Source: Citricoccus zhacaiensis (GTDB lineage: Bacteria > Actinomycetota > Actinomycetes > Actinomycetales > Micrococcaceae). Taken from it: a stretch of DNA of 64,000 nucleotides. The position numbers were made by a program, and so were the translations under genes. This document shows positions 1 through 64,000 of this stretch, piece by piece. The stretch lies in contig NZ_BMLQ01000004.1 of the NCBI RefSeq assembly GCF_014645315.1, positions 1-64,000 on the forward strand. Reading direction: 5' to 3'. The stretch's first letter is position 1. Each line of letters opens with the position of its first letter. The notes beneath the pieces were generated by a model. The model made no database searches and had not been told where the DNA came from. It was given only the letters and a program-made list of their open reading frames with translations.

Positions 1-140
1 CATGGCAAAAAGTCACTGCAAACACACGGGGTGTGTCCCAGCAACCAATCAACCAATTCAAAAAATTGGCATCAACAAACTTGGCACACTATTGAGTTCT
101 CAAACAACAGGTACGTAATAAATACTGACCAGATAAACCC
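1..140 (-). promoter_or_regulatory. 16S rRNA leader with NusA/antitermination boxes
   Basis: Read on the minus strand, this stretch is a typical actinobacterial rRNA-operon leader. It holds GAACTCAATAG (complement of 89-99) preceded by TGTTTGA, the boxA/boxC-type signal. From memory, this matches the RNA bound by the KH domains of mycobacterial NusA. A small hairpin, CCAATT with AATTGG (53-58 and 64-69), lies just downstream. The 16S gene itself is not in the window and should begin a short way past the left edge. There is no protein-coding gene between 1 and 690. Confidence 0.8.
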
Positions 141-184
141 AATTCTTTGGGCCGCTTTCCGGCTTTCCTCATCCGCGGTTCTCA

Positions 185-213
185 ACCTTATCCCTTCGAT
201 TTCATCCCGTCAA
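185..213 (-). promoter_or_regulatory. rRNA operon promoter (proximal)
   Basis: On the minus strand a -35 TTGACG (complement of 208-213) and a -10 TAAGGT (complement of 185-190) are separated by exactly 17 bases, about 85 bases upstream of the antitermination boxes. This is a good sigma-A promoter pointing into the rRNA leader. Confidence 0.65.
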
Positions 214-437
214 ATCGGCGTTTCCGGCGATTTCTTCGAACCAAATCTCAGTTCTTCGGTTATATCCATCCAGGTGATCCATGACGGCCGCTCAGGGGCT
301 CAATCACTTCTTCCTGCATGGCCCGTACTTCGTGCGGGACCTCGACGTTACACCTTGAAGGGCGCAGTAGTCTAGGCCTGCATTTCAGTTCGGGGTGGCC
401 ACCTGTTTTCCCGCTTTCGCGGCTGGCGACTTGAAGA

Positions 438-466
438 ACTATACACACGGAATCGCGTGGCCGCAA
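438..466 (-). promoter_or_regulatory. rRNA operon promoter (distal candidate)
   Basis: On the minus strand TTGCGG (complement of 461-466) and TATAGT (complement of 438-443) are 17 bases apart. No reading frame lies between it and the rRNA leader, so it is probably a second upstream rrn promoter. Multiple promoters per rrn operon are usual in Actinobacteria. Confidence 0.45.
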
Positions 467-595
467 AATCCACCCCAGACGGCGCTCCACGGCCTCGGAT
501 GCCCGTGATTACGGGGTTTTTCCAAACCCGTGACTCGAAGTTCCATGGAGTTGTGAGGCAGGTCTCCCCCGGTGTCCCGGGCTGTGCCGAGACGG

Positions 596-630
596 GACTG
601 GCCGCTCCCCCGGTGAGGGAGCGGCCAGTC
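596..630 (-). terminator. Hairpin terminator after tyrS
   Basis: Arms 596-609 and 617-630 are a perfect 14-bp inverted repeat with a 7-base loop. It lies 60 bases beyond the tyrS stop codon. There is no T-run, as is common for terminators in high-GC Actinobacteria. Confidence 0.6.
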
Positions 631-689
631 GGTGATGCACCATGCTGCGGGCCGGGAGCTGGCCCGTCGCGCGTCCGAGGCGCGGGTGG

Positions 690-2036
690 TCAGGCGGTCA
701 GGTCCACCAGAGCCATGTTCTTCTTGCCGCGGCGCACCAGGAGGTACTTCCCGTGCAGGGCATCGTCCGTGCCAAAGGTGGCCTCCAGATCGGTGACCTT
801 GACGTTGTTCACCGCGGCACCGCCGTCGTTGACCGTGCGACGTGCCTCCGAGTTGGAGGCGGACAAGCCGGTGGAGGTCAGCAGGTCCACGATGCCGACG
901 GGGCCGTGCGTTCCCAGGCCCGCGGCCGCCGTCGGCAGCTCGGCGGTGGCCGCCGCGAGGGTGGGCTCGTCCACCGAGGCCAGATCCCCCTGGCCGAAGA
1001 TCGCGGCCGAGGCGTCGATGACCTTGCGGGTGGCGTCCTCCCCGTGCACGAGGGAGGTGACCTCCCAGGCGAGAGTCTTCTGCGCCTCCCGCCGGAAGGG
1101 CTCCTCACGCACCTTGGCCTCGAGCGTCCCGATCTGCTCGCGGGTGAGGAAGGTGAAGACCTTCAGGCGGTCGATCACGTCCGCGTCTGCGGTGTTCAGC
1201 CAGAACTGGTAGAAGGTGTACGGCGAGCACATCCGGGCGTCCAGCCAGATGGCGTTGCCCTCCGACTTGCCGAACTTGGTCCCATCCGAATTGGTGATCA
1301 GCGGAGTGCCGATGGCGTGGGCTGCAACGCCCTCGACCTTGCGGATCAGGTCCGTCCCCGAGGTCAGGTTGCCCCACTGGTCCGAGCCACCCGTCTGCAG
1401 CAGGCAGCCGTAGTCGCGGTACAGGTTCAGGAAGTCCATCCCCTGCAGTACCTGGTAGGAGAATTCCGTGTAGGAGATCCCCTCGTCCGAGTTCAGGCGT
1501 TTGGCCACGGTCTCCTTCTTGACCATGGTGCCCACCCGGAAGTGCTTGCCCACGTCCCGCAGGAAGTCCAGGGCGCTCATCTGACCGGTCCAGTCCAGGT
1601 TGTTGACCATGCGCGCAGCGTTGTCCCCCTCGAAGGACAGGAAACGCTCGATCTGTCCGCGCAGGTACCCCACCCATTCGGTGACGGTGTCCCGGTCGTT
1701 CAGCACACGTTCGGCCGTCTGCCGCGGGTCGCCGATCAGGCCGGTGGAGCCGCCCACCAGTCCGAGGGGCTTGTGGCCGGCCAGCTGGAGCCGGCGCAGC
1801 AGCAGGATCTGCACCAGGTTACCCAGGTGCAGGGACGGGGCCGTCGGGTCGAAACCGCAGTAGTAGGTGACCGGCTCGCCGTCGAGCAACTCCTCCAGGG
1901 CCGCCTCGTCCGTGGAGACGTGGACGAGACCGCGCCACTGCAGTTCCTGCCAGAGGGTGGGGAAGGACGGGTCATTGGTCTGTCCGGCCAGGGCCGGGTT
2001 CACGGTGGGGGCACCGGTGGTGGACGTGCTGGTCAC
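690..2036 (-). CDS. tyrS: Tyrosine--tRNA ligase
   Basis: Cytosolic class I aminoacyl-tRNA synthetase that activates tyrosine with ATP and loads it on tRNA-Tyr. The 448 residues contain the HIGH-type signature HLGN at residue 70 after a CGFDPTAPSLH stretch, and the KMSKS-type loop KFGKS at residue 254. A C-terminal S4-like RNA-binding domain occupies about 375-445. The start is a GTG preceded by GAGAGG. The gene is followed by a strong hairpin (596-630) and preceded by 83 bases after the helicase gene, so it may be cotranscribed with it or have its own promoter. Length and motifs are normal for the bacterial TyrRS family. Confidence 0.97.
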   Translation of the reverse strand: MTSTSTTGAPTVNPALAGQTNDPSFPTLWQELQWRGLVHVSTDEAALEELLDGEPVTYYCGFDPTAPSLHLGNLVQILLLRRLQLAGHKPLGLVGGSTGLIGDPRQTAERVLNDRDTVTEWVGYLRGQIERFLSFEGDNAARMVNNLDWTGQMSALDFLRDVGKHFRVGTMVKKETVAKRLNSDEGISYTEFSYQVLQGMDFLNLYRDYGCLLQTGGSDQWGNLTSGTDLIRKVEGVAAHAIGTPLITNSDGTKFGKSEGNAIWLDARMCSPYTFYQFWLNTADADVIDRLKVFTFLTREQIGTLEAKVREEPFRREAQKTLAWEVTSLVHGEDATRKVIDASAAIFGQGDLASVDEPTLAAATAELPTAAAGLGTHGPVGIVDLLTSTGLSASNSEARRTVNDGGAAVNNVKVTDLEATFGTDDALHGKYLLVRRGKKNMALVDLTA

Positions 2037-2119
2037 GGGGAGGGCCTCTCGGGGAGTGTCGATGCGTCAGGGTGAGCGGGTGCGTCGGTGGCGGTGGGGG
2101 CCCGACGCCGGCCCGGCGG

Positions 2120-4378
2120 CTAGTCCAGCCCGGCCGGCAGTTCGCCGGAGGCCAGGATCCGCAGGGTCTGGGTGGACCGGGTCATGGCCACATAGAGGTC
2201 GCCGACGATGCCGCCGGCCTCGGCCACGATCTGGGCCGGCTCGAGCAGCACGACCGCGTCGAATTCCAGGCCCTTGGCCTCGCCGGGGGTGGTGGCCACG
2301 ATGTCCTGGCCCAGCCCCCCGCCGCCGGAGCCGACGCGATCGCCGTACTTGGCCCGCAGCAGGGTGGCGACCTGACCCTCGAGGGAGACCGGTGCGATCA
2401 CGGCGAGCAGGCCGCCGTCGATCCGTTCCAGGTCTTCGGCGATGCCGGACAGCAGCGCGTCCTGACGGTCCTCCGGGGCCACCCGGGTGACTGCCGGTTC
2501 CCAGTCACCCTCTCGCACGGCCTGCGGGTTGGACACCGGCAGGCCGGCCTCCTGGGCCACGCGTGCGGCCAGCCGGGTGATCTTGGCCGGGGTGCGGTAG
2601 TTCACCGTCAGCTCCTCCAGGTGCCAGCGGTCCTGGACGAACGGCTCGAGGGCTTCGGCCCAGGAGGTCACGTTGGCCGCCGAGGAGGCCTGGGCGATGT
2701 CCCCGACGATGGTGAACGACTTCAGCGGACAGCGGCGCATGAGCAACCGCCACTGCATGGGCGAGAGTTCCTGTGACTCGTCGACCACCACGTGTCCGTA
2801 GGTCCAGGTCCGGTCCGTGGCGGCCCGCTCGGCGGCGGAGACATAGTGGTCCCCGGCCTGGTTGGCATCAGCGAGGCCTTCGGCGGAGACCACGCCATCC
2901 ACCCCGAAGTCCTCGAGCATGGCGTGGACGTTCTCCAGGGTGGCCTCGGCGTTGGCCACGTCCCGTTGACGGTCGGCCTGCTGAGTGGCCTCGAGACGGC
3001 CGGCGCTGGCGTCCCACTCCCCCAGCAACTCGGCGGCCTCGTCCAGCAGCGGGACATCCGCCTCGGTCCAGGGCGCGTCGGCCGCACGCAGCAGGCGGCG
3101 GCGTTGCTTCGCCTTGAGGAACGGGGCGGCCATCTCCAGGTGTCCTGGTTTGGAGAACAGGTCAGAGAGGAGCTTCTCCGGAGTCAGCGGCATCCAGCAC
3201 AGGTTCAGGGCGATGCGCACGTCCCGCGAGGTGCGGACGTCCTCGGAGAGGTAGGCGCGGTCGATGTTGTTGCCGGCTCCGGAGGACTTCTCCAGCTTGT
3301 CCTTCAGCTGGTCGGCCAGCTCGCGCACCATGATCTTGACGAACGTGGTGCGGGCCTCGTTGTGCGGCTTGCCCGTGGCCCGGGCTCGGTCGCGGGCCCG
3401 GCGGACCTGCTTCGGGCGGATGGTCAGGGTGGTCCCGCCGACGTCCACCCGGCGCGGCCCATCCGGCAGGCGCTGGCGGTTGGCCACGGCGTTGGCCACC
3501 ACGTCGGCCATGAACAGCCGGCCCTTCACCTTCGCGACGCGCCGGTCCGTCTCGGGGACGGCCTTGATGCCGGGCATCAGCCGTCCGAGGGAGGACATGA
3601 CCACACCGGTCTCACCGAGGGAGGGCAGCACACGGTCGATGTAGCGCATGAACGACTGCGACGGCCCCACGAGCAGCACGCCCGCCGTCTTCAGCCGTTC
3701 GCGGTGGGTGTAGAGCAGGTAGGCGGCGCGGTGCAGGGCCACGGCCGTCTTGCCGGTGCCGGGACCGCCCTGGACCACCAGCACTCCCTTGAGGGGTGAG
3801 CGGATGATGGCATCCTGTTCGGCCTGGATGGTGGCGACGATGTCACCCATCTGGCCGGTACGCCGAGCCGTGACGGCCGCCAGGAGGGCTCCTGCGCCGT
3901 GGTGGGTCGATTCATCGTCCAGCAGCGTGGCGTCCAGGACGTCGTCCTCGAGATCGGCCACGGTGCGACCGCGCAGCATCAGGTGGCGGCGGCGGCGCAC
4001 CCCCAGCCGTTGATGGGCAGTGGCCTGGTAGAAGGCGCCGGCCTCCGGGGCCCGCCAGTCGACCATGAGCCTGACCTGGTCCTCGTCCGTCAGACCGATG
4101 CGCCCGATGTAGCGTTCGTCGCCTTCGTCCATGTCCAGCCGGCCGAACACCAGCCGGTCGTCGACGGCGTAGAGCTGGGCGAGGCGGTCCTCGTAGAGGG
4201 TGGCGAACGCATCACGCTCGGAGACGTTCTGCACCGAGCCCTGCGGGCCGTCCTTGCGGACTCGGGCCAGCTGACGTTCCTTCTCGGCACGCAGTTCGTC
4301 CAGGCGCTCATAGAGCCCGGCGACGTATTCGCGCTCATGCTCCAGTTCGGTCTGGTGGATCGGAACCACATCAGTCAT
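2120..4378 (-). CDS. HelD/HelR-like RNA polymerase recycling ATPase
   Basis: UvrD/Rep-like superfamily 1 ATPase of 752 residues. The charged N-terminal coiled coil (about 1-60) would correspond to the arm that HelD proteins insert into the RNA polymerase secondary channel. A Walker A motif, GGPGTGKT, lies near residue 202, and VVDESQE (Walker B type) is near residue 540. The C-terminal helicase half carries GEAKGLEFDAVVL and VAMTRS, typical of SF1 motifs V and VI. HelD proteins pry stalled or rifamycin-bound polymerase off DNA, and the HelR subgroup gives rifamycin tolerance in Streptomyces and mycobacteria. I chose ATG 4378 over GTG 4387 because AAGGTG is better spaced from it. Exact subgroup (HelR or plain HelD) cannot be settled here. 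Confidence 0.8.
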   Translation of the reverse strand: MTDVVPIHQTELEHEREYVAGLYERLDELRAEKERQLARVRKDGPQGSVQNVSERDAFATLYEDRLAQLYAVDDRLVFGRLDMDEGDERYIGRIGLTDEDQVRLMVDWRAPEAGAFYQATAHQRLGVRRRRHLMLRGRTVADLEDDVLDATLLDDESTHHGAGALLAAVTARRTGQMGDIVATIQAEQDAIIRSPLKGVLVVQGGPGTGKTAVALHRAAYLLYTHRERLKTAGVLLVGPSQSFMRYIDRVLPSLGETGVVMSSLGRLMPGIKAVPETDRRVAKVKGRLFMADVVANAVANRQRLPDGPRRVDVGGTTLTIRPKQVRRARDRARATGKPHNEARTTFVKIMVRELADQLKDKLEKSSGAGNNIDRAYLSEDVRTSRDVRIALNLCWMPLTPEKLLSDLFSKPGHLEMAAPFLKAKQRRRLLRAADAPWTEADVPLLDEAAELLGEWDASAGRLEATQQADRQRDVANAEATLENVHAMLEDFGVDGVVSAEGLADANQAGDHYVSAAERAATDRTWTYGHVVVDESQELSPMQWRLLMRRCPLKSFTIVGDIAQASSAANVTSWAEALEPFVQDRWHLEELTVNYRTPAKITRLAARVAQEAGLPVSNPQAVREGDWEPAVTRVAPEDRQDALLSGIAEDLERIDGGLLAVIAPVSLEGQVATLLRAKYGDRVGSGGGGLGQDIVATTPGEAKGLEFDAVVLLEPAQIVAEAGGIVGDLYVAMTRSTQTLRILASGELPAGLD

Positions 4379-4496
4379 GCCTTGCACACCTTAGGGCTAT
4401 CGATGGCGCCCGAAGGGTCCGACGAATCCGCCAGAACCCCTGGGCACCTCGGAACGAGTGACCATCCATGGTACAGCCGTTGGGGTGAACACCATA

Positions 4497-6718
<2,222 letters not shown>

Positions 6719-7966
6719 TCAGCTCTCGTTCGAGAGCTGAGCGACGTCGGCCAGCGAGTCCACGTCACCGGCCACGCGCTCGTCACGTTCGGTGGCCACC
6801 TTCGAGGACAGGCCGAAGATGTCGATGAAGCCCCGGGCCGAGGACTGGTCGAAGGCATCGCCCTCGTCATAGGTGGCCAGGCTGAAGTCGTACAGGCCCG
6901 TGTCGGAGCGGCGTCCCTGCACGGTGGCGCGGCCGCCGTGCATCTCCATGCGGATGTCGCCGGAGACGTACTTCTGGGTCTCGTCCACGAAGGTGTCCAG
7001 GTTCTTCTTCAGCGGGGAGAACCACTGGCCGTCATAGACGATCTCGGTCCAGCGCTGGTCCACGGTCTTCTTGAAGCGGGCCTGCTCGCGTTCGAGGGTC
7101 ACGTTCTCCAGCTCCCGGTGGGCGGTCATGAGCGCCATCGCGCCCGGGGCCTCGTAGATCTCGCGGGACTTGATGCCGACCAGGCGGTCCTCGACGATGT
7201 CGATGCGGCCAATGCCCTGGGCGCCGGCCCGGCGGTTCATCTCCTCGATGATCTGCAATGCGGAGAGCGAGCGGCCGTCCAGGGCGGTGGGCACGCCCTG
7301 GTCGAAGGTCACGGTGACGACATCCGGGGCCGGCGGGAAGGCCGGGTCATCCGAGTAGTCGTAGACGTCCTTGGTCGGACCGTTCCAGATGTCCTCGAGG
7401 AAACCGGTCTCCACGGCGCGGCCCCACACGTTCTGGTCGATCGAGAAGGGGTTCTTCTTCGTGGTGACGATCGGCAGCTCATGGCGCTCGGCATACTCGA
7501 TGGCCTTGTCCCGGGTCAGGGCGAGGTCCCGGACGGGCGCGATGCACTTCAGGTCCGGGCCCAGGGTCTGGATGCCGACCTCGAAGCGCACCTGGTCATT
7601 GCCCTTGCCGGTGCAGCCGTGGGCCACGGTGGAGGCCCCGAACTGGCGGGCGGCCGCGACCAGGTGGCGGACGATGACCGGCCGGGAGATGGCCGAGACG
7701 AGGGGGTAGGCGTCCATGTACAGGCCGTTGGCCTTGAGCGTGGGCATGCAGTACTGCTCGGCGAACTCGTCCCGGGCATCCGCGACATAGGCTTCGACGG
7801 CACCGCAGTCCAGGGCACGCTGGCGGATGGTCTCCAGGTCCTCGCCGCCCTGGCCCACGTCCACGGCCACGGCGATCACCTCGGCACCCGTGGCCTCGCT
7901 GATCCATCCGATGGCCACTGACGTATCCAGTCCGCCCGAATAGGCCAAGACGATGCGCTCTGTCAT
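6719..7966 (-). CDS. argG: Argininosuccinate synthase
   Basis: Joins citrulline and aspartate using ATP to make argininosuccinate. The N-terminal ATP-pyrophosphatase motif SGGLDTS is at residues 10-16. The 415-residue length fits the family. ATG 7966 is chosen because AGAAGGAG stands 7 bases upstream; an in-frame extension reaching further upstream is Arg-rich and not family-like. argG and argH form a separate transcription unit from argCJBDFR. ARG-box-like sequences lie over the probable promoter at 8057-8085, so ArgR repression is likely. Confidence 0.97.
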
Positions 7967-8055
7967 TGCGTACTCCTTCTGTTGCCTGCGATAGTGCCGG
8001 CGTTGCCGCCTGCGATGGTGCCTGCCACGGGGCCGCGTACGGAACGGCCGGCCTG

Positions 8056-8085
8056 CTCTATGCAAGAGTCTACATATTTATGCAA
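8056..8085 (-). promoter_or_regulatory. argG promoter overlapped by ARG-box-like sites
   Basis: On the minus strand TTGCAT (complement of 8080-8085) and CATAGA (complement of 8057-8062) are 17 bases apart, with the argG start about 90 bases further on. The AT-rich sequence ATATTTATGCA (8074-8084) also occurs exactly in the argC promoter region, in the same orientation. A second TATGCA half-site lies at 8059-8064. Shared AT-rich boxes in front of two arginine transcription units are best read as ArgR operators. Confidence 0.6.
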
Positions 8086-8179
8086 CGCATGCCGAACCAC
8101 CGGTCAGCGCCGCGCGGACCGCCGCGTGCACCCCTCTACGTGTCCCCACGACACCGTGCCCTCACCGTAATCTGGTGCC

Positions 8180-8638
8180 ATGACGAGCGATACCCCACAC
8201 GCGAACCAGTCCGAAGACCAGCCGACAGCGAACGGCACCCCGGAGCTGACCGACGAGGAGCTGGAGTTCCTGAACTCCCTCTTCGATCTGGCCCGCGCCG
8301 GGGACGGCGACCGACTGCTACCCGTCCTCGACCAGGGCGTCCCCGTCGACCTGGCCAATCACAAGGGCGACACCCTGTTGATCCTCGCGACCTACAACAA
8401 CCATCCGGCGCTGGTGACGGCTCTGATCGGGCGCGGCGCCGACGTGCACCGCCTCAATGGCCGGGGGCAATCCGCCCTGTCCTGTGCCGTCTTCGTCCAG
8501 AACGAGGAGTCGGTGCGGGCGCTCCTGGCCGCGGGCGCGGATCCGGACGAGGGCCCCGTGAGCGCCCGCGCGGCCGTCGACATGTTCGGGCTAGATTCGA
8601 TGCGGGCACTTCTGGACGATCCCGAGCTCCGCACATGA
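8180..8638 (+). CDS. Small ankyrin-repeat protein
   Basis: A 152-residue cytosolic protein with an acidic 25-residue N-terminus followed by about three ankyrin repeats. These include NHKGDTLLILATYNNHPALV, then GADVHRLNGRGQSALSCAVF and a last GADPDEGPVSARAAVDMFG. Ankyrin repeats bind partner proteins. Small stand-alone versions are common in Micrococcaceae and usually lack a defined role. It starts at ATG 8180, diverges from argG and has no operon partner. Function is unknown. Confidence 0.8.
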   Translation: MTSDTPHANQSEDQPTANGTPELTDEELEFLNSLFDLARAGDGDRLLPVLDQGVPVDLANHKGDTLLILATYNNHPALVTALIGRGADVHRLNGRGQSALSCAVFVQNEESVRALLAAGADPDEGPVSARAAVDMFGLDSMRALLDDPELRT

Positions 8639-8639
8639 G

Positions 8640-8880
8640 GGCAGGATGAGAATCCACCCCGAGCACCGCGGATAATTTGACGTTATCGTTCTGATGCATT
8701 TCACTGGACCTAGTCCTGCCTCGTGATCTTTTCGTGATCTGGCAGGAAGCCTGCGGGGTTCCCCCACCTGCACCGTCCCTTGGGAACCCCGTGCCGTGAA
8801 ATCCATCGCGGACGGCGGACGGTGCTGCATGGACGGTCGGGGACGACCTGAGCAGTGGTGGGCCGACACCCCAAGAAACC
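8640..8880 (+). promoter_or_regulatory. Long structured leader upstream of rpf
   Basis: The 240 bases between the ankyrin gene and rpf contain no gene. They include a 9-bp perfect stem (8755-8763 with 8782-8790), a CCTGCC/GGCAGG pair (8715-8720 with 8741-8746) and a GC-rich, GGAC-repeated 3' half (8811-8850). In many Actinobacteria rpf genes are preceded by a c-di-AMP (ydaO/yuaA) riboswitch. I do not see that family's conserved GCTAAC..GTAGGC core here, so I call it only a structured leader. Confidence 0.4.
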
Positions 8881-9597
8881 ATGCAGAAGACTTCCACTGC
8901 CTCCCAGTCCACCCGCCGCACCATCATCCGCCGCTCAGCCGCTGGCCTCGCCGGCGTCGCCGTGGCCGGTGCCGGCCTGACCGCCCTCTCCGCTCCCGCC
9001 ACCGCCGCCCCGGCCTCCAGCTGGGACGCCCTGGCCCAGTGCGAGTCCGGCGGCAACTGGTCCATCAACACCGGCAACGGCTACTACGGTGGCCTGCAGT
9101 TCTCCCCGAGCTCGTGGAGCGCCGCCGGTGGCTCCGGCATGCCGCACCAGGCCTCCAAGGCCGAGCAGATCCGCGTGGCCGAGAACCTGCTCTCCATGCA
9201 GGGCTGGGGCGCCTGGCCCGCTTGCTCCGCCAAGCTGGGCCTCTACGGCAACGGCGGCAGCGCCGAGGTCACCACCCAGTCGGCCGAGACCTCCTCCCAG
9301 ACTCAGGAGGCTGCTCCGAAGGCGCAGGCCGCACCCAAGGCCGAGAAGAAGCAAGCGGAGCCGAAGCAGCAGGCACCGCAGCAGCAGGCCCCGGTCCAGG
9401 AGGAGCGCGCCTCCGCCGTGTCCCCGGTCGAGAAGTCGGACGAGACCATCACCGTCCAGGCCGGCGACACCCTGTCCAAGCTGGCCGAGGCCCACGGGGT
9501 CGAGGGCGGCTGGGAGGCCCTGTACGCTGCCAACACGGACACCGTGGCTGACGCCAACCTGATCTTCGTCGGCCAGACCCTGCACCTGCCGGCCTGA
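8881..9597 (+). CDS. Resuscitation-promoting factor with C-terminal LysM
   Basis: Secreted peptidoglycan-cleaving transglycosylase. A Tat-like signal (RRTIIRRS at 12-19, hydrophobic 20-38, cleavage near TAAPA) precedes the Rpf catalytic domain at about 46-120. That domain carries [13 protein letters not shown] with the catalytic Glu55 and the disulfide cysteines C54 and C78 or C97-type positions. A Gln/Ala/Pro-rich linker (about 130-180) joins it to one LysM domain (about 183-236) that anchors the enzyme to the wall. At 238 residues it resembles Micrococcus luteus Rpf. There is no strong ribosome site directly before ATG 8881, which lies at the end of a long structured leader. Confidence 0.93.
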
Positions 9598-9676
9598 TCC
9601 TCACGGTTCAGTTCTGTAGCACCGGCTGACGGCACCGGACGGACCAATGGTCCGCACCGACTGCCAGCAGTGAAGC

Positions 9677-9716
9677 GAACGCGTTGGATGGGGAGTACTC
9701 CCCATCCAACGCGTTC
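9677..9716 (+). terminator. Perfect 40-bp palindrome after rpf
   Basis: Positions 9677-9696 and 9697-9716 are exact reverse complements with no spacer. It stands 80 bases after the rpf stop and would form a very stable 18-bp hairpin in RNA, probably the rpf terminator, though there is no T-run. Confidence 0.55.
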
Positions 9717-9822
9717 TGCGTTGGTGCTGGACGCCGATAGGCTGGCCTCACCCGTGATCGTTTCGCCCTGTCGCACCCTGCGGCCGGACATCATCGGTTC
9801 AACAGTCTCGAGGGGGACATCT

Positions 9823-10587
9823 ATGCCGACGAGCATTACCACCACCCGGCGCCAGCCGCTCCGCGCCCTGGGCATCACCGCACTGGGCGCCACTGCCGCC
9901 CTGGCCCTGGCCGGCTGCGCCGGCTCCGACGTTCCGGCACTGGAGGACGTGTGGCCCGAGGCCCACGCGTCGATCGAGGAAGCCACCTCCGTGGCCATCG
10001 ACGGCAGCGTGAGCCAGGGCGGCCAGGACATGACCGTGGCCATCTCCGGTCAGATCGACGATTCCTCCTACTCCGGGAACGTGGCCATGGGGGAGGTCGC
10101 GGTCGAGATCCTCGGCAACGACGAGTACACCTACATGAAGCCGAACACCGCGTTCTACGAGGAGAACGGGGGCGGCGCCCAGCTGCAGGAGATGGTGGGT
10201 GACAAGTGGCTGGAGATGCCCGCAGAACAGGGCGGTTTCACCATGTCAACCCTGTGGGACGCCTTCACCGAGGACATCCCCTCGTCCGATGAGTTCAGCG
10301 ATTCCGAGTACACCTCCGAGACCGTCGAGCTGAATGGCGAAGAGGTCTACAAGTACACCGGCAGCACCGAGGACTCCGACGATCCCGTGAGCCTCTACGT
10401 GTCCAAGGACAACAAGCTGGTCCGCGTCGAGGCCGAAGCAGCATCCTCCGACGACGAGTCCGCCTCCCCCTCGGCTTCTTCCGACTCCTCGTCCGGCGCC
10501 GGGACGATCGACTTCTCCGAGTGGGACGCCGTGGAGACGGTGGAGATGCCGGCCGAGGACACGATCTTCTCGGTCCCGGGCCTCTAA
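9823..10587 (+). CDS. Secreted lipoprotein, LppX/LolA-like
   Basis: Predicted lipoprotein of 254 residues. The signal peptide has a twin-arginine-like TTRRQPLRA, a hydrophobic core and the lipobox LALAGC, so Cys would be the lipidated +1 residue. The body, with strands such as VAIDGSVSQGGQDMTVAISG and an EVYKYTG repeat, resembles the half-barrel of LppX/LprG/LolA-type carriers, and it ends with a Ser/Glu-rich linker near 215-225. ATG 9823 is chosen because AGGGGGA stands 5 bases upstream and the signal peptide begins there. The ligand is unknown. It converges on argR, with a hairpin between them. Confidence 0.75.
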   Translation: MPTSITTTRRQPLRALGITALGATAALALAGCAGSDVPALEDVWPEAHASIEEATSVAIDGSVSQGGQDMTVAISGQIDDSSYSGNVAMGEVAVEILGNDEYTYMKPNTAFYEENGGGAQLQEMVGDKWLEMPAEQGGFTMSTLWDAFTEDIPSSDEFSDSEYTSETVELNGEEVYKYTGSTEDSDDPVSLYVSKDNKLVRVEAEAASSDDESASPSASSDSSSGAGTIDFSEWDAVETVEMPAEDTIFSVPGL

Positions 10588-10610
10588 GTCCCGCCGGTTC
10601 GTCGAGACCG

Positions 10611-10627
10611 CGCGGGGCTACCCCGCG
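10611..10627 (-). terminator. Short hairpin carrying the argR stop codon in its loop
   Basis: CGCGGGG (10611-10617) pairs with CCCCGCG (10621-10627). The three-base loop 10618-10620 is exactly the argR stop codon. It sits between the convergent lipoprotein and argR genes and could end both transcripts. Confidence 0.45.
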
Positions 10628-11115
10628 TACTCGAGGAACCGCCCGGCGACGGCGACTCCCCCGTCCGGCGCACGCGTCACGATCATGATCGTATCGTCCC
10701 CGGCAATCGTGCCGAGGATGTCCGGTTGGCGTGACTGGTCGATGACGCTGGCGAGGAACTGCGCCGCGCCGGGCGGGGTCCGGAGAATGACCAGGTTGGC
10801 GCTGGATTCAGCCGCCACCAGCAGGTCCCGGCACAGGCTGGACAGCCGGTGCTCCAGGGCCTCCGGAGCCCGCCGGGCGGCAAGCTCGCCCGGCACCGGC
10901 CCCTCCGGCGGAACCGAGTAGACCAGCTGTCCGCTGTCGGCGCGCACCCGGTAGGCGCCCAGCTCGACGAGATCGCGGGACAGCGTCCCTTGCGTCACCG
11001 AGACTCCCCGGGCGCTCAGTTCGGACAGCAGCTCGGCCTGGCTGTGCACCTCGGTGGCGGCGAGGACGTCCTTGATCGCCGCTTGACGTGCGGTCTTGGT
11101 GGCCGGAGCGCTCAT
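10618..11115 (-). CDS. argR: Arginine repressor
   Basis: Hexameric arginine-responsive DNA-binding repressor of 165 residues. The N-terminal winged helix has the recognition segment SVTQGTLSRDLVELG (39-53). The C-terminal oligomerisation and arginine-binding domain includes GTIAGDDTIMIV (135-146), whose Asp pair contacts arginine. It is the last gene of argCJBDFR and its ATG overlaps the argF stop by 4 bases. It probably represses the argC and argG promoters at the boxes described there, making an autoregulated loop because argR is in the operon it controls. Confidence 0.96.
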   Translation of the reverse strand: MSAPATKTARQAAIKDVLAATEVHSQAELLSELSARGVSVTQGTLSRDLVELGAYRVRADSGQLVYSVPPEGPVPGELAARRAPEALEHRLSSLCRDLLVAAESSANLVILRTPPGAAQFLASVIDQSRQPDILGTIAGDDTIMIVTRAPDGGVAVAGRFLEYAG

Positions 11116-12145
11116 CGGACGTCAGAACCGGCGATGGAGACACGTCCGTCACCGAGCGCAGCGCCGGTCGGTGTGGTGGCCGGCGCGGTGGCCAGACCGG
11201 AACGGTAGAGCAGCCAGGCCATCAGGGCCTTCTGGGCATGCAGGCGGTTCTCGGCCTCGTCGAACACCACTGACTGCGGTCCGTCGATGACCTCCGCCGA
11301 GACCTCGAGGCCCCGGTAGGCCGGGAGGCAGTGCAGGAACACCGCGTCCGGCGCGGCCTTCGCCATGGCCTGGGCGTCCACGGCGTAGTCACGGAACAGG
11401 GTCTGCCGGGCTTCCTTCTCCTCTTCCTGGCCCATGGAGATCCAGGTGTCGGTGACCACGACGTCGGCGCCGTCCAGTGCCTGCGCGGCATCGGTCGTGA
11501 CCAGCACCGATCCCCCGGTCTCGGCGGCCCGGGCCTCGGCGGCCGCCACCACGGCGGCGTCCGGCAGGTACCCCGAGGGGCCCGTGACCCGCACGTGCAT
11601 CCCCGCGGTCACGCCGGCCAGCAGGTACGAGTTGGCCATGTTGTTCGCGGCATCCCCGAGATAGGTCATGACCAAGCCCTCCGTGCGCCCCTTGTGCTCA
11701 CGTACCGTCAACAGGTCCGCCAGCAGTTGGCAGGGGTGGTAGTCGTCCGAGAGGGCGTTGACCACGGGCACGGTGGCGTGCTCGGCCATCTCCTCCAGAC
11801 CCGCTTGCGCGTACGTGCGCCAGACGATGACGGACACCATCCGGGACAGCACCTGGGCGGTGTCCGCGATGGACTCCTTGTGGCCCAGCTGAGCCTCACC
11901 GGGGTTGACGATCAGGGGCTGCCCTCCGAGGTCCGCGATGCCCGCGGCGAAGGACACCCGCGTCCGGGTGGAGGTCTTGTCGAAGAACACGATGCCGGTC
12001 TGCGGTCCGGCCAGGGGCCGGTGCAGGTAGCGGTCGGCCTTCATGGCCTGCGCCAGATCCAGGACCTCTGCCTGTTCGGCCGCGGTGAGGTCGGTGTCGA
12101 CGAGGAAGTGCCGGAGGGGCGCCGAAGACGGCGTGGTGCTGGGGG

Positions 12146-12149
<4 letters not shown>
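11112..12149 (-). CDS. argF: Ornithine carbamoyltransferase
   Basis: Converts ornithine and carbamoyl phosphate to citrulline. The 345-residue protein has the carbamoyl-phosphate loop STRTR (60-64) and the HCLP ornithine-binding motif (from residue 273). Its C-terminal tail is about 20 residues longer than usual and rich in Ala, Thr and Gly. The gene overlaps both argD (upstream, 4 bases) and argR (downstream, 4 bases), so the operon is tightly coupled. Confidence 0.97.
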
Positions 12150-13492
<1,343 letters not shown>

Positions 13493-13498
13493 GTTCCC

Positions 13499-14482
13499 TC
13501 AGTCGGTGTGGTCATCGGGCAGAACCTGGGTCCCCACGCCCGCCGTGGTGAAGACCTCGAGCAGCATCGAGTGCGGCGCCCGGCCGTCCACGATGTGTGC
13601 CTGGGGCACGCCGCCGTCGACGGCCTGGAGGCAGGCGGCCATCTTGGGGATCATCCCGGCCTCGAGGCTGGGCAGCAGCTCGCGCAGCTCGCCGGCGGAC
13701 AGGGAGGAGACCAGCGATGTCCGGTCCGGCCAGTGGGAGTACAGGCCCTCCACGTCCGTGAGGACCACGAGTTTCGAGGCACCGAGCGCCACGGCCAGGG
13801 CAGCAGCGGCGGTGTCCGCATTGACGTTCAGCACCTCCCCCGTGGCCCGGCCGCCGGCGCTGATCTCCGGGGCCACCGAGGACACGACGGGGATCCGCCC
13901 GTTCTCCACCAGGTCCCGGATGGCACCCGGGTTGACCTGGGTGACCTCGCCGACCAGCCCGAGGTCCACCGGCTCGCCGTCCACCTCGGTGCCGGTCCGC
14001 TGGGCCTGGAACAAGGCGGCATCCTCGCCGGACATCCCGACGGCGTAGGGCCCGTGTCCGTTGACCAGGCCCACGAGCTCCCGGCCGACCTGGCCGGTGA
14101 GCACCATGCGGACCACGTCCATGGCCTCGGCGGTGGTGACGCGCAGTCCCCCGGCAAACTCTGATTCGATGCCCAGCCGGTCCAGCATGGCGTTGATCTG
14201 CGGCCCGCCCCCGTGCACCACAACGGGATGGATGCCGCAGTGGTGGAGAAAGACGATGTCCTCGGCGAAGGCCCGGCGCAGCTCATCGGACACCATGGCG
14301 TTGCCGCCGTACTTGATCACCATGGTGGTGCCGGAGAAGCGCTTGATCCAGGGCAGGGCCTCCACCAGCACGGCCGCCTTGGCGGCAGCACCGTCGGGGA
14401 AACCCGGAACGCCGGTGTTCCCGGTGCCGGCGGTCGTCCCGGTGGTGTCAGTAGCACCGGTGGTGTCAGTCATCTCGCTCAT
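13499..14482 (-). CDS. argB: Acetylglutamate kinase
   Basis: Phosphorylates N-acetylglutamate, the second step of the pathway. Amino-acid-kinase fold with [10 protein letters not shown] (phosphate-binding Lys), VVHGGGPQI and VLTDVEGLY. The 327 residues include a Thr/Gly-rich N-terminal extension of about 35 residues before the conserved [14 protein letters not shown]. The start could also be ATG four codons in (MTDTTG). The operon position after argJ is the usual actinobacterial one. Confidence 0.96.
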
Positions 14483-14490
14483 GGTGGCTC

Positions 14491-15651
14491 TCAGCTCGAA
14501 TACGCGGAGTTCTCATGCACGTAGTCGTGCGTGAGGTCATTGGTCCAGATGGTGGCGGTGGCCTGACCAGCGTGCAGGTCGATGACCACGCTCACCTCGC
14601 GCGGGGAGAGGTCCACGAGCTCGCGGTCCTCGCCCACCCCGGAGTCGCGGCAGACCTGGACTCCGTTGAAGTGCACATCGAGACGCTCGGCGTCGAACGG
14701 GGCCACCTCCTCCGGAACCGTGCCGACGGCGGAGATGACGCGACCCCAGTTCGGGTCCTGGCCGAACACGGCGGCTTTGAACAGGTTGGACCGGGACACG
14801 GCGCGGGCCACCGCCTCGGCGGCCTCCTCGGTGCTCGCGTTGACGACCTGGATGGAGATCTCGTGGGCGGCACCCTCGGCGTCGGAGATCAGTTGCCGCG
14901 CCAGGTCCGCGCAGACCGTGCGCAGGCCCGCCTGGAACTCCGCAGCGTCCGGCCGGGTCCCGCTCGCCCCGGAGGCGAGCAGTGCCACGGTGTCGTTCGT
15001 GGACATGCAGCCATCGGAATCCGTGCGGTTGAACGTGGTCCGGACCGCCTCGGTCAAGGCCGAATCCAGCTCGGCGGAGTCCACTGCAGCGTCGGTGGTG
15101 ATGACGCACAGCATGGTCGCCATGCCCGGCGCGAGCATGCCGGCTCCCTTGGCCATGCCCCCGATCACGTACCCGGGGCCACGGTGGACCGCGGTCTTGG
15201 GCACCGTGTCCGTGGTCATGATGGCCTCGGCCGCGTCAGCGCCACCGTCGGCTCCCAGTGCTCCCGCAGCGGCGGTCACGCCTGGGATCAACCGGTCCAT
15301 CGGCTGGGGCTGCCCGATCAGGCCGGTGGAGCAGACGAGCACGTCCCCGGCGGAGATCCCGAGCTGTCCGGCGGCATGCTCCGCGGTGGCATGCGTGTCC
15401 TGGAACCCCTGGTGGCCGGTGGCGGCATTGGCCCCGCCCGAGTTCAGCACCACGGCATCCACCCGCCCGTCCGCGATCACCTGGCGCGACCAGACCACGG
15501 GGGCAGCAGCCACCCGGTTGGACGTGAAGACGGCGGCCGCGTGGCGGTCCGGCCCGTCGTTCACGACGACGGCCACGTCCGGTTTCCCGGTCGACTTCAG
15601 TCCGGCGGCCACACCGGCGGCGCGGAAACCCTGGGCTGTGGTGACGCTCAT
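14491..15651 (-). CDS. argJ: Bifunctional glutamate N-acetyltransferase/amino-acid acetyltransferase
   Basis: Recycles the acetyl group from acetylornithine to glutamate and may also make acetylglutamate from acetyl-CoA. The 386-residue precursor should cut itself before Thr179 in [14 protein letters not shown], giving the alpha and beta chains with Thr179 as nucleophile. [15 protein letters not shown] follows in the beta chain. ATG 15651 is chosen because its ATGA overlaps the argC stop and because family homology begins at MSVTTAQGF; longer upstream extensions are argC in another frame. Confidence 0.95.
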
Positions 15652-16688
15652 GGTGCGATCCCCTGTTGGGTCAGGCCCGTCTCCTCGGCCAGACCGAGAG
15701 CGAGGTTCATGGATTGGATGGCGCCGCCAGCGGTCCCCTTGGTCAGGTTGTCCAGGGCAGCGGTGATGATGACGCGGCCGGCGTGCGCGTCCACGGCCAG
15801 CTGCATGACCACGTGGTTGGAGCCCAGCACGGACTGGGTGGTCGGCCACTGCCCCTCAGGCAGCAGGTGCACGAACCGTTCCTTCCCGTAGGCCTGCTCC
15901 CAGGCGCCACGGACCTCGGCGGAGTCCACGCCGGGCTTCAGGCGGGCCGTGGCGGTGGCCAGGATGCCGCGGGGCATCGGCGCCAGCGTCGGGGTGAAGG
16001 ACACCGTGACGGGCTCCCCCGCCGCCTGCGTGAGCCCCTGCTCGATCTCGGGGGTGTGCCGGTGCCCGCCCCCCACGCCATAGGGGCTCATGGAGCCCAT
16101 GGCCTCGCTGCCCAGCAGGTGCGGCTTGAGGGACTTGCCCGCCCCGGAGGTCCCCGAGGCAGCCACGATCACGACGTCCTCCGGTGCAAGGACCCCGGCG
16201 GTGAAACCGGGGGCGAGGGCGAGCAGACACGTGGTCGGATAGCAGCCTGGGACGGCGATCCGCGACGCCCCGGCGATCTCCGCCCGCTGCCCGGGCAGCT
16301 CGGGCAGGCCGTAGGGCCAGGTCCCAGCGTGGTCGGAGCCGTAGAACCTCTCCCAGGCCTGCGGTGACTGCAGGCGGTGGTCCGCGCCGGCGTCGATCAC
16401 GAGGGTCCCCGGCGAGAGCAGCTCGAGTTCAGCGGCGATGGCACCACTGGCACCGTGCGGCAGGGCCAGGAAGACGACGTCATGGCCGGCCAGCACCTCA
16501 GCCGTGGTCTCCTGCAGGACGCGATCGGCCAGGGTATGCAGATGAGGCTGGAGGGCACCCAGACGCTCCCCGGCGTTCGAGTGGGCCGTGATGGCCCCGA
16601 TCTCCACTTCCGGGTGGGAGAGGAGGAGGCGCAGGACTTCTCCTCCGGCATATCCGCTGGCGCCGGAGACGGCAACTGTGAGACTCAT
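15648..16688 (-). CDS. argC: N-acetyl-gamma-glutamyl-phosphate reductase
   Basis: NADPH-dependent reductase of acetylglutamyl phosphate. The 346-residue protein has the nucleotide-binding [10 protein letters not shown] (8-17) and the catalytic Cys149 in VPGCYPTT. First gene of the operon. The ATG lies 6 bases after a good -10 box, so the mRNA is predicted to be leaderless, and no Shine-Dalgarno sequence is visible. Putative ArgR boxes cover the promoter. Confidence 0.96.
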
Positions 16689-16694
16689 GCGCCC

Positions 16695-16735
16695 ATGCTA
16701 GGTGAAATATGCAGTGTTGCCAATATTTATGCAGA
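16695..16735 (-). promoter_or_regulatory. argC promoter with two ARG-box-like sites
   Basis: On the minus strand the -35 TTGGCA (complement of 16718-16723) and -10 TAGCAT (complement of 16695-16700) are 17 bases apart. The start codon follows 6 bases after the -10. Two AT-rich half-palindromic boxes ending in TATGCAG (16701-16714 and 16719-16734) overlap the promoter, about 18 bases apart as in classical paired ARG boxes. ATATTTATGCA is identical to the argG site. Confidence 0.65.
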
Positions 16736-16797
16736 GTTGGGCTGCCGTACACGCATCACCGCCCCATAGGCCGCCGGGCGCGACTACGGTAGGCACC

Positions 16798-17793
16798 ATG
16801 ACCGAGACTCCCCTCCCCAGCACCCAGCATGCCATTCGCGTCCACGCCTCCGGGGGGCCCGAGGCACTGCAGTGGACGGAGGTCCCCGTCCCTTCGCCGG
16901 GCCCCGGAGAGGTCCTGGTCAGGACGGCGGCCGCGGGCCTGAACTTCATTGAGACCTACCAGCGCTCGGGCGTGTACCGGATGTCCCACCCGTTCACACC
17001 CGGCTCCGAGGGATCGGGGACAGTGGTCGCCCTCGGCCCCGAGGCCGACGGTGCGTCCGCGGCGGTCGGCGATGTGGTCGCCACGGCGGCAGGTTCCGGG
17101 ACCTACGCCGAATACTTCACCGCCCCGGTGGACCAGTTGCTGCCGGTGCCGAGCGGAGTGGACCCGGCGGAGGCCGCGGCCATCCCCCTTCAGGGCATGA
17201 CTGCCCACTACCTGTGCCGGTCCACCGTGGAGGTCCAGCCGGGCCAGACAGTCCTCGTCCATGCCGGTGCCGGAGGCGTGGGCCTGCTGCTGACCCAGCT
17301 GTGCGTGTCCCACGGCGCCACCGTCATCACCACGGCCTCCACCGAGGAGAAGAAGGCACTCTCCCGCGCGGCGGGCGCCAGCCACGTCCTCGACTACTCG
17401 GGGTTTGCCGACGCCGTGCGGGACCTCACCGGTGGACGCGGCGTTGACGCCGTGTTCGACGGGGTCGGCCGGGACACATTCGACGAGTCCCTGGCCTCCC
17501 TGCGGATCCGTGGAACCCTGGCCCTCTTCGGTGGCGCCTCGGGGCCGGTGCCCCCGCTGGACCCCCAGCGCCTCAACTCCGCCGGCTCGGTGTTCCTCAC
17601 CCGCCCCACCCTGGTGCACCACACCTTGACCGCCGAGGAGACCCGGTGGCGGGCCCAGGAACTGTTCTCCGCCCTCGACGCCGGCACCCTCGACTTCCGG
17701 ATCGGAGCGACGTACCCCCTGGCCGAGGCAGGCCGGGCGCACGGGGACCTCGAATCCCGCCGCACCACAGGAAAGTCCCTGCTGCTGCCGTAG
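16798..17793 (+). CDS. Quinone oxidoreductase-like zinc-independent dehydrogenase
   Basis: Medium-chain dehydrogenase/reductase of the NADPH:quinone reductase branch, 331 residues. The N-terminal GroES-like domain has GLNFIETYQRSG in place of zinc ligands. The Rossmann segment VLVHAGAGGVGLLLTQL is near 156-172, and DAVFDGVGRDTFDESLASL follows. No catalytic-zinc Cys/His set is present, as expected for QOR. ATG 16798 is chosen by homology. It diverges from argC with about 110 bases between them. A weak hairpin (17803-17820) follows. Physiological substrate unknown. Confidence 0.88.
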   Translation: MTETPLPSTQHAIRVHASGGPEALQWTEVPVPSPGPGEVLVRTAAAGLNFIETYQRSGVYRMSHPFTPGSEGSGTVVALGPEADGASAAVGDVVATAAGSGTYAEYFTAPVDQLLPVPSGVDPAEAAAIPLQGMTAHYLCRSTVEVQPGQTVLVHAGAGGVGLLLTQLCVSHGATVITTASTEEKKALSRAAGASHVLDYSGFADAVRDLTGGRGVDAVFDGVGRDTFDESLASLRIRGTLALFGGASGPVPPLDPQRLNSAGSVFLTRPTLVHHTLTAEETRWRAQELFSALDAGTLDFRIGATYPLAEAGRAHGDLESRRTTGKSLLLP

Positions 17794-17802
17794 ATCAGCC
17801 GG

Positions 17803-17820
17803 CGGCCGGGACACCGGCCG
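17803..17820 (+). terminator. Short hairpin after quinone oxidoreductase
   Basis: CGGCCGG (17803-17809) and CCGGCCG (17814-17820) form a 7-bp stem with a GACA loop, 10 bases after the stop codon. There is no T-run. Confidence 0.35.
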
Positions 17821-17857
17821 TGCGCATCGTCAGGCGGCCGCCAGTCGGCGACATCTC

Positions 17858-17887
17858 CGGACCGAGGGACAGGAATCACGATAAGAT
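17858..17887 (+). promoter_or_regulatory. Candidate promoter of the pls-like gene
   Basis: TAAGAT (17882-17887) is a fair -10 box, but the -35 position (CGGACC at 17858-17863, 18-base spacer) matches poorly. The region between 17880 and 17940 is unusually AT-rich with a TTTTTT run for this genome. A leader of about 75 bases would precede the GTG start. Confidence 0.3.
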
Positions 17888-17969
17888 GACAGGCATTCTT
17901 TTTTCGATCCGCACTTTTATCCCGTTTCGATCCCGTTGAACCTGAGTCGGAAGTAGGCCGAACGCCACC

Positions 17970-20900
17970 GTGTCCCCGTATGTGCCCCAGTTGCCCTCCG
18001 CTGAGAAGGCCCCTCCGGTCCGGACCCTGGTCCGTCTGCTGGAGGCCACCGCCCAGCAGCATCCCGAGGCGCCGGCCCTGGACGACGGAGAGACCGTCCT
18101 GTCCTACGCGGAGCTGCTGGACGAGGTGAAGGTAACAGGCCGAGCCCTGCACAGTGCCGGCCTCGGCGCCGGGGACCGGATCGGCATCCGCATCCCGTCC
18201 GGAACGGTGGAGCTCTACGTCTCCATCCTGGCCACCCTGTACATCGGTGCCGCCTACGTCCCGGTGGACGCGGACGACCCGGACGAAAGGGCCCGGCTGG
18301 TGTTCTCCGAGGCCAAGGTGGCCGCCATCCTCTCCGGTCAGGGCCGGGTGCAGACGTCCTCGAAGCGGCCCAAGCCGTTCCCCAGCCCCCGTCCACCCGG
18401 GCCGGAGGACGATGCCTGGATCATCTTCACCTCCGGGTCCACCGGCACGCCCAAGGGCGTGGCCGTCACCCACCGCAACGCCGCGGCCTTCGTGGACGCT
18501 GAGGCGCGCATCTTCCTCCAGGACGACCCTCTCGGCCCGGGCGACCGTGTTCTGGCCGGGCTCTCCGTGGCATTTGATGCCTCCTGCGAGGAGATGTGGC
18601 TGGCCTGGCGCCATGGTGCCTGCCTCGTCCCCGCCCCGCGCTCCCTGGTCCGCTCCGGCATGGACCTCGGCCCCTGGCTCGTCTCCCGTTCCATCAACGT
18701 GGTGTCCACGGTGCCGACGCTGGCCGCCCTGTGGCCCCCGGAGGCCCTGGAGAACGTGCGGCTGCTGATCTTCGGCGGTGAGGCCTGCCCGCCGGACCTG
18801 GCCGCCCGCCTGGCCGAGGACGACCGTGAGCTCTGGAACACCTATGGGCCCACCGAGGCCACCGTGGTGGCCTGCGCAGCCCCCATGGACGGCACCGGGC
18901 CGGTAAGCATCGGCCTGCCCCTGGACGGCTGGGACCTGGCCATCGTGGACCCGGCCACGGGGATCCCCGTGGCCGAGGGCGAGACCGGCGAGCTCATCAT
19001 CGGCGGGGTCGGCCTGGCCCGCTATCTCGACCCGGCCAAGGACGCAGAGAAGTATGCCCCGATGAAGTCCCTCGGGTGGGAGCGCGCCTACCGTTCCGGG
19101 GACCTCGTCGTCTGGGACCCGGAGGGCCTGTTGTTCGTGGGCCGCGCCGACGAACAGGTCAAGCTCGGTGGCCGCCGCATCGAACTCGGAGAGATCGATG
19201 CGGCCCTCCAGGCCCTGCCGGGCGTCGCCGGCGGGGCCGCCGCAGTCCAGACGACCACAGCCGGAACCCAACTGCTCATCGGCTACCTGGCGGTGCCGGC
19301 GTCGACGACGGAACACGGGGAACCCGACTTGAAGGCCTTCCGCCGGATCCTCGAGAAGGAACTGCCCGGAGCACTGGTCCCCCGTCTGGTCACGGTGCAG
19401 ACCCTGCCCACCAAGACCTCCGGCAAGGTGGATCGCAAGGCCCTGCCGTGGCCGTTGCCAGGCCAGGCCGGACAGGGCTCCGGCCACGGCGGCTCCGGCC
19501 CCAACTCCGACCTCCCCATGGATCCCGAGTCCCCCGGCGGCTGGGTACTGTCCCAGTGGTCCGACGTGCTCGGCGTGGCCCCGGAGGACCTGGACACCGA
19601 CTTCTTCACCTCCGGCGGCGGCTCCCTGGCGGCTGCACAGCTGGTGTCCCGCCTGCGCACCCGTTACCCCTCCGTCACCGTGCGGGACATCTACGCCCAC
19701 CCCCGTGCCGGCGCTCTGCTGGAGGCCGTGACCGGCAACGACGGCCGGCCGGCCGAACCGGCCGAGCCCGTGGAACCGCGTCCCGTGGTGCGCACCGCAC
19801 GCAAGGCCCAGGTCTTCCAGACGCTGATGGGCATCCCCCTGGTCATCCTCGTGGCCCTGCGCTGGGTCGTCTACCTGGCCGCCGGGTCCAAACTGGCCGC
19901 GGCCTGGGGCGTCCTGCCCGGGGCACCAACCGTCTCCTGGTGGTGGGTGCTGGCCGGCTGGCTGCTCTTCGTCTCCCCGCCGGGGCGCATGGCGATCTCC
20001 GTGGTGGCGGCCCGGCTGCTGCTGCGCGGGATCCAACCCGGCTCCTACCCCCGATCCGGCAAGGTCCATCTCCGCCTGTGGCTGGCGCAGCACATCTCCG
20101 ACCTCGTGGACCCGGTGTCCCTGGGCGGCGCCCTGTGGGTCCCCACCTACGCCCGGTTGCTCGGTGCCCGGATCGGCAAGCACGTGGACCTGCACTCGGT
20201 CCCGCCCATCACGGGGCTGTTGGACCTCGGTTCCGGCACCTCCATCGAGCCCGAGGTCGACCTGTCCGGTTACTGGATCGACGGTGACGTGGTGCACGTC
20301 GGCGCCATCACTGCCGGCGAGGACGCCGTGGTCGGTTCCCGTTCCACGCTGATGCCCGGCGCCGTCATCGGCACCGGGACCGTCATCCAGCCCGGCTCCA
20401 CGGTGACCGGGAAGACCAAGGACGGCCTCGAGTACGCCGGTTCCCCCGCCCAGCGCCTCGGCAAGGCCAAGTACGACGGCCCGAACATCGACCCGCCGCG
20501 GGCCACCGGCTGGCTCGTGCTGTCCACCATCGGTTCCGGCGTCCTGGCCCTGTTGCCGGTGGCCGCGGCGTTGACAGCTGCCCTGGTGGGCCTGTGGTCA
20601 CTGGCCTGGTGGCCGGACTGGCAGTCCGGCGGGGCCGGCGCGGCCCCGGAGACCGCACTCGGCTCCGCCTGGCGGCTGTTGGCCGCCAGCCCCCTGATCG
20701 CCGCCGTGTGGTTCGGTGCGAACATGCTCTTCACCGTGGTGTCCGTGCGGCTGCTGTCCCTCGGCGTCGCCGAGGGCTACCACGCCGTCCGCTCCCGCAT
20801 CGGCTGGCAGCTGTGGGCCACGGAACGCGTCCTGGACACCGCCCGTGACCTGCTCTTCCCGCTGTATGCCTCCCGGTTCACCCCGGTGTGGCTGCGCTGG

Positions 20901-22118
20901 CTGGGGGCCGAGGTCGGCGCCAACGTGGAGGCGTCCACCGTCATCCTGCAGCCGGCCCTGACCCAGATCGGCGATGGCGCCTTCCTGGCCGATGACACCA
21001 TGATCGGCTCCTACGAGCTGCAGCGTGGCTGGATGTACGTGGGCCAGGCGAAGGTCGGCAAGAAGTCCTTCGTCGGCAACTCCGGCATGGTCGCCGCCGG
21101 GCGCAAGCTCTCCAAGAACGCCCTCGTGGCCGTGCTGTCCGCCACCCCGAAGAAGACCAAGGCCGGCTCCTCGTGGCTGGGCTCCCCGCCCGTGCGCCTG
21201 CGCCGGACCGAGGTCGAGGCCGACGACGCCCTGACCTATGATCCGCCGGCGCGGCTCAAGCTGGTGCGCAGCGCCTGGGAGTCCCTGCGCCTGCTGGCCG
21301 TCTGGTGCTCCGTGGTCATTGCCGTGGCCGTGGTGGTCGCCCTCGACGGACTCGCCCAGCTGGGCGGCGGGGCCGCAGACGGGGCCGGGCCCGGAGGCTG
21401 GTGGCTCGCCATCGTGCTCGGCGGAGTGGTGCTCATGGCCGCCGGCGCGTTGGCGGCCGGCTCCTCCGTCCTGGCCAAGAGGGTCCTCGTCGGCCGGATC
21501 AAGGCCGGCGAGCACCCCCTTTGGAGCTCCTTCATCTGGCGCAACGAGGTGGTGGACAACTTCATCGAGGTGGTCTCCGCCCCGTGGTTCGGGCGGATCG
21601 CCTCCGGCACGCCCTCCCTCGTCTGGTGGCTGCGCGCCCTCGGAGCCCGGATCGGCCACGGCGTGTGGTGCGAGTCCTACTGGCTGCCCGAGGCCGACCT
21701 GGTGACCCTGGGCGACTCCTCGACCGTGAACAGGGGCTGTGTGGTCCAGACCCACCTGTTCCATGACCGCGTCATGTCCCTGGACACCGTGCAGCTGGGC
21801 GAGGGTTCGACCCTCGGTCCCAACTCGGTGATCCTGCCTGCGGCCTCCATCGACGACGGCGCCACGGTGGGCGCCGGATCGCTCATCATGCGCGGTGAGA
21901 TGGTCCCGGGCCACTCCTGGTGGACCGGCAACCCGGTGGCCCCGTGGAAGGGGCCGAAGGTGAAGGGCCGCGCTGCGGCCATCACTAGACTGGAACGGCT
22001 CGAGGAGAAGGCCGAGAAGGCAGCCGAGAGGGCCGCCGCAAGGCGAGCCGCCGAACGAGACGCCGAGACAACAGCCGCGACTGCGGCCGAAGACCCTGAG
22101 GAGCACAGCCGCCCGTGA
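17970..22118 (+). CDS. Pls/PosA-type membrane-bound NRPS (poly-amino-acid synthetase)
   Basis: Single-module, membrane-embedded peptide synthetase of 1382 residues. Order: adenylation domain (about 15-495: FTSGSTGTPKGVAVTH, FDAS with Asp203, NTYGPTEATVV, YRSGDL, catalytic Lys486 in TSGKVDRKAL), carrier domain with phosphopantetheine Ser552 in SGGGSLAAAQL, then three repeats of two membrane helices plus a left-handed beta-helix acyltransferase-like domain (helices near 618-676, 847-925 and 1105-1165; soluble parts near 690-830, 970-1085 and 1200-1330), and a charged Ala/Glu/Arg coiled-coil tail. This is the architecture of epsilon-poly-L-lysine synthetase, where the soluble repeats act like condensation domains and set chain length. 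Pocket residues read DAESIGTVVK, suggesting a basic amino acid such as lysine. GTG start, weak ribosome site; stop overlaps the next gene. Confidence 0.88.
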   Translation: MSPYVPQLPSAEKAPPVRTLVRLLEATAQQHPEAPALDDGETVLSYAELLDEVKVTGRALHSAGLGAGDRIGIRIPSGTVELYVSILATLYIGAAYVPVDADDPDERARLVFSEAKVAAILSGQGRVQTSSKRPKPFPSPRPPGPEDDAWIIFTSGSTGTPKGVAVTHRNAAAFVDAEARIFLQDDPLGPGDRVLAGLSVAFDASCEEMWLAWRHGACLVPAPRSLVRSGMDLGPWLVSRSINVVSTVPTLAALWPPEALENVRLLIFGGEACPPDLAARLAEDDRELWNTYGPTEATVVACAAPMDGTGPVSIGLPLDGWDLAIVDPATGIPVAEGETGELIIGGVGLARYLDPAKDAEKYAPMKSLGWERAYRSGDLVVWDPEGLLFVGRADEQVKLGGRRIELGEIDAALQALPGVAGGAAAVQTTTAGTQLLIGYLAVPASTTEHGEPDLKAFRRILEKELPGALVPRLVTVQTLPTKTSGKVDRKALPWPLPGQAGQGSGHGGSGPNSDLPMDPESPGGWVLSQWSDVLGVAPEDLDTDFFTSGGGSLAAAQLVSRLRTRYPSVTVRDIYAHPRAGALLEAVTGNDGRPAEPAEPVEPRPVVRTARKAQVFQTLMGIPLVILVALRWVVYLAAGSKLAAAWGVLPGAPTVSWWWVLAGWLLFVSPPGRMAISVVAARLLLRGIQPGSYPRSGKVHLRLWLAQHISDLVDPVSLGGALWVPTYARLLGARIGKHVDLHSVPPITGLLDLGSGTSIEPEVDLSGYWIDGDVVHVGAITAGEDAVVGSRSTLMPGAVIGTGTVIQPGSTVTGKTKDGLEYAGSPAQRLGKAKYDGPNIDPPRATGWLVLSTIGSGVLALLPVAAALTAALVGLWSLAWWPDWQSGGAGAAPETALGSAWRLLAASPLIAAVWFGANMLFTVVSVRLLSLGVAEGYHAVRSRIGWQLWATERVLDTARDLLFPLYASRFTPVWLRWLGAEVGANVEASTVILQPALTQIGDGAFLADDTMIGSYELQRGWMYVGQAKVGKKSFVGNSGMVAAGRKLSKNALVAVLSATPKKTKAGSSWLGSPPVRLRRTEVEADDALTYDPPARLKLVRSAWESLRLLAVWCSVVIAVAVVVALDGLAQLGGGAADGAGPGGWWLAIVLGGVVLMAAGALAAGSSVLAKRVLVGRIKAGEHPLWSSFIWRNEVVDNFIEVVSAPWFGRIASGTPSLVWWLRALGARIGHGVWCESYWLPEADLVTLGDSSTVNRGCVVQTHLFHDRVMSLDTVQLGEGSTLGPNSVILPAASIDDGATVGAGSLIMRGEMVPGHSWWTGNPVAPWKGPKVKGRAAAITRLERLEEKAEKAAERAAARRAAERDAETTAATAAEDPEEHSRP

Positions 22119-23677
22119 GTGTGGAAACCCCGGTTCTGCCCGATCCGTACATCCCTGGATCGGGGACGCCGGACTTCACGGTGGGCCACTACGACCTGCA
22201 GCTGGAGGTCAAGCTGGCCGCCAACCGGATCGCCGGGAAGGCCCGCCTCGACGGGACCGTCCTGCGGCCGGCCAAGCGGATCGAGCTCGATCTGCATGAG
22301 CTCTCGGTCAGCAAGGTCACCGCTGCCTCGGAGGGCCGTACCGTGAAGGTCGCCAAGTCCGCTGCGCGCCGAGGCCGGCTGGTCGTCGACCTGGCCACCA
22401 GGCTCGACGCCGGTGCTCCCCTGACCCTCGAGGTCACCTACGCAGGGGTGCCGAAGATGCTGGACGGGCCATGGGGTGAGATCGGCTGGGAAGAACTGGA
22501 CGACGGGGTGCTGGTGGCGGGCCAGCCCAATGGCGCGGCCACCTGGTTCCCGTGCGTGGACCACCCGTCCGTGAAGTCCACCTACCACTTCACCGTGGCC
22601 ACGGATGCCGGATACCTGCCGGTCTGCAACGGCCTGCCCACCGGTCACCGCCGCCGGTCCTCCCGTGAGGAGTGGACCTGGGAGCTGCGTGACCCGGCCC
22701 CCACCTACCTGGTCACCCTGCAGATCGGCCGGTACCAGCTGGTCGCCGTGCCGGAACACCCCACGGGGCGCCACCGCGCCACCGGCCCCTTCCGGCAGCG
22801 GGTGCGGGGCCTGGTGCAGGACCTGCTGCCGGGCACGGACGGGGACTGGCGTCCCGGTCATGCCCCGGAGAGCGGAGACGGCCAGGAGGACCAGGGCCGG
22901 TACGAGGACGAGGGCCAGCGCGAGGGCGAGGGCCACGACGAGATGGGCCTTGCGGGCGTGGCCGACCACGAGCCGGCTCCCGTGTTCCTGGCAGTATCCC
23001 CGGCCCTGCAGGACCGCGCCCTGGAGGCCCTGGGGCGGCAGACCGAGATGATGGCGTGCTTCAGCTGGCACTTCGGTCCCTACCCCTTCGACCGGTACAC
23101 GGCCGTGGTGACGGACGACGTGCTGGAGATCCCGCTGGAGGCGGCGTCCCTGTCCATCTTCGGGGCCAATCACCTGACGGGTTCCTGGGCCGCCGAGCGG
23201 CTGGTGGCCCACGAGCTGGCGCACCAGTGGTTCGGCAACGCGCTGACCCTGCGACGATGGCAGGACATCTGGTTGCACGAGGGGTTCGCCTGCTACAGCG
23301 AATGGCTGTGGGGTGCGGAGTCGGGGCATGGCACGCTGACCTCGCTGGCCCGCACCGCCTGGCGAGGACTGGCGCTGAAGGCCAAGGACCTAGTGGTGGC
23401 GGACCCGGGGCCCGAGCTGATGTTCGACGACCGCATCTACAAACGCGGGGCCCTGACCCTGTTCGCCCTCAACCGGGCTGTGGGCGACGAGGTGTTCACG
23501 GAGCTGATCCGCTCCTGGGTGGCAGAGCACCGGCACTCCTCCGTGGACACGGGGATGTTCCTGGACCACGCCGACCGCCAGGCCGAGGCGGCCGGTCACC
23601 CGGCCGGTCATGCACGTGCGGTCATGCGGCCCTGGCTGTGCGAGTCCGCACTGCCGGCCTTCCCCACGTCACGCTGA
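22115..23677 (+). CDS. M1 family zinc aminopeptidase coupled to the NRPS
   Basis: Short M1 (gluzincin) metallopeptidase of 520 residues. An N-terminal beta domain (about 15-215) is followed by the catalytic domain with HELAH (zinc His366 and His370) and the third ligand Glu389 in HEGFA, exactly 18 residues later. The exopeptidase motif is IPLEAASLSIFG instead of GAMEN. A hydrophilic, Asp/Glu/Gly-rich insertion (about 240-285) splits the region between the two domains. No signal peptide is evident, so it is probably cytosolic. Its GTG overlaps the NRPS stop in a GTGA, so the two are cotranslated. In epsilon-polylysine producers peptidases adjacent to or associated with pls degrade or trim the product; this is the likely role, by inference. 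Confidence 0.88.
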   Translation: MSVETPVLPDPYIPGSGTPDFTVGHYDLQLEVKLAANRIAGKARLDGTVLRPAKRIELDLHELSVSKVTAASEGRTVKVAKSAARRGRLVVDLATRLDAGAPLTLEVTYAGVPKMLDGPWGEIGWEELDDGVLVAGQPNGAATWFPCVDHPSVKSTYHFTVATDAGYLPVCNGLPTGHRRRSSREEWTWELRDPAPTYLVTLQIGRYQLVAVPEHPTGRHRATGPFRQRVRGLVQDLLPGTDGDWRPGHAPESGDGQEDQGRYEDEGQREGEGHDEMGLAGVADHEPAPVFLAVSPALQDRALEALGRQTEMMACFSWHFGPYPFDRYTAVVTDDVLEIPLEAASLSIFGANHLTGSWAAERLVAHELAHQWFGNALTLRRWQDIWLHEGFACYSEWLWGAESGHGTLTSLARTAWRGLALKAKDLVVADPGPELMFDDRIYKRGALTLFALNRAVGDEVFTELIRSWVAEHRHSSVDTGMFLDHADRQAEAAGHPAGHARAVMRPWLCESALPAFPTSR

Positions 23678-24391
23678 CGCCGCGCGAGTTCCTTCGGACC
23701 CTGGCCCGGCCGGCGGCAGGAGCACGACGGCGCCGAGCAGGTGCTCGGGGGCATGGCCGCCTGGCCAGTCGCGGTCTGGGACGATGACGGAACCGGGCCG
23801 GTCCGGCACCGCCAGCTCCAGGGTCCCGGGCACCGTGACCGCCACGTCTGCCGGGTCGCCGGTGAATCCGGTGCCCTGGGCTTTGACGAGGGCTTCCTTG
23901 GCGCACCACAGCTGGCCGTGGGTGCCCGGGCGGACGTGATCCTCCAGGGCACCGAGCAGCCGCTCCTCCTCCGCGGAGAAGCCGACGCCGGCCAGTTCGG
24001 AGGGTGCGGCAAACGCCGCGGACCCTGCCTGCTCGAGATCGACCCCGATCCGCCAGCCCGCCGCCGTGTCCGACGCCCCGAGCCAGGCGGTGGCGAGCCA
24101 GCCTCCGGCCCGGCTGAAGCTCACGGCCGGCAGTGGCGCGGCCAGGTCCCCCGGTGCAAGCGCGTCCGGGCCCCGCCGGCGCCGGGCCAACCGGCTGTGT
24201 CGCAGCTCCGGCTGGCCGTGGTCCTCGGACCCGCACTGGGGACAGCGATGGGTGACCTCGAAGGTCCCCGGCCGGTGCCCCAGGGACACCGCAAGGAAGT
24301 CGAGGGCCTCACGGCGCTGGTCACCGGTCCGGGGACCGGTGACCACCACGTGCCATCCCGGGCCCGACGCCGGCCCGTCACCTGTGCCCAT
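23669..24391 (-). CDS. 4'-phosphopantetheinyl transferase (Sfp type)
   Basis: Transfers the phosphopantetheine arm of CoA to a carrier-protein serine. The 240-residue protein has the magnesium-binding GVDLEQ (near 121-126) and the family signature WCAKEALVKAQG (near 173-184). Three Cys/His residues near CPQCGSEDHG (about 43-52) are an added feature of some actinobacterial members. ATG 24391 is preferred (GGGAAAG about 8 bases upstream); a GTG at 24451 directly beside the pheT stop would add 20 residues. It follows pheT on the same strand and its 3' end overlaps the M1 peptidase gene by 9 bases. It probably activates Ser552 of the NRPS. Confidence 0.88.
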   Translation of the reverse strand: MGTGDGPASGPGWHVVVTGPRTGDQRREALDFLAVSLGHRPGTFEVTHRCPQCGSEDHGQPELRHSRLARRRRGPDALAPGDLAAPLPAVSFSRAGGWLATAWLGASDTAAGWRIGVDLEQAGSAAFAAPSELAGVGFSAEEERLLGALEDHVRPGTHGQLWCAKEALVKAQGTGFTGDPADVAVTVPGTLELAVPDRPGSVIVPDRDWPGGHAPEHLLGAVVLLPPAGPGSEGTRAASA

Positions 24392-24452
24392 GGTCCCTGC
24401 TTTCCCTGCCTGCCCTGCTGGCGGTGTCCCCGACCTCGTGGCCGAATACACG

Positions 24453-27092
24453 CTAGCGCTGGACGGCTCCGTGGCGCCGGGCGGCCAGCTCGGTGGCGGC
24501 CGTGCGGGCCGCGGAGGCCTCGTCCGCGGTCAGGGTCCGGTCCGGGGCACGGAAGCGCAGCGAGAAGGCCAGTGACTGGTGGCCGTCCTCCACGCCCTGC
24601 CCGGAGTAGACGTCGAAGAGCCTGATGTCCTCGAGCAGCTCCCCCGCTCCCTCACGCAGGGTCTCCAGGACGTCTCCCGCCACCACGTCGTCCGCGACCA
24701 CGAGGGCCACGTCCTGGCTGGTCAGCGGGAAGGTGGATATCGGCCGGGCCACCACCACGTCCTCCGCTGCGGCGATCAGGGCGTCCAGGTCGAGCTCCAT
24801 GGCCACGGTGCGGGCGGGCAGGTCCGCGTCCTCGAGCCAAGACGGCAACAGTTCCCCGGCCACGCCGATGACGGTTCCGTCGGCATCGGTGGCACCATCC
24901 GAACCCGCAGGACCGGCCAACCGCAGCTCGGCCGTGCGTCCCGGGTGGAAGGCCTGATGGGATCCCTGGGCGACCCGCAGGTCCACGCCGAGGATCGCTG
25001 CGGCGTCCAGGGCGGCACCGAGGGCGTCCTGCCAGTCGTACGTACCGGGTTGGTGGCCGGCACCGGGTGCGGAGTCGTGCCCCGTGAGGACGGCGGCCAG
25101 GTGCCGCGGCTGGTCAGGGATGCCGGCCTCCAGGTCCGCCAGCACCTCGTCCGCGGGGCGGGCGCCCAGTGGCGGGATCGTGGCCGAGCCCAACTGCTCA
25201 CCAGGCAGGAAGACCAGCCCGGACTCGTAGAGGGCCAGGTCCCGGAAACCGCGGGAGTGGTTGCGGCGGGCGATGTCCAGCAGCCCGGGCAGCAGGGAGG
25301 TGCGCAGGTACCCGAACTCGGCGGAGATCGGATTGGCCAGGTGCACCATCCTCTGCGCTGCGCCCTCGTCCGCGGTGGCGGAGCCGAAGAAGCGGTTCTG
25401 CGCCTCGGACACGAAGGGGTAGGCCAGCACCTCGGTCAGACCGGCGTCGGCCAGTCCCTGGACCACCCGGCGCCGGGCCGCCTGTTCCCGGGTCAGCCCG
25501 CGCCCCGGAGGGGCCACCGGGAGGGTGGACGGGATCTGGTCGTACCCGATCAGGCGGGCGATCTCCTCAACCAGGTCGTCCCGGATCTCCAGGTCGTGGC
25601 GCCAGGTGGGGGCGGTGACGGTGAAGACCGTCCCCGCCGGGCCGGCGTCGGGATGTCCTGCACACGGTGCCGTGCCGCGCTCGACCGTGGCACCCAGATC
25701 CCGCAGGGTGGTCTCGATCTGGTCCTCGGTGTACTCGATGCCCATGCGGGCCCCCGGGTAGGAGGCCGGCAGCTCGATGACGCTCGGCTCCGGACGGGTG
25801 CCCACCTCGGTGATCCCCGCGTCAGCGGTGCCGCCGGCCAGCTCGACGAGCAGCTGGACGGCGCGCTCGGCCGCCTCGTCCGCGATCTCCCAGTCCACGC
25901 CGCGCTCGTTGCGCTTGGAGGCCTCGGAGGGCAGGCGATGCCGGCGGCGGGTCCGCCCCATGGACACGGGGTCGAAGTGGGCGGACTCGATGACGATCGT
26001 GGTGGTGGACTCGGACACCTCGGTCTCGCCGCCGCCCATGACGCCGGCCAGGCCGATCGGTCCACGGTCGTCGGTGATGAGCAGGTCCTCGGCGGAGAGT
26101 GTCCGTGACTTGCCGTCCAGGGTGGTCAGCGTCTCTCCCTCGGCGGCACGGCGGACCACGATTGGGCCCTGCAGCTTCGCCGCGTCATAGAAGTGCAGTG
26201 GCTGCCCGAGTTCCCACATGACGTAGTTGGAGATGTCCACGGCCAGGGAGATGGACCGCATGCCGGCCAGGCGCAGGCGCTGGGCCATCCATGGCGGGGT
26301 AGGACGGTTCGGGTCGATGCCGGTGACGGTGCGGGTCACGAAGCGGTCGCAGCCGGGGACGCCGTAGATGGGGCGCTCGTCCTCCAGGCGCACGGGGTGG
26401 CCCTGGCCGTTCGGCTCGGGGGCCGTGACCAGGGAGGCCGGATCGGTGAAGGGCAGCCCGGTGGCGTGCGCGTACTCGCGGCCCACGCCGCGGATGGAGA
26501 AGGCATAGCTGCGGTCCGCGGTCACGTTGATCTCGGCGGCCTCGTCCCGCAGGTGCAGGAGGTCGTACACGTCCGTGCCGGGCTCAGGGTCGTTGCCGTT
26601 CTCGGGCGAGAAGCCGAGGGAGGACAGCACGATGATGCCGTCGTGGTCCTCACCCAGGCCGAGCTCGCGCGCCGAGGCGATCATCCCGGCGGAGAGGTGG
26701 CCATAGGTCTGGCGCGGGGTGATGCGGAAGTCACCGGGGAGCACGGCGCCGGGCAGGGTGACGACGACCTTGTCCCCCACCTGGAAGTTGTGGGCGCCGC
26801 AGACGATGCCCTGCACTCCGGAGGGGTCGATGCCCTCGCCGGACAGGGTCTGCTCCTGGCCTTCGGGCACCACGCGGACCTGGCACCAGTTGATGGTCTT
26901 GCCGTTCTTCTGCGGCTCGGGGACCATCTCCAGGACCTCGCCGACCACGAGGGGGCCGGAGAGCTCGTCCAGGGGACGGTGGACGTCCTCCTCCTCGAAG
27001 CCGACCCTCACGAGGTCGGCCATGACGTCCTCGGCGGTCGCGTCCGCCGGGACCGGGACATATTCACGAAGCCATGACAGCGGGATGCGCAC
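24453..27092 (-). CDS. pheT: Phenylalanine--tRNA ligase beta subunit
   Basis: Large subunit of the alpha2-beta2 PheRS. The 879-residue chain starts MRIPLSWLREYVPVP and contains the EMAP-like tRNA-binding domain (about 40-155), the B3/B4 editing domain, the B5 domain (about 440-530) and the C-terminal anticodon-binding FDX domain (about 785-878, FPLTSQDVALVV). It is somewhat longer than the E. coli protein (795) because of Gly/Ala/Asp-rich inserts. It follows pheS by 6 bases and is followed by the transferase gene. Confidence 0.97.
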   Translation of the reverse strand: MRIPLSWLREYVPVPADATAEDVMADLVRVGFEEEDVHRPLDELSGPLVVGEVLEMVPEPQKNGKTINWCQVRVVPEGQEQTLSGEGIDPSGVQGIVCGAHNFQVGDKVVVTLPGAVLPGDFRITPRQTYGHLSAGMIASARELGLGEDHDGIIVLSSLGFSPENGNDPEPGTDVYDLLHLRDEAAEINVTADRSYAFSIRGVGREYAHATGLPFTDPASLVTAPEPNGQGHPVRLEDERPIYGVPGCDRFVTRTVTGIDPNRPTPPWMAQRLRLAGMRSISLAVDISNYVMWELGQPLHFYDAAKLQGPIVVRRAAEGETLTTLDGKSRTLSAEDLLITDDRGPIGLAGVMGGGETEVSESTTTIVIESAHFDPVSMGRTRRRHRLPSEASKRNERGVDWEIADEAAERAVQLLVELAGGTADAGITEVGTRPEPSVIELPASYPGARMGIEYTEDQIETTLRDLGATVERGTAPCAGHPDAGPAGTVFTVTAPTWRHDLEIRDDLVEEIARLIGYDQIPSTLPVAPPGRGLTREQAARRRVVQGLADAGLTEVLAYPFVSEAQNRFFGSATADEGAAQRMVHLANPISAEFGYLRTSLLPGLLDIARRNHSRGFRDLALYESGLVFLPGEQLGSATIPPLGARPADEVLADLEAGIPDQPRHLAAVLTGHDSAPGAGHQPGTYDWQDALGAALDAAAILGVDLRVAQGSHQAFHPGRTAELRLAGPAGSDGATDADGTVIGVAGELLPSWLEDADLPARTVAMELDLDALIAAAEDVVVARPISTFPLTSQDVALVVADDVVAGDVLETLREGAGELLEDIRLFDVYSGQGVEDGHQSLAFSLRFRAPDRTLTADEASAARTAATELAARRHGAVQR

Positions 27093-27098
27093 GGGTGA

Positions 27099-28169
27099 TC
27101 AGATCTCCATTCCGAAGTGCTGGGAGAAGCGGACGTCGCCCTCGATCATGTCTCGCATGTCGAGGACCTCATTACGGAACATCAGGGTGCGTTCCACGCC
27201 CATGCCGAAGGCGAACCCGGAGTAGATCTCCGGGTCCAGCCCGGCGGCACGCAGCACGTTCGGGTGCACCATGCCGCAGCCGCCCCATTCGATCCACTGC
27301 GGACCGCCCTTGGCGCCGGGGTGCCAGATGTCCATCTCCGCGCTGGGCTCGGTGAAGGGGAAGAAGTTGGAGCGCAGCCGGATCGTGGCCTCGGGCCCGA
27401 ACATCTGACGGGCGAAGTACTCCAGCGTGCCGCGCAGGTCCGCCATGGTCAGGCCCTTGTCCACGGCCAGACCCTCGAACTGGTGGAAGACCGGGGTGTG
27501 GGTGGCGTCCAGCTCATCGGTACGGAAGGTCCGGCCGGGCGAGAGCACGTACACGGGGACGCCACGCTCGAGCATGGCGCGCATCTGCACGGGCGAGGTC
27601 TGCGTCCGCAGCAGGAGGTGGGATTCGGCAGGGTCCACGAAGAAGGTGTCCTGCATCTCGCGGGCCGGGTGGTCCGGCTTGAAGTTCAGCGCATCGAAGT
27701 TGTACCACTCCGACTCGAGCTCGGGCCCCTCGGCGATCTCCCAGCCCATGCCGATGAAGATGTCCGAGACGCGCTCCTGCAGCACGGACAGCGGGTGCCG
27801 GGCACCCACGCGCCGGCGGCGCACAGCCGTGGTGACGTCCACGGTCTCCTCGACGAGCATGCGGGCGGCGTGCTCGGCCTCGAGGACTTCGGTGCGGGCC
27901 GCGAGCGCCCGTTCCATGGACTTGCGGGCCCCGCCCATGAGCTTGCCGGCCACGGCCTTCTGGTCCTTGGCCAGCTTGCCGATCCCCCGGTTCGCCAGCG
28001 TCAGCGGCGCCTTCTCTCCCGTGTGGGCCAGTCGGGCCGCCTTGAGCTCATCGAGGTCGGCGGCGGCGGCGAAGGCCTCCAGGGCCTGCTCGACGGCGGC
28101 ATGCACCGCGGTCTCGTCGGCCGGGGAGATCTCCGGCCCGTTGGCGTCCGACTGGGGGGTTTCCGTCAT
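27099..28169 (-). CDS. pheS: Phenylalanine--tRNA ligase alpha subunit
   Basis: Catalytic subunit of PheRS, class II fold, 356 residues. The N-terminal coiled coil (about 15-90) binds tRNA. Motif 2 includes [20 protein letters not shown] and motif 3 is [16 protein letters not shown] prefer ATG 28169; a TTG three codons upstream has a ribosome site too close to be useful. pheS and pheT form an operon with the phosphopantetheinyl transferase behind. Confidence 0.96.
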
Positions 28170-28342
28170 GGTGGGCAACGACCTTCATGTCCTGAGGTTG
28201 CGAATGTAGAAAAACGTAGCTTTGCGGTTCTGACTTTGGGTGTGGCCACCCGCACCCGGCGGAAGGCCTTGGCCAGTCTAATGGCCGGAGAGCCGGCACG
28301 GCGTACCGACGACGTCTCGACCTGTCCGGGCAGAATGGGCCC

Positions 28343-28759
28343 ATGCCCCTCCGCCTGCGGTTTCGCCAGCTGTGGAATGTCGCGAACCTGACCACGCCCC
28401 TGGGGCTGGTCCTGGCCTTAGCTGCGGGCTGCCGGGTCCAGCATGGCCCGGACGGCCTGATCCTTGCCTTCGGCTACCGGTGGGCCTTTCCCGACGGCGG
28501 CGCCTTCACCGTCGGCAACATGGTCCTGTTCCGGCCCCACACCGCTCCGACCGCCCGGCTGCTGGAGCACGAGTCCCGGCATGCCACCCAGTACGCGTGG
28601 TGCCTGGGGCTGCCGTTCCTGGTGCTGTACTTCACCGCGGCCGGCTGGTCCTTGCTGCGTACCGGGGATCCGGCCTCGCGGAATCCCTTCGAGCGCCAGG
28701 CCGGCCTGGTGACCGGCGGCTACCGCGAGCGCCCGGTCCGGTGGCCACGGCGGCGGTAG
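28343..28759 (+). CDS. Small membrane-associated protein with HExxH motif
   Basis: Unrecognised 138-residue protein. It has one or two hydrophobic stretches (about 17-30 and 90-106) and a conserved-looking EHESRHATQYAWCLG near 75-90 that contains HESRH, an HExxH zincin-type motif. No second zinc ligand can be assigned confidently. Similar small proteins are found in Arthrobacter relatives as hypothetical. It diverges from pheS and converges on the flavin oxidoreductase gene. No ribosome site is obvious before ATG 28343, so it may be leaderless. Function unknown. Confidence 0.65.
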   Translation: MPLRLRFRQLWNVANLTTPLGLVLALAAGCRVQHGPDGLILAFGYRWAFPDGGAFTVGNMVLFRPHTAPTARLLEHESRHATQYAWCLGLPFLVLYFTAAGWSLLRTGDPASRNPFERQAGLVTGGYRERPVRWPRRR

Positions 28760-28801
28760 AGGGTTAGTCGGCCGGAGCTTGTCCGCCGTGTCCTGTGGGA
28801 C

Positions 28802-29791
28802 TCAGAGCCAGGTTTCGGCCAGCAGTTCCAGGGAGCGGTCCCGCACGGCAGGATCAAAGGCATAGGTGACGGTAATGAGCTCATCGGCGCCGGTACGTTC
28901 CACGAATTCCTCCAGCTGGGCCTTCACCGTCGAGGGGGCGCCAACGGCCTTGATCCGCAGCATGGGGTTGCCCTCTCCGCCAGGACCGGAAAGGGTGTCC
29001 GGGTCCACGGGCGGCTGGAGCCTGCGGCGCTGCCCGCGCTGGATGTCGAGGAACATCTGCTCGATCACCGTGTGTTCCCGTGTTGCCTCCTGGTCGGTGG
29101 CGGCCACCATCACGTTGATGCCCGCCATCACGTAGGGCTCGTCGATCTGCGCGGTGGGTGCATCGGCCGTGAAGGAGTCCCGGTACACCTGGATGGCCTG
29201 ATCGAGCTGGTCGGGGGCGAAATGCGAGGCCAGGGAGAACGGTAGGCCCAGCTGGCCGGCGATGGACGCTCCGTTGACGGTCGATCCAAGGACCCAGATG
29301 GGCACCTCGGTCCCAGCGGACACGGCGGACATGATGGGCACGCTGTGGGCGGTTCCGGTCTCGCTGAACCAGCCCTGCAGATCGTAGATGCTCTGGGCAA
29401 AGGCCTGCGGCTCGGCCGAGGATCGGCTCAAGGCCTGGGCGGTCATCATGTCCGTTCCCGGAGCACGCCCCAGACCCAGGTCGATCCGGTCCCCATGGAT
29501 GTTGGCCAGGGTCCCATACTGTTCGGCCACCATCAGCGGGGCATGGTTGGGCAGCATGACTCCCCCGGAGCCCAGGCGAATCCGTTCAGTGACCGATGCG
29601 GCCTGGGAAATCAGCAGTGCGGTGGCACTCGACGCCAGATTGGGGGTGTTGTGGTGCTCCGCGAACCAGATCCGGTGAAAGCCCAGCTGATCAGCGATGC
29701 GGGCCGAATCCATCGAGGCGGCGATACCGTCCCGGGCAGTGGATCCCTCGGAGATGGAGACCAGATCAAGAATGCTCAGGGGCACAGACAA
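28802..29791 (-). CDS. LLM-class flavin-dependent oxidoreductase
   Basis: Luciferase-like TIM-barrel enzyme of about 329 residues that would use reduced FMN or F420. Recognisable pieces: LSILDLVSISEGSTARDGI at the N-terminus, HRIWFAEHHNTPNLASSA, LGLGRAPGTD and PIWVLGSTVNGASIAGQLG, all typical of the group 1 MsnO8-like subfamily. The start is uncertain: TTG 29791 has GAGG 11 bases upstream; GTG 29785 is an alternative. It lies 68 bases downstream of the siderophore-interacting protein on the same strand and may be in that iron-regulated operon. Substrate unknown. Confidence 0.85.
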   Translation of the reverse strand: MSVPLSILDLVSISEGSTARDGIAASMDSARIADQLGFHRIWFAEHHNTPNLASSATALLISQAASVTERIRLGSGGVMLPNHAPLMVAEQYGTLANIHGDRIDLGLGRAPGTDMMTAQALSRSSAEPQAFAQSIYDLQGWFSETGTAHSVPIMSAVSAGTEVPIWVLGSTVNGASIAGQLGLPFSLASHFAPDQLDQAIQVYRDSFTADAPTAQIDEPYVMAGINVMVAATDQEATREHTVIEQMFLDIQRGQRRRLQPPVDPDTLSGPGGEGNPMLRIKAVGAPSTVKAQLEEFVERTGADELITVTYAFDPAVRDRSLELLAETWL

Positions 29792-29859
29792 TTGTCGTCG
29801 TTCCTCACGTTGGCAGAAGCAGGTGCGTACGTCAGGGACAACCACCGCTGACGGACTTT

Positions 29860-31761
29860 CTATTCCACGGAAGCCGCCTCTGACATGATCCGATCGGGTG
29901 AGACGGGTGAGTCCGAGCCGGCCGTGAAGAACAAGGCCTCGATACCCCAGCCCAGGGGCAGCACCCGGTCCAGGCTCCACCCGGAGCCGGCAGCCAGGGC
30001 GACGATGGCCTGCCCGCGGTGCGCGATTCCGGTGCCGGCCAGGGACAGCAGGGCGTGTTCGCGGGCGTGCGCATCCAGCCCGTCCGGGCGCGAGGCCTCC
30101 ACCAGGACGAGTGACCGGGCAGTCTGGTGCGCCCGCCGCAGGAAATCGCCGGCTTCGGCCTCGGTGCGGTAGGCCAGGGCGAGGCCACCGACGAGCACGT
30201 CCGCCGGCACCGGAGGGCCGGTCACCGTCAGGGCACCGAACCGCACGGCGTCCTTGCCGGCCAGTTCGGCCCGCAGGACCTCCAGGCCCGCCCCATCCTC
30301 GTGGACGGTCAAGGCCGGGTGGGCGTCGCGCCGGACCAGGGCGCGGACGACGGCGGCCGCTCCCGGACCGCTGATGCCGGCGGTCTCCACGGTGTCCCAG
30401 ACCGGGTCCTCCACCGCGACGTCGAGCAGGTAGTCCAGGATGTCACCCTCCGCCACGAGCTCGGCGTAGCTATCCCGGCCGGCCAGGGCGCCGGCCCACA
30501 GGCTGGCTCCGTGCCGCCGAGACCACGCCGACGCCCCGGTGCCCGGATCGCGCAGCGCCGGGACGAGCTGATCGAGGGCCAGGGCCAGTTCTGACTCCAG
30601 CCCGGTCAGGTCGCCCTGCAGGTGATCGTCCACCAGGAGTTCCTCGCCCAGCGGACCCAGGTCGAGGGCGGAGCCGTCCCCCGTCAGGATGCCACTGTCC
30701 ACCAGGACTGCCGTCAGCGGCCCCAGGGGCTCCTCGGGGACGCCGAGGAGCCCGGCGAGCCTGCCCCGCGAGGCGCCGGGATGGTCCGCGACGGCCTCGA
30801 TCAGGCCCAGTTGCAGGGCGGCCCGGGCAGCGAACCAGGCCACCGGCGGTTCCAGCGACTGCGCCGCGGGCGCGCCCTGGCCGGACTCCGTGTCCTTCGG
30901 GGCCGGTGCCGAGCTTTCCGCGGGAGGCGGCCCGGCCGGCGTCGTCTGCGGGGTGTCAGCATGCCAGTATCCGGTGATGTTCAGATGGGACTTGGGCATG
31001 CCCAGGTCCCGTTGGAGGTACCGGCGCAGGGGGATCAGGGCGCGGCTTTCGGCGGCGGCCCAGACGTAGCCGCTCCCCTGGCCCGCACCGGGCGGAAGGT
31101 CGAGGCCGCGGACAGCGGGGGCGAGCAGGCCGGCGGCGGCAGCCGCATCCTCGGACCCCACCCATTCGAGCCGGTCCTCCGGGCCGAGATTCAGCTCCTG
31201 CCGTGCCTCGTCGGCGGCGACGGCGACCACGATGTAGGCGGGAATCCGCACGGGCCGTTCGTCCAGGAAGCGGCCGATGGCGGGCAGCGCCGTCTCGTCT
31301 CCGGCGAGCACGATCCAGTCGAGGCCCTGAGGAAGGACGGTGGAGGACTTCGGTCCCACGAACCAGAGGTCATCGCCCGGTTGCGCGTCACGCGCCCAGC
31401 TGGCGGCGGGACCGTGGCCGTGCAGCACGAAGTCGAGGTCCACCTCCCGCCTGACGAGATCCACGCGGCGGGGCGTGTAGTCCCGGCCCTGGCGCGTGGC
31501 CGACGCGCCCCACTCGATGCCGCCGGGCACCTGCTCGGGCAGGGCGGAGGCGATGTCCCCATCCGAGGCGAAGATCAGCTTGACGTGGTCGTCGAAGGTG
31601 GGCGACGCGAAGCCCGGACGGTCCAGGCCGCCGACCGTGAAGGCGCCGAGCTGGTCACCGGTCAGCGTGACCCGCCGCATCCGCGGGGTGACCTCGGAGG
31701 TCCGCAGAACCTGCACCCGGCGGACGGTGAGCGGATGGGAGATGAACTCGTGCTGGGCCAT
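29860..31761 (-). CDS. Siderophore-interacting protein fused to methyltransferase-like domain
   Basis: Two-part protein of 633 residues. Residues 1-275 are a siderophore-interacting FAD reductase, which releases iron from imported ferri-siderophores: VRRVQVLRTSEVTPRMRRVT, RDYTPRRVD (flavin binding, RxYTxR), LDFVLHGHGPAASWA, and a C-terminal half ending MPKSHLNITGYW. A Pro/Ala/Ser linker (about 278-310) leads to a second part (about 312-633) that looks like an O-methyltransferase: winged-helix dimerisation domain then a Rossmann-like region, though the SAM-binding glycine motif is weak (AGISGPGAAAVV). ATG 31761 follows the binding-protein stop by 1 base, so they are one operon under the iron box. 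Confidence 0.85.
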   Translation of the reverse strand: MAQHEFISHPLTVRRVQVLRTSEVTPRMRRVTLTGDQLGAFTVGGLDRPGFASPTFDDHVKLIFASDGDIASALPEQVPGGIEWGASATRQGRDYTPRRVDLVRREVDLDFVLHGHGPAASWARDAQPGDDLWFVGPKSSTVLPQGLDWIVLAGDETALPAIGRFLDERPVRIPAYIVVAVAADEARQELNLGPEDRLEWVGSEDAAAAAGLLAPAVRGLDLPPGAGQGSGYVWAAAESRALIPLRRYLQRDLGMPKSHLNITGYWHADTPQTTPAGPPPAESSAPAPKDTESGQGAPAAQSLEPPVAWFAARAALQLGLIEAVADHPGASRGRLAGLLGVPEEPLGPLTAVLVDSGILTGDGSALDLGPLGEELLVDDHLQGDLTGLESELALALDQLVPALRDPGTGASAWSRRHGASLWAGALAGRDSYAELVAEGDILDYLLDVAVEDPVWDTVETAGISGPGAAAVVRALVRRDAHPALTVHEDGAGLEVLRAELAGKDAVRFGALTVTGPPVPADVLVGGLALAYRTEAEAGDFLRRAHQTARSLVLVEASRPDGLDAHAREHALLSLAGTGIAHRGQAIVALAAGSGWSLDRVLPLGWGIEALFFTAGSDSPVSPDRIMSEAASVE

Positions 31762-31762
31762 C

Positions 31763-32779
31763 TCAGCCGTACAGCTCCTCGATCTGGTCCAGCAACGCCA
31801 GGGCCTCGTCATAGTCACCGCGGATCGACCAGTACGGCAATTCCTGGGCCTGGTTGTCCTGGAACGCCGGCAGGGCGGCGTAGACCGGGTTCTCGCGGAG
31901 GTCCTCCACCGAGGTGGTCTCGGCATTGAAGCCGGCGATGAACAGGGTCTCCTGGGTCATGACCTGGCCGACCTTCTCCGTGGAGAGCTCGAACATGTCG
32001 CCGCCCGGGCCGTAGACCTCGAAGCCGCCGTCCGCGAAGACCGGGGCCACCTCGAAGCCAAGGTCGGCGAAGGTGGTGGGCAGGCCGACGTCCTCGACCA
32101 GGCCGTAGGGGGTGCCGTCGGCCGTCAGGGAGAGGAACGCGACCTCGCCTTCGGGCGGGGTGATGGCCTCGCGCACCTCCGTCTCTCGCTCCTCGTAGGC
32201 CTGGACGTGCTCCTCGTAGAGGTCACCCTTGCCGAAGGCCCCGGCAAGGAAGGAGAACTGGTCCTGCCAGGAGGTCAGCTCACGGCCCACGAGCAGGGTC
32301 GGGGCGATCGCCGAGAGGTCCTCATAGGCCTCCTCGGCCTGGAACAGCGGGAAGCCGATGCCGCCGCCGATGATCAGGTCCGGTTCGAGGGTGAGGATCG
32401 CCTCCAGGTCGAAGCCGTCGGCGCTCCAGGGCAGGTAGACGGTGCCGTCGTCCTCCGCCTCTTCGGCCCAGAACTCCGAGTGCTCGCCCTCGGCCTCCGT
32501 GTCCTCCGGGATGGTCGCGGTCACGGGGATGTCCAGGTCGTAGAGGTATCCGGCCAGGGCGTAGTTCAGCACCACCACCGTCTGGGGATCCTGCGGGACC
32601 TCCACGGTGCCGTAGTCGGTCTCCACGGAGACCGGACCGGCGGCCTGCGCGGTGCTGGAGCTGACCCCGGCCGGGGAGCCCGAGGCGTCTCCGGCCTCGC
32701 CAGCGCCCCCGCATCCCGCCAGGGACAGGGCAGCCAGGACGGCAACAGCAGTGCGGGTGTAGCGGACGGTGGTTTTCAT
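31763..32779 (-). CDS. Iron-siderophore ABC transporter substrate-binding lipoprotein
   Basis: FecB/FepB-type class III binding protein of 338 residues that captures ferri-siderophores outside the membrane. The signal peptide ends in the lipobox LSLAGC. The mature protein contains the two-lobe Fe-siderophore fold: VVVLNYALAGYLYDLDIPVTA, LEAILTLEPDLIIGG and LLVGRELTSWQDQFSFLAGAFG. ATG 32779 has AGAGG 5 bases upstream. The permease and ATPase genes lie on the opposite strand beyond the AraC gene. An iron box and promoter precede it. Confidence 0.93.
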   Translation of the reverse strand: MKTTVRYTRTAVAVLAALSLAGCGGAGEAGDASGSPAGVSSSTAQAAGPVSVETDYGTVEVPQDPQTVVVLNYALAGYLYDLDIPVTATIPEDTEAEGEHSEFWAEEAEDDGTVYLPWSADGFDLEAILTLEPDLIIGGGIGFPLFQAEEAYEDLSAIAPTLLVGRELTSWQDQFSFLAGAFGKGDLYEEHVQAYEERETEVREAITPPEGEVAFLSLTADGTPYGLVEDVGLPTTFADLGFEVAPVFADGGFEVYGPGGDMFELSTEKVGQVMTQETLFIAGFNAETTSVEDLRENPVYAALPAFQDNQAQELPYWSIRGDYDEALALLDQIEELYG

Positions 32780-32797
32780 CGGACCTCTTCGGGGATT

Positions 32798-32839
32798 GGT
32801 ACAGTAGCCGCACGCAATCCTAAGGCAAGCCTTACCTAA
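32798..32839 (-). promoter_or_regulatory. Iron box (DtxR/IdeR type) and promoter
   Basis: Positions 32821-32839 (TAAGGCAAGCCTTACCTAA) form a 19-base inverted repeat, TTAGGTAAGG against CCTTA read on the minus strand, matching the DtxR/IdeR consensus TTAGGTTAGSCTAACCTAA well. A -35 TTGCCT inside it and a -10 TACTGT 16 bases on read toward the binding-protein gene. Repression when iron is plentiful is expected, for the leftward operon and possibly the rightward one. Confidence 0.75.
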
Positions 32840-32989
32840 TACAGAGGGGTTTGTGTGACGATTCGGACGCGGTGCTCGCCCCAACAGACATCTGCCCGGC
32901 CACGGCCGGAGCGAGGTGATTCGCTGGGCAGGTTGCCGCGGCCTCACGCCGCCCGCCCACCGCACCGTCTTACCTGGAGGTCCGTCCCC

Positions 32990-33745
32990 ATGACGTCATG
33001 GGAATCCGTAGTGCCGGAACACGCCATCCGGTTCGTGGGCCATCCCACCCACGAACATCCGGAACCACATCTGGTCTTCGTGGTCACGGGCCAGGCCCTG
33101 CTCGTGGCCGACGGCCGCGACCTGCTGCTGCACCGCCACGAGGCGGCCTGGCTGGCGCCCGGCGTCCCCCACGCCGTGGAGACCCGCTCCGGCGGCATGG
33201 TTCTGGGCCCGCTGCTGGAACCCGGGTGCTCCCCGCCCGAGCGGATCCGCGCGCTCGGAGTCGTCCCGGATCTGGTGGAGCTCCTGACCACCGTCCTCGT
33301 GGCGGCTCCTTCGTCAGCGGACCATGTGGCGCCGTTCCGTTCCGCGATCGGTGCCCTGCTGCGGGCGCAGGCACTCGACTACTTCCCCCTGGTCCACCCG
33401 CGCCACCCGGTGGCGGCGGCGGTGGCCCGGGAGGCCGCCGCCACCCAGCGGACCCTGGACCAGCTGGCCGCGCAGCACCGCATCAGCCAGCGGCAATTGT
33501 TACGGATCTTCGTGGAGGAGACCGGACTGCCCTTCCATCAGTGGCGGGTGCGCGCTCGGCTCAACCCGGCCGTGGCCCACCTGCTGATCGGTGGTGGCAT
33601 CCCGGCCGCGGCCATGATCGCCGGCTTTGGGACCCGCACCGGGTTCCTCCGGGCCCTGGCCCGGGAGACCGGGGTCCCGATGGCCGAGCTCACGGCCTGT
33701 CCTGACGTGGCCCTGCGTGCCGGGGCCGTCCCCGTGGCCTCGTGA
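32990..33745 (+). CDS. AraC-family regulator with cupin domain
   Basis: Transcription factor of 251 residues. A cupin-like sensor domain (about 10-85: HEHPEPHLVFVVTGQALL, LAPGVPHAVE) is followed by a linker and two helix-turn-helix motifs near the C-terminus (TLDQLAAQHRISQRQLLRIF and the degenerate IPAAAMIAGFGTRTGFLRAL). ATG 32990 is chosen for GGAGG 10 bases upstream. Its TGA overlaps the first permease gene (GTGA). Position suggests it regulates the siderophore uptake genes, perhaps binding the siderophore in the cupin pocket; this is inference. Confidence 0.87.
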   Translation: MTSWESVVPEHAIRFVGHPTHEHPEPHLVFVVTGQALLVADGRDLLLHRHEAAWLAPGVPHAVETRSGGMVLGPLLEPGCSPPERIRALGVVPDLVELLTTVLVAAPSSADHVAPFRSAIGALLRAQALDYFPLVHPRHPVAAAVAREAAATQRTLDQLAAQHRISQRQLLRIFVEETGLPFHQWRVRARLNPAVAHLLIGGGIPAAAMIAGFGTRTGFLRALARETGVPMAELTACPDVALRAGAVPVAS

Positions 33746-34737
33746 CCGTTCGCCGCACGGCGGGCCTCGTGCTGGCCGCGGCCCTGTTGGCCGCGTGCGC
33801 GCTGGCCAGCCTCGCGGTCGGGGCGGCGATGCTGCCCCCGGACGTGGTCTGGACGGCCCTGACCGCCAACGACGGCTCCGCCTCCCACGTCACGGTGTCT
33901 GAGGCGAGGGTCGGCCGCACCCTGCTCGGCATCACCGTCGGCGCAGCCCTCGGCGTCTCCGGTGCGCTCATCCAGGCCCTGACCCGGAATCCCCTGGCCG
34001 ATCCCGGCATCCTTGGCGTCAACGCCGGCGCCGGATTCGCCGTGGCCCTGGCGGTCGCCTTCTTCGGGGTCACTCGCATCAGCGAGTACCTGCCCTTCGC
34101 CTTCCTGGGGGCGATCGCGGCCACGGTGGCGGTCTACCTCGTGGCCGGCGGCCTGCGCGGAACCCCGACGCCGGTCCGCATCACCCTGGTGGGCGTCGCT
34201 CTGGGTGCAGTCCTGATGGGGGTCTCCCGCACCCTGGCCCTGCTCAACGCCGAGACCTTCGACCGGATGCGGTTCTGGAGTGCCGGCACCATCGCGGACC
34301 GCCCGCCGGGAACGCTGGAGGCCATCCTGCCGTTCATCCTCGTGGGTCTGGTGCTCGCCGCACTCTGCGCCACACCGCTGAACGCGGTGGCCCTGGGTGA
34401 CGACCTGGCCCGCACCGTGGGGGCGCGCCTCGGATGGGCCCGGGCCGGCGTCGTGCTCTCGGTGACCCTGCTGTGCGGTGCCGCCACGGCAGCCAGCGGC
34501 GTCATCGCCTTCGTGGGGCTGATGGTGCCACACGCGGTCCGCTGGATCACCGGCCCCGACTGGCGGTGGATCCTCGCCTATTCGGCCCTCCTGGCTCCGG
34601 CTCTGGTCCTCGCCTCCGACGTGGTGGGGCGCCTGGTGCTCATGCCCGCCGAACTCCAGGTCAGCATCGTCACCGCCCTGCTGGGCGCCCCGATGCTGAT
34701 CCTGCTGGTCCGCCGCACCCGGGCGACGGCGCTGTGA
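33742..34737 (+). CDS. Iron-siderophore ABC permease 1 (FecCD family)
   Basis: Inner-membrane permease of 331 residues with about ten hydrophobic helices. Typical FecCD motifs: RVGRTLLGITVGAALGVSGA, RNPLADPGILGVNAGAGFAV and GLMVPHAVRWITGPDWRWIL, the latter near the ATPase-coupling loop. GTG start overlaps the regulator stop, and its own TGA overlaps the next GTG. Works as a heterodimer with the following permease. Confidence 0.94.
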   Translation: MTVRRTAGLVLAAALLAACALASLAVGAAMLPPDVVWTALTANDGSASHVTVSEARVGRTLLGITVGAALGVSGALIQALTRNPLADPGILGVNAGAGFAVALAVAFFGVTRISEYLPFAFLGAIAATVAVYLVAGGLRGTPTPVRITLVGVALGAVLMGVSRTLALLNAETFDRMRFWSAGTIADRPPGTLEAILPFILVGLVLAALCATPLNAVALGDDLARTVGARLGWARAGVVLSVTLLCGAATAASGVIAFVGLMVPHAVRWITGPDWRWILAYSALLAPALVLASDVVGRLVLMPAELQVSIVTALLGAPMLILLVRRTRATAL

Positions 34738-35807
34738 GAGGACTGCAGGCCCGGGCCGGGACACCGAAGGGCACCCTGACGATCCGCCGCGGCCGGTTCA
34801 GCGCACGCACCTCGGTCCGGTCCGTGACCACCATCGCAGTCATCTCCGCCGGGGTCGTGGCACTCATGGTCTGGGCCACCACCCTGGGCAGCTACGCGAT
34901 CAGCCCCGCCGAACTGTGGGGTCTGGTCGAGGGGACAGCGCCGCAGCGAGTCCACACCGTGGTGGTCGAATGGCGGCTGCCGCGCATCGTCGCCGCCGTG
35001 GTCTTCGGCATCGCACTGGGGATCAGCGGTGCCGTCTTCCAGTCGCTCACCCGGAACCCGCTGGGCAGCCCGGACATCATCGGATTCGCCTCCGGGGCGT
35101 ACACCGGCGTGGTCGTCACCCTGCTGCTGGGCGCCACTGGCTACGCGGCCAGGGGCGCCGGGGCCCTGATCGGCGGACTGCTCACCGCGCTCGCCGTCTA
35201 TCTGCTGGCCTTCCGCCGGGGCATCCAGGGATTCCGCCTGATCATCATCGGCATCGCCCTGAGTGCCTTCCTCGACGGCATCAACACGTGGTTCACGGCC
35301 AAGGTGGACGTGGACCTGGCCCTCCATGCCGCTGTCTGGGGTGCTGGCAGCCTCGGAGCGGTGAACTGGACCTCCGTGGGCATCGGGTCCGCGGTACTGG
35401 CCGTCCTCCTCGTGGCGGCCCCGGAGGCCCAACGCCGGATGCGGCGGCTCGAGCTCGGTGACGACGCGGCGGCCGCCCTGGGTGTGCCCGTGGAACCCAC
35501 CAAGCTGGCCCTGATCCTGATCGGGGTGGCCGCCACGGCTCTGGTGACCGCCGCGGCGGGACCCATCGCCTTCATCGCCCTCGCCGCACCGCAGATCGCC
35601 CGCCGCCTCACCGGCCAGGGCGCCTCCGTGGACCTCGCCGGCTCAGCCGCTGTGGGCGCTGCCCTGCTGCTCGGGGCGGACCTCATCGCCTTGCACGCCG
35701 TCCCCGGGGTCCCGCTGCCCACGGGGGCCGTGACCATCTGCATCGGTGGCGGGTACCTGGTCTGGCTGCTCGTGCGCGAGAGCCGCCGTGAAAGGAGTAC
35801 AGCATGA
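34734..35807 (+). CDS. Iron-siderophore ABC permease 2 (FecCD family)
   Basis: Second FecCD-type permease, 357 residues. It has a basic N-terminal tail (about 1-30), then RLPRIVAAVVFGIALGISGA, RNPLGSPDIIGFASGAYTG and IAFIALAAPQIARRLTG. GTG 34734 is chosen because it overlaps the preceding stop (GTGA); frames reaching further upstream lie within the first permease. The gene overlaps the ATPase gene by 4 bases. Confidence 0.94.
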   Translation: MRGLQARAGTPKGTLTIRRGRFSARTSVRSVTTIAVISAGVVALMVWATTLGSYAISPAELWGLVEGTAPQRVHTVVVEWRLPRIVAAVVFGIALGISGAVFQSLTRNPLGSPDIIGFASGAYTGVVVTLLLGATGYAARGAGALIGGLLTALAVYLLAFRRGIQGFRLIIIGIALSAFLDGINTWFTAKVDVDLALHAAVWGAGSLGAVNWTSVGIGSAVLAVLLVAAPEAQRRMRRLELGDDAAAALGVPVEPTKLALILIGVAATALVTAAAGPIAFIALAAPQIARRLTGQGASVDLAGSAAVGAALLLGADLIALHAVPGVPLPTGAVTICIGGGYLVWLLVRESRRERSTA

Positions 35808-36595
35808 GCCGGTTGTCCGCCGAGGGACTCACCGCCGGGTACGACGACAGGACGGTCCTGTCCGGGCTCGACCTGCAGATCCCGGACGGGGAACTCACGG
35901 TCATCGTCGGCCCCAACGCCTGCGGCAAGTCCACGCTCCTGCGGTCGATGGCCCGATTGCTGCAGCCCGCCTCGGGACGCATCGTGCTGGACGGCCAGGA
36001 CATCCGGCGGTGGCCCACCAAGGAGGTGGCCCGCCGGGTGGGACTGCTGCCCCAGTCGTCGGTGGCACCCGAGGGGATCACCGTGGCGGACCTGGTGGCC
36101 CGGGGCCGCTATCCGCACCAGTCCCTGCTGTCCGGCTGGTCCACCGAGGACGAGCGGGCCGTCAATGAGGCGATGACGGCCACCGACATCACCTCGTTGG
36201 CCGCACGGCACGTGGACGAGCTCTCCGGCGGCCAGCGCCAGCGCGTCTGGATCGCCATGGTCCTGGCGCAGCAGACCCCGCTGATCCTGCTGGATGAACC
36301 GACCACCTTCCTCGACATCGCCCACCAGCTCGAGGTGCTGGACCTGGTCGCGGCCCTGCGCTCCGAGGGCCGCACCGTGGTGGCGGTGCTGCACGAGATC
36401 AACATGGCCGCCCGCTACGCCACGCATCTGATCGCCATGCGCTCCGGGGCGGTGGTGGCCCAGGGGCCACCGGCGGACATCCTGACGGAGGGACTGGTGC
36501 ACGAGGTCTTCGGGGTGCGGGCCCGCATCATCCCCGATCCGGACACCGGACACCCGGTCGTCCTGCCCCGCTCCCCCACCCCCGGAGCGCCCTGA
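35804..36595 (+). CDS. Iron-siderophore ABC transporter ATPase (FecE-like)
   Basis: ATP-binding subunit of 263 residues: Walker A GPNACGKST (about 35-43), signature LSGGQRQRVWIAM (about 138-150), Walker B LILLDEPTTFLD, and the switch His in VLHEINMAARYA. Powers import of ferri-siderophore with the two permeases; its ATG overlaps the permease stop. It completes the set with the binding lipoprotein encoded on the other strand. Confidence 0.96.
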   Translation: MSRLSAEGLTAGYDDRTVLSGLDLQIPDGELTVIVGPNACGKSTLLRSMARLLQPASGRIVLDGQDIRRWPTKEVARRVGLLPQSSVAPEGITVADLVARGRYPHQSLLSGWSTEDERAVNEAMTATDITSLAARHVDELSGGQRQRVWIAMVLAQQTPLILLDEPTTFLDIAHQLEVLDLVAALRSEGRTVVAVLHEINMAARYATHLIAMRSGAVVAQGPPADILTEGLVHEVFGVRARIIPDPDTGHPVVLPRSPTPGAP

Positions 36596-36698
36596 CGGTG
36601 CCGGGGGACGGGTCAGGGGCCTCGGCCGGTCTCCGCACGCGCTCGCTAGGATCAGGGGTGGCCCCCACCGGCCCACACACCCTTCCAACCGAGGAGTC

Positions 36699-37952
36699 AA
36701 CTCGCGCCGCCCTCCTGTCACCAGCCCGATCCTGCCGTGGATCATCGTCGGCATCGTCATCCTCGCCCTCAACCTCCGAGCGCCGATCATCGCTCCCACC
36801 GCGATCCTCGGGCAGATCCAGGGCGATACCGGACTGAACGCCGTCGGAGCCGGACTGCTGACCGGACTGCCGATCCTGCTCTTCGCCCTGGCGACCCCCT
36901 TGGCCACCCGGACCATCGGCCGGTGGGGTTCCGAGGCCACGGTGTTCGCCTGCCTGGCGGGGGTGCTGGCCGGCACCCTGCTGCGCTCGGCTGGGCCAGC
37001 GTGGATGGTCCTGGCCGGCACCGTGGTGATCGGCCTGTCGCTGACCCTGGGGAACATCGTGGTGCCGGTCATCATCCGCCGGGAGGTCCCCTGGGACCGG
37101 GTCTCCCTGGCGACGGGACTGTATTCGGCCGGCATGAACGTGGGTTCCATGGCCACCCTGCTCGGCACCGGCCCCCTGGCTGCCGCCGTCGGCTGGCGCT
37201 GGGCCCTCGCGCTCTGGGGCGTGCTCGCCGTCGTCGGGATGACCTATTGGCTGGCCCTGGTCCGGCGGCGCCTGCGGGAGGCCCCCGGCGGGCAGTCGAA
37301 CTCCTCCGAGAGTGGCCCGGTGTCCGGACAGAAGGCGCCGACAGCCCGGAGCGCCGGTGGCCGGCCGGTGCCGCAGTTCCGCCGTGTCATGTGGCTGCTG
37401 GTCATCGCCTTCAGCGGCCAGTCGGCCGGCTACTTCACCACCACCACCTGGCTGCCCACGATCCTGGCTGACTCCCAGGGTCTGGACACGGCGGGGTCCG
37501 GTGCCACGGCGTCCCTGTTCCAGGTCGCCGCCATCGTGGGCGCCCTCGGTGTTCCGCTCCTGGCGGCCCGGACGAGGCCCTGGGTCCCCATGGCCGTGGT
37601 CGCCGTCCTGTGGCTGTCCCTGCCGCTCGGCCTGCTGCTGGCACCCGACGCGTACACGCTCTGGTCTCTCACCGGCGGAGTGGCGCAGGGCGGCGGTTTC
37701 ACGGCCATCTTCTCGATCATCGCCCGGATGGCCGGCAACGATTCCGAGGCCGCCTCCGGCTCAGCCTTCGTCCAGACGGGCGGCTACCTGGCCGCCACGA
37801 TCGCCCCGCCGTTCGCCGGCTGGCTGCACACCACCACCGAGGGCTGGACGGCACCGGTCCTGCTGGTCCTCGCCGCCACCCTCGCCTTCACCATCGCCGG
37901 GCTGCTGGCCGCCCGGGCCTCGGTGCAGCGGCCCTCCGCCGAGGCCGGCTAG
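36699..37952 (+). CDS. MFS transporter (CynX/NimT type) without visible start codon
   Basis: Twelve-helix MFS permease. The open frame matches this family from LPWIIVGIVILALNLRAPII onward, coded from 36732, including NLRAPI typical of the CynX/NimT group (cyanate or 2-nitroimidazole transporters). Full family length (about 410-418 residues) requires a start near 36699, and a good ribosome site GAGGAG lies at 36691-36696. Yet no ATG, GTG or TTG occurs in frame before TTG 36900, which would remove the first helix. The coordinates given are the extent supported by homology. A non-standard start, a point mutation or a sequencing error are all possible. The stop shares CTAG with the convergent pcp gene. 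Confidence 0.75.
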   Translation, partial: NSRRPPVTSPILPWIIVGIVILALNLRAPIIAPTAILGQIQGDTGLNAVGAGLLTGLPILLFALATPLATRTIGRWGSEATVFACLAGVLAGTLLRSAGPAWMVLAGTVVIGLSLTLGNIVVPVIIRREVPWDRVSLATGLYSAGMNVGSMATLLGTGPLAAAVGWRWALALWGVLAVVGMTYWLALVRRRLREAPGGQSNSSESGPVSGQKAPTARSAGGRPVPQFRRVMWLLVIAFSGQSAGYFTTTTWLPTILADSQGLDTAGSGATASLFQVAAIVGALGVPLLAARTRPWVPMAVVAVLWLSLPLGLLLAPDAYTLWSLTGGVAQGGGFTAIFSIIARMAGNDSEAASGSAFVQTGGYLAATIAPPFAGWLHTTTEGWTAPVLLVLAATLAFTIAGLLAARASVQRPSAEAG

Positions 37953-38692
37953 TACAGCGAGCCATCGGGCTCGTCGAGGTCCGACGCCGGCCGGGCCGCT
38001 TCCAGCGCGGCGATCACGAGCGCCTCGGCCAGCTGGGTCCCCGGCAGGGTCGGCCACGGTTCCGGACGAGCCCTGTCATCGGCGTGCTCGCTCACCCCTG
38101 CTGTTCTGCGCGGCGCGTTCTCGTCCCACGGCACGTGGATGAACCCGGCGGTTCGCACGGAACTGGTTTCGGCCCGGGCCATCAGCGCGTAGAAGAGGTG
38201 GTTGCAGACGAAGCTGCCCGCGCTCAGGGACAGCTCGGCCGGGATCGCGGCCTCGCGCAGCGCGGCGAAGATGCGCTTGACCGGCAGGGTGGAGAAATAG
38301 GCGGCGGGGCCGGCCTCGTCCACGGCCTGTCCTGCCGGCTGGGCCCCGGCGTTGTCCGGGATGCGGGCATCCTGGAGGTTGACGGCCACGCGCTCCACGG
38401 CCACCCGCGTCCGGCCGCCGGCTAGGCCGCAGGCGATGACGGTCCCGGGGCGGTGCTCGGCCAGTGCCCGTTCCAGGGCCTCGGTGGATCCGGCGAAGGA
38501 ACAGGGCAGCCTCACGGCGACCGCATCGAAGCCGCGGTCCCGGAGTCGACGGGCCGCCTCCTGCGCCGCGGGCCAGGAGGGATTGTGTCCATCCCCTGCG
38601 AAGGGCTCGAAGCCGGTGAGCAGAAGGGGTGACAGGAGGGGTGAGAGGCCAGGGGCGTGGTGGGCTGTGATGGCGGGGCCGGTACCGGTCAT
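37949..38692 (-). CDS. pcp: Pyroglutamyl-peptidase I
   Basis: Cysteine peptidase that removes N-terminal pyroglutamate from peptides in the cytosol. The triad is visible: Glu100 in RVAVERVAVN, Cys163 in SAGSFVCNHLFY and His186 in GFIHVPW. GFEPFAGDGHNPSW opens the domain. 247 residues, with short N- and C-terminal extensions compared with the usual 215. The stop codon and that of the MFS gene on the other strand share the four bases CTAG (37949-37952). Confidence 0.93.
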   Translation of the reverse strand: MTGTGPAITAHHAPGLSPLLSPLLLTGFEPFAGDGHNPSWPAAQEAARRLRDRGFDAVAVRLPCSFAGSTEALERALAEHRPGTVIACGLAGGRTRVAVERVAVNLQDARIPDNAGAQPAGQAVDEAGPAAYFSTLPVKRIFAALREAAIPAELSLSAGSFVCNHLFYALMARAETSSVRTAGFIHVPWDENAPRRTAGVSEHADDRARPEPWPTLPGTQLAEALVIAALEAARPASDLDEPDGSLY

Positions 38693-38723
38693 GGCTTCAG
38701 CGTAGCGCCCCCTTGCACCACCG

Positions 38724-38741
38724 TTAGTACATGTGTTCTAA
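38724..38741 (+). promoter_or_regulatory. LexA-like palindrome in the radical SAM promoter
   Basis: TTAGTACAT GTGTTCTAA is an 18-base imperfect palindrome resembling the actinobacterial SOS box (TCGAAC-N4-GTTCGA; 9 of 12 positions). It covers the spacer and -10 of a probable leaderless promoter: TTGCAC (38713-38718), 18 bases, TCTAAT (38737-38742), then ATG 6 bases on. Confidence 0.4.
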
Positions 38742-38748
38742 TCAAGTC

Positions 38749-39867
38749 ATGCGATGGGAAGCGCAGACTCTGCAGGCCGGGGACGGGATCGAGCAGGGCG
38801 ACGGCGGCACTCCAGCCGCACCGGCCGCCCTGCTCCCGCTCTCCGGCCTGCAGCGTTCCATCACCACGCCGGAGTTCGCGGACACCACCTTCCACGAGGT
38901 CGTGGCCAAGTCGGCCCTGAACAAGGTCCCGGACTCCTCCCCCATGCCCTTCCGCTGGACCGTCAATCCCTACCGGGGCTGCACCCATGCGTGCCGGTAC
39001 TGCTACGCGCGCAACACCCACGAGTATCTGGACTTCAACGCGGGCACCGATTTCGATCAGCAGATCGTCGTCAAGGTGAACACCCCCGAGATCCTCCGGC
39101 GGGAGTTGGCACGCCCCAGCTGGAACCGCGAGCTGGTGGCCCTGGGCACCAACACGGACCCCTATCAGCGGGCGGAGGGCCGGTACCGCCTCATGCCCGG
39201 CATCATCACGGCCCTGGCGGATGCGGGCACCCCCTTCTCCATCCTGACCAAGGGCACCCTCCTGGGACGGGACCTGGACCTGCTGGCCTCGGCTTCGCGC
39301 CAGGTGCCGGTGCAGGTCTCCGTCTCCCTGGCCATGCTGGACGCGGGCCTCGCCCACCGGGTCGAACCGGGCACCCCCACACCGGCGGCACGGCTCAAGC
39401 TCATCGAGAAGCTGTCCTCGGCCGGTGCCCAGGTCACGGTCATGGCCATGCCCCTGCTGCCATGGCTCACGGATTCCGACCGCCAGTTGGAGGACCTCAT
39501 GACCGCGTTGGCCGGCGCCGGCGCCCAGTCCGTGCTGGCCGGGGCCCTGCACCTGCGGCCCGGGGCGCGGCAGTGGTATCTGCAGTGGATCGAGGAGGAC
39601 CACCCGGACCTACTGGACGGATACCGTCAGCTCTACGGCCGCAGCTCCTACGCCCCCGCCTCCTACCGCAAGGCCCTCGGCCGGCGGGCCTCCGCCGCAG
39701 CCCGGCGTCACGGCCTGAACCACGAGGGAGCCCACCGCATCACCCGGCCGGACGGGGACGGACCGAGCCCGGCGGCCCATCGCCCCGGCGCGGATGACCA
39801 CCGGGCCGCGGCCGGGACCACGGTCCCTGCCCAGCCGGTTCCCGCCCCTCAGCTGGCCCTGTTCTAG
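38749..39867 (+). CDS. Rv2578c-family radical SAM protein
   Basis: Radical SAM enzyme of 372 residues related to spore-photoproduct-lyase-like proteins. The iron-sulfur motif is CTHACRYC with Cys78, Cys82 and Cys85 (CX3CX2C), in the context NPYRGCTHACRYCYARNTHE, which is characteristic of the Rv2578c family. The C-terminal 70 residues are low-complexity. ATG 38749 (MRWEAQ) is chosen because family members start MRW and because a -10 box lies 6 bases upstream, giving a leaderless mRNA; an ATG at 38731 lies within that promoter. Substrate is unknown; a DNA-damage link is suggested by the operator-like sequence. Confidence 0.85.
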   Translation: MRWEAQTLQAGDGIEQGDGGTPAAPAALLPLSGLQRSITTPEFADTTFHEVVAKSALNKVPDSSPMPFRWTVNPYRGCTHACRYCYARNTHEYLDFNAGTDFDQQIVVKVNTPEILRRELARPSWNRELVALGTNTDPYQRAEGRYRLMPGIITALADAGTPFSILTKGTLLGRDLDLLASASRQVPVQVSVSLAMLDAGLAHRVEPGTPTPAARLKLIEKLSSAGAQVTVMAMPLLPWLTDSDRQLEDLMTALAGAGAQSVLAGALHLRPGARQWYLQWIEEDHPDLLDGYRQLYGRSSYAPASYRKALGRRASAAARRHGLNHEGAHRITRPDGDGPSPAAHRPGADDHRAAAGTTVPAQPVPAPQLALF

Positions 39868-39871
39868 AGTC

Positions 39872-40390
39872 TCAGCCCCCGGGGCGCACGAGCTCCACCA
39901 GTGCGTCCACGATGGGCCGGTCCGCCGGGATCCAGTCCAGTTCCTGCAGCGCGGCCCGGTCGAGGGCGCGCCACTCGAGCCGGTCGTGGTCCTCCAGCGG
40001 CTGGGGGTCGCCCTCGACGATCTCCGCGGTGAACACCCGCATCCTGGCCCCGTTGCCCAACAGCCATCCCTCCGGATGGTCGGCGGCCACCTCCCGGTCC
40101 AGCCGGATGTGGACCCCGAGCTCCTCGCGCACCTCCCGGACCAGCGCGGCGCGGGGGTCCTCCCCCGGCTCCACCTTGCCGCCCGGGAACTCCCAGAGGC
40201 CCGCCAGGACCTCCGGTGCACTCCGCCGGGCGGCCAGCACCACCGTCGGGGCCGCCACCTCGTCCACCACGGCAGCTCCCACGACCGGCCGGGGAGTGCC
40301 GGATTCCGGGCGGAAGGCCACTCGCGGGCCGACGTTCGGGTCCTCCACGTGGAGGGGCACGGCCGGGGTTCCCGGGGTGATGTCACTCAT
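39872..40390 (-). CDS. Nudix hydrolase, MutT-like
   Basis: Probable 8-oxo-dGTP or related nucleotide pyrophosphohydrolase, 172 residues. The complete Nudix box [24 protein letters not shown] spans about 70-93 (GX5EX7REVXEELGV). [22 protein letters not shown] before it is MutT-like. ATG 40390. Convergent with the radical SAM gene and 4 bases from its stop. A long inverted repeat lies just upstream. Confidence 0.9.
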
Positions 40391-40416
40391 CCCCCGAGCC
40401 TACCTACCCTGCCCCG

Positions 40417-40462
40417 GCGCTTTGCGGGCGATCCCCGCCGGTGGGGATCGCCCGCAAAGCGC
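40417..40462. repeat. 20-bp inverted repeat between divergent genes
   Basis: Arms 40417-40436 and 40443-40462 are exact reverse complements with a 6-base loop. It looks like a terminator hairpin but lies between two divergent starts (mutT-like and MFS), where no transcript should end. Confidence 0.7.
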
Positions 40463-40495
40463 GCCGTGGGAGCGTGGGGACCGTAGTCTGGATCA

Positions 40496-41746
40496 GTGCC
40501 GAACACCGCTGCCGACGATCTCTCCTCCCCCTCACCAGCCACGTCATCTGACTCATCTTCCTCACCTGCTGCCCGGCGCTCCGACACGCCTGGCCGCCGC
40601 GCCATCCTGCCGGGCATCCTCGCGCTCGCCCTCGGCGGCTTCGCGATCGGCACCACGGAGTTCGCCATCATGGGTCTCCTCCCCGAGGCAGTCGCAGATC
40701 TGGGCGTCGACCTGCCCGCCGGCGGCATCCTCATCTCCGCCTATGCCCTTGGCGTAGTCATCGGAGCGCCGCTGCTCGCGGCCGGTATGGCCCGGATCGA
40801 CCGGCGTACCTCCGCCCTGTGGCTGATGGCACTGTTCGTCATCGGCCACGCCGCCAGTCTGCTCGCCCCGGACTTCGCCACCATGCTCGTGGCCCGGTTC
40901 ATCTCCGGTCTGCCCCACGGCGCCTACTTCTCGGCCGCTGCCCTGGCGGCCGCCCACCTGGCCGGACCGGCCCGCCGCGGCCAGGCCATCGCCTGGGTCA
41001 TGGCGGGACTGTCCGTCGCGAACCTCATCGGCGTTCCGTTGGCCACCTGGTTGGGACAGAACTCCGGATGGCGGTGGATGTTCATCGTCACGGGGCTCTT
41101 CGGCTCCGCCACCGTGGCCGCTGTGGCGTGGCTGGTCCCCCGCGTCCCGGCTCCTCCCGGGGCCTCCGTGCGCAGTGAGCTCACGGCCCTGAGATCTCCG
41201 GCGCTCTGGCGGGCGATCGTGGTCGGCATCATCGGCTTCGCGGGCATGTTCGCCCTCTACACCTACATCGCCCCCGTCTTCACGGACGTCGGTGGAATGG
41301 CCCCGCAGCTGGTGCCGGTCATCATGGCCCTCTACGGGGTCGGCATGGTGGTCGGCACCCTGATCGGCGGCACCCTGTCCGACCGCTCGGCGCGGCGAAC
41401 CCTGCAGTTGATGCTCGCCATCGTGTCGGTGGCGCTGGCCTGCTTCAGCCTCACCGCTGAATGGTGGATCCTCTCGCTGGTGCCGCTGCTGGCCGCCGCC
41501 ATGGCCGCCTCGGCCCTGGTCCCGTCCCTGCAGGTCCTGCTCGTGGATGCGGCACCGCAGGCACCCCAATTGTCCGGAGCACTCAACCATTCGGCCCTCA
41601 ACCTGGCCAATGCCATGGGTGCCTGGGTGGGTGCCGCCGTGATCCAGGCCGGTCTCGGCCTGCAGGTGCCGGCGGGCGCCGGAGCGGCCCTGGCCGGCGT
41701 CGGGCTCCTGTTGTCCCTGATCCTGCTCCGGTCCCGCAACTCCTGA
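40496..41746 (+). CDS. MFS transporter, sugar/drug efflux type
   Basis: Twelve-helix major facilitator of 416 residues. After a Ser/Pro-rich cytoplasmic N-terminus (1-35), it has FAIGTTEFAIMGLLPEVA-like residues (GTTEFAIMGLLPEAVADL), typical of the AraJ/SotB/YdhP group of efflux proteins. GTG 40496 is 6 bases after a TAGTCT -10-like box, so the mRNA may be leaderless. Substrate cannot be told from sequence. Confidence 0.88.
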   Translation: MPNTAADDLSSPSPATSSDSSSSPAARRSDTPGRRAILPGILALALGGFAIGTTEFAIMGLLPEAVADLGVDLPAGGILISAYALGVVIGAPLLAAGMARIDRRTSALWLMALFVIGHAASLLAPDFATMLVARFISGLPHGAYFSAAALAAAHLAGPARRGQAIAWVMAGLSVANLIGVPLATWLGQNSGWRWMFIVTGLFGSATVAAVAWLVPRVPAPPGASVRSELTALRSPALWRAIVVGIIGFAGMFALYTYIAPVFTDVGGMAPQLVPVIMALYGVGMVVGTLIGGTLSDRSARRTLQLMLAIVSVALACFSLTAEWWILSLVPLLAAAMAASALVPSLQVLLVDAAPQAPQLSGALNHSALNLANAMGAWVGAAVIQAGLGLQVPAGAGAALAGVGLLLSLILLRSRNS

Positions 41747-41879
41747 AATTTCCGGCCCGGCTTGCTATGTTGTGCGCAGGCGCGGTTCCTGACCGTCCAC
41801 CAACCGTGGACTGGGAGCGCGCCGTGGACGGACACTTTCCGTATCCGTACTGCTTCACGAGCACGAAGGGGTAGACAAC

Positions 41880-42155
41880 ATGAGCATCATCAGCTGGATC
41901 ATCATGGGCCTCGTAGCAGGTGCCATCGCCCGGCTCATCCTTCCGGGCAAGCAGGGAGGTGGCTGGCTCGGCGCCCTCATCACCGGCATCATCGGCGCCA
42001 TCTTGGGTGGCTGGATCGGTGGCGCCCTGTTCAACCTCGACCTCAACGAAGGCTTCTTCGACTTCTGGACCTGGGTCTTTGCCATCATCGGCGGCGTCAT
42101 CGTTGCTTTCATCTGGCAGGCCATCACCGGCCGGCGAGACCGCACGACGGCCTGA
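41880..42155 (+). CDS. GlsB/YeaQ/YmgE-family stress membrane protein
   Basis: Small membrane protein of 91 residues with three helices (about 3-20, 29-48 and 60-82) and the Gly-rich family motifs GLVAGAIARLILPGKQGGG and GIIGAILGGWIGG. Family members are induced by stress and sit in the cytoplasmic membrane; the molecular role is not known. ATG 41880 has AAGGGG 9 bases upstream. A strong terminator follows. Confidence 0.92.
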   Translation: MSIISWIIMGLVAGAIARLILPGKQGGGWLGALITGIIGAILGGWIGGALFNLDLNEGFFDFWTWVFAIIGGVIVAFIWQAITGRRDRTTA

Positions 42156-42192
42156 TCACCCGGGTAACCCAACCAACCTCCATCCCTGATCG

Positions 42193-42227
42193 CGAAGGGC
42201 ACCCCCTGAAACAGGGGGTGCCCTTCG
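42193..42227. terminator. Bidirectional terminator
   Basis: A perfect 16-bp stem (42193-42208 with 42212-42227) with an AAA loop, followed by TCTTCT. It separates the convergent GlsB and RNA methyltransferase genes. Confidence 0.75.
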
Positions 42228-42273
42228 TCTTCTCGTGGTGGTGTCTGCGGCCGTGATTCCCGCCCGGACCACC

Positions 42274-43230
42274 TCAGGCCGAGGCGCCGTTGGGCGCGTG
42301 CTGCGCCATGGCCGAGGCGTAGAGGCAGACCGTGGCGGCCGTGGCCACGTTGAGTGATTCGGCCCGCCCGTACAGCGGGACCGCCACCCGCTCGGCGGCC
42401 AGGGCCAGCTCATTGGCGGACAGCCCTTGGGCCTCGTTGCCGAACAACCAGGCCGTCGGACCGGCCAGCAGGCCGGACGGCGGCCGGTCCAGTACCACGG
42501 ACCCGTAGCCGTCCGCTGCCAGTACCGCCAGGCCGCGGTCGCGAAGCATGCCCACTGCGGTGGCAGCCTCCACCCCGGTCACGACCGGTACGTGGAACAG
42601 CGATCCGGCCGTGGAGCGCACCACCTTGGGGTTGAACACGTCCACGGAACCGGCCGTCAGCACCACCGCGCCGGCCCCTGAGGCATCGGCCGCCCGCAGG
42701 ATGGTCCCCGCGTTGCCGGGGTCCTGGACTCGGCACAGGACGGCGGCCAGCCGTGGTTCCGGAAGGGCAGCGAGGACGGTGGCGGCGCCGGTGTCCGGGA
42801 TGTGACAGACAGTGATGATGCCCTGCCCGGTGACGGCATCGGCCAGGGCGTCCAGGACCTCGTCGGTCACCCACCGCACCATCACGTTCCGATCGGCGGC
42901 ACGGCGGACCAGTTCCGCCAGCTCCGGGTCACGGTCTGCCACTCGAGTGGAGAGGTAGACGGATTCCACGACCCGGCCCGGAATCCACTGGGTGTAGCCG
43001 TCCAGACCAGCCAGCTGACGATCGGCGGCCTGGACAGGGCCGGCATCGTGGTCGGGACGAGGGCCCAGCATCCCCAGGTGAGCCCGCAGCGCCTCCCGGG
43101 AGGATTGTGGCCCCTCGGCCAGGAACAAGCCGTCCCGGGAACGCGACGAGCGCCCCGCCAGGCGTGCGACCTTCCTGACCCGGTCGGCCCGGGGGTTGGT
43201 CATCACGTCCTGGTCGGGGCGCTCGTTCAT
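42274..43230 (-). CDS. TrmH/SpoU-family RNA 2'-O-methyltransferase
   Basis: SPOUT methyltransferase of 318 residues. An N-terminal substrate-binding domain (about 15-140) precedes the knot domain with motif 1 VQDPGNAGTILRAADASGA, motif 2 WLFGNEAQGLS and motif 3 VPLYGRAESLNVATAATVCLY. These place it with enzymes acting on 23S rRNA or tRNA, using SAM. ATG 43230 or ATG 43203 (AGGA upstream) could be the start. It follows rplT, a common actinobacterial arrangement, and may be cotranscribed with infC-rpmI-rplT. Confidence 0.9.
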   Translation of the reverse strand: MNERPDQDVMTNPRADRVRKVARLAGRSSRSRDGLFLAEGPQSSREALRAHLGMLGPRPDHDAGPVQAADRQLAGLDGYTQWIPGRVVESVYLSTRVADRDPELAELVRRAADRNVMVRWVTDEVLDALADAVTGQGIITVCHIPDTGAATVLAALPEPRLAAVLCRVQDPGNAGTILRAADASGAGAVVLTAGSVDVFNPKVVRSTAGSLFHVPVVTGVEAATAVGMLRDRGLAVLAADGYGSVVLDRPPSGLLAGPTAWLFGNEAQGLSANELALAAERVAVPLYGRAESLNVATAATVCLYASAMAQHAPNGASA

Positions 43231-43286
43231 GGTGTTCCGAGTTCAGTGGCGGCCCTGAGGCCGCCACCGTCACCGGGTGCGCGTAC

Positions 43287-43673
43287 TTACTTCGCGACTG
43301 CCGGGGCGTTGACGTCAGCCGGCAGGGCTGCGCGGGAGGCCGTCACCAGGGCGGCGAACGCGGCAGAGTCGGACACGGCCAGCTCGGCGAGCATGCGGCG
43401 GTCCACCTCGATGCCGGCCAGCTTGAGGCCCTGCATGAAGCGGTTGTAGGTCATGCCGTTGGCGCGGGAGGCCGCGTTGATACGGGTGATCCACAGCCGG
43501 CGGAAGTCGCCCTTGCGCTTCTTGCGGTGCTGGTAGTTGTAGACATACGAGTGCAGCAGCTGTTCCTTGGCCTTGCGGTAAAGGCGGGAACGCTGTCCGC
43601 GGTAACCGGCCGCGCGGTCCAAGACCACCCGGCGCTTCTTGTGGGCGTTGACTGCCCGCTTCACACGTGCCAC
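43287..43673 (-). CDS. rplT: 50S ribosomal protein L20
   Basis: 128-residue ribosomal protein that binds 23S rRNA early in 50S assembly. It begins [15 protein letters not shown] and contains [24 protein letters not shown] start with GAAGGAG 7 bases upstream. Third gene of infC-rpmI-rplT. Confidence 0.98.
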
Positions 43674-43761
43674 GTGCGTACTCCTTCGAATCGATGCCCA
43701 CCGCGTTCTTCGTCAGTCGCGGCGGCTAGCTGTGTGCGGCCGCGAGGGCCACGGGGAAATG

Positions 43762-43956
43762 TCAGATGCCCAGCATCCGCTTGATGGTCTTGACGTTGGC
43801 CTTGGAGACCAACTCATCGGAGGCCAGACGGCGGGTCAGCGTGGAGGGCTTGTGCTCCAAGTAGTGGCGGCGGTTGGCCTGCTGACGCATCAGCTTGCCG
43901 GAACCGGTCACGCGGAAGCGCTTCTTGGCTCCGCTGTGGGTCTTCATCTTCGGCAT
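43762..43956 (-). CDS. rpmI: 50S ribosomal protein L35
   Basis: 64-residue basic protein of the large subunit, starting [26 protein letters not shown] stands 10 bases upstream of ATG 43956. Between infC and rplT as in most bacteria. Confidence 0.98.
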
Positions 43957-43980
43957 GGCTGCCGTTCTCCTTCATGTTGG

Positions 43981-44003
43981 CTGTCCGCCCGTCGGGCGGA
44001 CAG
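43981..44003 (-). promoter_or_regulatory. Hairpin in the rpmI leader
   Basis: CTGTCCGCCC and GGGCGGACAG (43981-43990, 43994-44003) form a perfect 10-bp stem with a 3-base loop, 25 bases before the rpmI start. It could dampen transcription or translation of rpmI-rplT relative to infC. Confidence 0.45.
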
Positions 44004-44082
44004 TGCTACGTGGACCCTCCCGGAGGTGGGGCCGATCTGGTCCGTACCGACCTGGAGCCGGTGACGAAAGGGTGGTGCTGGT

Positions 44083-45129
44083 CTACTTGCTTCCGCCCGG
44101 CTTGGGGCCGGGCCTCGGCGTTGCACCGGGCTTGGGTGCCGCAGACGGCTTCGGCATGGCCGGCTTGGGAGCCGGTGCCGGCTTCGCGGCAGGCTTGGCC
44201 GCCGCAGGCTTGGGTGCCGCGGCAGGCTTGGCCGCCGCGGGCTTCGGTGCGGCAGCAGGCTTGGCGGCAGCAGGCCTCGCGGTCGCCGGCTTGGCGGCCG
44301 GAGCTGCCTTGACCGGAGCCGGCTTGTCTGCCGGAGCCTCCTTGGCCGGGGCAGTCTGCGGGGCCTTCTGGTCTGCAGGCTTCTCGGCCGGCTTCTCCAC
44401 CGGGGCCTTCGGAGCGTCCACGGCCGGAGCCTCGGTACCGGCCTGGGCCAGCTTCTTCAGCTCTTCCGGCATGGCATCCGACATCGTGCTGGACAGCGGT
44501 GCCGAGGAAGTATCCTCGGCGACCTTCTGCTTCGCCTCGCGGGCCGCCACGTCTCGACGGGAACCGACGCGTTCCTGCCTCGGCTCCTGGTGCTTGCGCG
44601 CCTCGGCACGGGCCTCCGACTTGTTCTTCAGCGGACCGATGACCATGACCATGTTGCGGCCGTCCTGGCGCGGGCTCGACTCGACCATGCCGACATCGGC
44701 CACGTCCTCGGCGAACTTCTGGAGCAGGCGGATGCCCAGCTCGGGGCGCTGCTGCTCACGCCCACGGAACTGGATCATGGCCTTGACCTTGTCCCCAGCG
44801 GTGAGGAACTTGCGGGCATGACCGGTCTTGGTCTCGTAGTCGTGCTTGTCGATCTTCAGGCGGAAGCGGACTTCCTTGAGGATCGTGTTGGTCTGGTTCT
44901 TCCGGGCCTCACGGGCCTTGACAGCGGCCTCGTACTTCCACTTGCCGAAGTCCATGAGCTTGCAGACCGGCGGCTTGGCCGTGGGGGCCACTTCAACGAG
45001 GTCCAGATCGGCCTCGGCGGCTAGACGCAACGCATCCTCGATGCGCACAATTCCCACCTGTTCGCCCTGGGGGCCGACCAGGCGCACCTCGGGCACGCGG
45101 ATCCGTTCGTTGATTCTTGGCTCGCTAAT
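44083..45129 (-). CDS. infC: Translation initiation factor IF-3 with long Ala/Pro/Lys tail
   Basis: IF-3 keeps ribosomal subunits apart and checks initiator-tRNA and start-codon pairing. Residues 1-180 are the normal two-domain factor ([49 protein letters not shown]). The start is ATT at 45129, with CAGGAG 8 bases upstream; homology begins exactly there. ATT/AUU starts are known for infC and let IF-3 repress its own translation. Residues from about 185 to 348 form a low-complexity tail of Ala, Pro and Lys repeats, nearly doubling the length. Such tails occur in Actinobacteria; function unknown. Confidence 0.95.
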
Positions 45130-45162
45130 CTTGCAACTCCTGTTTCTGGACGCTGTGGATGC

Positions 45163-45241
45163 GGAGCCGCCATCCCGGTGCGGCTCCCTGCGCAGATCCG
45201 GAGACAACTAAGGCCTCCGTGCTCAACGCAGACGGAGGCCT
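45163..45241 (-). promoter_or_regulatory. infC leader with two hairpins
   Basis: Between infC and the divergent DUF1844 gene (327 bases without a gene) are two stems on the infC side: 45163-45170 with 45180-45187 (8 bp), and 45211-45220 with 45232-45241 (10 bp, perfect). On the infC strand the 10-bp hairpin comes first and is followed by TAGTTGT. An attenuator-type control of the infC operon is plausible. Confidence 0.45.
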
Positions 45242-45456
45242 GGCCGACGGACGTATCCGCCGACCCATCGGCCGACTGGTCCCCTTCCGGGGCCGTCCGA
45301 CCGGTGACCCGGCAACTCGGTCCGCCGAGGCGGACATCCTGCTGACGCGGGTGGGAGATGGCCTCCACTTCGATGACTGATCTCGTCACCCATCTCACAT
45401 CCGTACTGCAGTGGAATGGGACACGGGACCAGTTGGTCTGTGACAAGCTTACCAGC

Positions 45457-45828
45457 ATGAATGACGAACAGCAGAATCCCTCCCCCTCGGACGATCCCGT
45501 CAACGATCGGGTGCGGGAGATCCACGAGGTCCCGGCCGTGGAACTCATCAACACCGCCGCCGTGCACCTCATGACCGCCTCTGCGGTGAAGGTCGGTCTG
45601 GCTGACACGCCGAACGCCGAGGAACTGATCGACCTGGACGAGGCGCGCAAGCTGATCACCGCGCTGGCCGGCCTGGTCACGTCCGCCGCCCCGGAGATCG
45701 GCAGCCAGCACGCCGGCCCCTTGCGTGACGGACTGCGTTCGCTGCAGCTGGCGTTCCGCGAGGCCTCGCCCTTCCCGGACGCCCCCGGCAAGGGTCCGGG
45801 CGAGAAGTACACCGGTGCCGTGAACTGA
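45457..45828 (+). CDS. DUF1844 domain-containing protein
   Basis: Small acidic cytosolic protein of 123 residues. VPAVELINTAAVHLMTASAV (about 25-45) and EELIDLDEARKLITALAGLV (about 55-75) are the conserved helical parts of the DUF1844 family, a widespread actinobacterial family of unknown function commonly divergent from infC. ATG 45457 is chosen by homology; there is no clear ribosome site, so it may be leaderless. Confidence 0.88.
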   Translation: MNDEQQNPSPSDDPVNDRVREIHEVPAVELINTAAVHLMTASAVKVGLADTPNAEELIDLDEARKLITALAGLVTSAAPEIGSQHAGPLRDGLRSLQLAFREASPFPDAPGKGPGEKYTGAVN

Positions 45829-45872
45829 CCTGCACCCCGGCCGCACCAACGGCCCCCTCGTGAACAGACCCC

Positions 45873-45908
45873 CGGGCCCGGCCCCGTCCTCGGACGGTGC
45901 CGGGCCCG
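45873..45908. terminator. Bidirectional terminator hairpin
   Basis: A 10-bp perfect stem (45873-45882 with 45899-45908) with an inner CCGTC/GACGG stem. It lies between the convergent DUF1844 and membrane-protein genes. Confidence 0.6.
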
Positions 45909-45932
45909 CATGTTTCGGCCCGGAGCCGCCCT

Positions 45933-46364
45933 TCAGCGGTGGAGGCCCGCCAGGTGCTCTGCGACCTGGCGGCTGAACATCAAGAACAGGATCCCGGCGG
46001 CCGGCACCAGGAAGAGCAGCCCGGTCGCCACGTTCCCGGCCGAGAAGAAGCTGACGGACAGGATCACGGCGAACAGCTCGATCACCACCACGGCGGCCCG
46101 GACCCAGGCCCTGCCGGCCCACAGGCTCAGACCCGCAGCACCGATCCAGATTCCCGCGGCCGCGACGAGGACCACCAGGAAGATCTGCGCGCCCAGGTTC
46201 AGCACGCCGCTGCCGATCTCGAGGGCGAACACCACGGCGACACCGAGGACCGCGAGGGCTTGAAGGAGCAACAGCACGGTCAGCGCCACCACCGACGGCG
46301 CCCGGTGCGCGCGTTCGGGAGGGGTGGATGACCGGGGGTTGGCCTGGTGTTCTGGCGTGGGCAC
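45933..46364 (-). CDS. Four-helix membrane protein
   Basis: Unrecognised membrane protein of about 143 residues with four predicted helices (roughly 25-45, 55-75, 80-100 and 105-130) after a Pro/Ser-rich cytoplasmic N-terminus. No catalytic motif is visible. GTG 46364 is the best start on length, with only a weak AGAAAG upstream; translation from further up would add an Arg-rich leader. Similar small proteins next to whiB1 occur in Micrococcaceae. Function unknown. Confidence 0.6.
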   Translation of the reverse strand: MPTPEHQANPRSSTPPERAHRAPSVVALTVLLLLQALAVLGVAVVFALEIGSGVLNLGAQIFLVVLVAAAGIWIGAAGLSLWAGRAWVRAAVVVIELFAVILSVSFFSAGNVATGLLFLVPAAGILFLMFSRQVAEHLAGLHR

Positions 46365-46506
46365 GGCATCCGGCTTTCTGTTGCTCTGCGGGCTGATGGC
46401 CGCACCCTTGACAGTGGTGACGGCGGGCCGGAATAGTCTACGGCACCCGTTCCGCGCTGTGATCAACATCGCATGATAACCGCAAGTTAACCTGCTGGGC
46501 CTCTTG

Positions 46507-46535
46507 TTTACTCGTAATCGACATGAAAAGATATT
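46507..46535 (+). promoter_or_regulatory. Candidate whiB promoter
   Basis: TTTACT (46507-46512) and GATATT (46530-46535) are 17 bases apart in an AT-rich patch. Transcription would start about 150 bases upstream of whiB, just before a terminator-like hairpin. Confidence 0.4.
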
Positions 46536-46551
46536 TCACGAAGTTCAGCGG

Positions 46552-46575
46552 GGGTCGTCGCAACGGCCCTTTTTT
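46552..46575 (+). terminator. Intrinsic terminator in the whiB leader
   Basis: GGGTCGT (46552-46558) pairs with ACGGCCC (46563-46569, one G-T pair), loop CGCA, followed by TTTTTT (46570-46575). This is a canonical terminator, rare in this window, placed 118 bases before the whiB start. Confidence 0.5.
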
Positions 46576-46692
46576 GCTGCCATCGACAGGATGCTGCAGA
46601 TCAACCCCCGCTTGAGGACTACCGTCCGATGACCCGAGACAGTATTGCCGGGGCCACCCGTGTGCCCGGCAGCGAAGGAGTGAACGATCAGC

Positions 46693-46941
46693 ATGGATTG
46701 GCGTAGCCGGGCAGCGTGCCTGGACAAGGACCCGGAACTTTTCTTCCCGGTGGGGAACACGGGTCCGGCCCTGCTCCAGATCGAAGAGGCCAAGGCTGTC
46801 TGCCGCACCTGTGAAGTGGTCGACACGTGCCTGCAGTGGGCCATCGAGTCCGGACAGGACTCCGGCGTCTGGGGCGGCATGAGCGAGGATGAGCGCCGCG
46901 CCCTCAAGCGCCGGGCCGCCCGCGCCCGTCGCGCCTCCTAG
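46693..46941 (+). CDS. whiB1: WhiB-family [4Fe-4S] transcription factor, WhiB1-like
   Basis: 82-residue redox- and NO-sensitive regulator. Cys9, Cys37, Cys40 and Cys46 hold the cluster and their positions equal those of M. tuberculosis WhiB1. The turn GVWGGMSEDERR (about 58-69) contacts the sigma factor, and the C-terminal RRAARARRAS binds DNA. ATG 46693 with AAGGAG upstream. The adjacent convergent kinase gene is PdtaS-like, the same pairing as Rv3219-Rv3220c, which supports the WhiB1 assignment. Confidence 0.93.
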   Translation: MDWRSRAACLDKDPELFFPVGNTGPALLQIEEAKAVCRTCEVVDTCLQWAIESGQDSGVWGGMSEDERRALKRRAARARRAS

Positions 46942-46980
46942 TACGGAGGCCAGACCGGGAACCTCCCACACCACAGCCAC

Positions 46981-47018
46981 GTCACAGGCCCTGACCCCGT
47001 GGGGTCGGGGCCTGTGAC
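46981..47018. terminator. Terminator between whiB1 and pdtaS
   Basis: 18-bp stem (46981-46998 with 47001-47018) with one G-T type mismatch and a 2-base loop, between the convergent genes. Confidence 0.7.
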
Positions 47019-47025
47019 GTGTCCC

Positions 47026-47077
47026 GTCAAGACTCTTGGCACTCCATCAATGAGTCAAGACTCTTGGCACTCCATCA
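47026..47077. repeat. Two tandem 24-bp direct repeats
   Basis: A 24-base unit occurs at 47026-47049 and again identically at 47054-47077 (period 28). Each copy contains the palindrome CAAGACTCTTG followed by GCACTC. It lies between the terminator and the end of the kinase gene. Confidence 0.85.
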
Positions 47078-47081
47078 GTGA

Positions 47082-48686
47082 TCAGTGCTCCGGGACCGGT
47101 GCCTGGATGACGACCTCGGTGCCGCCGGACTCCAGCGCCGTCCAGTCGATGGTGCCCCGCAGATCCCCCGCCACCAGCGTGCGGACGATGTGCAGGCCGA
47201 GTCCGGGGCTCTGCCCCGGTGCCGGAACGACGCCGGCCGACTCGCCTCGGGCGTTCCGGGGACCGCCTCCGGTGCCCGTCTCCAGACCGCCGGCGTCCCG
47301 CCCGGGTGCGCTGCCGCCGTCGGGCACCTGTTCATGGCTTCCCGCACCCTCCATTCCGCTGTCCCAGAGGCGGACCTCCAGTCGCTCGCCGGAGGGCGTC
47401 TGCGTCCGGCGAGCCGAGAGACCCACGTGGCCACCGTCCGGCCCGATCCCGTGCTCCACCGCGTTCATGGCGAGTTCATTGATCACCAGGGCCAAGGGGG
47501 TGGCCAGGTCGGAGGGCAGCTGGCCGAAACCGCCTCGGAACTCCGTGCTGACCTCCCGGCCATCACCGGCCACCTCCACGGCGAGCCGGAACTGGCGCCC
47601 CAGCAGGGAGTCCATGTCCACCTGTTGCTCGAGACCCCGGGACAGCGTCTCGTGGACCAGGGCGATGGTGTCCACCCGGCGCATGGCCTGCTCCAGACCC
47701 TTCTTCGCCTCGTCTGAGTGCATCCGCCGCGACTGCATCCGCAGCAGGGACCCCACGGTCTGGAGATTGTTCTTCACGCGGTGGTGGATCTCCCGGATGG
47801 TGGCGTCCTTGCCGATGAGCTGCTGCTCCCGCCGGCGCAGCTCCGTGACGTCTCGCAGGAGTACCAGCGCCCCGAAACGTCCGGCGTCATCGCGCAGCGG
47901 CACCGTGTGCAGGGTGAGGTTGACCGAGCGGACGTCCAGCTCGGCGCGGGCCGCGGCCTTGCCCGTCAGGACCAACGGCAGGGACTCGTCCACGGGCCGG
48001 CGTTCATCCTGCAGGTCCGTGACGATCCTCGCCAGGGACCGTCCCTCCAGGGGCTCGGTCTCCCCCAGCCGGCGGAAGGCCGAGACGGCGTTCGGCGTCG
48101 CGAAGTCCACCAGCCCCTCGGCCGTCAGGCGCAGGACACCGTCCCCGACCCGAGGCGAACCCCGGTGAGAGACGCTGACAGGGTCGTCCGTCTCCGGCCA
48201 CTGGCCGCGGGACAGCATGGTCAGCAGCTGCGTGGCGCTCTCCCGGTAGACCAGTTCGAGCCGGGACGGCGTGCGCTGGCCCGTGAGGTTCTGGTGGACC
48301 GTGACCACCCCGATGCTCCGGTGGTGGCGGACCACGGGCCACACCGCCACCCGCATGGAGCTGTCCGGACCGTGCACCGAGGGCGCCGTGGCCGTCGGCT
48401 CCCCGGTGATCCAGGCCTGGTCCACCAGCGACTTCAGGTCGGTCCGGACCCGGCTGCCCACGATGTCCCGGTGCAGGGAGGTCTGTGAGGTGAAGGGCCG
48501 GGCCTGGGCCAGGGCCACGAACCCGCGTCCGGTGGCCTCCGAGCCCGCGACCGGGTACCACAGCACCAGGTCCGCGAAGTCCAGATCCGCGATGAGCTGC
48601 CACTCACCGACCACCATGTGCAGCCAGTCGACATCGCCCTCCGCCAGGTCGGGGTTGTCGTGGAGGGGGTCGGTGAACAAGGCCAT
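47082..48686 (-). CDS. pdtaS: PdtaS-like sensor histidine kinase
   Basis: Cytosolic sensor kinase of 534 residues. Order: GAF-like domain (about 1-150), PAS domain (about 175-285), HisKA_2 with the phospho-acceptor in EIHHRVKNNLQ (His301/302), and HATPase_c (NELAMNAVEHG near 395, later GLGLHIVRTL). In mycobacteria PdtaS phosphorylates the RNA-binding antiterminator PdtaR and senses c-di-GMP, NO or copper; no pdtaR is present in this window. A Gly/Pro-rich insert breaks the ATPase domain near 440-480. It starts 9 bases after the glutamate dehydrogenase stop and is probably in its operon. Confidence 0.9.
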   Translation of the reverse strand: MALFTDPLHDNPDLAEGDVDWLHMVVGEWQLIADLDFADLVLWYPVAGSEATGRGFVALAQARPFTSQTSLHRDIVGSRVRTDLKSLVDQAWITGEPTATAPSVHGPDSSMRVAVWPVVRHHRSIGVVTVHQNLTGQRTPSRLELVYRESATQLLTMLSRGQWPETDDPVSVSHRGSPRVGDGVLRLTAEGLVDFATPNAVSAFRRLGETEPLEGRSLARIVTDLQDERRPVDESLPLVLTGKAAARAELDVRSVNLTLHTVPLRDDAGRFGALVLLRDVTELRRREQQLIGKDATIREIHHRVKNNLQTVGSLLRMQSRRMHSDEAKKGLEQAMRRVDTIALVHETLSRGLEQQVDMDSLLGRQFRLAVEVAGDGREVSTEFRGGFGQLPSDLATPLALVINELAMNAVEHGIGPDGGHVGLSARRTQTPSGERLEVRLWDSGMEGAGSHEQVPDGGSAPGRDAGGLETGTGGGPRNARGESAGVVPAPGQSPGLGLHIVRTLVAGDLRGTIDWTALESGGTEVVIQAPVPEH

Positions 48687-48695
48687 GGAACAGTT

Positions 48696-51600
48696 CTACT
48701 GGGCTGTCACCGATCGCAGTTGGCGCAACGCCACGGAGAGCGAGGCCAGATCGTCCGAGCCCGACTCGCGGATCTCCTCGAGGAAGCGCTCGGCCCGCTC
48801 CAGCCGGGTGGTGTTCTCCTCCTCCCAGGCCTCGACCAGGTGGGCTCCGTCGTCCGCGTCCGCCTCGGTCCCGCCGGCCAGGACGTCGGTGGTGACGTTG
48901 ACGATCAGAGCGTACAGATCATCCCTCAAGGCGGCTCGGGCCAGCGCCTTCCAGCGGCCACTGCGGGGCAGGTCCGTGATCAGGTTGAGCATCTCCTCGG
49001 CATCGAACCGATCGTAGAGACGGAAGTAGACGTCTGCCACCTGCCGCGGTGCCCGTCCGGTCTGCCGGGCCAGGCGGACCACGTCCAACAGGCCGAAGGA
49101 CTCGAACAGGACGGACCGCCGGCTGGCCAGGTCTGAGGGTAGGCCGGCCTTCAGGGAGGCGTCCCGCCATTCGGCGAAGCGCTCGGCGTCCTGGCCCTGC
49201 ATCAGCTGGGGCAGGTCCTCGACGAGGGCCTGAAGGGGGGTGGCATAGTACTCCACGACCGCGCCGATACCCTCGCCCTCGGCCCGGTGGTTGACGAGCC
49301 ATCGCACCGCCCGATCGAGAAGTCTGCGGGCATCGAGGTAGACGCGGGCCTTGACCTCGCCGTCCACGCTGGCCGGCAGCGCCCGGATCGACTCGAAGTA
49401 GTCGCCGTAGCCGTAGATCTCCTTCATCGCCGAGTAGGCGGCGACCACGGTCGCGGCATCCGCCCCCGTCTCCTCCATGGCCCGGAACACGAACGTGGTG
49501 CCGCCGGTGTTGACCACGTCGTTGGCCACGACGGTGGCGATGATCTCCCGGCGCAGCGGATGCTGCTGGATCTGCTCGGCATACCGGTCCCGCAGTGCCG
49601 AGGGGAAGTAGGCGTCGAGGGTCCGGCCATACCAGGGATCGTCCGGCAGAGCTGAGTCCAGCAACTGATCGGACAGATTCGTCTTCGCGTAGGCCACCAG
49701 CACCGCCAGCTCGGGCGTGGCCAGGGACTGGCCCTGCTCGAGGCGTTCGCCCAGCTCGTCGTCACCGGGCAGGTCCTCCAGCTCACGGTCCAGGTCCGCG
49801 TGCTCGACCAGCCACTGGATGTGCCGTTCGAAGCTCGGCAACCATTCGGACACCTTCTGCGAATCGTTGCGCAACAGGGTGTTCTGGTCGACGTTCGTCT
49901 TCAGGACCAGCTCGGCGACCTCATCCGTCATGGACTCCAGCAGACCGGACCGGTCCTCTGCGTCCAACGCGCCGGTCGAGACCAACTGGTCCACCATGAT
50001 CTTGATGTTGACCTCGTGGTCGGAACAGTCCACGCCGGCCGAATTGTCGATCGCGTCCGTGTTGAGCAGCACCCCGGACAGGCCGGCCTCGATCCTGCCT
50101 CGCTGGGTGAACCCGAGGTTGCCGCCCTCCCCCACGACGGCCGCCCGCAACTCACTGCCGTTGATGCGGATCGCATTGTTGGCCCGGTCCCCGACCTCTG
50201 CGTGGACCTCTGACTCGCCCTTGACGTAGGTGCCGATGCCACCGTTGTACAGCAGGTCCACGGGAGCTTTCAGTACGGCCTGAAGCAATTGGTTGGGCCT
50301 CATCTCGGTAGTGCTCGACGGCAGGTCGAGCAGTTCCCCGACCTGGGGGCTCACCGGGACCGACTTGGCGTTGCGGTCATACACGCCACCACCCTCGCTG
50401 AGCAGCGACGCATCATAATCGGACCACGAGGACCGGGGCAGGTCGAACAACCGCTGGCGCTCGGCGAAGGACACGGCCGGGTCCGGATTCGGATCCAGGA
50501 AGATGTGCAGGTGGTTGAAGGCGGCCACCAGCCGGATGTGCTCGGACAGCAGCATGCCGTTGCCGAACACATCGCCGGACATGTCCCCGATCCCCACCAC
50601 GGTGAAGTCCTCGGCTTGGGTGTCCCGGCCGAGGGACGCGAAGTGGCTCTTGACCGATTCCCACGCGCCCCGGGCGGTGATGCCCATCGCCTTGTGGTCA
50701 TAGCCCACCGAACCGCCGGAGGCGAACGCGTCGCCCAGCCAGTGGCCGTACTCGGCGGAGATGGCGTTGGCGGTGTCGGAGAAGGACGCCGTGCCCTTGT
50801 CCGCCGCCACCACGAGGTAGGCGTCGTCCTCGTCATAGCGCACGATCCGCTCCCGGGTGGAGAAGACCATCTCGGTTCCGTCGGTGCTGCGCGACTGCTG
50901 GTCGGTGATGTCCAGCAATCCGCGGATGAAGGTCCGGTAGGCCTCCCGGCCCGCCTCCACCCAGGCACCGCGGTCCACGGCCGGGTCCGGCAGGCGCTTG
51001 GCGAAGAATCCGCCTTTGGCCCCGGTGGGGACGATGACCGCGTTCTTGACCTGCTGTGCCTTGACGAGTCCAAGGACCTCGGTGCGGAAATCCTCCCGGC
51101 GGTCCGACCAGCGCAACCCGCCGCGCGCGATGGGACCGAACCGCAGGTGCACGCCTTCGACCTCCGGGTCGTACACCCAGATCTCCCGCGCGGGCCGGGG
51201 CTGCGGGGCGAAGTCGATCTCCGAGGTCGCGATCTTGAAGCTCAGGCGCCGATGCCCTTGGAAGAAGTTGGTGCGCTGGGTGGCCTGCATGACGGTCAGG
51301 AAGCCTCGCAGCACGCGTTCGGCGTCCAGGGTGGCGACGTCCTCCAGCGCCTCATCGGCCTGCTCACGGACCTGCTCCAGGCTCTGGCGCCGGGTCTCGC
51401 CGGCATCCGGGCCATCGTCGTCTGTGGCCGAGGGGGCCGTGGGATCGAAGCGGGTGAAGAAGTAGTCGACCAGGGCCCGCGTCACGGCCTCGTGGGCCAG
51501 GAGCGCGTCCGCCATGAAGTCGAAGGAGTTCTGCATCCCAAGCAGCCGCAGGTACTTCGCGTAGGCGCGCAGCACACTCACGGTCCGGGAGTCCAGGCCG

Positions 51601-53609
51601 TGGGCGAGAACGAGGCGATCCAGGGCGTCGGACTCGGAGACGCCGGTGGTGGCGGCGACGACCGCGTCCTCGAGCAGCCCGGCTGTGGCCTCGGATTCGG
51701 TGCCCACCGGGTAGCCCAGCCCGAAGTCGTAGAGGTAGAACTTCCGCCCGTCTGCTGGTTCCACCTCGAAGGGCCGCTCATCCAGCACGGACAGGCCGAG
51801 GTTGTGCAGCACGGGCAGGATCTCGGTGAGCGTGCGTGGCCGGTCCGAATAGACCTTCATCCGCCCGATCGTGAGGTCCGTGACCCGTTCCTCGGCGATC
51901 CGTGATCGCTCGTCCTGGTGCTCGGGGACGACGTGCACCACGGGCGCACCGTCCCCCGGAAGCCCGTTGAACCGGCCGATGTCCTCGAGGGCGTTGTCGA
52001 TCTCGTAGGCCACCCGGTAGGCGGGTGGAAAGGCCTCGTCCCACAATCGGGCGGCGTCCACGCCGGAATCGGCGCCGAACGCCTCGACCGCCTGTTCGTC
52101 CACCCCCTCCTTCCAGGATCGGACGGCCCGGACCAGCCGGTCCTCGAGGTCCTTGGCGTCCACCGGTGCGGCGCGTTCACGTTCGCGCGGCAGCCGGATG
52201 CGGAAGTACAGGCGTGCCAGCACCGACTCGGTGAGCCTGACCTGGAAGTCCAGGGATTCCCCGCCCAGGGCTTCGAGGAGCACGTTCTGGATACGGCCGC
52301 GAACATCCGTGTTGTAGCGGTCGCGGGGCAGGAAGACGAGGGCGTTCATGAAACGGCCGTAGGTGTCCGGGCGCAGGAACAGCCTGGTGCGGCGGCGTTC
52401 CTGCAGCTGCAGGATCTGCCGGCAGGTCTCCCACAATTCGTCCACGCCCACCTGGAACAGTTCGTCACGCGGGTAGGTCTCAAGGATCTGCTGGAGTTCG
52501 GCTCCGGAGTGGGAGTCCCGAGGGAAACCGGACCGGTGCAGCACCTCCGCTGCCTTCTCCCGCACCAGCGGGATGTCCTCGAGGGACACCGAGTACGCCT
52601 TGGGATCCCACAATCCCACGAACCGGCGTTCTCCCGTGACCTTGCCGTCACGGTCGTAGGTCTTCACGGCCACATAGTCCATGTAGGCGGAACGCTGCAC
52701 CCGGGAGCGCGAGTTCGCCTTGGTGATGATCAGCGGGATGGGGCGCTCGATCTGATTGCGGCCGGCGATGGACAGGGGTGCCGGCGGCGTGGTGGGCCGT
52801 CGGCGCAGGATGCCCAGGCCGGTGTCCTCCACCGGGACCAGCACCTGGCCGTTGTCCCCGCTGTGCAGCACGTACTCGCGGTAGCCGGTGAATGTGAAGT
52901 GGCCGTCCTCCATCCAGTTGAGCAGCTCACTGCTCTCGCGCACGCCCTGCACGTTAGCCGGGGCATCGTGCGTCAGGGTGCGGGCAGCGGTGAAGGCGGC
53001 CGCGCGCATGCGGTCAGCATCGGCGATGGCGGCGCGCACGTCCGCCAATGCCTGGCCGAGTCCCTTCTCGAGCCGGGCGGCCTCCTCATCGTCCAGCGGG
53101 CCGACGGTCTGCACGCCGATCCAGGACTCGACCCCGGCGCGTGCACCGTCACCGGCGACCAGGGGGCCGAGGTCGGCGAGCGCTGCCGTGGTGTCACCGC
53201 TGGCGGTGCCCTGCTGGGTCGGGACGCGATGGACTGCGGTCAGCTGCCCGGTGTCCTTGGCCCGATGGGTGATCACGGTCGGATGGGCGACCATGCGGAT
53301 GGCGTGCCCCTGGCGGGTCAGCTCACTCGTGACGGAGTCCACGAGGTAGGGCATGTCCGCATGCACGATCTGGACGAAGCCGTGGGGCCGGCTGGGGGTG
53401 ACCCTCACGACCGCTTCGTTGGTGCCACGGCCGGCCGCCATCTCCACGTGCGTGGCGACGAGCCTCTCACGTGTTGGTGGGTCCAGCTCGGCCAGGTCCG
53501 CCTCCGAGACGTGCTCGAAGTACGCGCGGGCCAGGTGGTCGAGACCGCTGGGGGCATCCGGGGTGCCGGCGGCCTGCTGATCGGTCCACAAAGGGGTTGA
53601 CGACGACAT
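48696..53609 (-). CDS. NAD-specific glutamate dehydrogenase, large (GDH-180) type
   Basis: Giant oxidative deaminase of 1637 residues, which turns glutamate into 2-oxoglutarate and ammonium with NAD. The N-terminal half has ACT-like regulatory regions, and the catalytic core lies around 740-1150: FKIATSEIDFAPQPRP, GPIARGGLRWSDR, VIVPTGAKGGFFAKRLP and VVGIGDMSGDVFGNG (nucleotide-binding). The C-terminal 500 residues form the helical domain typical of the class. ATG 53609 is chosen for GAGGAC 9 bases upstream; ATG 53630 has no ribosome site. Confidence 0.96.
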   Translation of the reverse strand: MSSSTPLWTDQQAAGTPDAPSGLDHLARAYFEHVSEADLAELDPPTRERLVATHVEMAAGRGTNEAVVRVTPSRPHGFVQIVHADMPYLVDSVTSELTRQGHAIRMVAHPTVITHRAKDTGQLTAVHRVPTQQGTASGDTTAALADLGPLVAGDGARAGVESWIGVQTVGPLDDEEAARLEKGLGQALADVRAAIADADRMRAAAFTAARTLTHDAPANVQGVRESSELLNWMEDGHFTFTGYREYVLHSGDNGQVLVPVEDTGLGILRRRPTTPPAPLSIAGRNQIERPIPLIITKANSRSRVQRSAYMDYVAVKTYDRDGKVTGERRFVGLWDPKAYSVSLEDIPLVREKAAEVLHRSGFPRDSHSGAELQQILETYPRDELFQVGVDELWETCRQILQLQERRRTRLFLRPDTYGRFMNALVFLPRDRYNTDVRGRIQNVLLEALGGESLDFQVRLTESVLARLYFRIRLPRERERAAPVDAKDLEDRLVRAVRSWKEGVDEQAVEAFGADSGVDAARLWDEAFPPAYRVAYEIDNALEDIGRFNGLPGDGAPVVHVVPEHQDERSRIAEERVTDLTIGRMKVYSDRPRTLTEILPVLHNLGLSVLDERPFEVEPADGRKFYLYDFGLGYPVGTESEATAGLLEDAVVAATTGVSESDALDRLVLAHGLDSRTVSVLRAYAKYLRLLGMQNSFDFMADALLAHEAVTRALVDYFFTRFDPTAPSATDDDGPDAGETRRQSLEQVREQADEALEDVATLDAERVLRGFLTVMQATQRTNFFQGHRRLSFKIATSEIDFAPQPRPAREIWVYDPEVEGVHLRFGPIARGGLRWSDRREDFRTEVLGLVKAQQVKNAVIVPTGAKGGFFAKRLPDPAVDRGAWVEAGREAYRTFIRGLLDITDQQSRSTDGTEMVFSTRERIVRYDEDDAYLVVAADKGTASFSDTANAISAEYGHWLGDAFASGGSVGYDHKAMGITARGAWESVKSHFASLGRDTQAEDFTVVGIGDMSGDVFGNGMLLSEHIRLVAAFNHLHIFLDPNPDPAVSFAERQRLFDLPRSSWSDYDASLLSEGGGVYDRNAKSVPVSPQVGELLDLPSSTTEMRPNQLLQAVLKAPVDLLYNGGIGTYVKGESEVHAEVGDRANNAIRINGSELRAAVVGEGGNLGFTQRGRIEAGLSGVLLNTDAIDNSAGVDCSDHEVNIKIMVDQLVSTGALDAEDRSGLLESMTDEVAELVLKTNVDQNTLLRNDSQKVSEWLPSFERHIQWLVEHADLDRELEDLPGDDELGERLEQGQSLATPELAVLVAYAKTNLSDQLLDSALPDDPWYGRTLDAYFPSALRDRYAEQIQQHPLRREIIATVVANDVVNTGGTTFVFRAMEETGADAATVVAAYSAMKEIYGYGDYFESIRALPASVDGEVKARVYLDARRLLDRAVRWLVNHRAEGEGIGAVVEYYATPLQALVEDLPQLMQGQDAERFAEWRDASLKAGLPSDLASRRSVLFESFGLLDVVRLARQTGRAPRQVADVYFRLYDRFDAEEMLNLITDLPRSGRWKALARAALRDDLYALIVNVTTDVLAGGTEADADDGAHLVEAWEEENTTRLERAERFLEEIRESGSDDLASLSVALRQLRSVTAQ

Positions 53610-53768
53610 CTGGGGGGTGTCCTCTTCCATCGCTGCAGCTGTACCAGAGGCACCGGGCCTGGGCCGGGTGCAACCGGATGAGTGGAACGTCCTTGGTCCA
53701 CTAGGGCGAGCCTAACGGCCCGCAGGTCAAAGCGTGAACGACGTGCCCGCTGCAGAGCGGCGCGAGGC

Positions 53769-55379
53769 TCAGCTGCGCCGCAGCACCGTCTGCAGCCGCT
53801 GTCCGACGGTGGCCGTGGCGGATCCCGTCTGGACGCTTCCGGCGGCCGTACCGGCCAGCCGGGCCACGGAGCGGCGCAGAGCCGACTTCGGTGCGGCCTC
53901 GGCCAGCACCTGCCCGCCGAACAGCGCACGGTCCAAGGCCCGGCGGTCCCAGGGTAGGAACCCTCCGACGGTCCACGAACCGCCGAACCGGTCAAGGACA
54001 CCGGTGATCTGCGATTGCGGGGCCACGCCCGAAGCCTCCGGCCGGACCTGGTTGACGACCACCTCGACCCGGCTTCGCTCCACGGTGTCCACGTGCAGGC
54101 CCAACTCGTCCAGGCCGTGGATGAGCCGGGGTAACCCCACCGGGTCGCCGGTGCCGACGGCCAGGATACGGTCCGCGGCAGCCAACCCGGCCAACGTGGC
54201 CGCGTTGCGCTGTGGAGCGGGGATATCGAAACTCAGTTCCTCGTCCTCCTCCAGGCAAAACCCACAGTCCAGGACGACCTCGTCCCAGCCGGCTGCGGCG
54301 GCCGACAGCACGTCGTCCAGGGCGGCGCGGCGCAGTTCCGGCCACCGGTCCGCACGGGTCAGGCCCGTGAGCACCTGCAGGGTGGTCCCGGCCACGCGCG
54401 TCCGGAGCGCTGCTCGTCCGATTCCCTCCGGGGAGATCCCTCCCTGGTCGGCGGTCCGGCACGCCTGGGCGATGCCCGCGGACTCGTCCAGCAGGCCCAG
54501 GTGGATGCCCGCGGAGGCCGCATAGGTGTCCAGGTCGATCAGCAGGGTCCGGCGCCCGGAGAGGGCCAGCTCCACCGCCAAGTTGACTGCCACCGTGGTG
54601 CGGCCCGGGCTCCCAGCGGGGCCCCAGACGGCGGTCACCCGGGGCGGTGCCGTTGGTTCGGTGGCCAGTTCCCCGGGGACCAGGGGCTCCGGCTCGCCGC
54701 CCCGAGCGGACGGGGCTTCCGTGGCCGGCTCGCCACCGTGGTCCGGCACCAGGACGCCTGGCACGGCCGGGTCGGCGCTCTCCCGCTCTGCGCCATCCGG
54801 TTCTGCGCCGTCCCGGCCGGTGTCAGCGCCCGTGACGGAGACGGACAGGACCTGGGCATGATCGGCTTCCGAGCCGGGGACGAGCACCTGGTCTTCGGCC
54901 GGGCGACCCGGCGTCGTCACGTGCTCGGGCCCGGTCAGATCCCCAGCGCCGTTCTGGGCGGCACGGCGGCCGCGGCCGCGCGCCCCGGGTTCGGCCATGG
55001 CGCGCGGGCGTTGCTGATCCTGCGAGGCCGCGTCGGCCAACAGTGTGGCCAGTTCCTCCGGGTCCAGATCCGGGGAGGCCACCGGCACACCGAGTCCGGA
55101 GAGGCGGTCGCGTTCAGCGGCCACCTCGCTGAGCGCCACCACCGCAGCGGTCCGGGAACTCCCACCTCCGGCATTCAGGGAATCCATGAACGTCAGGGTG
55201 AGTTGATCGGTGTCACCAACCACGAGCACGACGTCAGCCAGACCCGTGCGTGCCATCGCGATCAGTTCGGCGAGGCTCTCGCAGCGGCGGATCACCGTGA
55301 CGGGTCCACGCAGTCGCTCGAGTCCGGAGACATGGTCGAAGCCGGGCATGATGGTGGTGGCCACCGAGACCTTGCGCAC
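53769..55379 (-). CDS. CpaE-like ParA/MinD-family protein
   Basis: 536-residue protein with three parts: an N-terminal receiver-like domain (about 1-115; VVLVVGDTD, VVALSEVAAERDRL), a low-complexity Asp/Glu/Pro/Gly linker (about 120-245) and a ParA/MinD ATPase-like domain (about 250-500; TLLIDLDTYAASAGIHLGL, VVLDCGFCLE). The P-loop reads AGSPGRTT with Arg260 where the catalytic Lys should be, and no signature Lys. CpaE directs Flp-pilus placement in Caulobacter. GTG 55379 has AGGAG 5 bases upstream. It follows the SAF protein by 8 bases. Confidence 0.8.
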   Translation of the reverse strand: MRKVSVATTIMPGFDHVSGLERLRGPVTVIRRCESLAELIAMARTGLADVVLVVGDTDQLTLTFMDSLNAGGGSSRTAAVVALSEVAAERDRLSGLGVPVASPDLDPEELATLLADAASQDQQRPRAMAEPGARGRGRRAAQNGAGDLTGPEHVTTPGRPAEDQVLVPGSEADHAQVLSVSVTGADTGRDGAEPDGAERESADPAVPGVLVPDHGGEPATEAPSARGGEPEPLVPGELATEPTAPPRVTAVWGPAGSPGRTTVAVNLAVELALSGRRTLLIDLDTYAASAGIHLGLLDESAGIAQACRTADQGGISPEGIGRAALRTRVAGTTLQVLTGLTRADRWPELRRAALDDVLSAAAAGWDEVVLDCGFCLEEDEELSFDIPAPQRNAATLAGLAAADRILAVGTGDPVGLPRLIHGLDELGLHVDTVERSRVEVVVNQVRPEASGVAPQSQITGVLDRFGGSWTVGGFLPWDRRALDRALFGGQVLAEAAPKSALRRSVARLAGTAAGSVQTGSATATVGQRLQTVLRRS

Positions 55380-55387
55380 GTGCACTC

Positions 55388-56071
55388 CTACTGTCCGGCG
55401 AGCGACGGCACCACGCTGATGCGCGCGCCATTGCCCTTGGCGTCCAGGACCTGTGGCAGTTGCTCCGGACCCACCAGGATCTGCACGTTCATCCCGCCCG
55501 TGGAGCCGAACGTTCCGGTGGCCTCCGTGATCTCGGCAAGTTCGGCCGATGGGGCGACCAGTTCCGGTTCACTGAAACCCTGGTTGCCGTCCTTGGCAGC
55601 GATCCACACATCCACCCGGGCTCCGGGGGCCGTGCCCTCGGGCAGCGGGTCGGCCACCGTCAGGGACACTGCCTGCCGGGACTGCGGGTCCACCATGGCC
55701 ACGGCACCGGCCGGAAGCAATTCGCCCTGGCGCACCGTACCCACCACCGCGCGGTTCCCGGGGAACGGTTCGTCTGCACGGAGATAGTCGTCGGCCGCGT
55801 CGCCCAACCGGGCCTGCACCACCGTCAGTTGGTCGGTCTCGACCACGTTGCCCGGAACCAGGTCCTGCCCGGCGGCCCAATAGCCCTCCGAGCGGTCCAG
55901 TGACTGCACCAGTGCCACGATGCCGGCCACCGACAACAGCACCAGCAGGAGCCCGGCCAGCAGCCGGGGATCCTTCCACCCCGGCCGCGTGAGCCGAGGA
56001 GCCTCCGCCGTGTTCGTCCCCTCCACGGGCGTCCTCCCTCTCCGGTCCGGCAGCCCATTCGCCGCCGACAT
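55388..56071 (-). CDS. SAF-domain membrane protein (CpaB/RcpC-like)
   Basis: 227-residue protein with a cytoplasmic Arg/Pro-rich N-terminus, one membrane helix (LLAGLLLVLLSVAGIVALV, about 37-55) and an extracytoplasmic SAF domain (about 63-125; YWAAGQDLVPGNVVETDQL). The C-terminal part resembles RcpC. CpaB/RcpC proteins help assemble Flp pili. ATG 56071. First gene of a two-gene unit with the CpaE-like gene; the rest of the pilus machinery is absent here. Confidence 0.8.
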   Translation of the reverse strand: MSAANGLPDRRGRTPVEGTNTAEAPRLTRPGWKDPRLLAGLLLVLLSVAGIVALVQSLDRSEGYWAAGQDLVPGNVVETDQLTVVQARLGDAADDYLRADEPFPGNRAVVGTVRQGELLPAGAVAMVDPQSRQAVSLTVADPLPEGTAPGARVDVWIAAKDGNQGFSEPELVAPSAELAEITEATGTFGSTGGMNVQILVGPEQLPQVLDAKGNGARISVVPSLAGQ

Positions 56072-56113
56072 CCCAGACCACCTTATCCAAGGCCGGCGAC
56101 GCCCATGTCAGGG

Positions 56114-56163
56114 TGTGGACAACACGGGGCGAATCGAGAGCACAGGGCTGCTGCTGTGGACAA
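56114..56163. promoter_or_regulatory. Two DnaA boxes
   Basis: TTGTCCACA occurs perfectly twice on the minus strand (complement of 56114-56122 and 56155-56163), 41 bases apart. This is the high-GC actinobacterial DnaA-box consensus. It lies between the divergent SAF and BldC-like genes. Confidence 0.6.
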
Positions 56164-56230
56164 CCTCTGCACGGAAGGTGACCGTGGAAGAATGGAGGTG
56201 ACCGATGCCCGCTTTCGATTCGGAGGACAC

Positions 56231-56461
56231 ATGCCGCGCTTCCTGACCCTGACCGATGTGGCCGAGGAGCTCCAGGTCTCCATGGCGCAGGCCCGCGCCC
56301 TCGTGCGCAGTGGGGAGCTGCCGGCCATCCAGATCGGCGGTCGTGGCCAGTGGCGGGTGGAGCAGGTCAAGCTCGACGAGTACATCGAGGACCTCTACGT
56401 ACAACAGGCCGCCAAGGCCGAGGCCCGGAAGGCCGGTGCACCTCAGACCGAGGACGCCTGA
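56231..56461 (+). CDS. BldC/excisionase-like helix-turn-helix protein
   Basis: 76-residue DNA-binding protein of the small MerR-like/HTH_17 type: FLTLTDVAEELQVSMAQARA (first helices), then LVRSGELPAIQIGGRGQWRV (wing) and an acidic/Lys C-terminus. Similar to Streptomyces BldC, which binds direct repeats cooperatively. ATG 56231 has GGAGG 4 bases upstream. It is divergent from the SAF gene and convergent with the next gene, whose end it overlaps by 19 bases. Confidence 0.85.
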   Translation: MPRFLTLTDVAEELQVSMAQARALVRSGELPAIQIGGRGQWRVEQVKLDEYIEDLYVQQAAKAEARKAGAPQTEDA

Positions 56462-57006
56462 GCCGAACGCACCAGGTGGACGGCGTCGAAGGGGATCACC
56501 CGGAGCCCTCGGACGTTGCGCCCGCGCCGCTGTTCGTCCCGCGGGTGGACCGCCAGGTCGAGGTGGTCCAGCCCCACCCGGTCGATGGTCCCCTCCCCGA
56601 GCAGCCGCCCGTCCCGGCCGGCGACCACGAGAGCCACGCGGGTCCGGGACAACGACCGGTACAGGGAGCCGATGCCCAGCCGTCGCCGCCCGGTGGATGG
56701 TTCCCGGGCCACCACAGCCAGGGGGCTGTCGATAGCCGCCACGGCGGCGAGATTCACCACCAGGCTCCCGCTCTGGTCCGTCCCACCGATCCAGGTGGAC
56801 CCCACTGTGGAGAGGGTCAACTCCAGCCGCTGACCGTCCGTCAGCACGAGCGCCAGCGGCGACCCCACCGCACCGCGCAACCGATCAATGAGGGTGATCG
56901 CGGATCGCTCGCCGCGTGTCATCTCGGCCGCTTCGGCCTCCGTGTCCTGCCAGTGCCCCTGGGCCAGTTGGGCCTCTAGATCGGCAAACAGCCCGTCCCA
57001 TCTCAT
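56443..57006 (-). CDS. Conserved actinobacterial protein of unknown function
   Basis: 187-residue protein. N-terminal helix (MRWDGLFADLEAQLAQ), then beta-rich body with LALVLTDGQRLELTLSTVGSTWIG (about 50-73) and a C-terminal segment ending RVIPFDAVHLVRSA. No membrane helix, signal or catalytic motif. Found in Micrococcaceae between a BldC-like gene and the Rv3235/secA region. I do not recognise a function. ATG 57006; its 3' end overlaps the BldC-like gene. Confidence 0.7.
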   Translation of the reverse strand: MRWDGLFADLEAQLAQGHWQDTEAEAAEMTRGERSAITLIDRLRGAVGSPLALVLTDGQRLELTLSTVGSTWIGGTDQSGSLVVNLAAVAAIDSPLAVVAREPSTGRRRLGIGSLYRSLSRTRVALVVAGRDGRLLGEGTIDRVGLDHLDLAVHPRDEQRRGRNVRGLRVIPFDAVHLVRSAQASSV

Positions 57007-57240
57007 CTCCCCAGCCTAGACGGGGGATCCGGCCTGACCCGCCTCAAAGCGTGAACGGGCCATCGTGGGGACGGCCCGGGATCAGACGTGGCCAACGGCT
57101 CCTGTGTCACCAAATTGCATCAAACGTCATCAAACATCCGTCACATCATCCTCTTGACATCGTTGACGAACTATTGTTGCCTTAGTCCATCGAAGGAGAA
57201 CGGCGGGCGTCCGGCGCCCGCGTGGCTGAAGGGGCACAAC

Positions 57241-58020
57241 GTGAGTGCATCGTCTGAGAACCGCCGACCGGCACTCCGGGGTGAGGATCTGGTCCTGACC
57301 CTGCTGTGCACCGTGGCCGGGCCATTGCTGTGGTGGTTCGGCTCCACCGGGCTGGGAGGGGCCGCGCCGAGCGCGGGTCTGCCCCTCGTCGAGCGACTGG
57401 TGGCCTCCCTGTGTGCCGGAGCGGGCGCCGTCGTCGCCGCATGGTGGTTCCTGGCCGTGCTGGGCACTGCCCTGGTGGCTCTGGGTCACCGAACCAGGTC
57501 ACTCCGTCTCATCCGCTGCGGCATCACCCTCTCCCCCGCGTTCCTCCGCCGGGTGGCGGCGTCAGCCCTGGGCGTCAACCTGCTGCTGGCGCCGGGAGCC
57601 TGGGCCGCGCCGGGTTCCGCCGTCGAGCCACTTCCGGCGGCTCAAGACTCCGCTGCCCGGGCGGTCTCGGTGTACACACCCACTGCACTCCCCCATCCGG
57701 GATGGCTCTCGGCCTCCTCGGCATCCCTGCCGGACGAGCAACACCTGCCGACACCCACGTGGAAACCCTCAGCCCCGGTTCCGTCAGCGCCCGGTGCACC
57801 TCGCTCGGGCCAGCCCGCCACGGACGACGCCAAGACCGTCACGGTGCGCCGGGGTGATTGCCTCTGGGACATCGCAGCACACGAACTGGGTCCCACGGCC
57901 ACCGACCTGGAAGTGGACGGCCGATGGCGTCAGTGGCATGACCACAACCGGACCGTGATTGGCGGCGATGCCGACGTGCTCATCCCCGGCACCGTCCTCA
58001 CGGCACCGCCCCTGAGCTAA
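57241..58020 (+). CDS. LysM-domain membrane protein
   Basis: 259-residue protein. Two membrane helices (about 18-40 and 55-80), a basic segment, a third hydrophobic stretch (about 100-122), a Pro/Ser/Ala-rich extracellular linker (about 125-200) and a LysM domain (about 200-258; KTVTVRRGDCLWDIAAHELG). LysM binds peptidoglycan; the large N-terminal half is typical of actinobacterial proteins near the cpa-like genes. GTG 57241 with GAAGGGG upstream. A TTGACA at 57153 may be its -35 but no clear -10 is seen. Confidence 0.82.
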   Translation: MSASSENRRPALRGEDLVLTLLCTVAGPLLWWFGSTGLGGAAPSAGLPLVERLVASLCAGAGAVVAAWWFLAVLGTALVALGHRTRSLRLIRCGITLSPAFLRRVAASALGVNLLLAPGAWAAPGSAVEPLPAAQDSAARAVSVYTPTALPHPGWLSASSASLPDEQHLPTPTWKPSAPVPSAPGAPRSGQPATDDAKTVTVRRGDCLWDIAAHELGPTATDLEVDGRWRQWHDHNRTVIGGDADVLIPGTVLTAPPLS

Positions 58021-58112
58021 GCCGCACCCTGCACCGTACGCCCGACCGCACGCCAGTCCGAAGCCCCCACCGAACCGCGAACACGCTCGATTCCAGTACA
58101 TCCGGAGGAACC

Positions 58113-58679
58113 ATGACGACCCCGACCACGGCTGCAGACCAGGCCCCGGAGCGAACTCCGGCCCTGACCGTCACCGCCGTTCCAGCCACCCTGCCGCCCC
58201 TGGATTCCGTGGCCGGCTCCAGCCTGGGGCTGGTCTCCCGTCCAGCCCAGAGTCAGCAGCACGCGGCGTGGGCGCCCCGGCAGCGTCCACTCGACGACAC
58301 CACGACGGCCGAACGTGGCCAGGCCGAGCGTCGCCGAGAGGAAGAACGCCATGTCCGTTCCCTGGCGCGGATCGTGGCCTTGGCCTGCGTCGAGGCCGAA
58401 CTCGGGCTTCGGCCGGCACGTCAACTGTCCGCATGGCTCGACCTGGCCACCTACCAGAAGATGATCCGCCGAGCCGACCTGGCCCAACGCATCCGGGCCA
58501 CCCGGACCGATGGCCCCGCCGCGGCGCCCAAGGCCCTCGGGGCCCGAGCCTGCCGCCTGGGCCAGGAGGCCTACGAAGCCAGCGCCACCGTCCAATTGCC
58601 CGACCGCGCCCGGGCCATGGCCTTGCGGATCGAGAAGCACCGCAACCGGTGGAAGGTCACGGCGTTGGAGCTCGGCTAG
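58113..58679 (+). CDS. Rv3235-family protein
   Basis: 188-residue protein of unknown function. The C-terminal half has the conserved [28 protein letters not shown] and ends [19 protein letters not shown]. The first 75 residues are Pro/Ala/Thr-rich. ATG 58113 with GGAGG upstream. It lies beside secA as in mycobacteria (Rv3235 near Rv3240c), and its stop shares CTAG with the secA stop. Confidence 0.87.
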
Positions 58680-61465
58680 CGGCGGCTCTTCTTGGACTTC
58701 TTGGCACCGCGAGGAGCGCTCTTGGCCCCGCCGGTCCCGTTGCCGGAGCCATTCCGGCCGGCCTCGTCAGCGGCGGCGGCAGAGGCCTGACCGCTGGTCG
58801 CCCCGTCGGTGCGGCGCACCTGCGTGGTGACCTCACCGGAGTCCGACGGCGCGGAGAACCGCAGGGTGGACGGCTGGCGGGGCGCGTCGAGGCCCTTCAC
58901 GTTCAGGACCGGCGTCATGGTCGCGGACCGGGCATCCTGGACACCGGGCAACGAGGTCGGGGCCGGAGCGGTCTGCACCTCGAGGTTGAACAGGTAGCCG
59001 ATCGATTCCTCTCGGATGGCCTCCATCATGGCCTCGAACAGGAGGAAACCCTCGCGCTGGTACTCCACCAGGGGATCACGCTGGGCCATGGAACGCAGCC
59101 CGATGCCCTCCTTGAGGTAGTCCATCTCGTAGAGGTGCTCCTGCCACTTCCGGCCGATCACCGAGAGCACCACGCGGCGCTCCAGTTCGCGCAGGGTGTC
59201 CGGACCGATGGCCTTCTCGCGGTCCTCATAGGCCAGCCGGGCGTCGGAGACCAGCTCACGCTTCAGGTCCTCGGCCTTGAGCTTCGTCAGGCCGCCGGAC
59301 TCCTCCACCACCTCGTCCACGGTGACGCCCACCGGGTACATCTGCTTCAGATCCGTCCAGAGCTGGTCCAGGTCCCAGTCGCCGGCGTGCCCGGCTCCGG
59401 TGGCCTCATCCACCACGGTGGAGACGGCATCCTCGAGGAAGTTCTGGATCTTCGACCGCAGGTCCTCCCCCTCCAGGATGTGCCGGCGGTCCGTGTAGAT
59501 GGCCTCACGCTGGCGGTTCATCACGTCGTCGTACTTCAGCACGTTCTTGCGCTGCTCGGTGTTGCGCGATTCGACCTGCTGCTGGGCGTTCTGGATCGCC
59601 CCGGACACCATCTTCGATTCCAGCGCCATGTCATCCGGAACGGAGGCGGAGTTCATGATGCGGGACGCGGCACCCGGATTGAAGAGGCGCATCAGGTCAT
59701 CGGTCAGCGAGAGGTAGAAACGGGATTCGCCCGGATCACCCTGACGGCCGGAACGGCCGCGCAGCTGGTTGTCGATGCGCCGGGACTCGTGCCGCTCGGT
59801 GCCGAGGACGTAGAGCCCGCCGAGTGCGAGGACCTCCTCGTGTTCCTTCTTGACGCCCTCCTGGGCGGCGGCCAGGACCTCGTCCCACAGTTCCTCGTAG
59901 CGTTCGGCGTCCTCGACGGGGTCCACGCCACGCTTCTGCATCTCATCGACCGCGTTGTGCTCGGCGTTGCCGCCCAGCATGATGTCGGTACCGCGGCCGG
60001 CCATATTGGTGGCCACCGTGACGGCCCCCTTGCGGCCCGCCTGAGCCACGATCGAGGCCTCACGTGCGTGGTTCTTGGCGTTGAGCACCTCGTGCCGCAC
60101 GCCGTTCTTGGCCAACAGCTTGGAGAGGTACTCGGACTTCTCCACCGAGGTGGTGCCCACCAGCACGGGCTGGCCCTTCTCGTGCCGCTCGGCGATGTCC
60201 TTGACCACCGCGTCGAACTTCGCCACCTCGTTCTTGTAGATGAGGTCGGTCTGGTCCTCGCGCTGCTTGGGCTTGTTGGAGGGGATGACCACCACGCCGA
60301 GCTGGTAGGTGGACATGAACTCGCCGGCCTCGGTCTCGGCGGTACCGGTCATGCCGGACAGCTTCTCGTAGAGACGGAAGTAGTTCTGCAGGGTGACGGT
60401 GGCCAGGGTCTGGTTCTCCGCCTTGATCTGCACGCCCTCCTTGGCCTCGATGGCCTGATGCATGCCCTCGTTGTAGCGGCGGCCGGCCAGGACACGGCCG
60501 GTGTGCTCATCCACGATGTTGACCTCGCCGCCCAGCACGACGTAGTCCTTGTCCTTCTTGAACAGCTCCTTGGCCTTGATGGCGTTGTTCAGGTACTGGA
60601 TCAGCGGGGTGTTGGCGGACTCGTAGAGGTTGGTGATGCCCAGCCAGTCCTCCGTCTTCTCGATGCCCGGCTCGAGCACGCCGACGGTCTTCTTCTTCTC
60701 GTCGACCTCGTAGTCCTCGTCCAGGGTCAGCTTGCGCACCAGCTTGGAGAACTCGGTGTACCAGCGGGAGGCGTCACCCTGGGCCGGACCGGAGATGATC
60801 AGCGGAGTGCGGGCCTCGTCGATGAGGATGGAGTCGACCTCGTCGACGATGGCGAAGTGGTGGCCACGCTGGACGAGTTCGTCCTTGGACCAGGCCATGT
60901 TGTCCCGCAGGTAGTCGAAGCCGAACTCGTTGTTCGTGCCGTAGGTGATGTCCGCGGCGTACTGGGCGCGCCGGGTGGCCGGATCCTGGTTGGCGACGAT
61001 CACGCCGGTCTCCAGGCCGAGGAACCGGAAGACGCGGCCCATGAGCTCGGACTGGTAGCTGGCGAGGTAGTCGTTGACCGTGATGACGTGGACGCCCTGG
61101 CCGGAGAGGGCGTTGAGGTAGGCCGGGGCGGTGGCCACGAGGGTCTTGCCCTCACCGGTCTTCATCTCGGCGATGTTCCCGAGGTGCAGGGCCGCACCGC
61201 CCATCAGCTGGACGTCGTAGTGACGTTGACCGAGAGTACGTCCGGCCGCCTCGCGGACAGCCGCGAAGGCCTCGGGCAGCAGTGAGTCGAGCGACTCGCC
61301 GCCGGCGATCCGCTCACGGAACGCGTCGGTCTCGCCGCGCAGCTCGGCGTCGGACATCTCGCGGAACTCGTCCTCGAGGACATTGATGGCGTCGGCGAAT
61401 CCCCTCAGGCGCTTGAGGACCTTCTTGTCCCCGGTCTTCAGGATTCGTTCGATGAATGATGCCAC
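58676..61465 (-). CDS. secA: Preprotein translocase ATPase SecA
   Basis: Motor of the Sec pathway; pushes unfolded proteins through SecYEG. 929 residues, with Walker A MKTGEGKT near 105, [19 protein letters not shown] near 210, and [17 protein letters not shown] in the second nucleotide domain. The C-terminus is Gly/Lys-rich ([16 protein letters not shown]) and lacks the Cys/His zinc motif found in E. coli SecA, as usual for actinobacterial SecA1. ATG 61465. A 100-base gap and a hairpin separate it from the upstream gene. Confidence 0.98.
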
Positions 61466-61564
61466 GTGCCTAGACTCCCTGTTCCCCGGTGCACCGGGTG
61501 CGTCGGTATGCGTTGCGCTCGGGTACCCCGGTCCGGCCAGCGGCCACGGGGATACCCGGACAGT

Positions 61565-62836
61565 CTACGGTCTAATCTCTGGGAGCTTCCTCCATGTCCG
61601 CCGCAGTTCCACTGGCAGGTCCCCCTCGGCATTCCCCTCCACCACCACGTCCTCGAGGCCCAGCCATCCAGCCAGCTCGCCCAGCTCGGCGGCCAGCTCC
61701 ACCACCAGCTGCGCGACGCCGGCCGCCCGGCCCCCTGCCCCGCTCGCCTTCCCTGGGCCGCCGGGAACCACGGCCGGGTCCTCGGACCAAGCACCGCGCA
61801 CCAGCAGCACCTTGCCGGCACGGTCCGCCTTGAGGTCGACCTGGGCGACCAGCCGCTCCCCGAGCAGGAACAACAGGGAGTAATATCCCCGGGTCCGTTT
61901 CGGAGCAGGGGTGTAGATCCCCAGGCGGTACCGGACGCCGAACAGCGCCTCGACCCGCGGCCGGTGGAACACCAGTGGATCGAAGGGATTGACCAGGGCC
62001 CGGCCCGTCGCGACCCTGGGTGTCACCGCCTCGGCATGGCGCCACGCTGCCACCGTCGTCCCGCGGAGACCCGGCAGCCGGACGGGTTCCAGCACGCCCT
62101 CGTGGTGCAGTTGCGCCGCTGCGGCGCGGGCGGCCGTGATGGTGATCCGGTAGTAGTCGGCGAGGCTGGCCTCGGTGGCCACCCCCAGGGCCCGGGCGGC
62201 AGTGCCCACCAGCTCCAGGGCCGCCGCGTGCCGGTCCGGCACCTCGGCCGCCGGGTCGATGGCCGAGGCCGGCACGAAGCGGCGTTCGAACTGGGGATTG
62301 CGGCCGGCACTCGCGATCTGCCCGGACGCGAAGAGGTCCTCGAGGACCCGCTTGACCACGGACCAGTTCCAGCCCCAGTGCCCCTGGTGGCCGCCGTGGT
62401 GCCCCAGCCGGTCCTCGACCTGGCGCGCCGTCAGCGGGCGGGAAGCCGAGAGCACGGTGAGGATCTGGCGCGACAGTTCGTCCCTGATCTGTGTGTCCAG
62501 GTCCGTGGCGGTCATCCAGGTGCGACGCTGGACCGCCACGAGCGCCGGCCGCAACCGGATCGGGACCAGGGAGGCCTCGTGGGCCCAGTATTCGGTCCAT
62601 GGTCTCGGACTCCGCTGGAACAACCGGTCCAGCAGAGCCGGGTCATAGGGACCCAGTCGGCTGTAGAGGGGTACGTAGTGGGCCCGCGCCAGGATGTTGA
62701 CGGAGTCCACCTGGAGCACGCCGAGCCGGTCCAGGGTCGATCTGACCTTTCGGCTGCCGGGCAGGCCCGGCCGACGTCGTTGGTGGATCAGCTGGGCTGC
62801 CAGCGCCGTCCGGCGGGCCTCGGAGTGGCCGAGCAC
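61565..62836 (-). CDS. YcaQ-family DNA glycosylase (winged-helix)
   Basis: Crosslink-repair or DNA-binding winged-helix protein of the YcaQ/AlkX family, 423 residues. Conserved features: LGVLQVDSVNILARAHYVPLYSRLG, YWAHEASLVP, NPQFERRF and NPFDPLVFHRPR, near the QxD/Q-type active site (the family glycosylase residues lie in QVDS). GTG 62836 fits the family start (GHSEARRTALAAQ) but stands 3 bases after a 12-bp hairpin with no ordinary ribosome site. It follows hpf. Confidence 0.85.
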   Translation of the reverse strand: MLGHSEARRTALAAQLIHQRRRPGLPGSRKVRSTLDRLGVLQVDSVNILARAHYVPLYSRLGPYDPALLDRLFQRSPRPWTEYWAHEASLVPIRLRPALVAVQRRTWMTATDLDTQIRDELSRQILTVLSASRPLTARQVEDRLGHHGGHQGHWGWNWSVVKRVLEDLFASGQIASAGRNPQFERRFVPASAIDPAAEVPDRHAAALELVGTAARALGVATEASLADYYRITITAARAAAAQLHHEGVLEPVRLPGLRGTTVAAWRHAEAVTPRVATGRALVNPFDPLVFHRPRVEALFGVRYRLGIYTPAPKRTRGYYSLLFLLGERLVAQVDLKADRAGKVLLVRGAWSEDPAVVPGGPGKASGAGGRAAGVAQLVVELAAELGELAGWLGLEDVVVEGNAEGDLPVELRRTWRKLPEIRP

Positions 62837-62839
62837 CGG

Positions 62840-62867
62840 CCCGCCCGGCCCCGAAGGGCCGGGCGGG
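62840..62867 (-). terminator. 12-bp hairpin between hpf and the YcaQ gene
   Basis: 62840-62851 pairs perfectly with 62856-62867 (loop CGAA). It lies 28 bases beyond the hpf stop and touches the start of the next gene. Confidence 0.55.
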
Positions 62868-62894
62868 CGGCGGCCACGGCGTGGCGCCAGGGAC

Positions 62895-63575
62895 TCAGAC
62901 GGTTGCGGCTCGATAGTGGACGTCCTCTTCCTGGACCTCAGCGTCAGGATGGTCGGCGTCGAGGGTGATGACACCGTAGCTCCAGCCCTTGCGGCGATAG
63001 ACAGCGGAGGGCCGGCCGGTGGAATCGTCGATGAAGAGGTAGAAATCGTGTCCCACCAGCTCCATGGCATCGACGGCGTCGTCAACGCTGACGGGCGTGG
63101 CGGGGAACACCTTCTTGCGGATCCGCACGGGGACCTCGCCGTCGTCCTCCCGGGCGGCGTGGTTCTCCGCGGCCTGGTCCGCCTTGACCTGCTCCACCAG
63201 TGACTGCCCCGGTTGGACCAGGGGCAACGCCGCCGTCGCGTCCGCCACCGAAACCCGCTTCTGGTGACGGTCCTTCTGCCGGTCACGGAGGCGCCTCAAC
63301 CGCTCCAGGAGCTTGCCGAAGGCAAGATCGAAGGCGGCGAACTTGTCGTCAGCCTGGGCCTCCGCACGAATGACCTTGCCCTTGCCGTGGACGGTCAACT
63401 CCACGGTGAGCTTCTCGTCCGAATGACGGTGGTTGGTCTGCTTGGTGACCTTGATCTCCAGCCCCTGAGCGCGTGTGGATAGCTGCTCGATCTTGCTGAA
63501 CTTCTCCTGGGCGTAGTCCCGGAACCGATCCGGAAGGGAGACGTTGCGGGCAACGTAGCTGACGTCCATGGTCAT
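62895..63575 (-). CDS. hpf: Ribosome hibernation promoting factor, long form
   Basis: 226-residue factor that pairs ribosomes into inactive 100S dimers. N-terminal S30AE/YfiA domain (about 1-105: DVSYVARNVSLPDRFRDYAQ) binds in the mRNA channel; a linker (about 110-165) leads to the C-terminal dimerisation domain (about 168-222: DDAVDAMELVGHDFYLFIDD). ATG 63575 with AGGAGG 7 bases upstream. Expected to rise in stationary phase or hypoxia. Confidence 0.96.
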   Translation of the reverse strand: MTMDVSYVARNVSLPDRFRDYAQEKFSKIEQLSTRAQGLEIKVTKQTNHRHSDEKLTVELTVHGKGKVIRAEAQADDKFAAFDLAFGKLLERLRRLRDRQKDRHQKRVSVADATAALPLVQPGQSLVEQVKADQAAENHAAREDDGEVPVRIRKKVFPATPVSVDDAVDAMELVGHDFYLFIDDSTGRPSAVYRRKGWSYGVITLDADHPDAEVQEEDVHYRAATV

Positions 63576-63604
63576 GATGTCCTCCTAGGAGCCTGACGGC
63601 TATT

Positions 63605-63616
63605 CGAACATGTTCG
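63605..63616. promoter_or_regulatory. CGAACATGTTCG palindrome upstream of hpf
   Basis: A perfect 12-bp palindrome 30 bases before the hpf start. Its half-sites match LexA boxes but the spacing is two bases too short. A regulator site is possible. Confidence 0.35.
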
Positions 63617-63659
63617 TGCACCGTGCAGCCGGCCCCGTGCCGGCCCCTTAATGCACCTC

Positions 63660-63691
63660 GGCGGCGGGAAGAACTCCTCCTTCCAGCCGCC
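63660..63691 (-). terminator. Terminator after comF
   Basis: 12-bp stem with one mismatch (63660-63671 with 63680-63691), 47 bases past the comF stop on the minus strand. Confidence 0.5.
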
Positions 63692-63737
63692 GAAGACGAT
63701 CCCCGAGGGGTCCGTTGCCCTCACCCTAGTACTTTCT

Positions 63738-64000
63738 TCACGCCGAGTTAAGACCTTCGTCAGGTGCCGTCCCCGGTGCCGTCACTGCGGCCACCACCAC
63801 CGCGCCCACCGGGCGGACTCCCGCCTGTTCGAGGGCATGCCACGTGGCCGCGAGGGTGGAGCCCGTGGTCATGACGTCGTCGAACACCACCACGTTGCGT
63901 CCGGGATCCCGGTGGGCTCCCGCGGCGAAGCGCCTGGTGGTCTGGAACCGGTCCCGTCCACGATGGCGCCGCTGCCGCGATCCGGTGCCTGCGTGACTGC
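63738..64000 (-). CDS. ComF-family phosphoribosyltransferase, partial
   Basis: The 3' end of a gene entering from the right edge. The last 87 residues include VVVFDDVMTTGST, the PRPP-binding loop of type I phosphoribosyltransferases, and RQRRHRGRDRFQTTRRFA, typical of ComF proteins, which take part in competence or DNA uptake. The C-terminal tail ends GTAPDEGLNSA before TGA at 63738. The N-terminal zinc-finger part lies outside the window. Gene order comF-hpf-secA is usual for Micrococcaceae. Confidence 0.8.
   Translation of the reverse strand, partial: SHAGTGSRQRRHRGRDRFQTTRRFAAGAHRDPGRNVVVFDDVMTTGSTLAATWHALEQAGVRPVGAVVVAAVTAPGTAPDEGLNSA

Follow-up and report, generated by a model that had tools for sequence, protein, structure and literature searches.

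The 64-kb window analyzed here (the whole 64,000-nucleotide stretch from the Citricoccus zhacaiensis contig) contains a synthetase gene, pls, followed by genes for a metallopeptidase and a phosphopantetheinyl transferase, and all three are present where the preliminary description had placed them. Open reading frame calls and domain matches agree with its account of a 1,382-residue A-T-C1-C2-C3 synthetase (17970..22118, forward strand), a coupled M1 peptidase (22115..23677, forward strand, 520 residues), and an Sfp-type 4′-phosphopantetheinyl transferase (23669..24451, reverse strand, 260 residues). Reading the sequence directly also recovered both overlaps reported earlier: the four bases GTGA shared by pls and the peptidase gene (22115–22118) and the nine bases over which the peptidase and transferase genes meet tail to tail (23669–23677). 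Upstream of pls are a quinone oxidoreductase-like gene (16702..17793, forward strand), which holds the same position in most family loci, and argC-argJ-argB (13499..16688, reverse strand). The other flank is formed by pheT-pheS (24453..28178, reverse strand). The names of these flanking genes are our presumption from reading the sequence rather than assignments from a family library. Between 17600 and 24600, no promoter-like sites were found (0.1 expected) and one terminator-like site was found (1.1 expected).

The end of the locus had been set at 24391, where an ATG lies inside the transferase reading frame; the frame extends to 24451, leaving a GTG at 24451 and the ATG at 24391 as candidate starts. 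Matches from the same-genus genomes G060, G003, G082, and G119 begin at transferase residues 22–28, which fits the ATG, and the closest homologs (G102 and G034) match from residue 1.

The synthetase matches the NCBIfam family TIGR02353 (Pls/PosA) over the entire profile (1–695 of 695), scoring 679.4 bits against a cut-off of 423.1 (E = 5.8e-204). Pfam matches include an AMP-binding domain (PF00501, residues 24–351), a PP-binding domain (PF00550, residues 525–587), and hexapeptide repeats; no classical condensation or thioesterase domain is among the five families matched at E ≤ 0.001. Alignment to the closest solved structure, the A domain of an epsilon-poly-L-lysine synthase (7wew, 5e-198) that we take to be a Streptomyces protein, delimits an adenylation domain at residues 14–498 (18009..19463, forward strand). 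The thiolation domain at residues 525–587 (19542..19730, forward strand) carries the motif FFTSGGGS. Beyond it, TIGR02353 and hydropathy define a Pls C-terminal region (residues 615–1323; 19812..21938, forward strand) in which hexapeptide-type C domains lie between membrane segments. Six scan windows exceed the hydropathy threshold, two of which overlap (612–642), and the expected second helix scores 1.36, below the threshold, so that six helices fit the scan without being demonstrated by it.

Ten substrate pocket residues were read from the adenylation domain at positions chosen by the Stachelhaus scheme: D203, A204, E207, S246, I267, G269, T291, V299, V300, and K486 (DAESIGTVVK). All ten are identical in the window synthetase, in 7wew, and in the 54 other loci of the same type from the family, and they are also identical in 80 named actinobacterial loci, the best 80 of at least 594 confirmed candidates. 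The PosA positions given in the accessible part of PMC10522769 agree in spacing with those used here. According to the same text, lysine-activating members carry Ala at the second pocket position, where PosA has Met218.

The peptidase is PldII-like and is composed of an M1 N-terminal domain (PF17900) and a catalytic domain (PF01433). It contains a YKRGA motif and the HEXXH-x18-E zinc site, which occurs in all 137 peptidase sequences examined, the window's included. GxMEN, which we take to be the exopeptidase motif of M1 aminopeptidases, has no match in the window peptidase; PLEAAS at residue 340 stands in its place, and M1 homologs mostly have P-L/I-E-A at this position. A hydropathy scan of the protein, in which the mean over 19 residues peaks at 1.13, reveals neither a hydrophobic N-terminus nor a membrane segment. 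Streptomyces albulus PldII is described in the accessible part of PMC9223678 as located outside the membrane, with modeled zinc ligands (D44, T45, D173, and K174) that do not form an HEXXH site. Location and ligands, compared by description and not by sequence, would both count against a PldII identity for the window peptidase. The tuning and disarming of the polymer proposed in the preliminary description is hypothetical: inactivating Pld and PldII left production and polymerization degree both unchanged according to an excerpt of a review (PMC8506220), and a CRISPRi study reports, in the text available to us, that pldII repression altered chain length (PMC9223678). Separately, the window peptidase has an acidic insert at residues ~240–285 that could bind a polycation; this insert is nearly full length in one homolog (L038), shorter in two (L039 and L040), and was not seen in eight other aligned homologs.

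Conservation of the locus was assessed in a family sample of 120 genomes (species), the window's own included, using a threshold of E ≤ 1e-100 for Pls-like genes. Such genes are present in 65 of the 120 genomes and in 22 of 32 genera. We sorted the match list into two types, a division later borne out by neighboring genes and by a tree: type 1, to which the window belongs, occurs in 56 genomes, type 2 in 16, and both in seven. Besides the window, 54 type-1 loci were fetched; one genome (G067), whose pls is incomplete at the start of a contig, was left out. An M1 peptidase gene lies directly 3′ of pls in every one of the 54, with a four-base overlap in 29. argC is 5′ of pls in 47 of these loci, and 44 of them are flanked by argC and pheT at opposite ends. 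The distance from argC to pheT is 7.3–12.5 kb with pls present (18 of the 56 type-1 genomes). For genomes without type-1 pls, it was computed in 58 of 64 (two had no argC match, and in four the genes were split between contigs or pheT was incomplete). The gap is at most 4 kb in 45 of the 58 (median 1.9 kb) and 5.0–21.7 kb in the other 13, so short gaps are not universal. That it is mostly short without type-1 pls and 7.3–12.5 kb with pls suggests that the block was gained or lost as a unit.

Four same-genus comparisons, some covering only part of a gene, gave dN/dS values of 0.12–0.19 for pls, 0.19–0.25 for the peptidase, and 0.27–0.34 for the transferase, with 0.09–0.26 for pheT and 0.04–0.10 for argC as references. 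By these values, all are under purifying selection, the transferase least. Given the strength of the TIGR02353 match, the pls-peptidase order in all fetched family relatives, and a dN/dS that stays far below 1 in each of the three genes, the locus is not a product of chance. One genome has a second pls-like match (G055:C1:253805-254941) that covers query residues 10–390 only and is interrupted by an in-frame stop; it may be a decayed copy.

A wider scan of actinobacterial contigs yielded at least 594 confirmed relatives. The best 80 of these make up the named loci, which consequently favor close relatives and type 1 and span Arthrobacter, Kocuria, Brevibacterium, Nocardia, Rhodococcus, Microbacterium, Streptomyces, and others. 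Among these best 80 of at least 594, an M1 peptidase adjoins pls in 77, with a four-base overlap in 42 of the 77. Three Streptomyces loci (L167, L176, and L185) have the M1 gene adjoining pls. The only three of the best 80 in which no M1 peptidase was recognized downstream are from Corynebacterium (L169, L188, and L190) and form one clade.

The transferase is distributed more narrowly. It matches PF01648 and carries GVDLE and WCAKEALVK, which correspond to the Sfp-type phosphopantetheinyl transferase motifs GVDxE and WxxKExxxK. Among the 54 family loci, a transferase gene is convergent and less than 1 kb from the peptidase end in 33, lies elsewhere within 7 kb in 12, and was not detected in nine; of these nine, L045 lies close to the end of its contig, L049 gives a tblastn match, and L088 gives a motif match. 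Among the 77 peptidase-bearing loci of the best 80 of at least 594, 23 have a transferase gene no further than 7 kb away, which in 18 is convergent and within 1 kb; some of the 54 scored as lacking it have little downstream DNA. Judged by record titles, 22 of the 23 belong to genera that we place in Micrococcales and one is a Nocardioides. The three-gene order of the preliminary description is thus borne out in relatives for the peptidase and holds only in part for the transferase (45 of 54 family loci and 23 of those 77 named loci). The transferase is a usual neighbor within the family and a lineage-specific companion, not a universal part. The comparative picture is one in which pls and the peptidase stay together, the transferase is lineage-specific, and the block resides mostly at one chromosomal place.

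Less expectedly, a second Pls, 52% identical to the window Pls, is encoded on contig 3 of the same genome (G000:C3, L092 6525-13035). Its gene overlaps dapA by four bases, and dapA in turn overlaps a gene for a PF07786 HGSNAT-like membrane protein by four bases. This dapA scores 251 bits against TIGR00674 (cut-off, 206). A higher-scoring dapA, also over the cut-off, is on contig 1 (G000:C1:343891-346157) next to a divergent HGSNAT-like gene, which makes two places in this genome where dapA and the HGSNAT-like family meet. In all 16 type-2 loci, the HGSNAT-like gene is next in line after pls, within 1.2 kb, and dapA directly follows pls in eight. No peptidase adjoins pls in these 16 family loci; four have one 3.3–3.8 kb further on. 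Four Pls loci of ~50% identity with a distant peptidase were considered as split operons, and this was rejected, as they are type 2 with dapA and HGSNAT-like genes between.

The pocket reads DAESIGTVIK in 13 of the 16 type-2 sequences and DAESIGTVVK in three, giving no indication of a different substrate amino acid for the second Pls. Identity to the 7wew A domain is 61.7%–68.3% for type 1 and 58.2%–66.8% for type 2, ranges that overlap. The pocket barely separates the window Pls from the second type, which, like the overlap in identity, counts against the epsilon-polylysine reading of the window locus. A FastTree tree computed from 154 sequences, with three distant members as the root, places the 16 type-2 sequences in one clade (support 0.986) outside the 135 type-1 and named sequences. 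Support for the branch that unites these 135 is 0.115, so the split between types is carried by the type-2 clade by itself. A third, distant type of the Pls family was seen at three loci (L109, L110, and L111, in G082, G119, and G030), 36.8%–38.3% identical to the 7wew A domain; its pockets are not lysine-like (DFECLSVVTK or DGESVSVVNK), and an HGSNAT-like gene adjoins one of the three.

The HGSNAT-like partner belongs to a broad family, matched in 36 of 346 genomes in a search of the phylum. Across 30 HGSNAT-like loci, besides the one in the window's own genome (L198), a Pls-like gene (37% identity) is directly beside it only in L199; another locus (L222) has a weak match to the A/T part of Pls only. 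No pls-dapA or pls-HGSNAT operon is named in the titles and opening lines of abstracts of the open-licence PMC papers that targeted literature searches listed. We tentatively raise, as a rather unlikely reading, that the genome has two separately evolved polylysine systems: the pls-pldII-PPTase locus of the window and the sister-clade Pls of contig 3, with a dedicated dapA for lysine-precursor supply and an HGSNAT/acyltransferase-like protein that may acylate or export the product, giving an undescribed modified lysine polymer. The second, differently partnered Pls is a concrete and testable route to such a possibly modified polymer.

The window itself very probably contains an epsilon-poly-L-lysine locus of the known pls-pldII kind. 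What is observed are its genes and their overlaps, the domains, the pocket residues, and the conservation. By analogy with characterized relatives, lysine would be the substrate, the product would be a polymer that is exported, and the peptidase would act on it. The preliminary description had proposed an epsilon-polylysine-like locus, and the evidence supports such a locus, with a peptidase like PldII: the pocket equals that of 7wew, and the biosynthetic reading is well supported by the four-base overlap of pls and the peptidase gene, which is the arrangement published for S. albulus pls and pldII (accessible part of PMC4361855). In such a system, the A domain would activate L-lysine, and the T domain would carry it as a thioester after priming by a phosphopantetheinyl transferase, in the simplest case the adjoining one. 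The membrane-bound C1–C3 domains would then add lysine repeatedly through epsilon-amide bonds as the chain exits the cell, and the translationally coupled M1 peptidase would trim lysines off the polymer and may help to protect the cell against its own product.

Other explanations differ on the substrate, on the role of the polymer, or on the transferase. The Pls family includes enzymes that polymerize ornithine, diaminobutyrate, and diaminopropionate (PMC8117764 and the accessible part of PMC10522769), and the window enzyme could make one of these cationic isopeptides or one of beta-lysine; the pocket code may, by our own inference, fail to separate alpha- from beta-lysine. We regard a product of this kind as improbable, as the window pocket is that of 7wew and the three loci with different pockets are only 36.8%–38.3% identical to 7wew versus 61.7%–68.3% for type 1. 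A second alternative accepts polylysine and differs on its role, making it a conserved envelope, storage, or stress polymer, not a weapon, with a peptidase that recycles it. The argC-pheT placement in 44 of 54 family loci and the occurrence of type 1 in 56 of 120 genomes resemble the outcome of long-standing vertical inheritance, and hydropathy reveals no export segment on the peptidase. This role is nonetheless doubtful: type-1 pls was not found at the cut-off in 64 of the 120 family genomes and is therefore dispensable, and the polymer inhibits many bacteria according to a table quoted in the excerpted review PMC8506220.

The polylysine reading of pls and the peptidase would also stand if the transferase were a general activator merely sitting beside them. 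No transferase was detected within 7 kb in 54 of the 77 peptidase-bearing loci among the best 80 of at least 594, and in at least two family genomes without pls (G007 and G112) the stretch from argC to pheT retains a PF01648 match. Its convergent position less than 1 kb from the peptidase, seen at 33 of 54 family loci, speaks for a closer tie, as does a large NRPS on contig 1 with a PF01648 gene of its own ~3 kb from its last A-domain match. We treat the general activator as a real possibility that we do not favor.

The pls-pldII-PPTase locus is real, conserved, and ordinary for its group, and the copy in the window is apparently intact. Such loci had been described as documented mainly in Streptomyces, which would make one in a Micrococcaceae-like genome notable, and here the literature contradicts the preliminary description. 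The survey of Jiang et al. 2021 (PMC8117764) already lists pls in Arthrobacter, Glutamicibacter, and Micrococcus; the accessible part of PMC11078813 describes NAPAA (non-alpha poly-amino acid) clusters as shared among its Micrococcaceae strains; and epsilon-polylysine clusters are reported in Agrococcus and Microbacterium in the part of PMC12067966 available. The Micrococcaceae setting is therefore not new. Polylysine-type loci are common in this family, and with that a false surprise is removed.

Among known systems, the S. albulus pls-pldII locus, compared here from partial literature and not from its sequence, shares with the window the domain order, the peptidase gene adjoining pls, and the four-base overlap, and the pocket is shared with 7wew. 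The window differs in its convergent PPTase gene overlapping the peptidase gene and in a peptidase with no obvious export segment. The coryneform Pls of Corynebacterium variabile shares the family, the operon with a peptidase gene, and a lysine-type pocket. C. variabile pls led to epsilon-polylysine production in S. coelicolor, and in culture of C. variabile itself the polymer and the Pls protein both went undetected (PMC8117764); activity was shown there by heterologous expression, whereas that of the window locus is predicted. The Micrococcaceae NAPAA clusters, as far as the excerpt of PMC11078813 describes them, are of the same cluster class and from the same family as the window locus. PosA, the delta-poly-L-ornithine synthetase of Acinetobacter baumannii, belongs to the same synthetase family as the window Pls and, in the accessible part of PMC10522769, differs from it by Met in place of Ala at the second pocket position, an ornithine substrate, and a single-gene operon.
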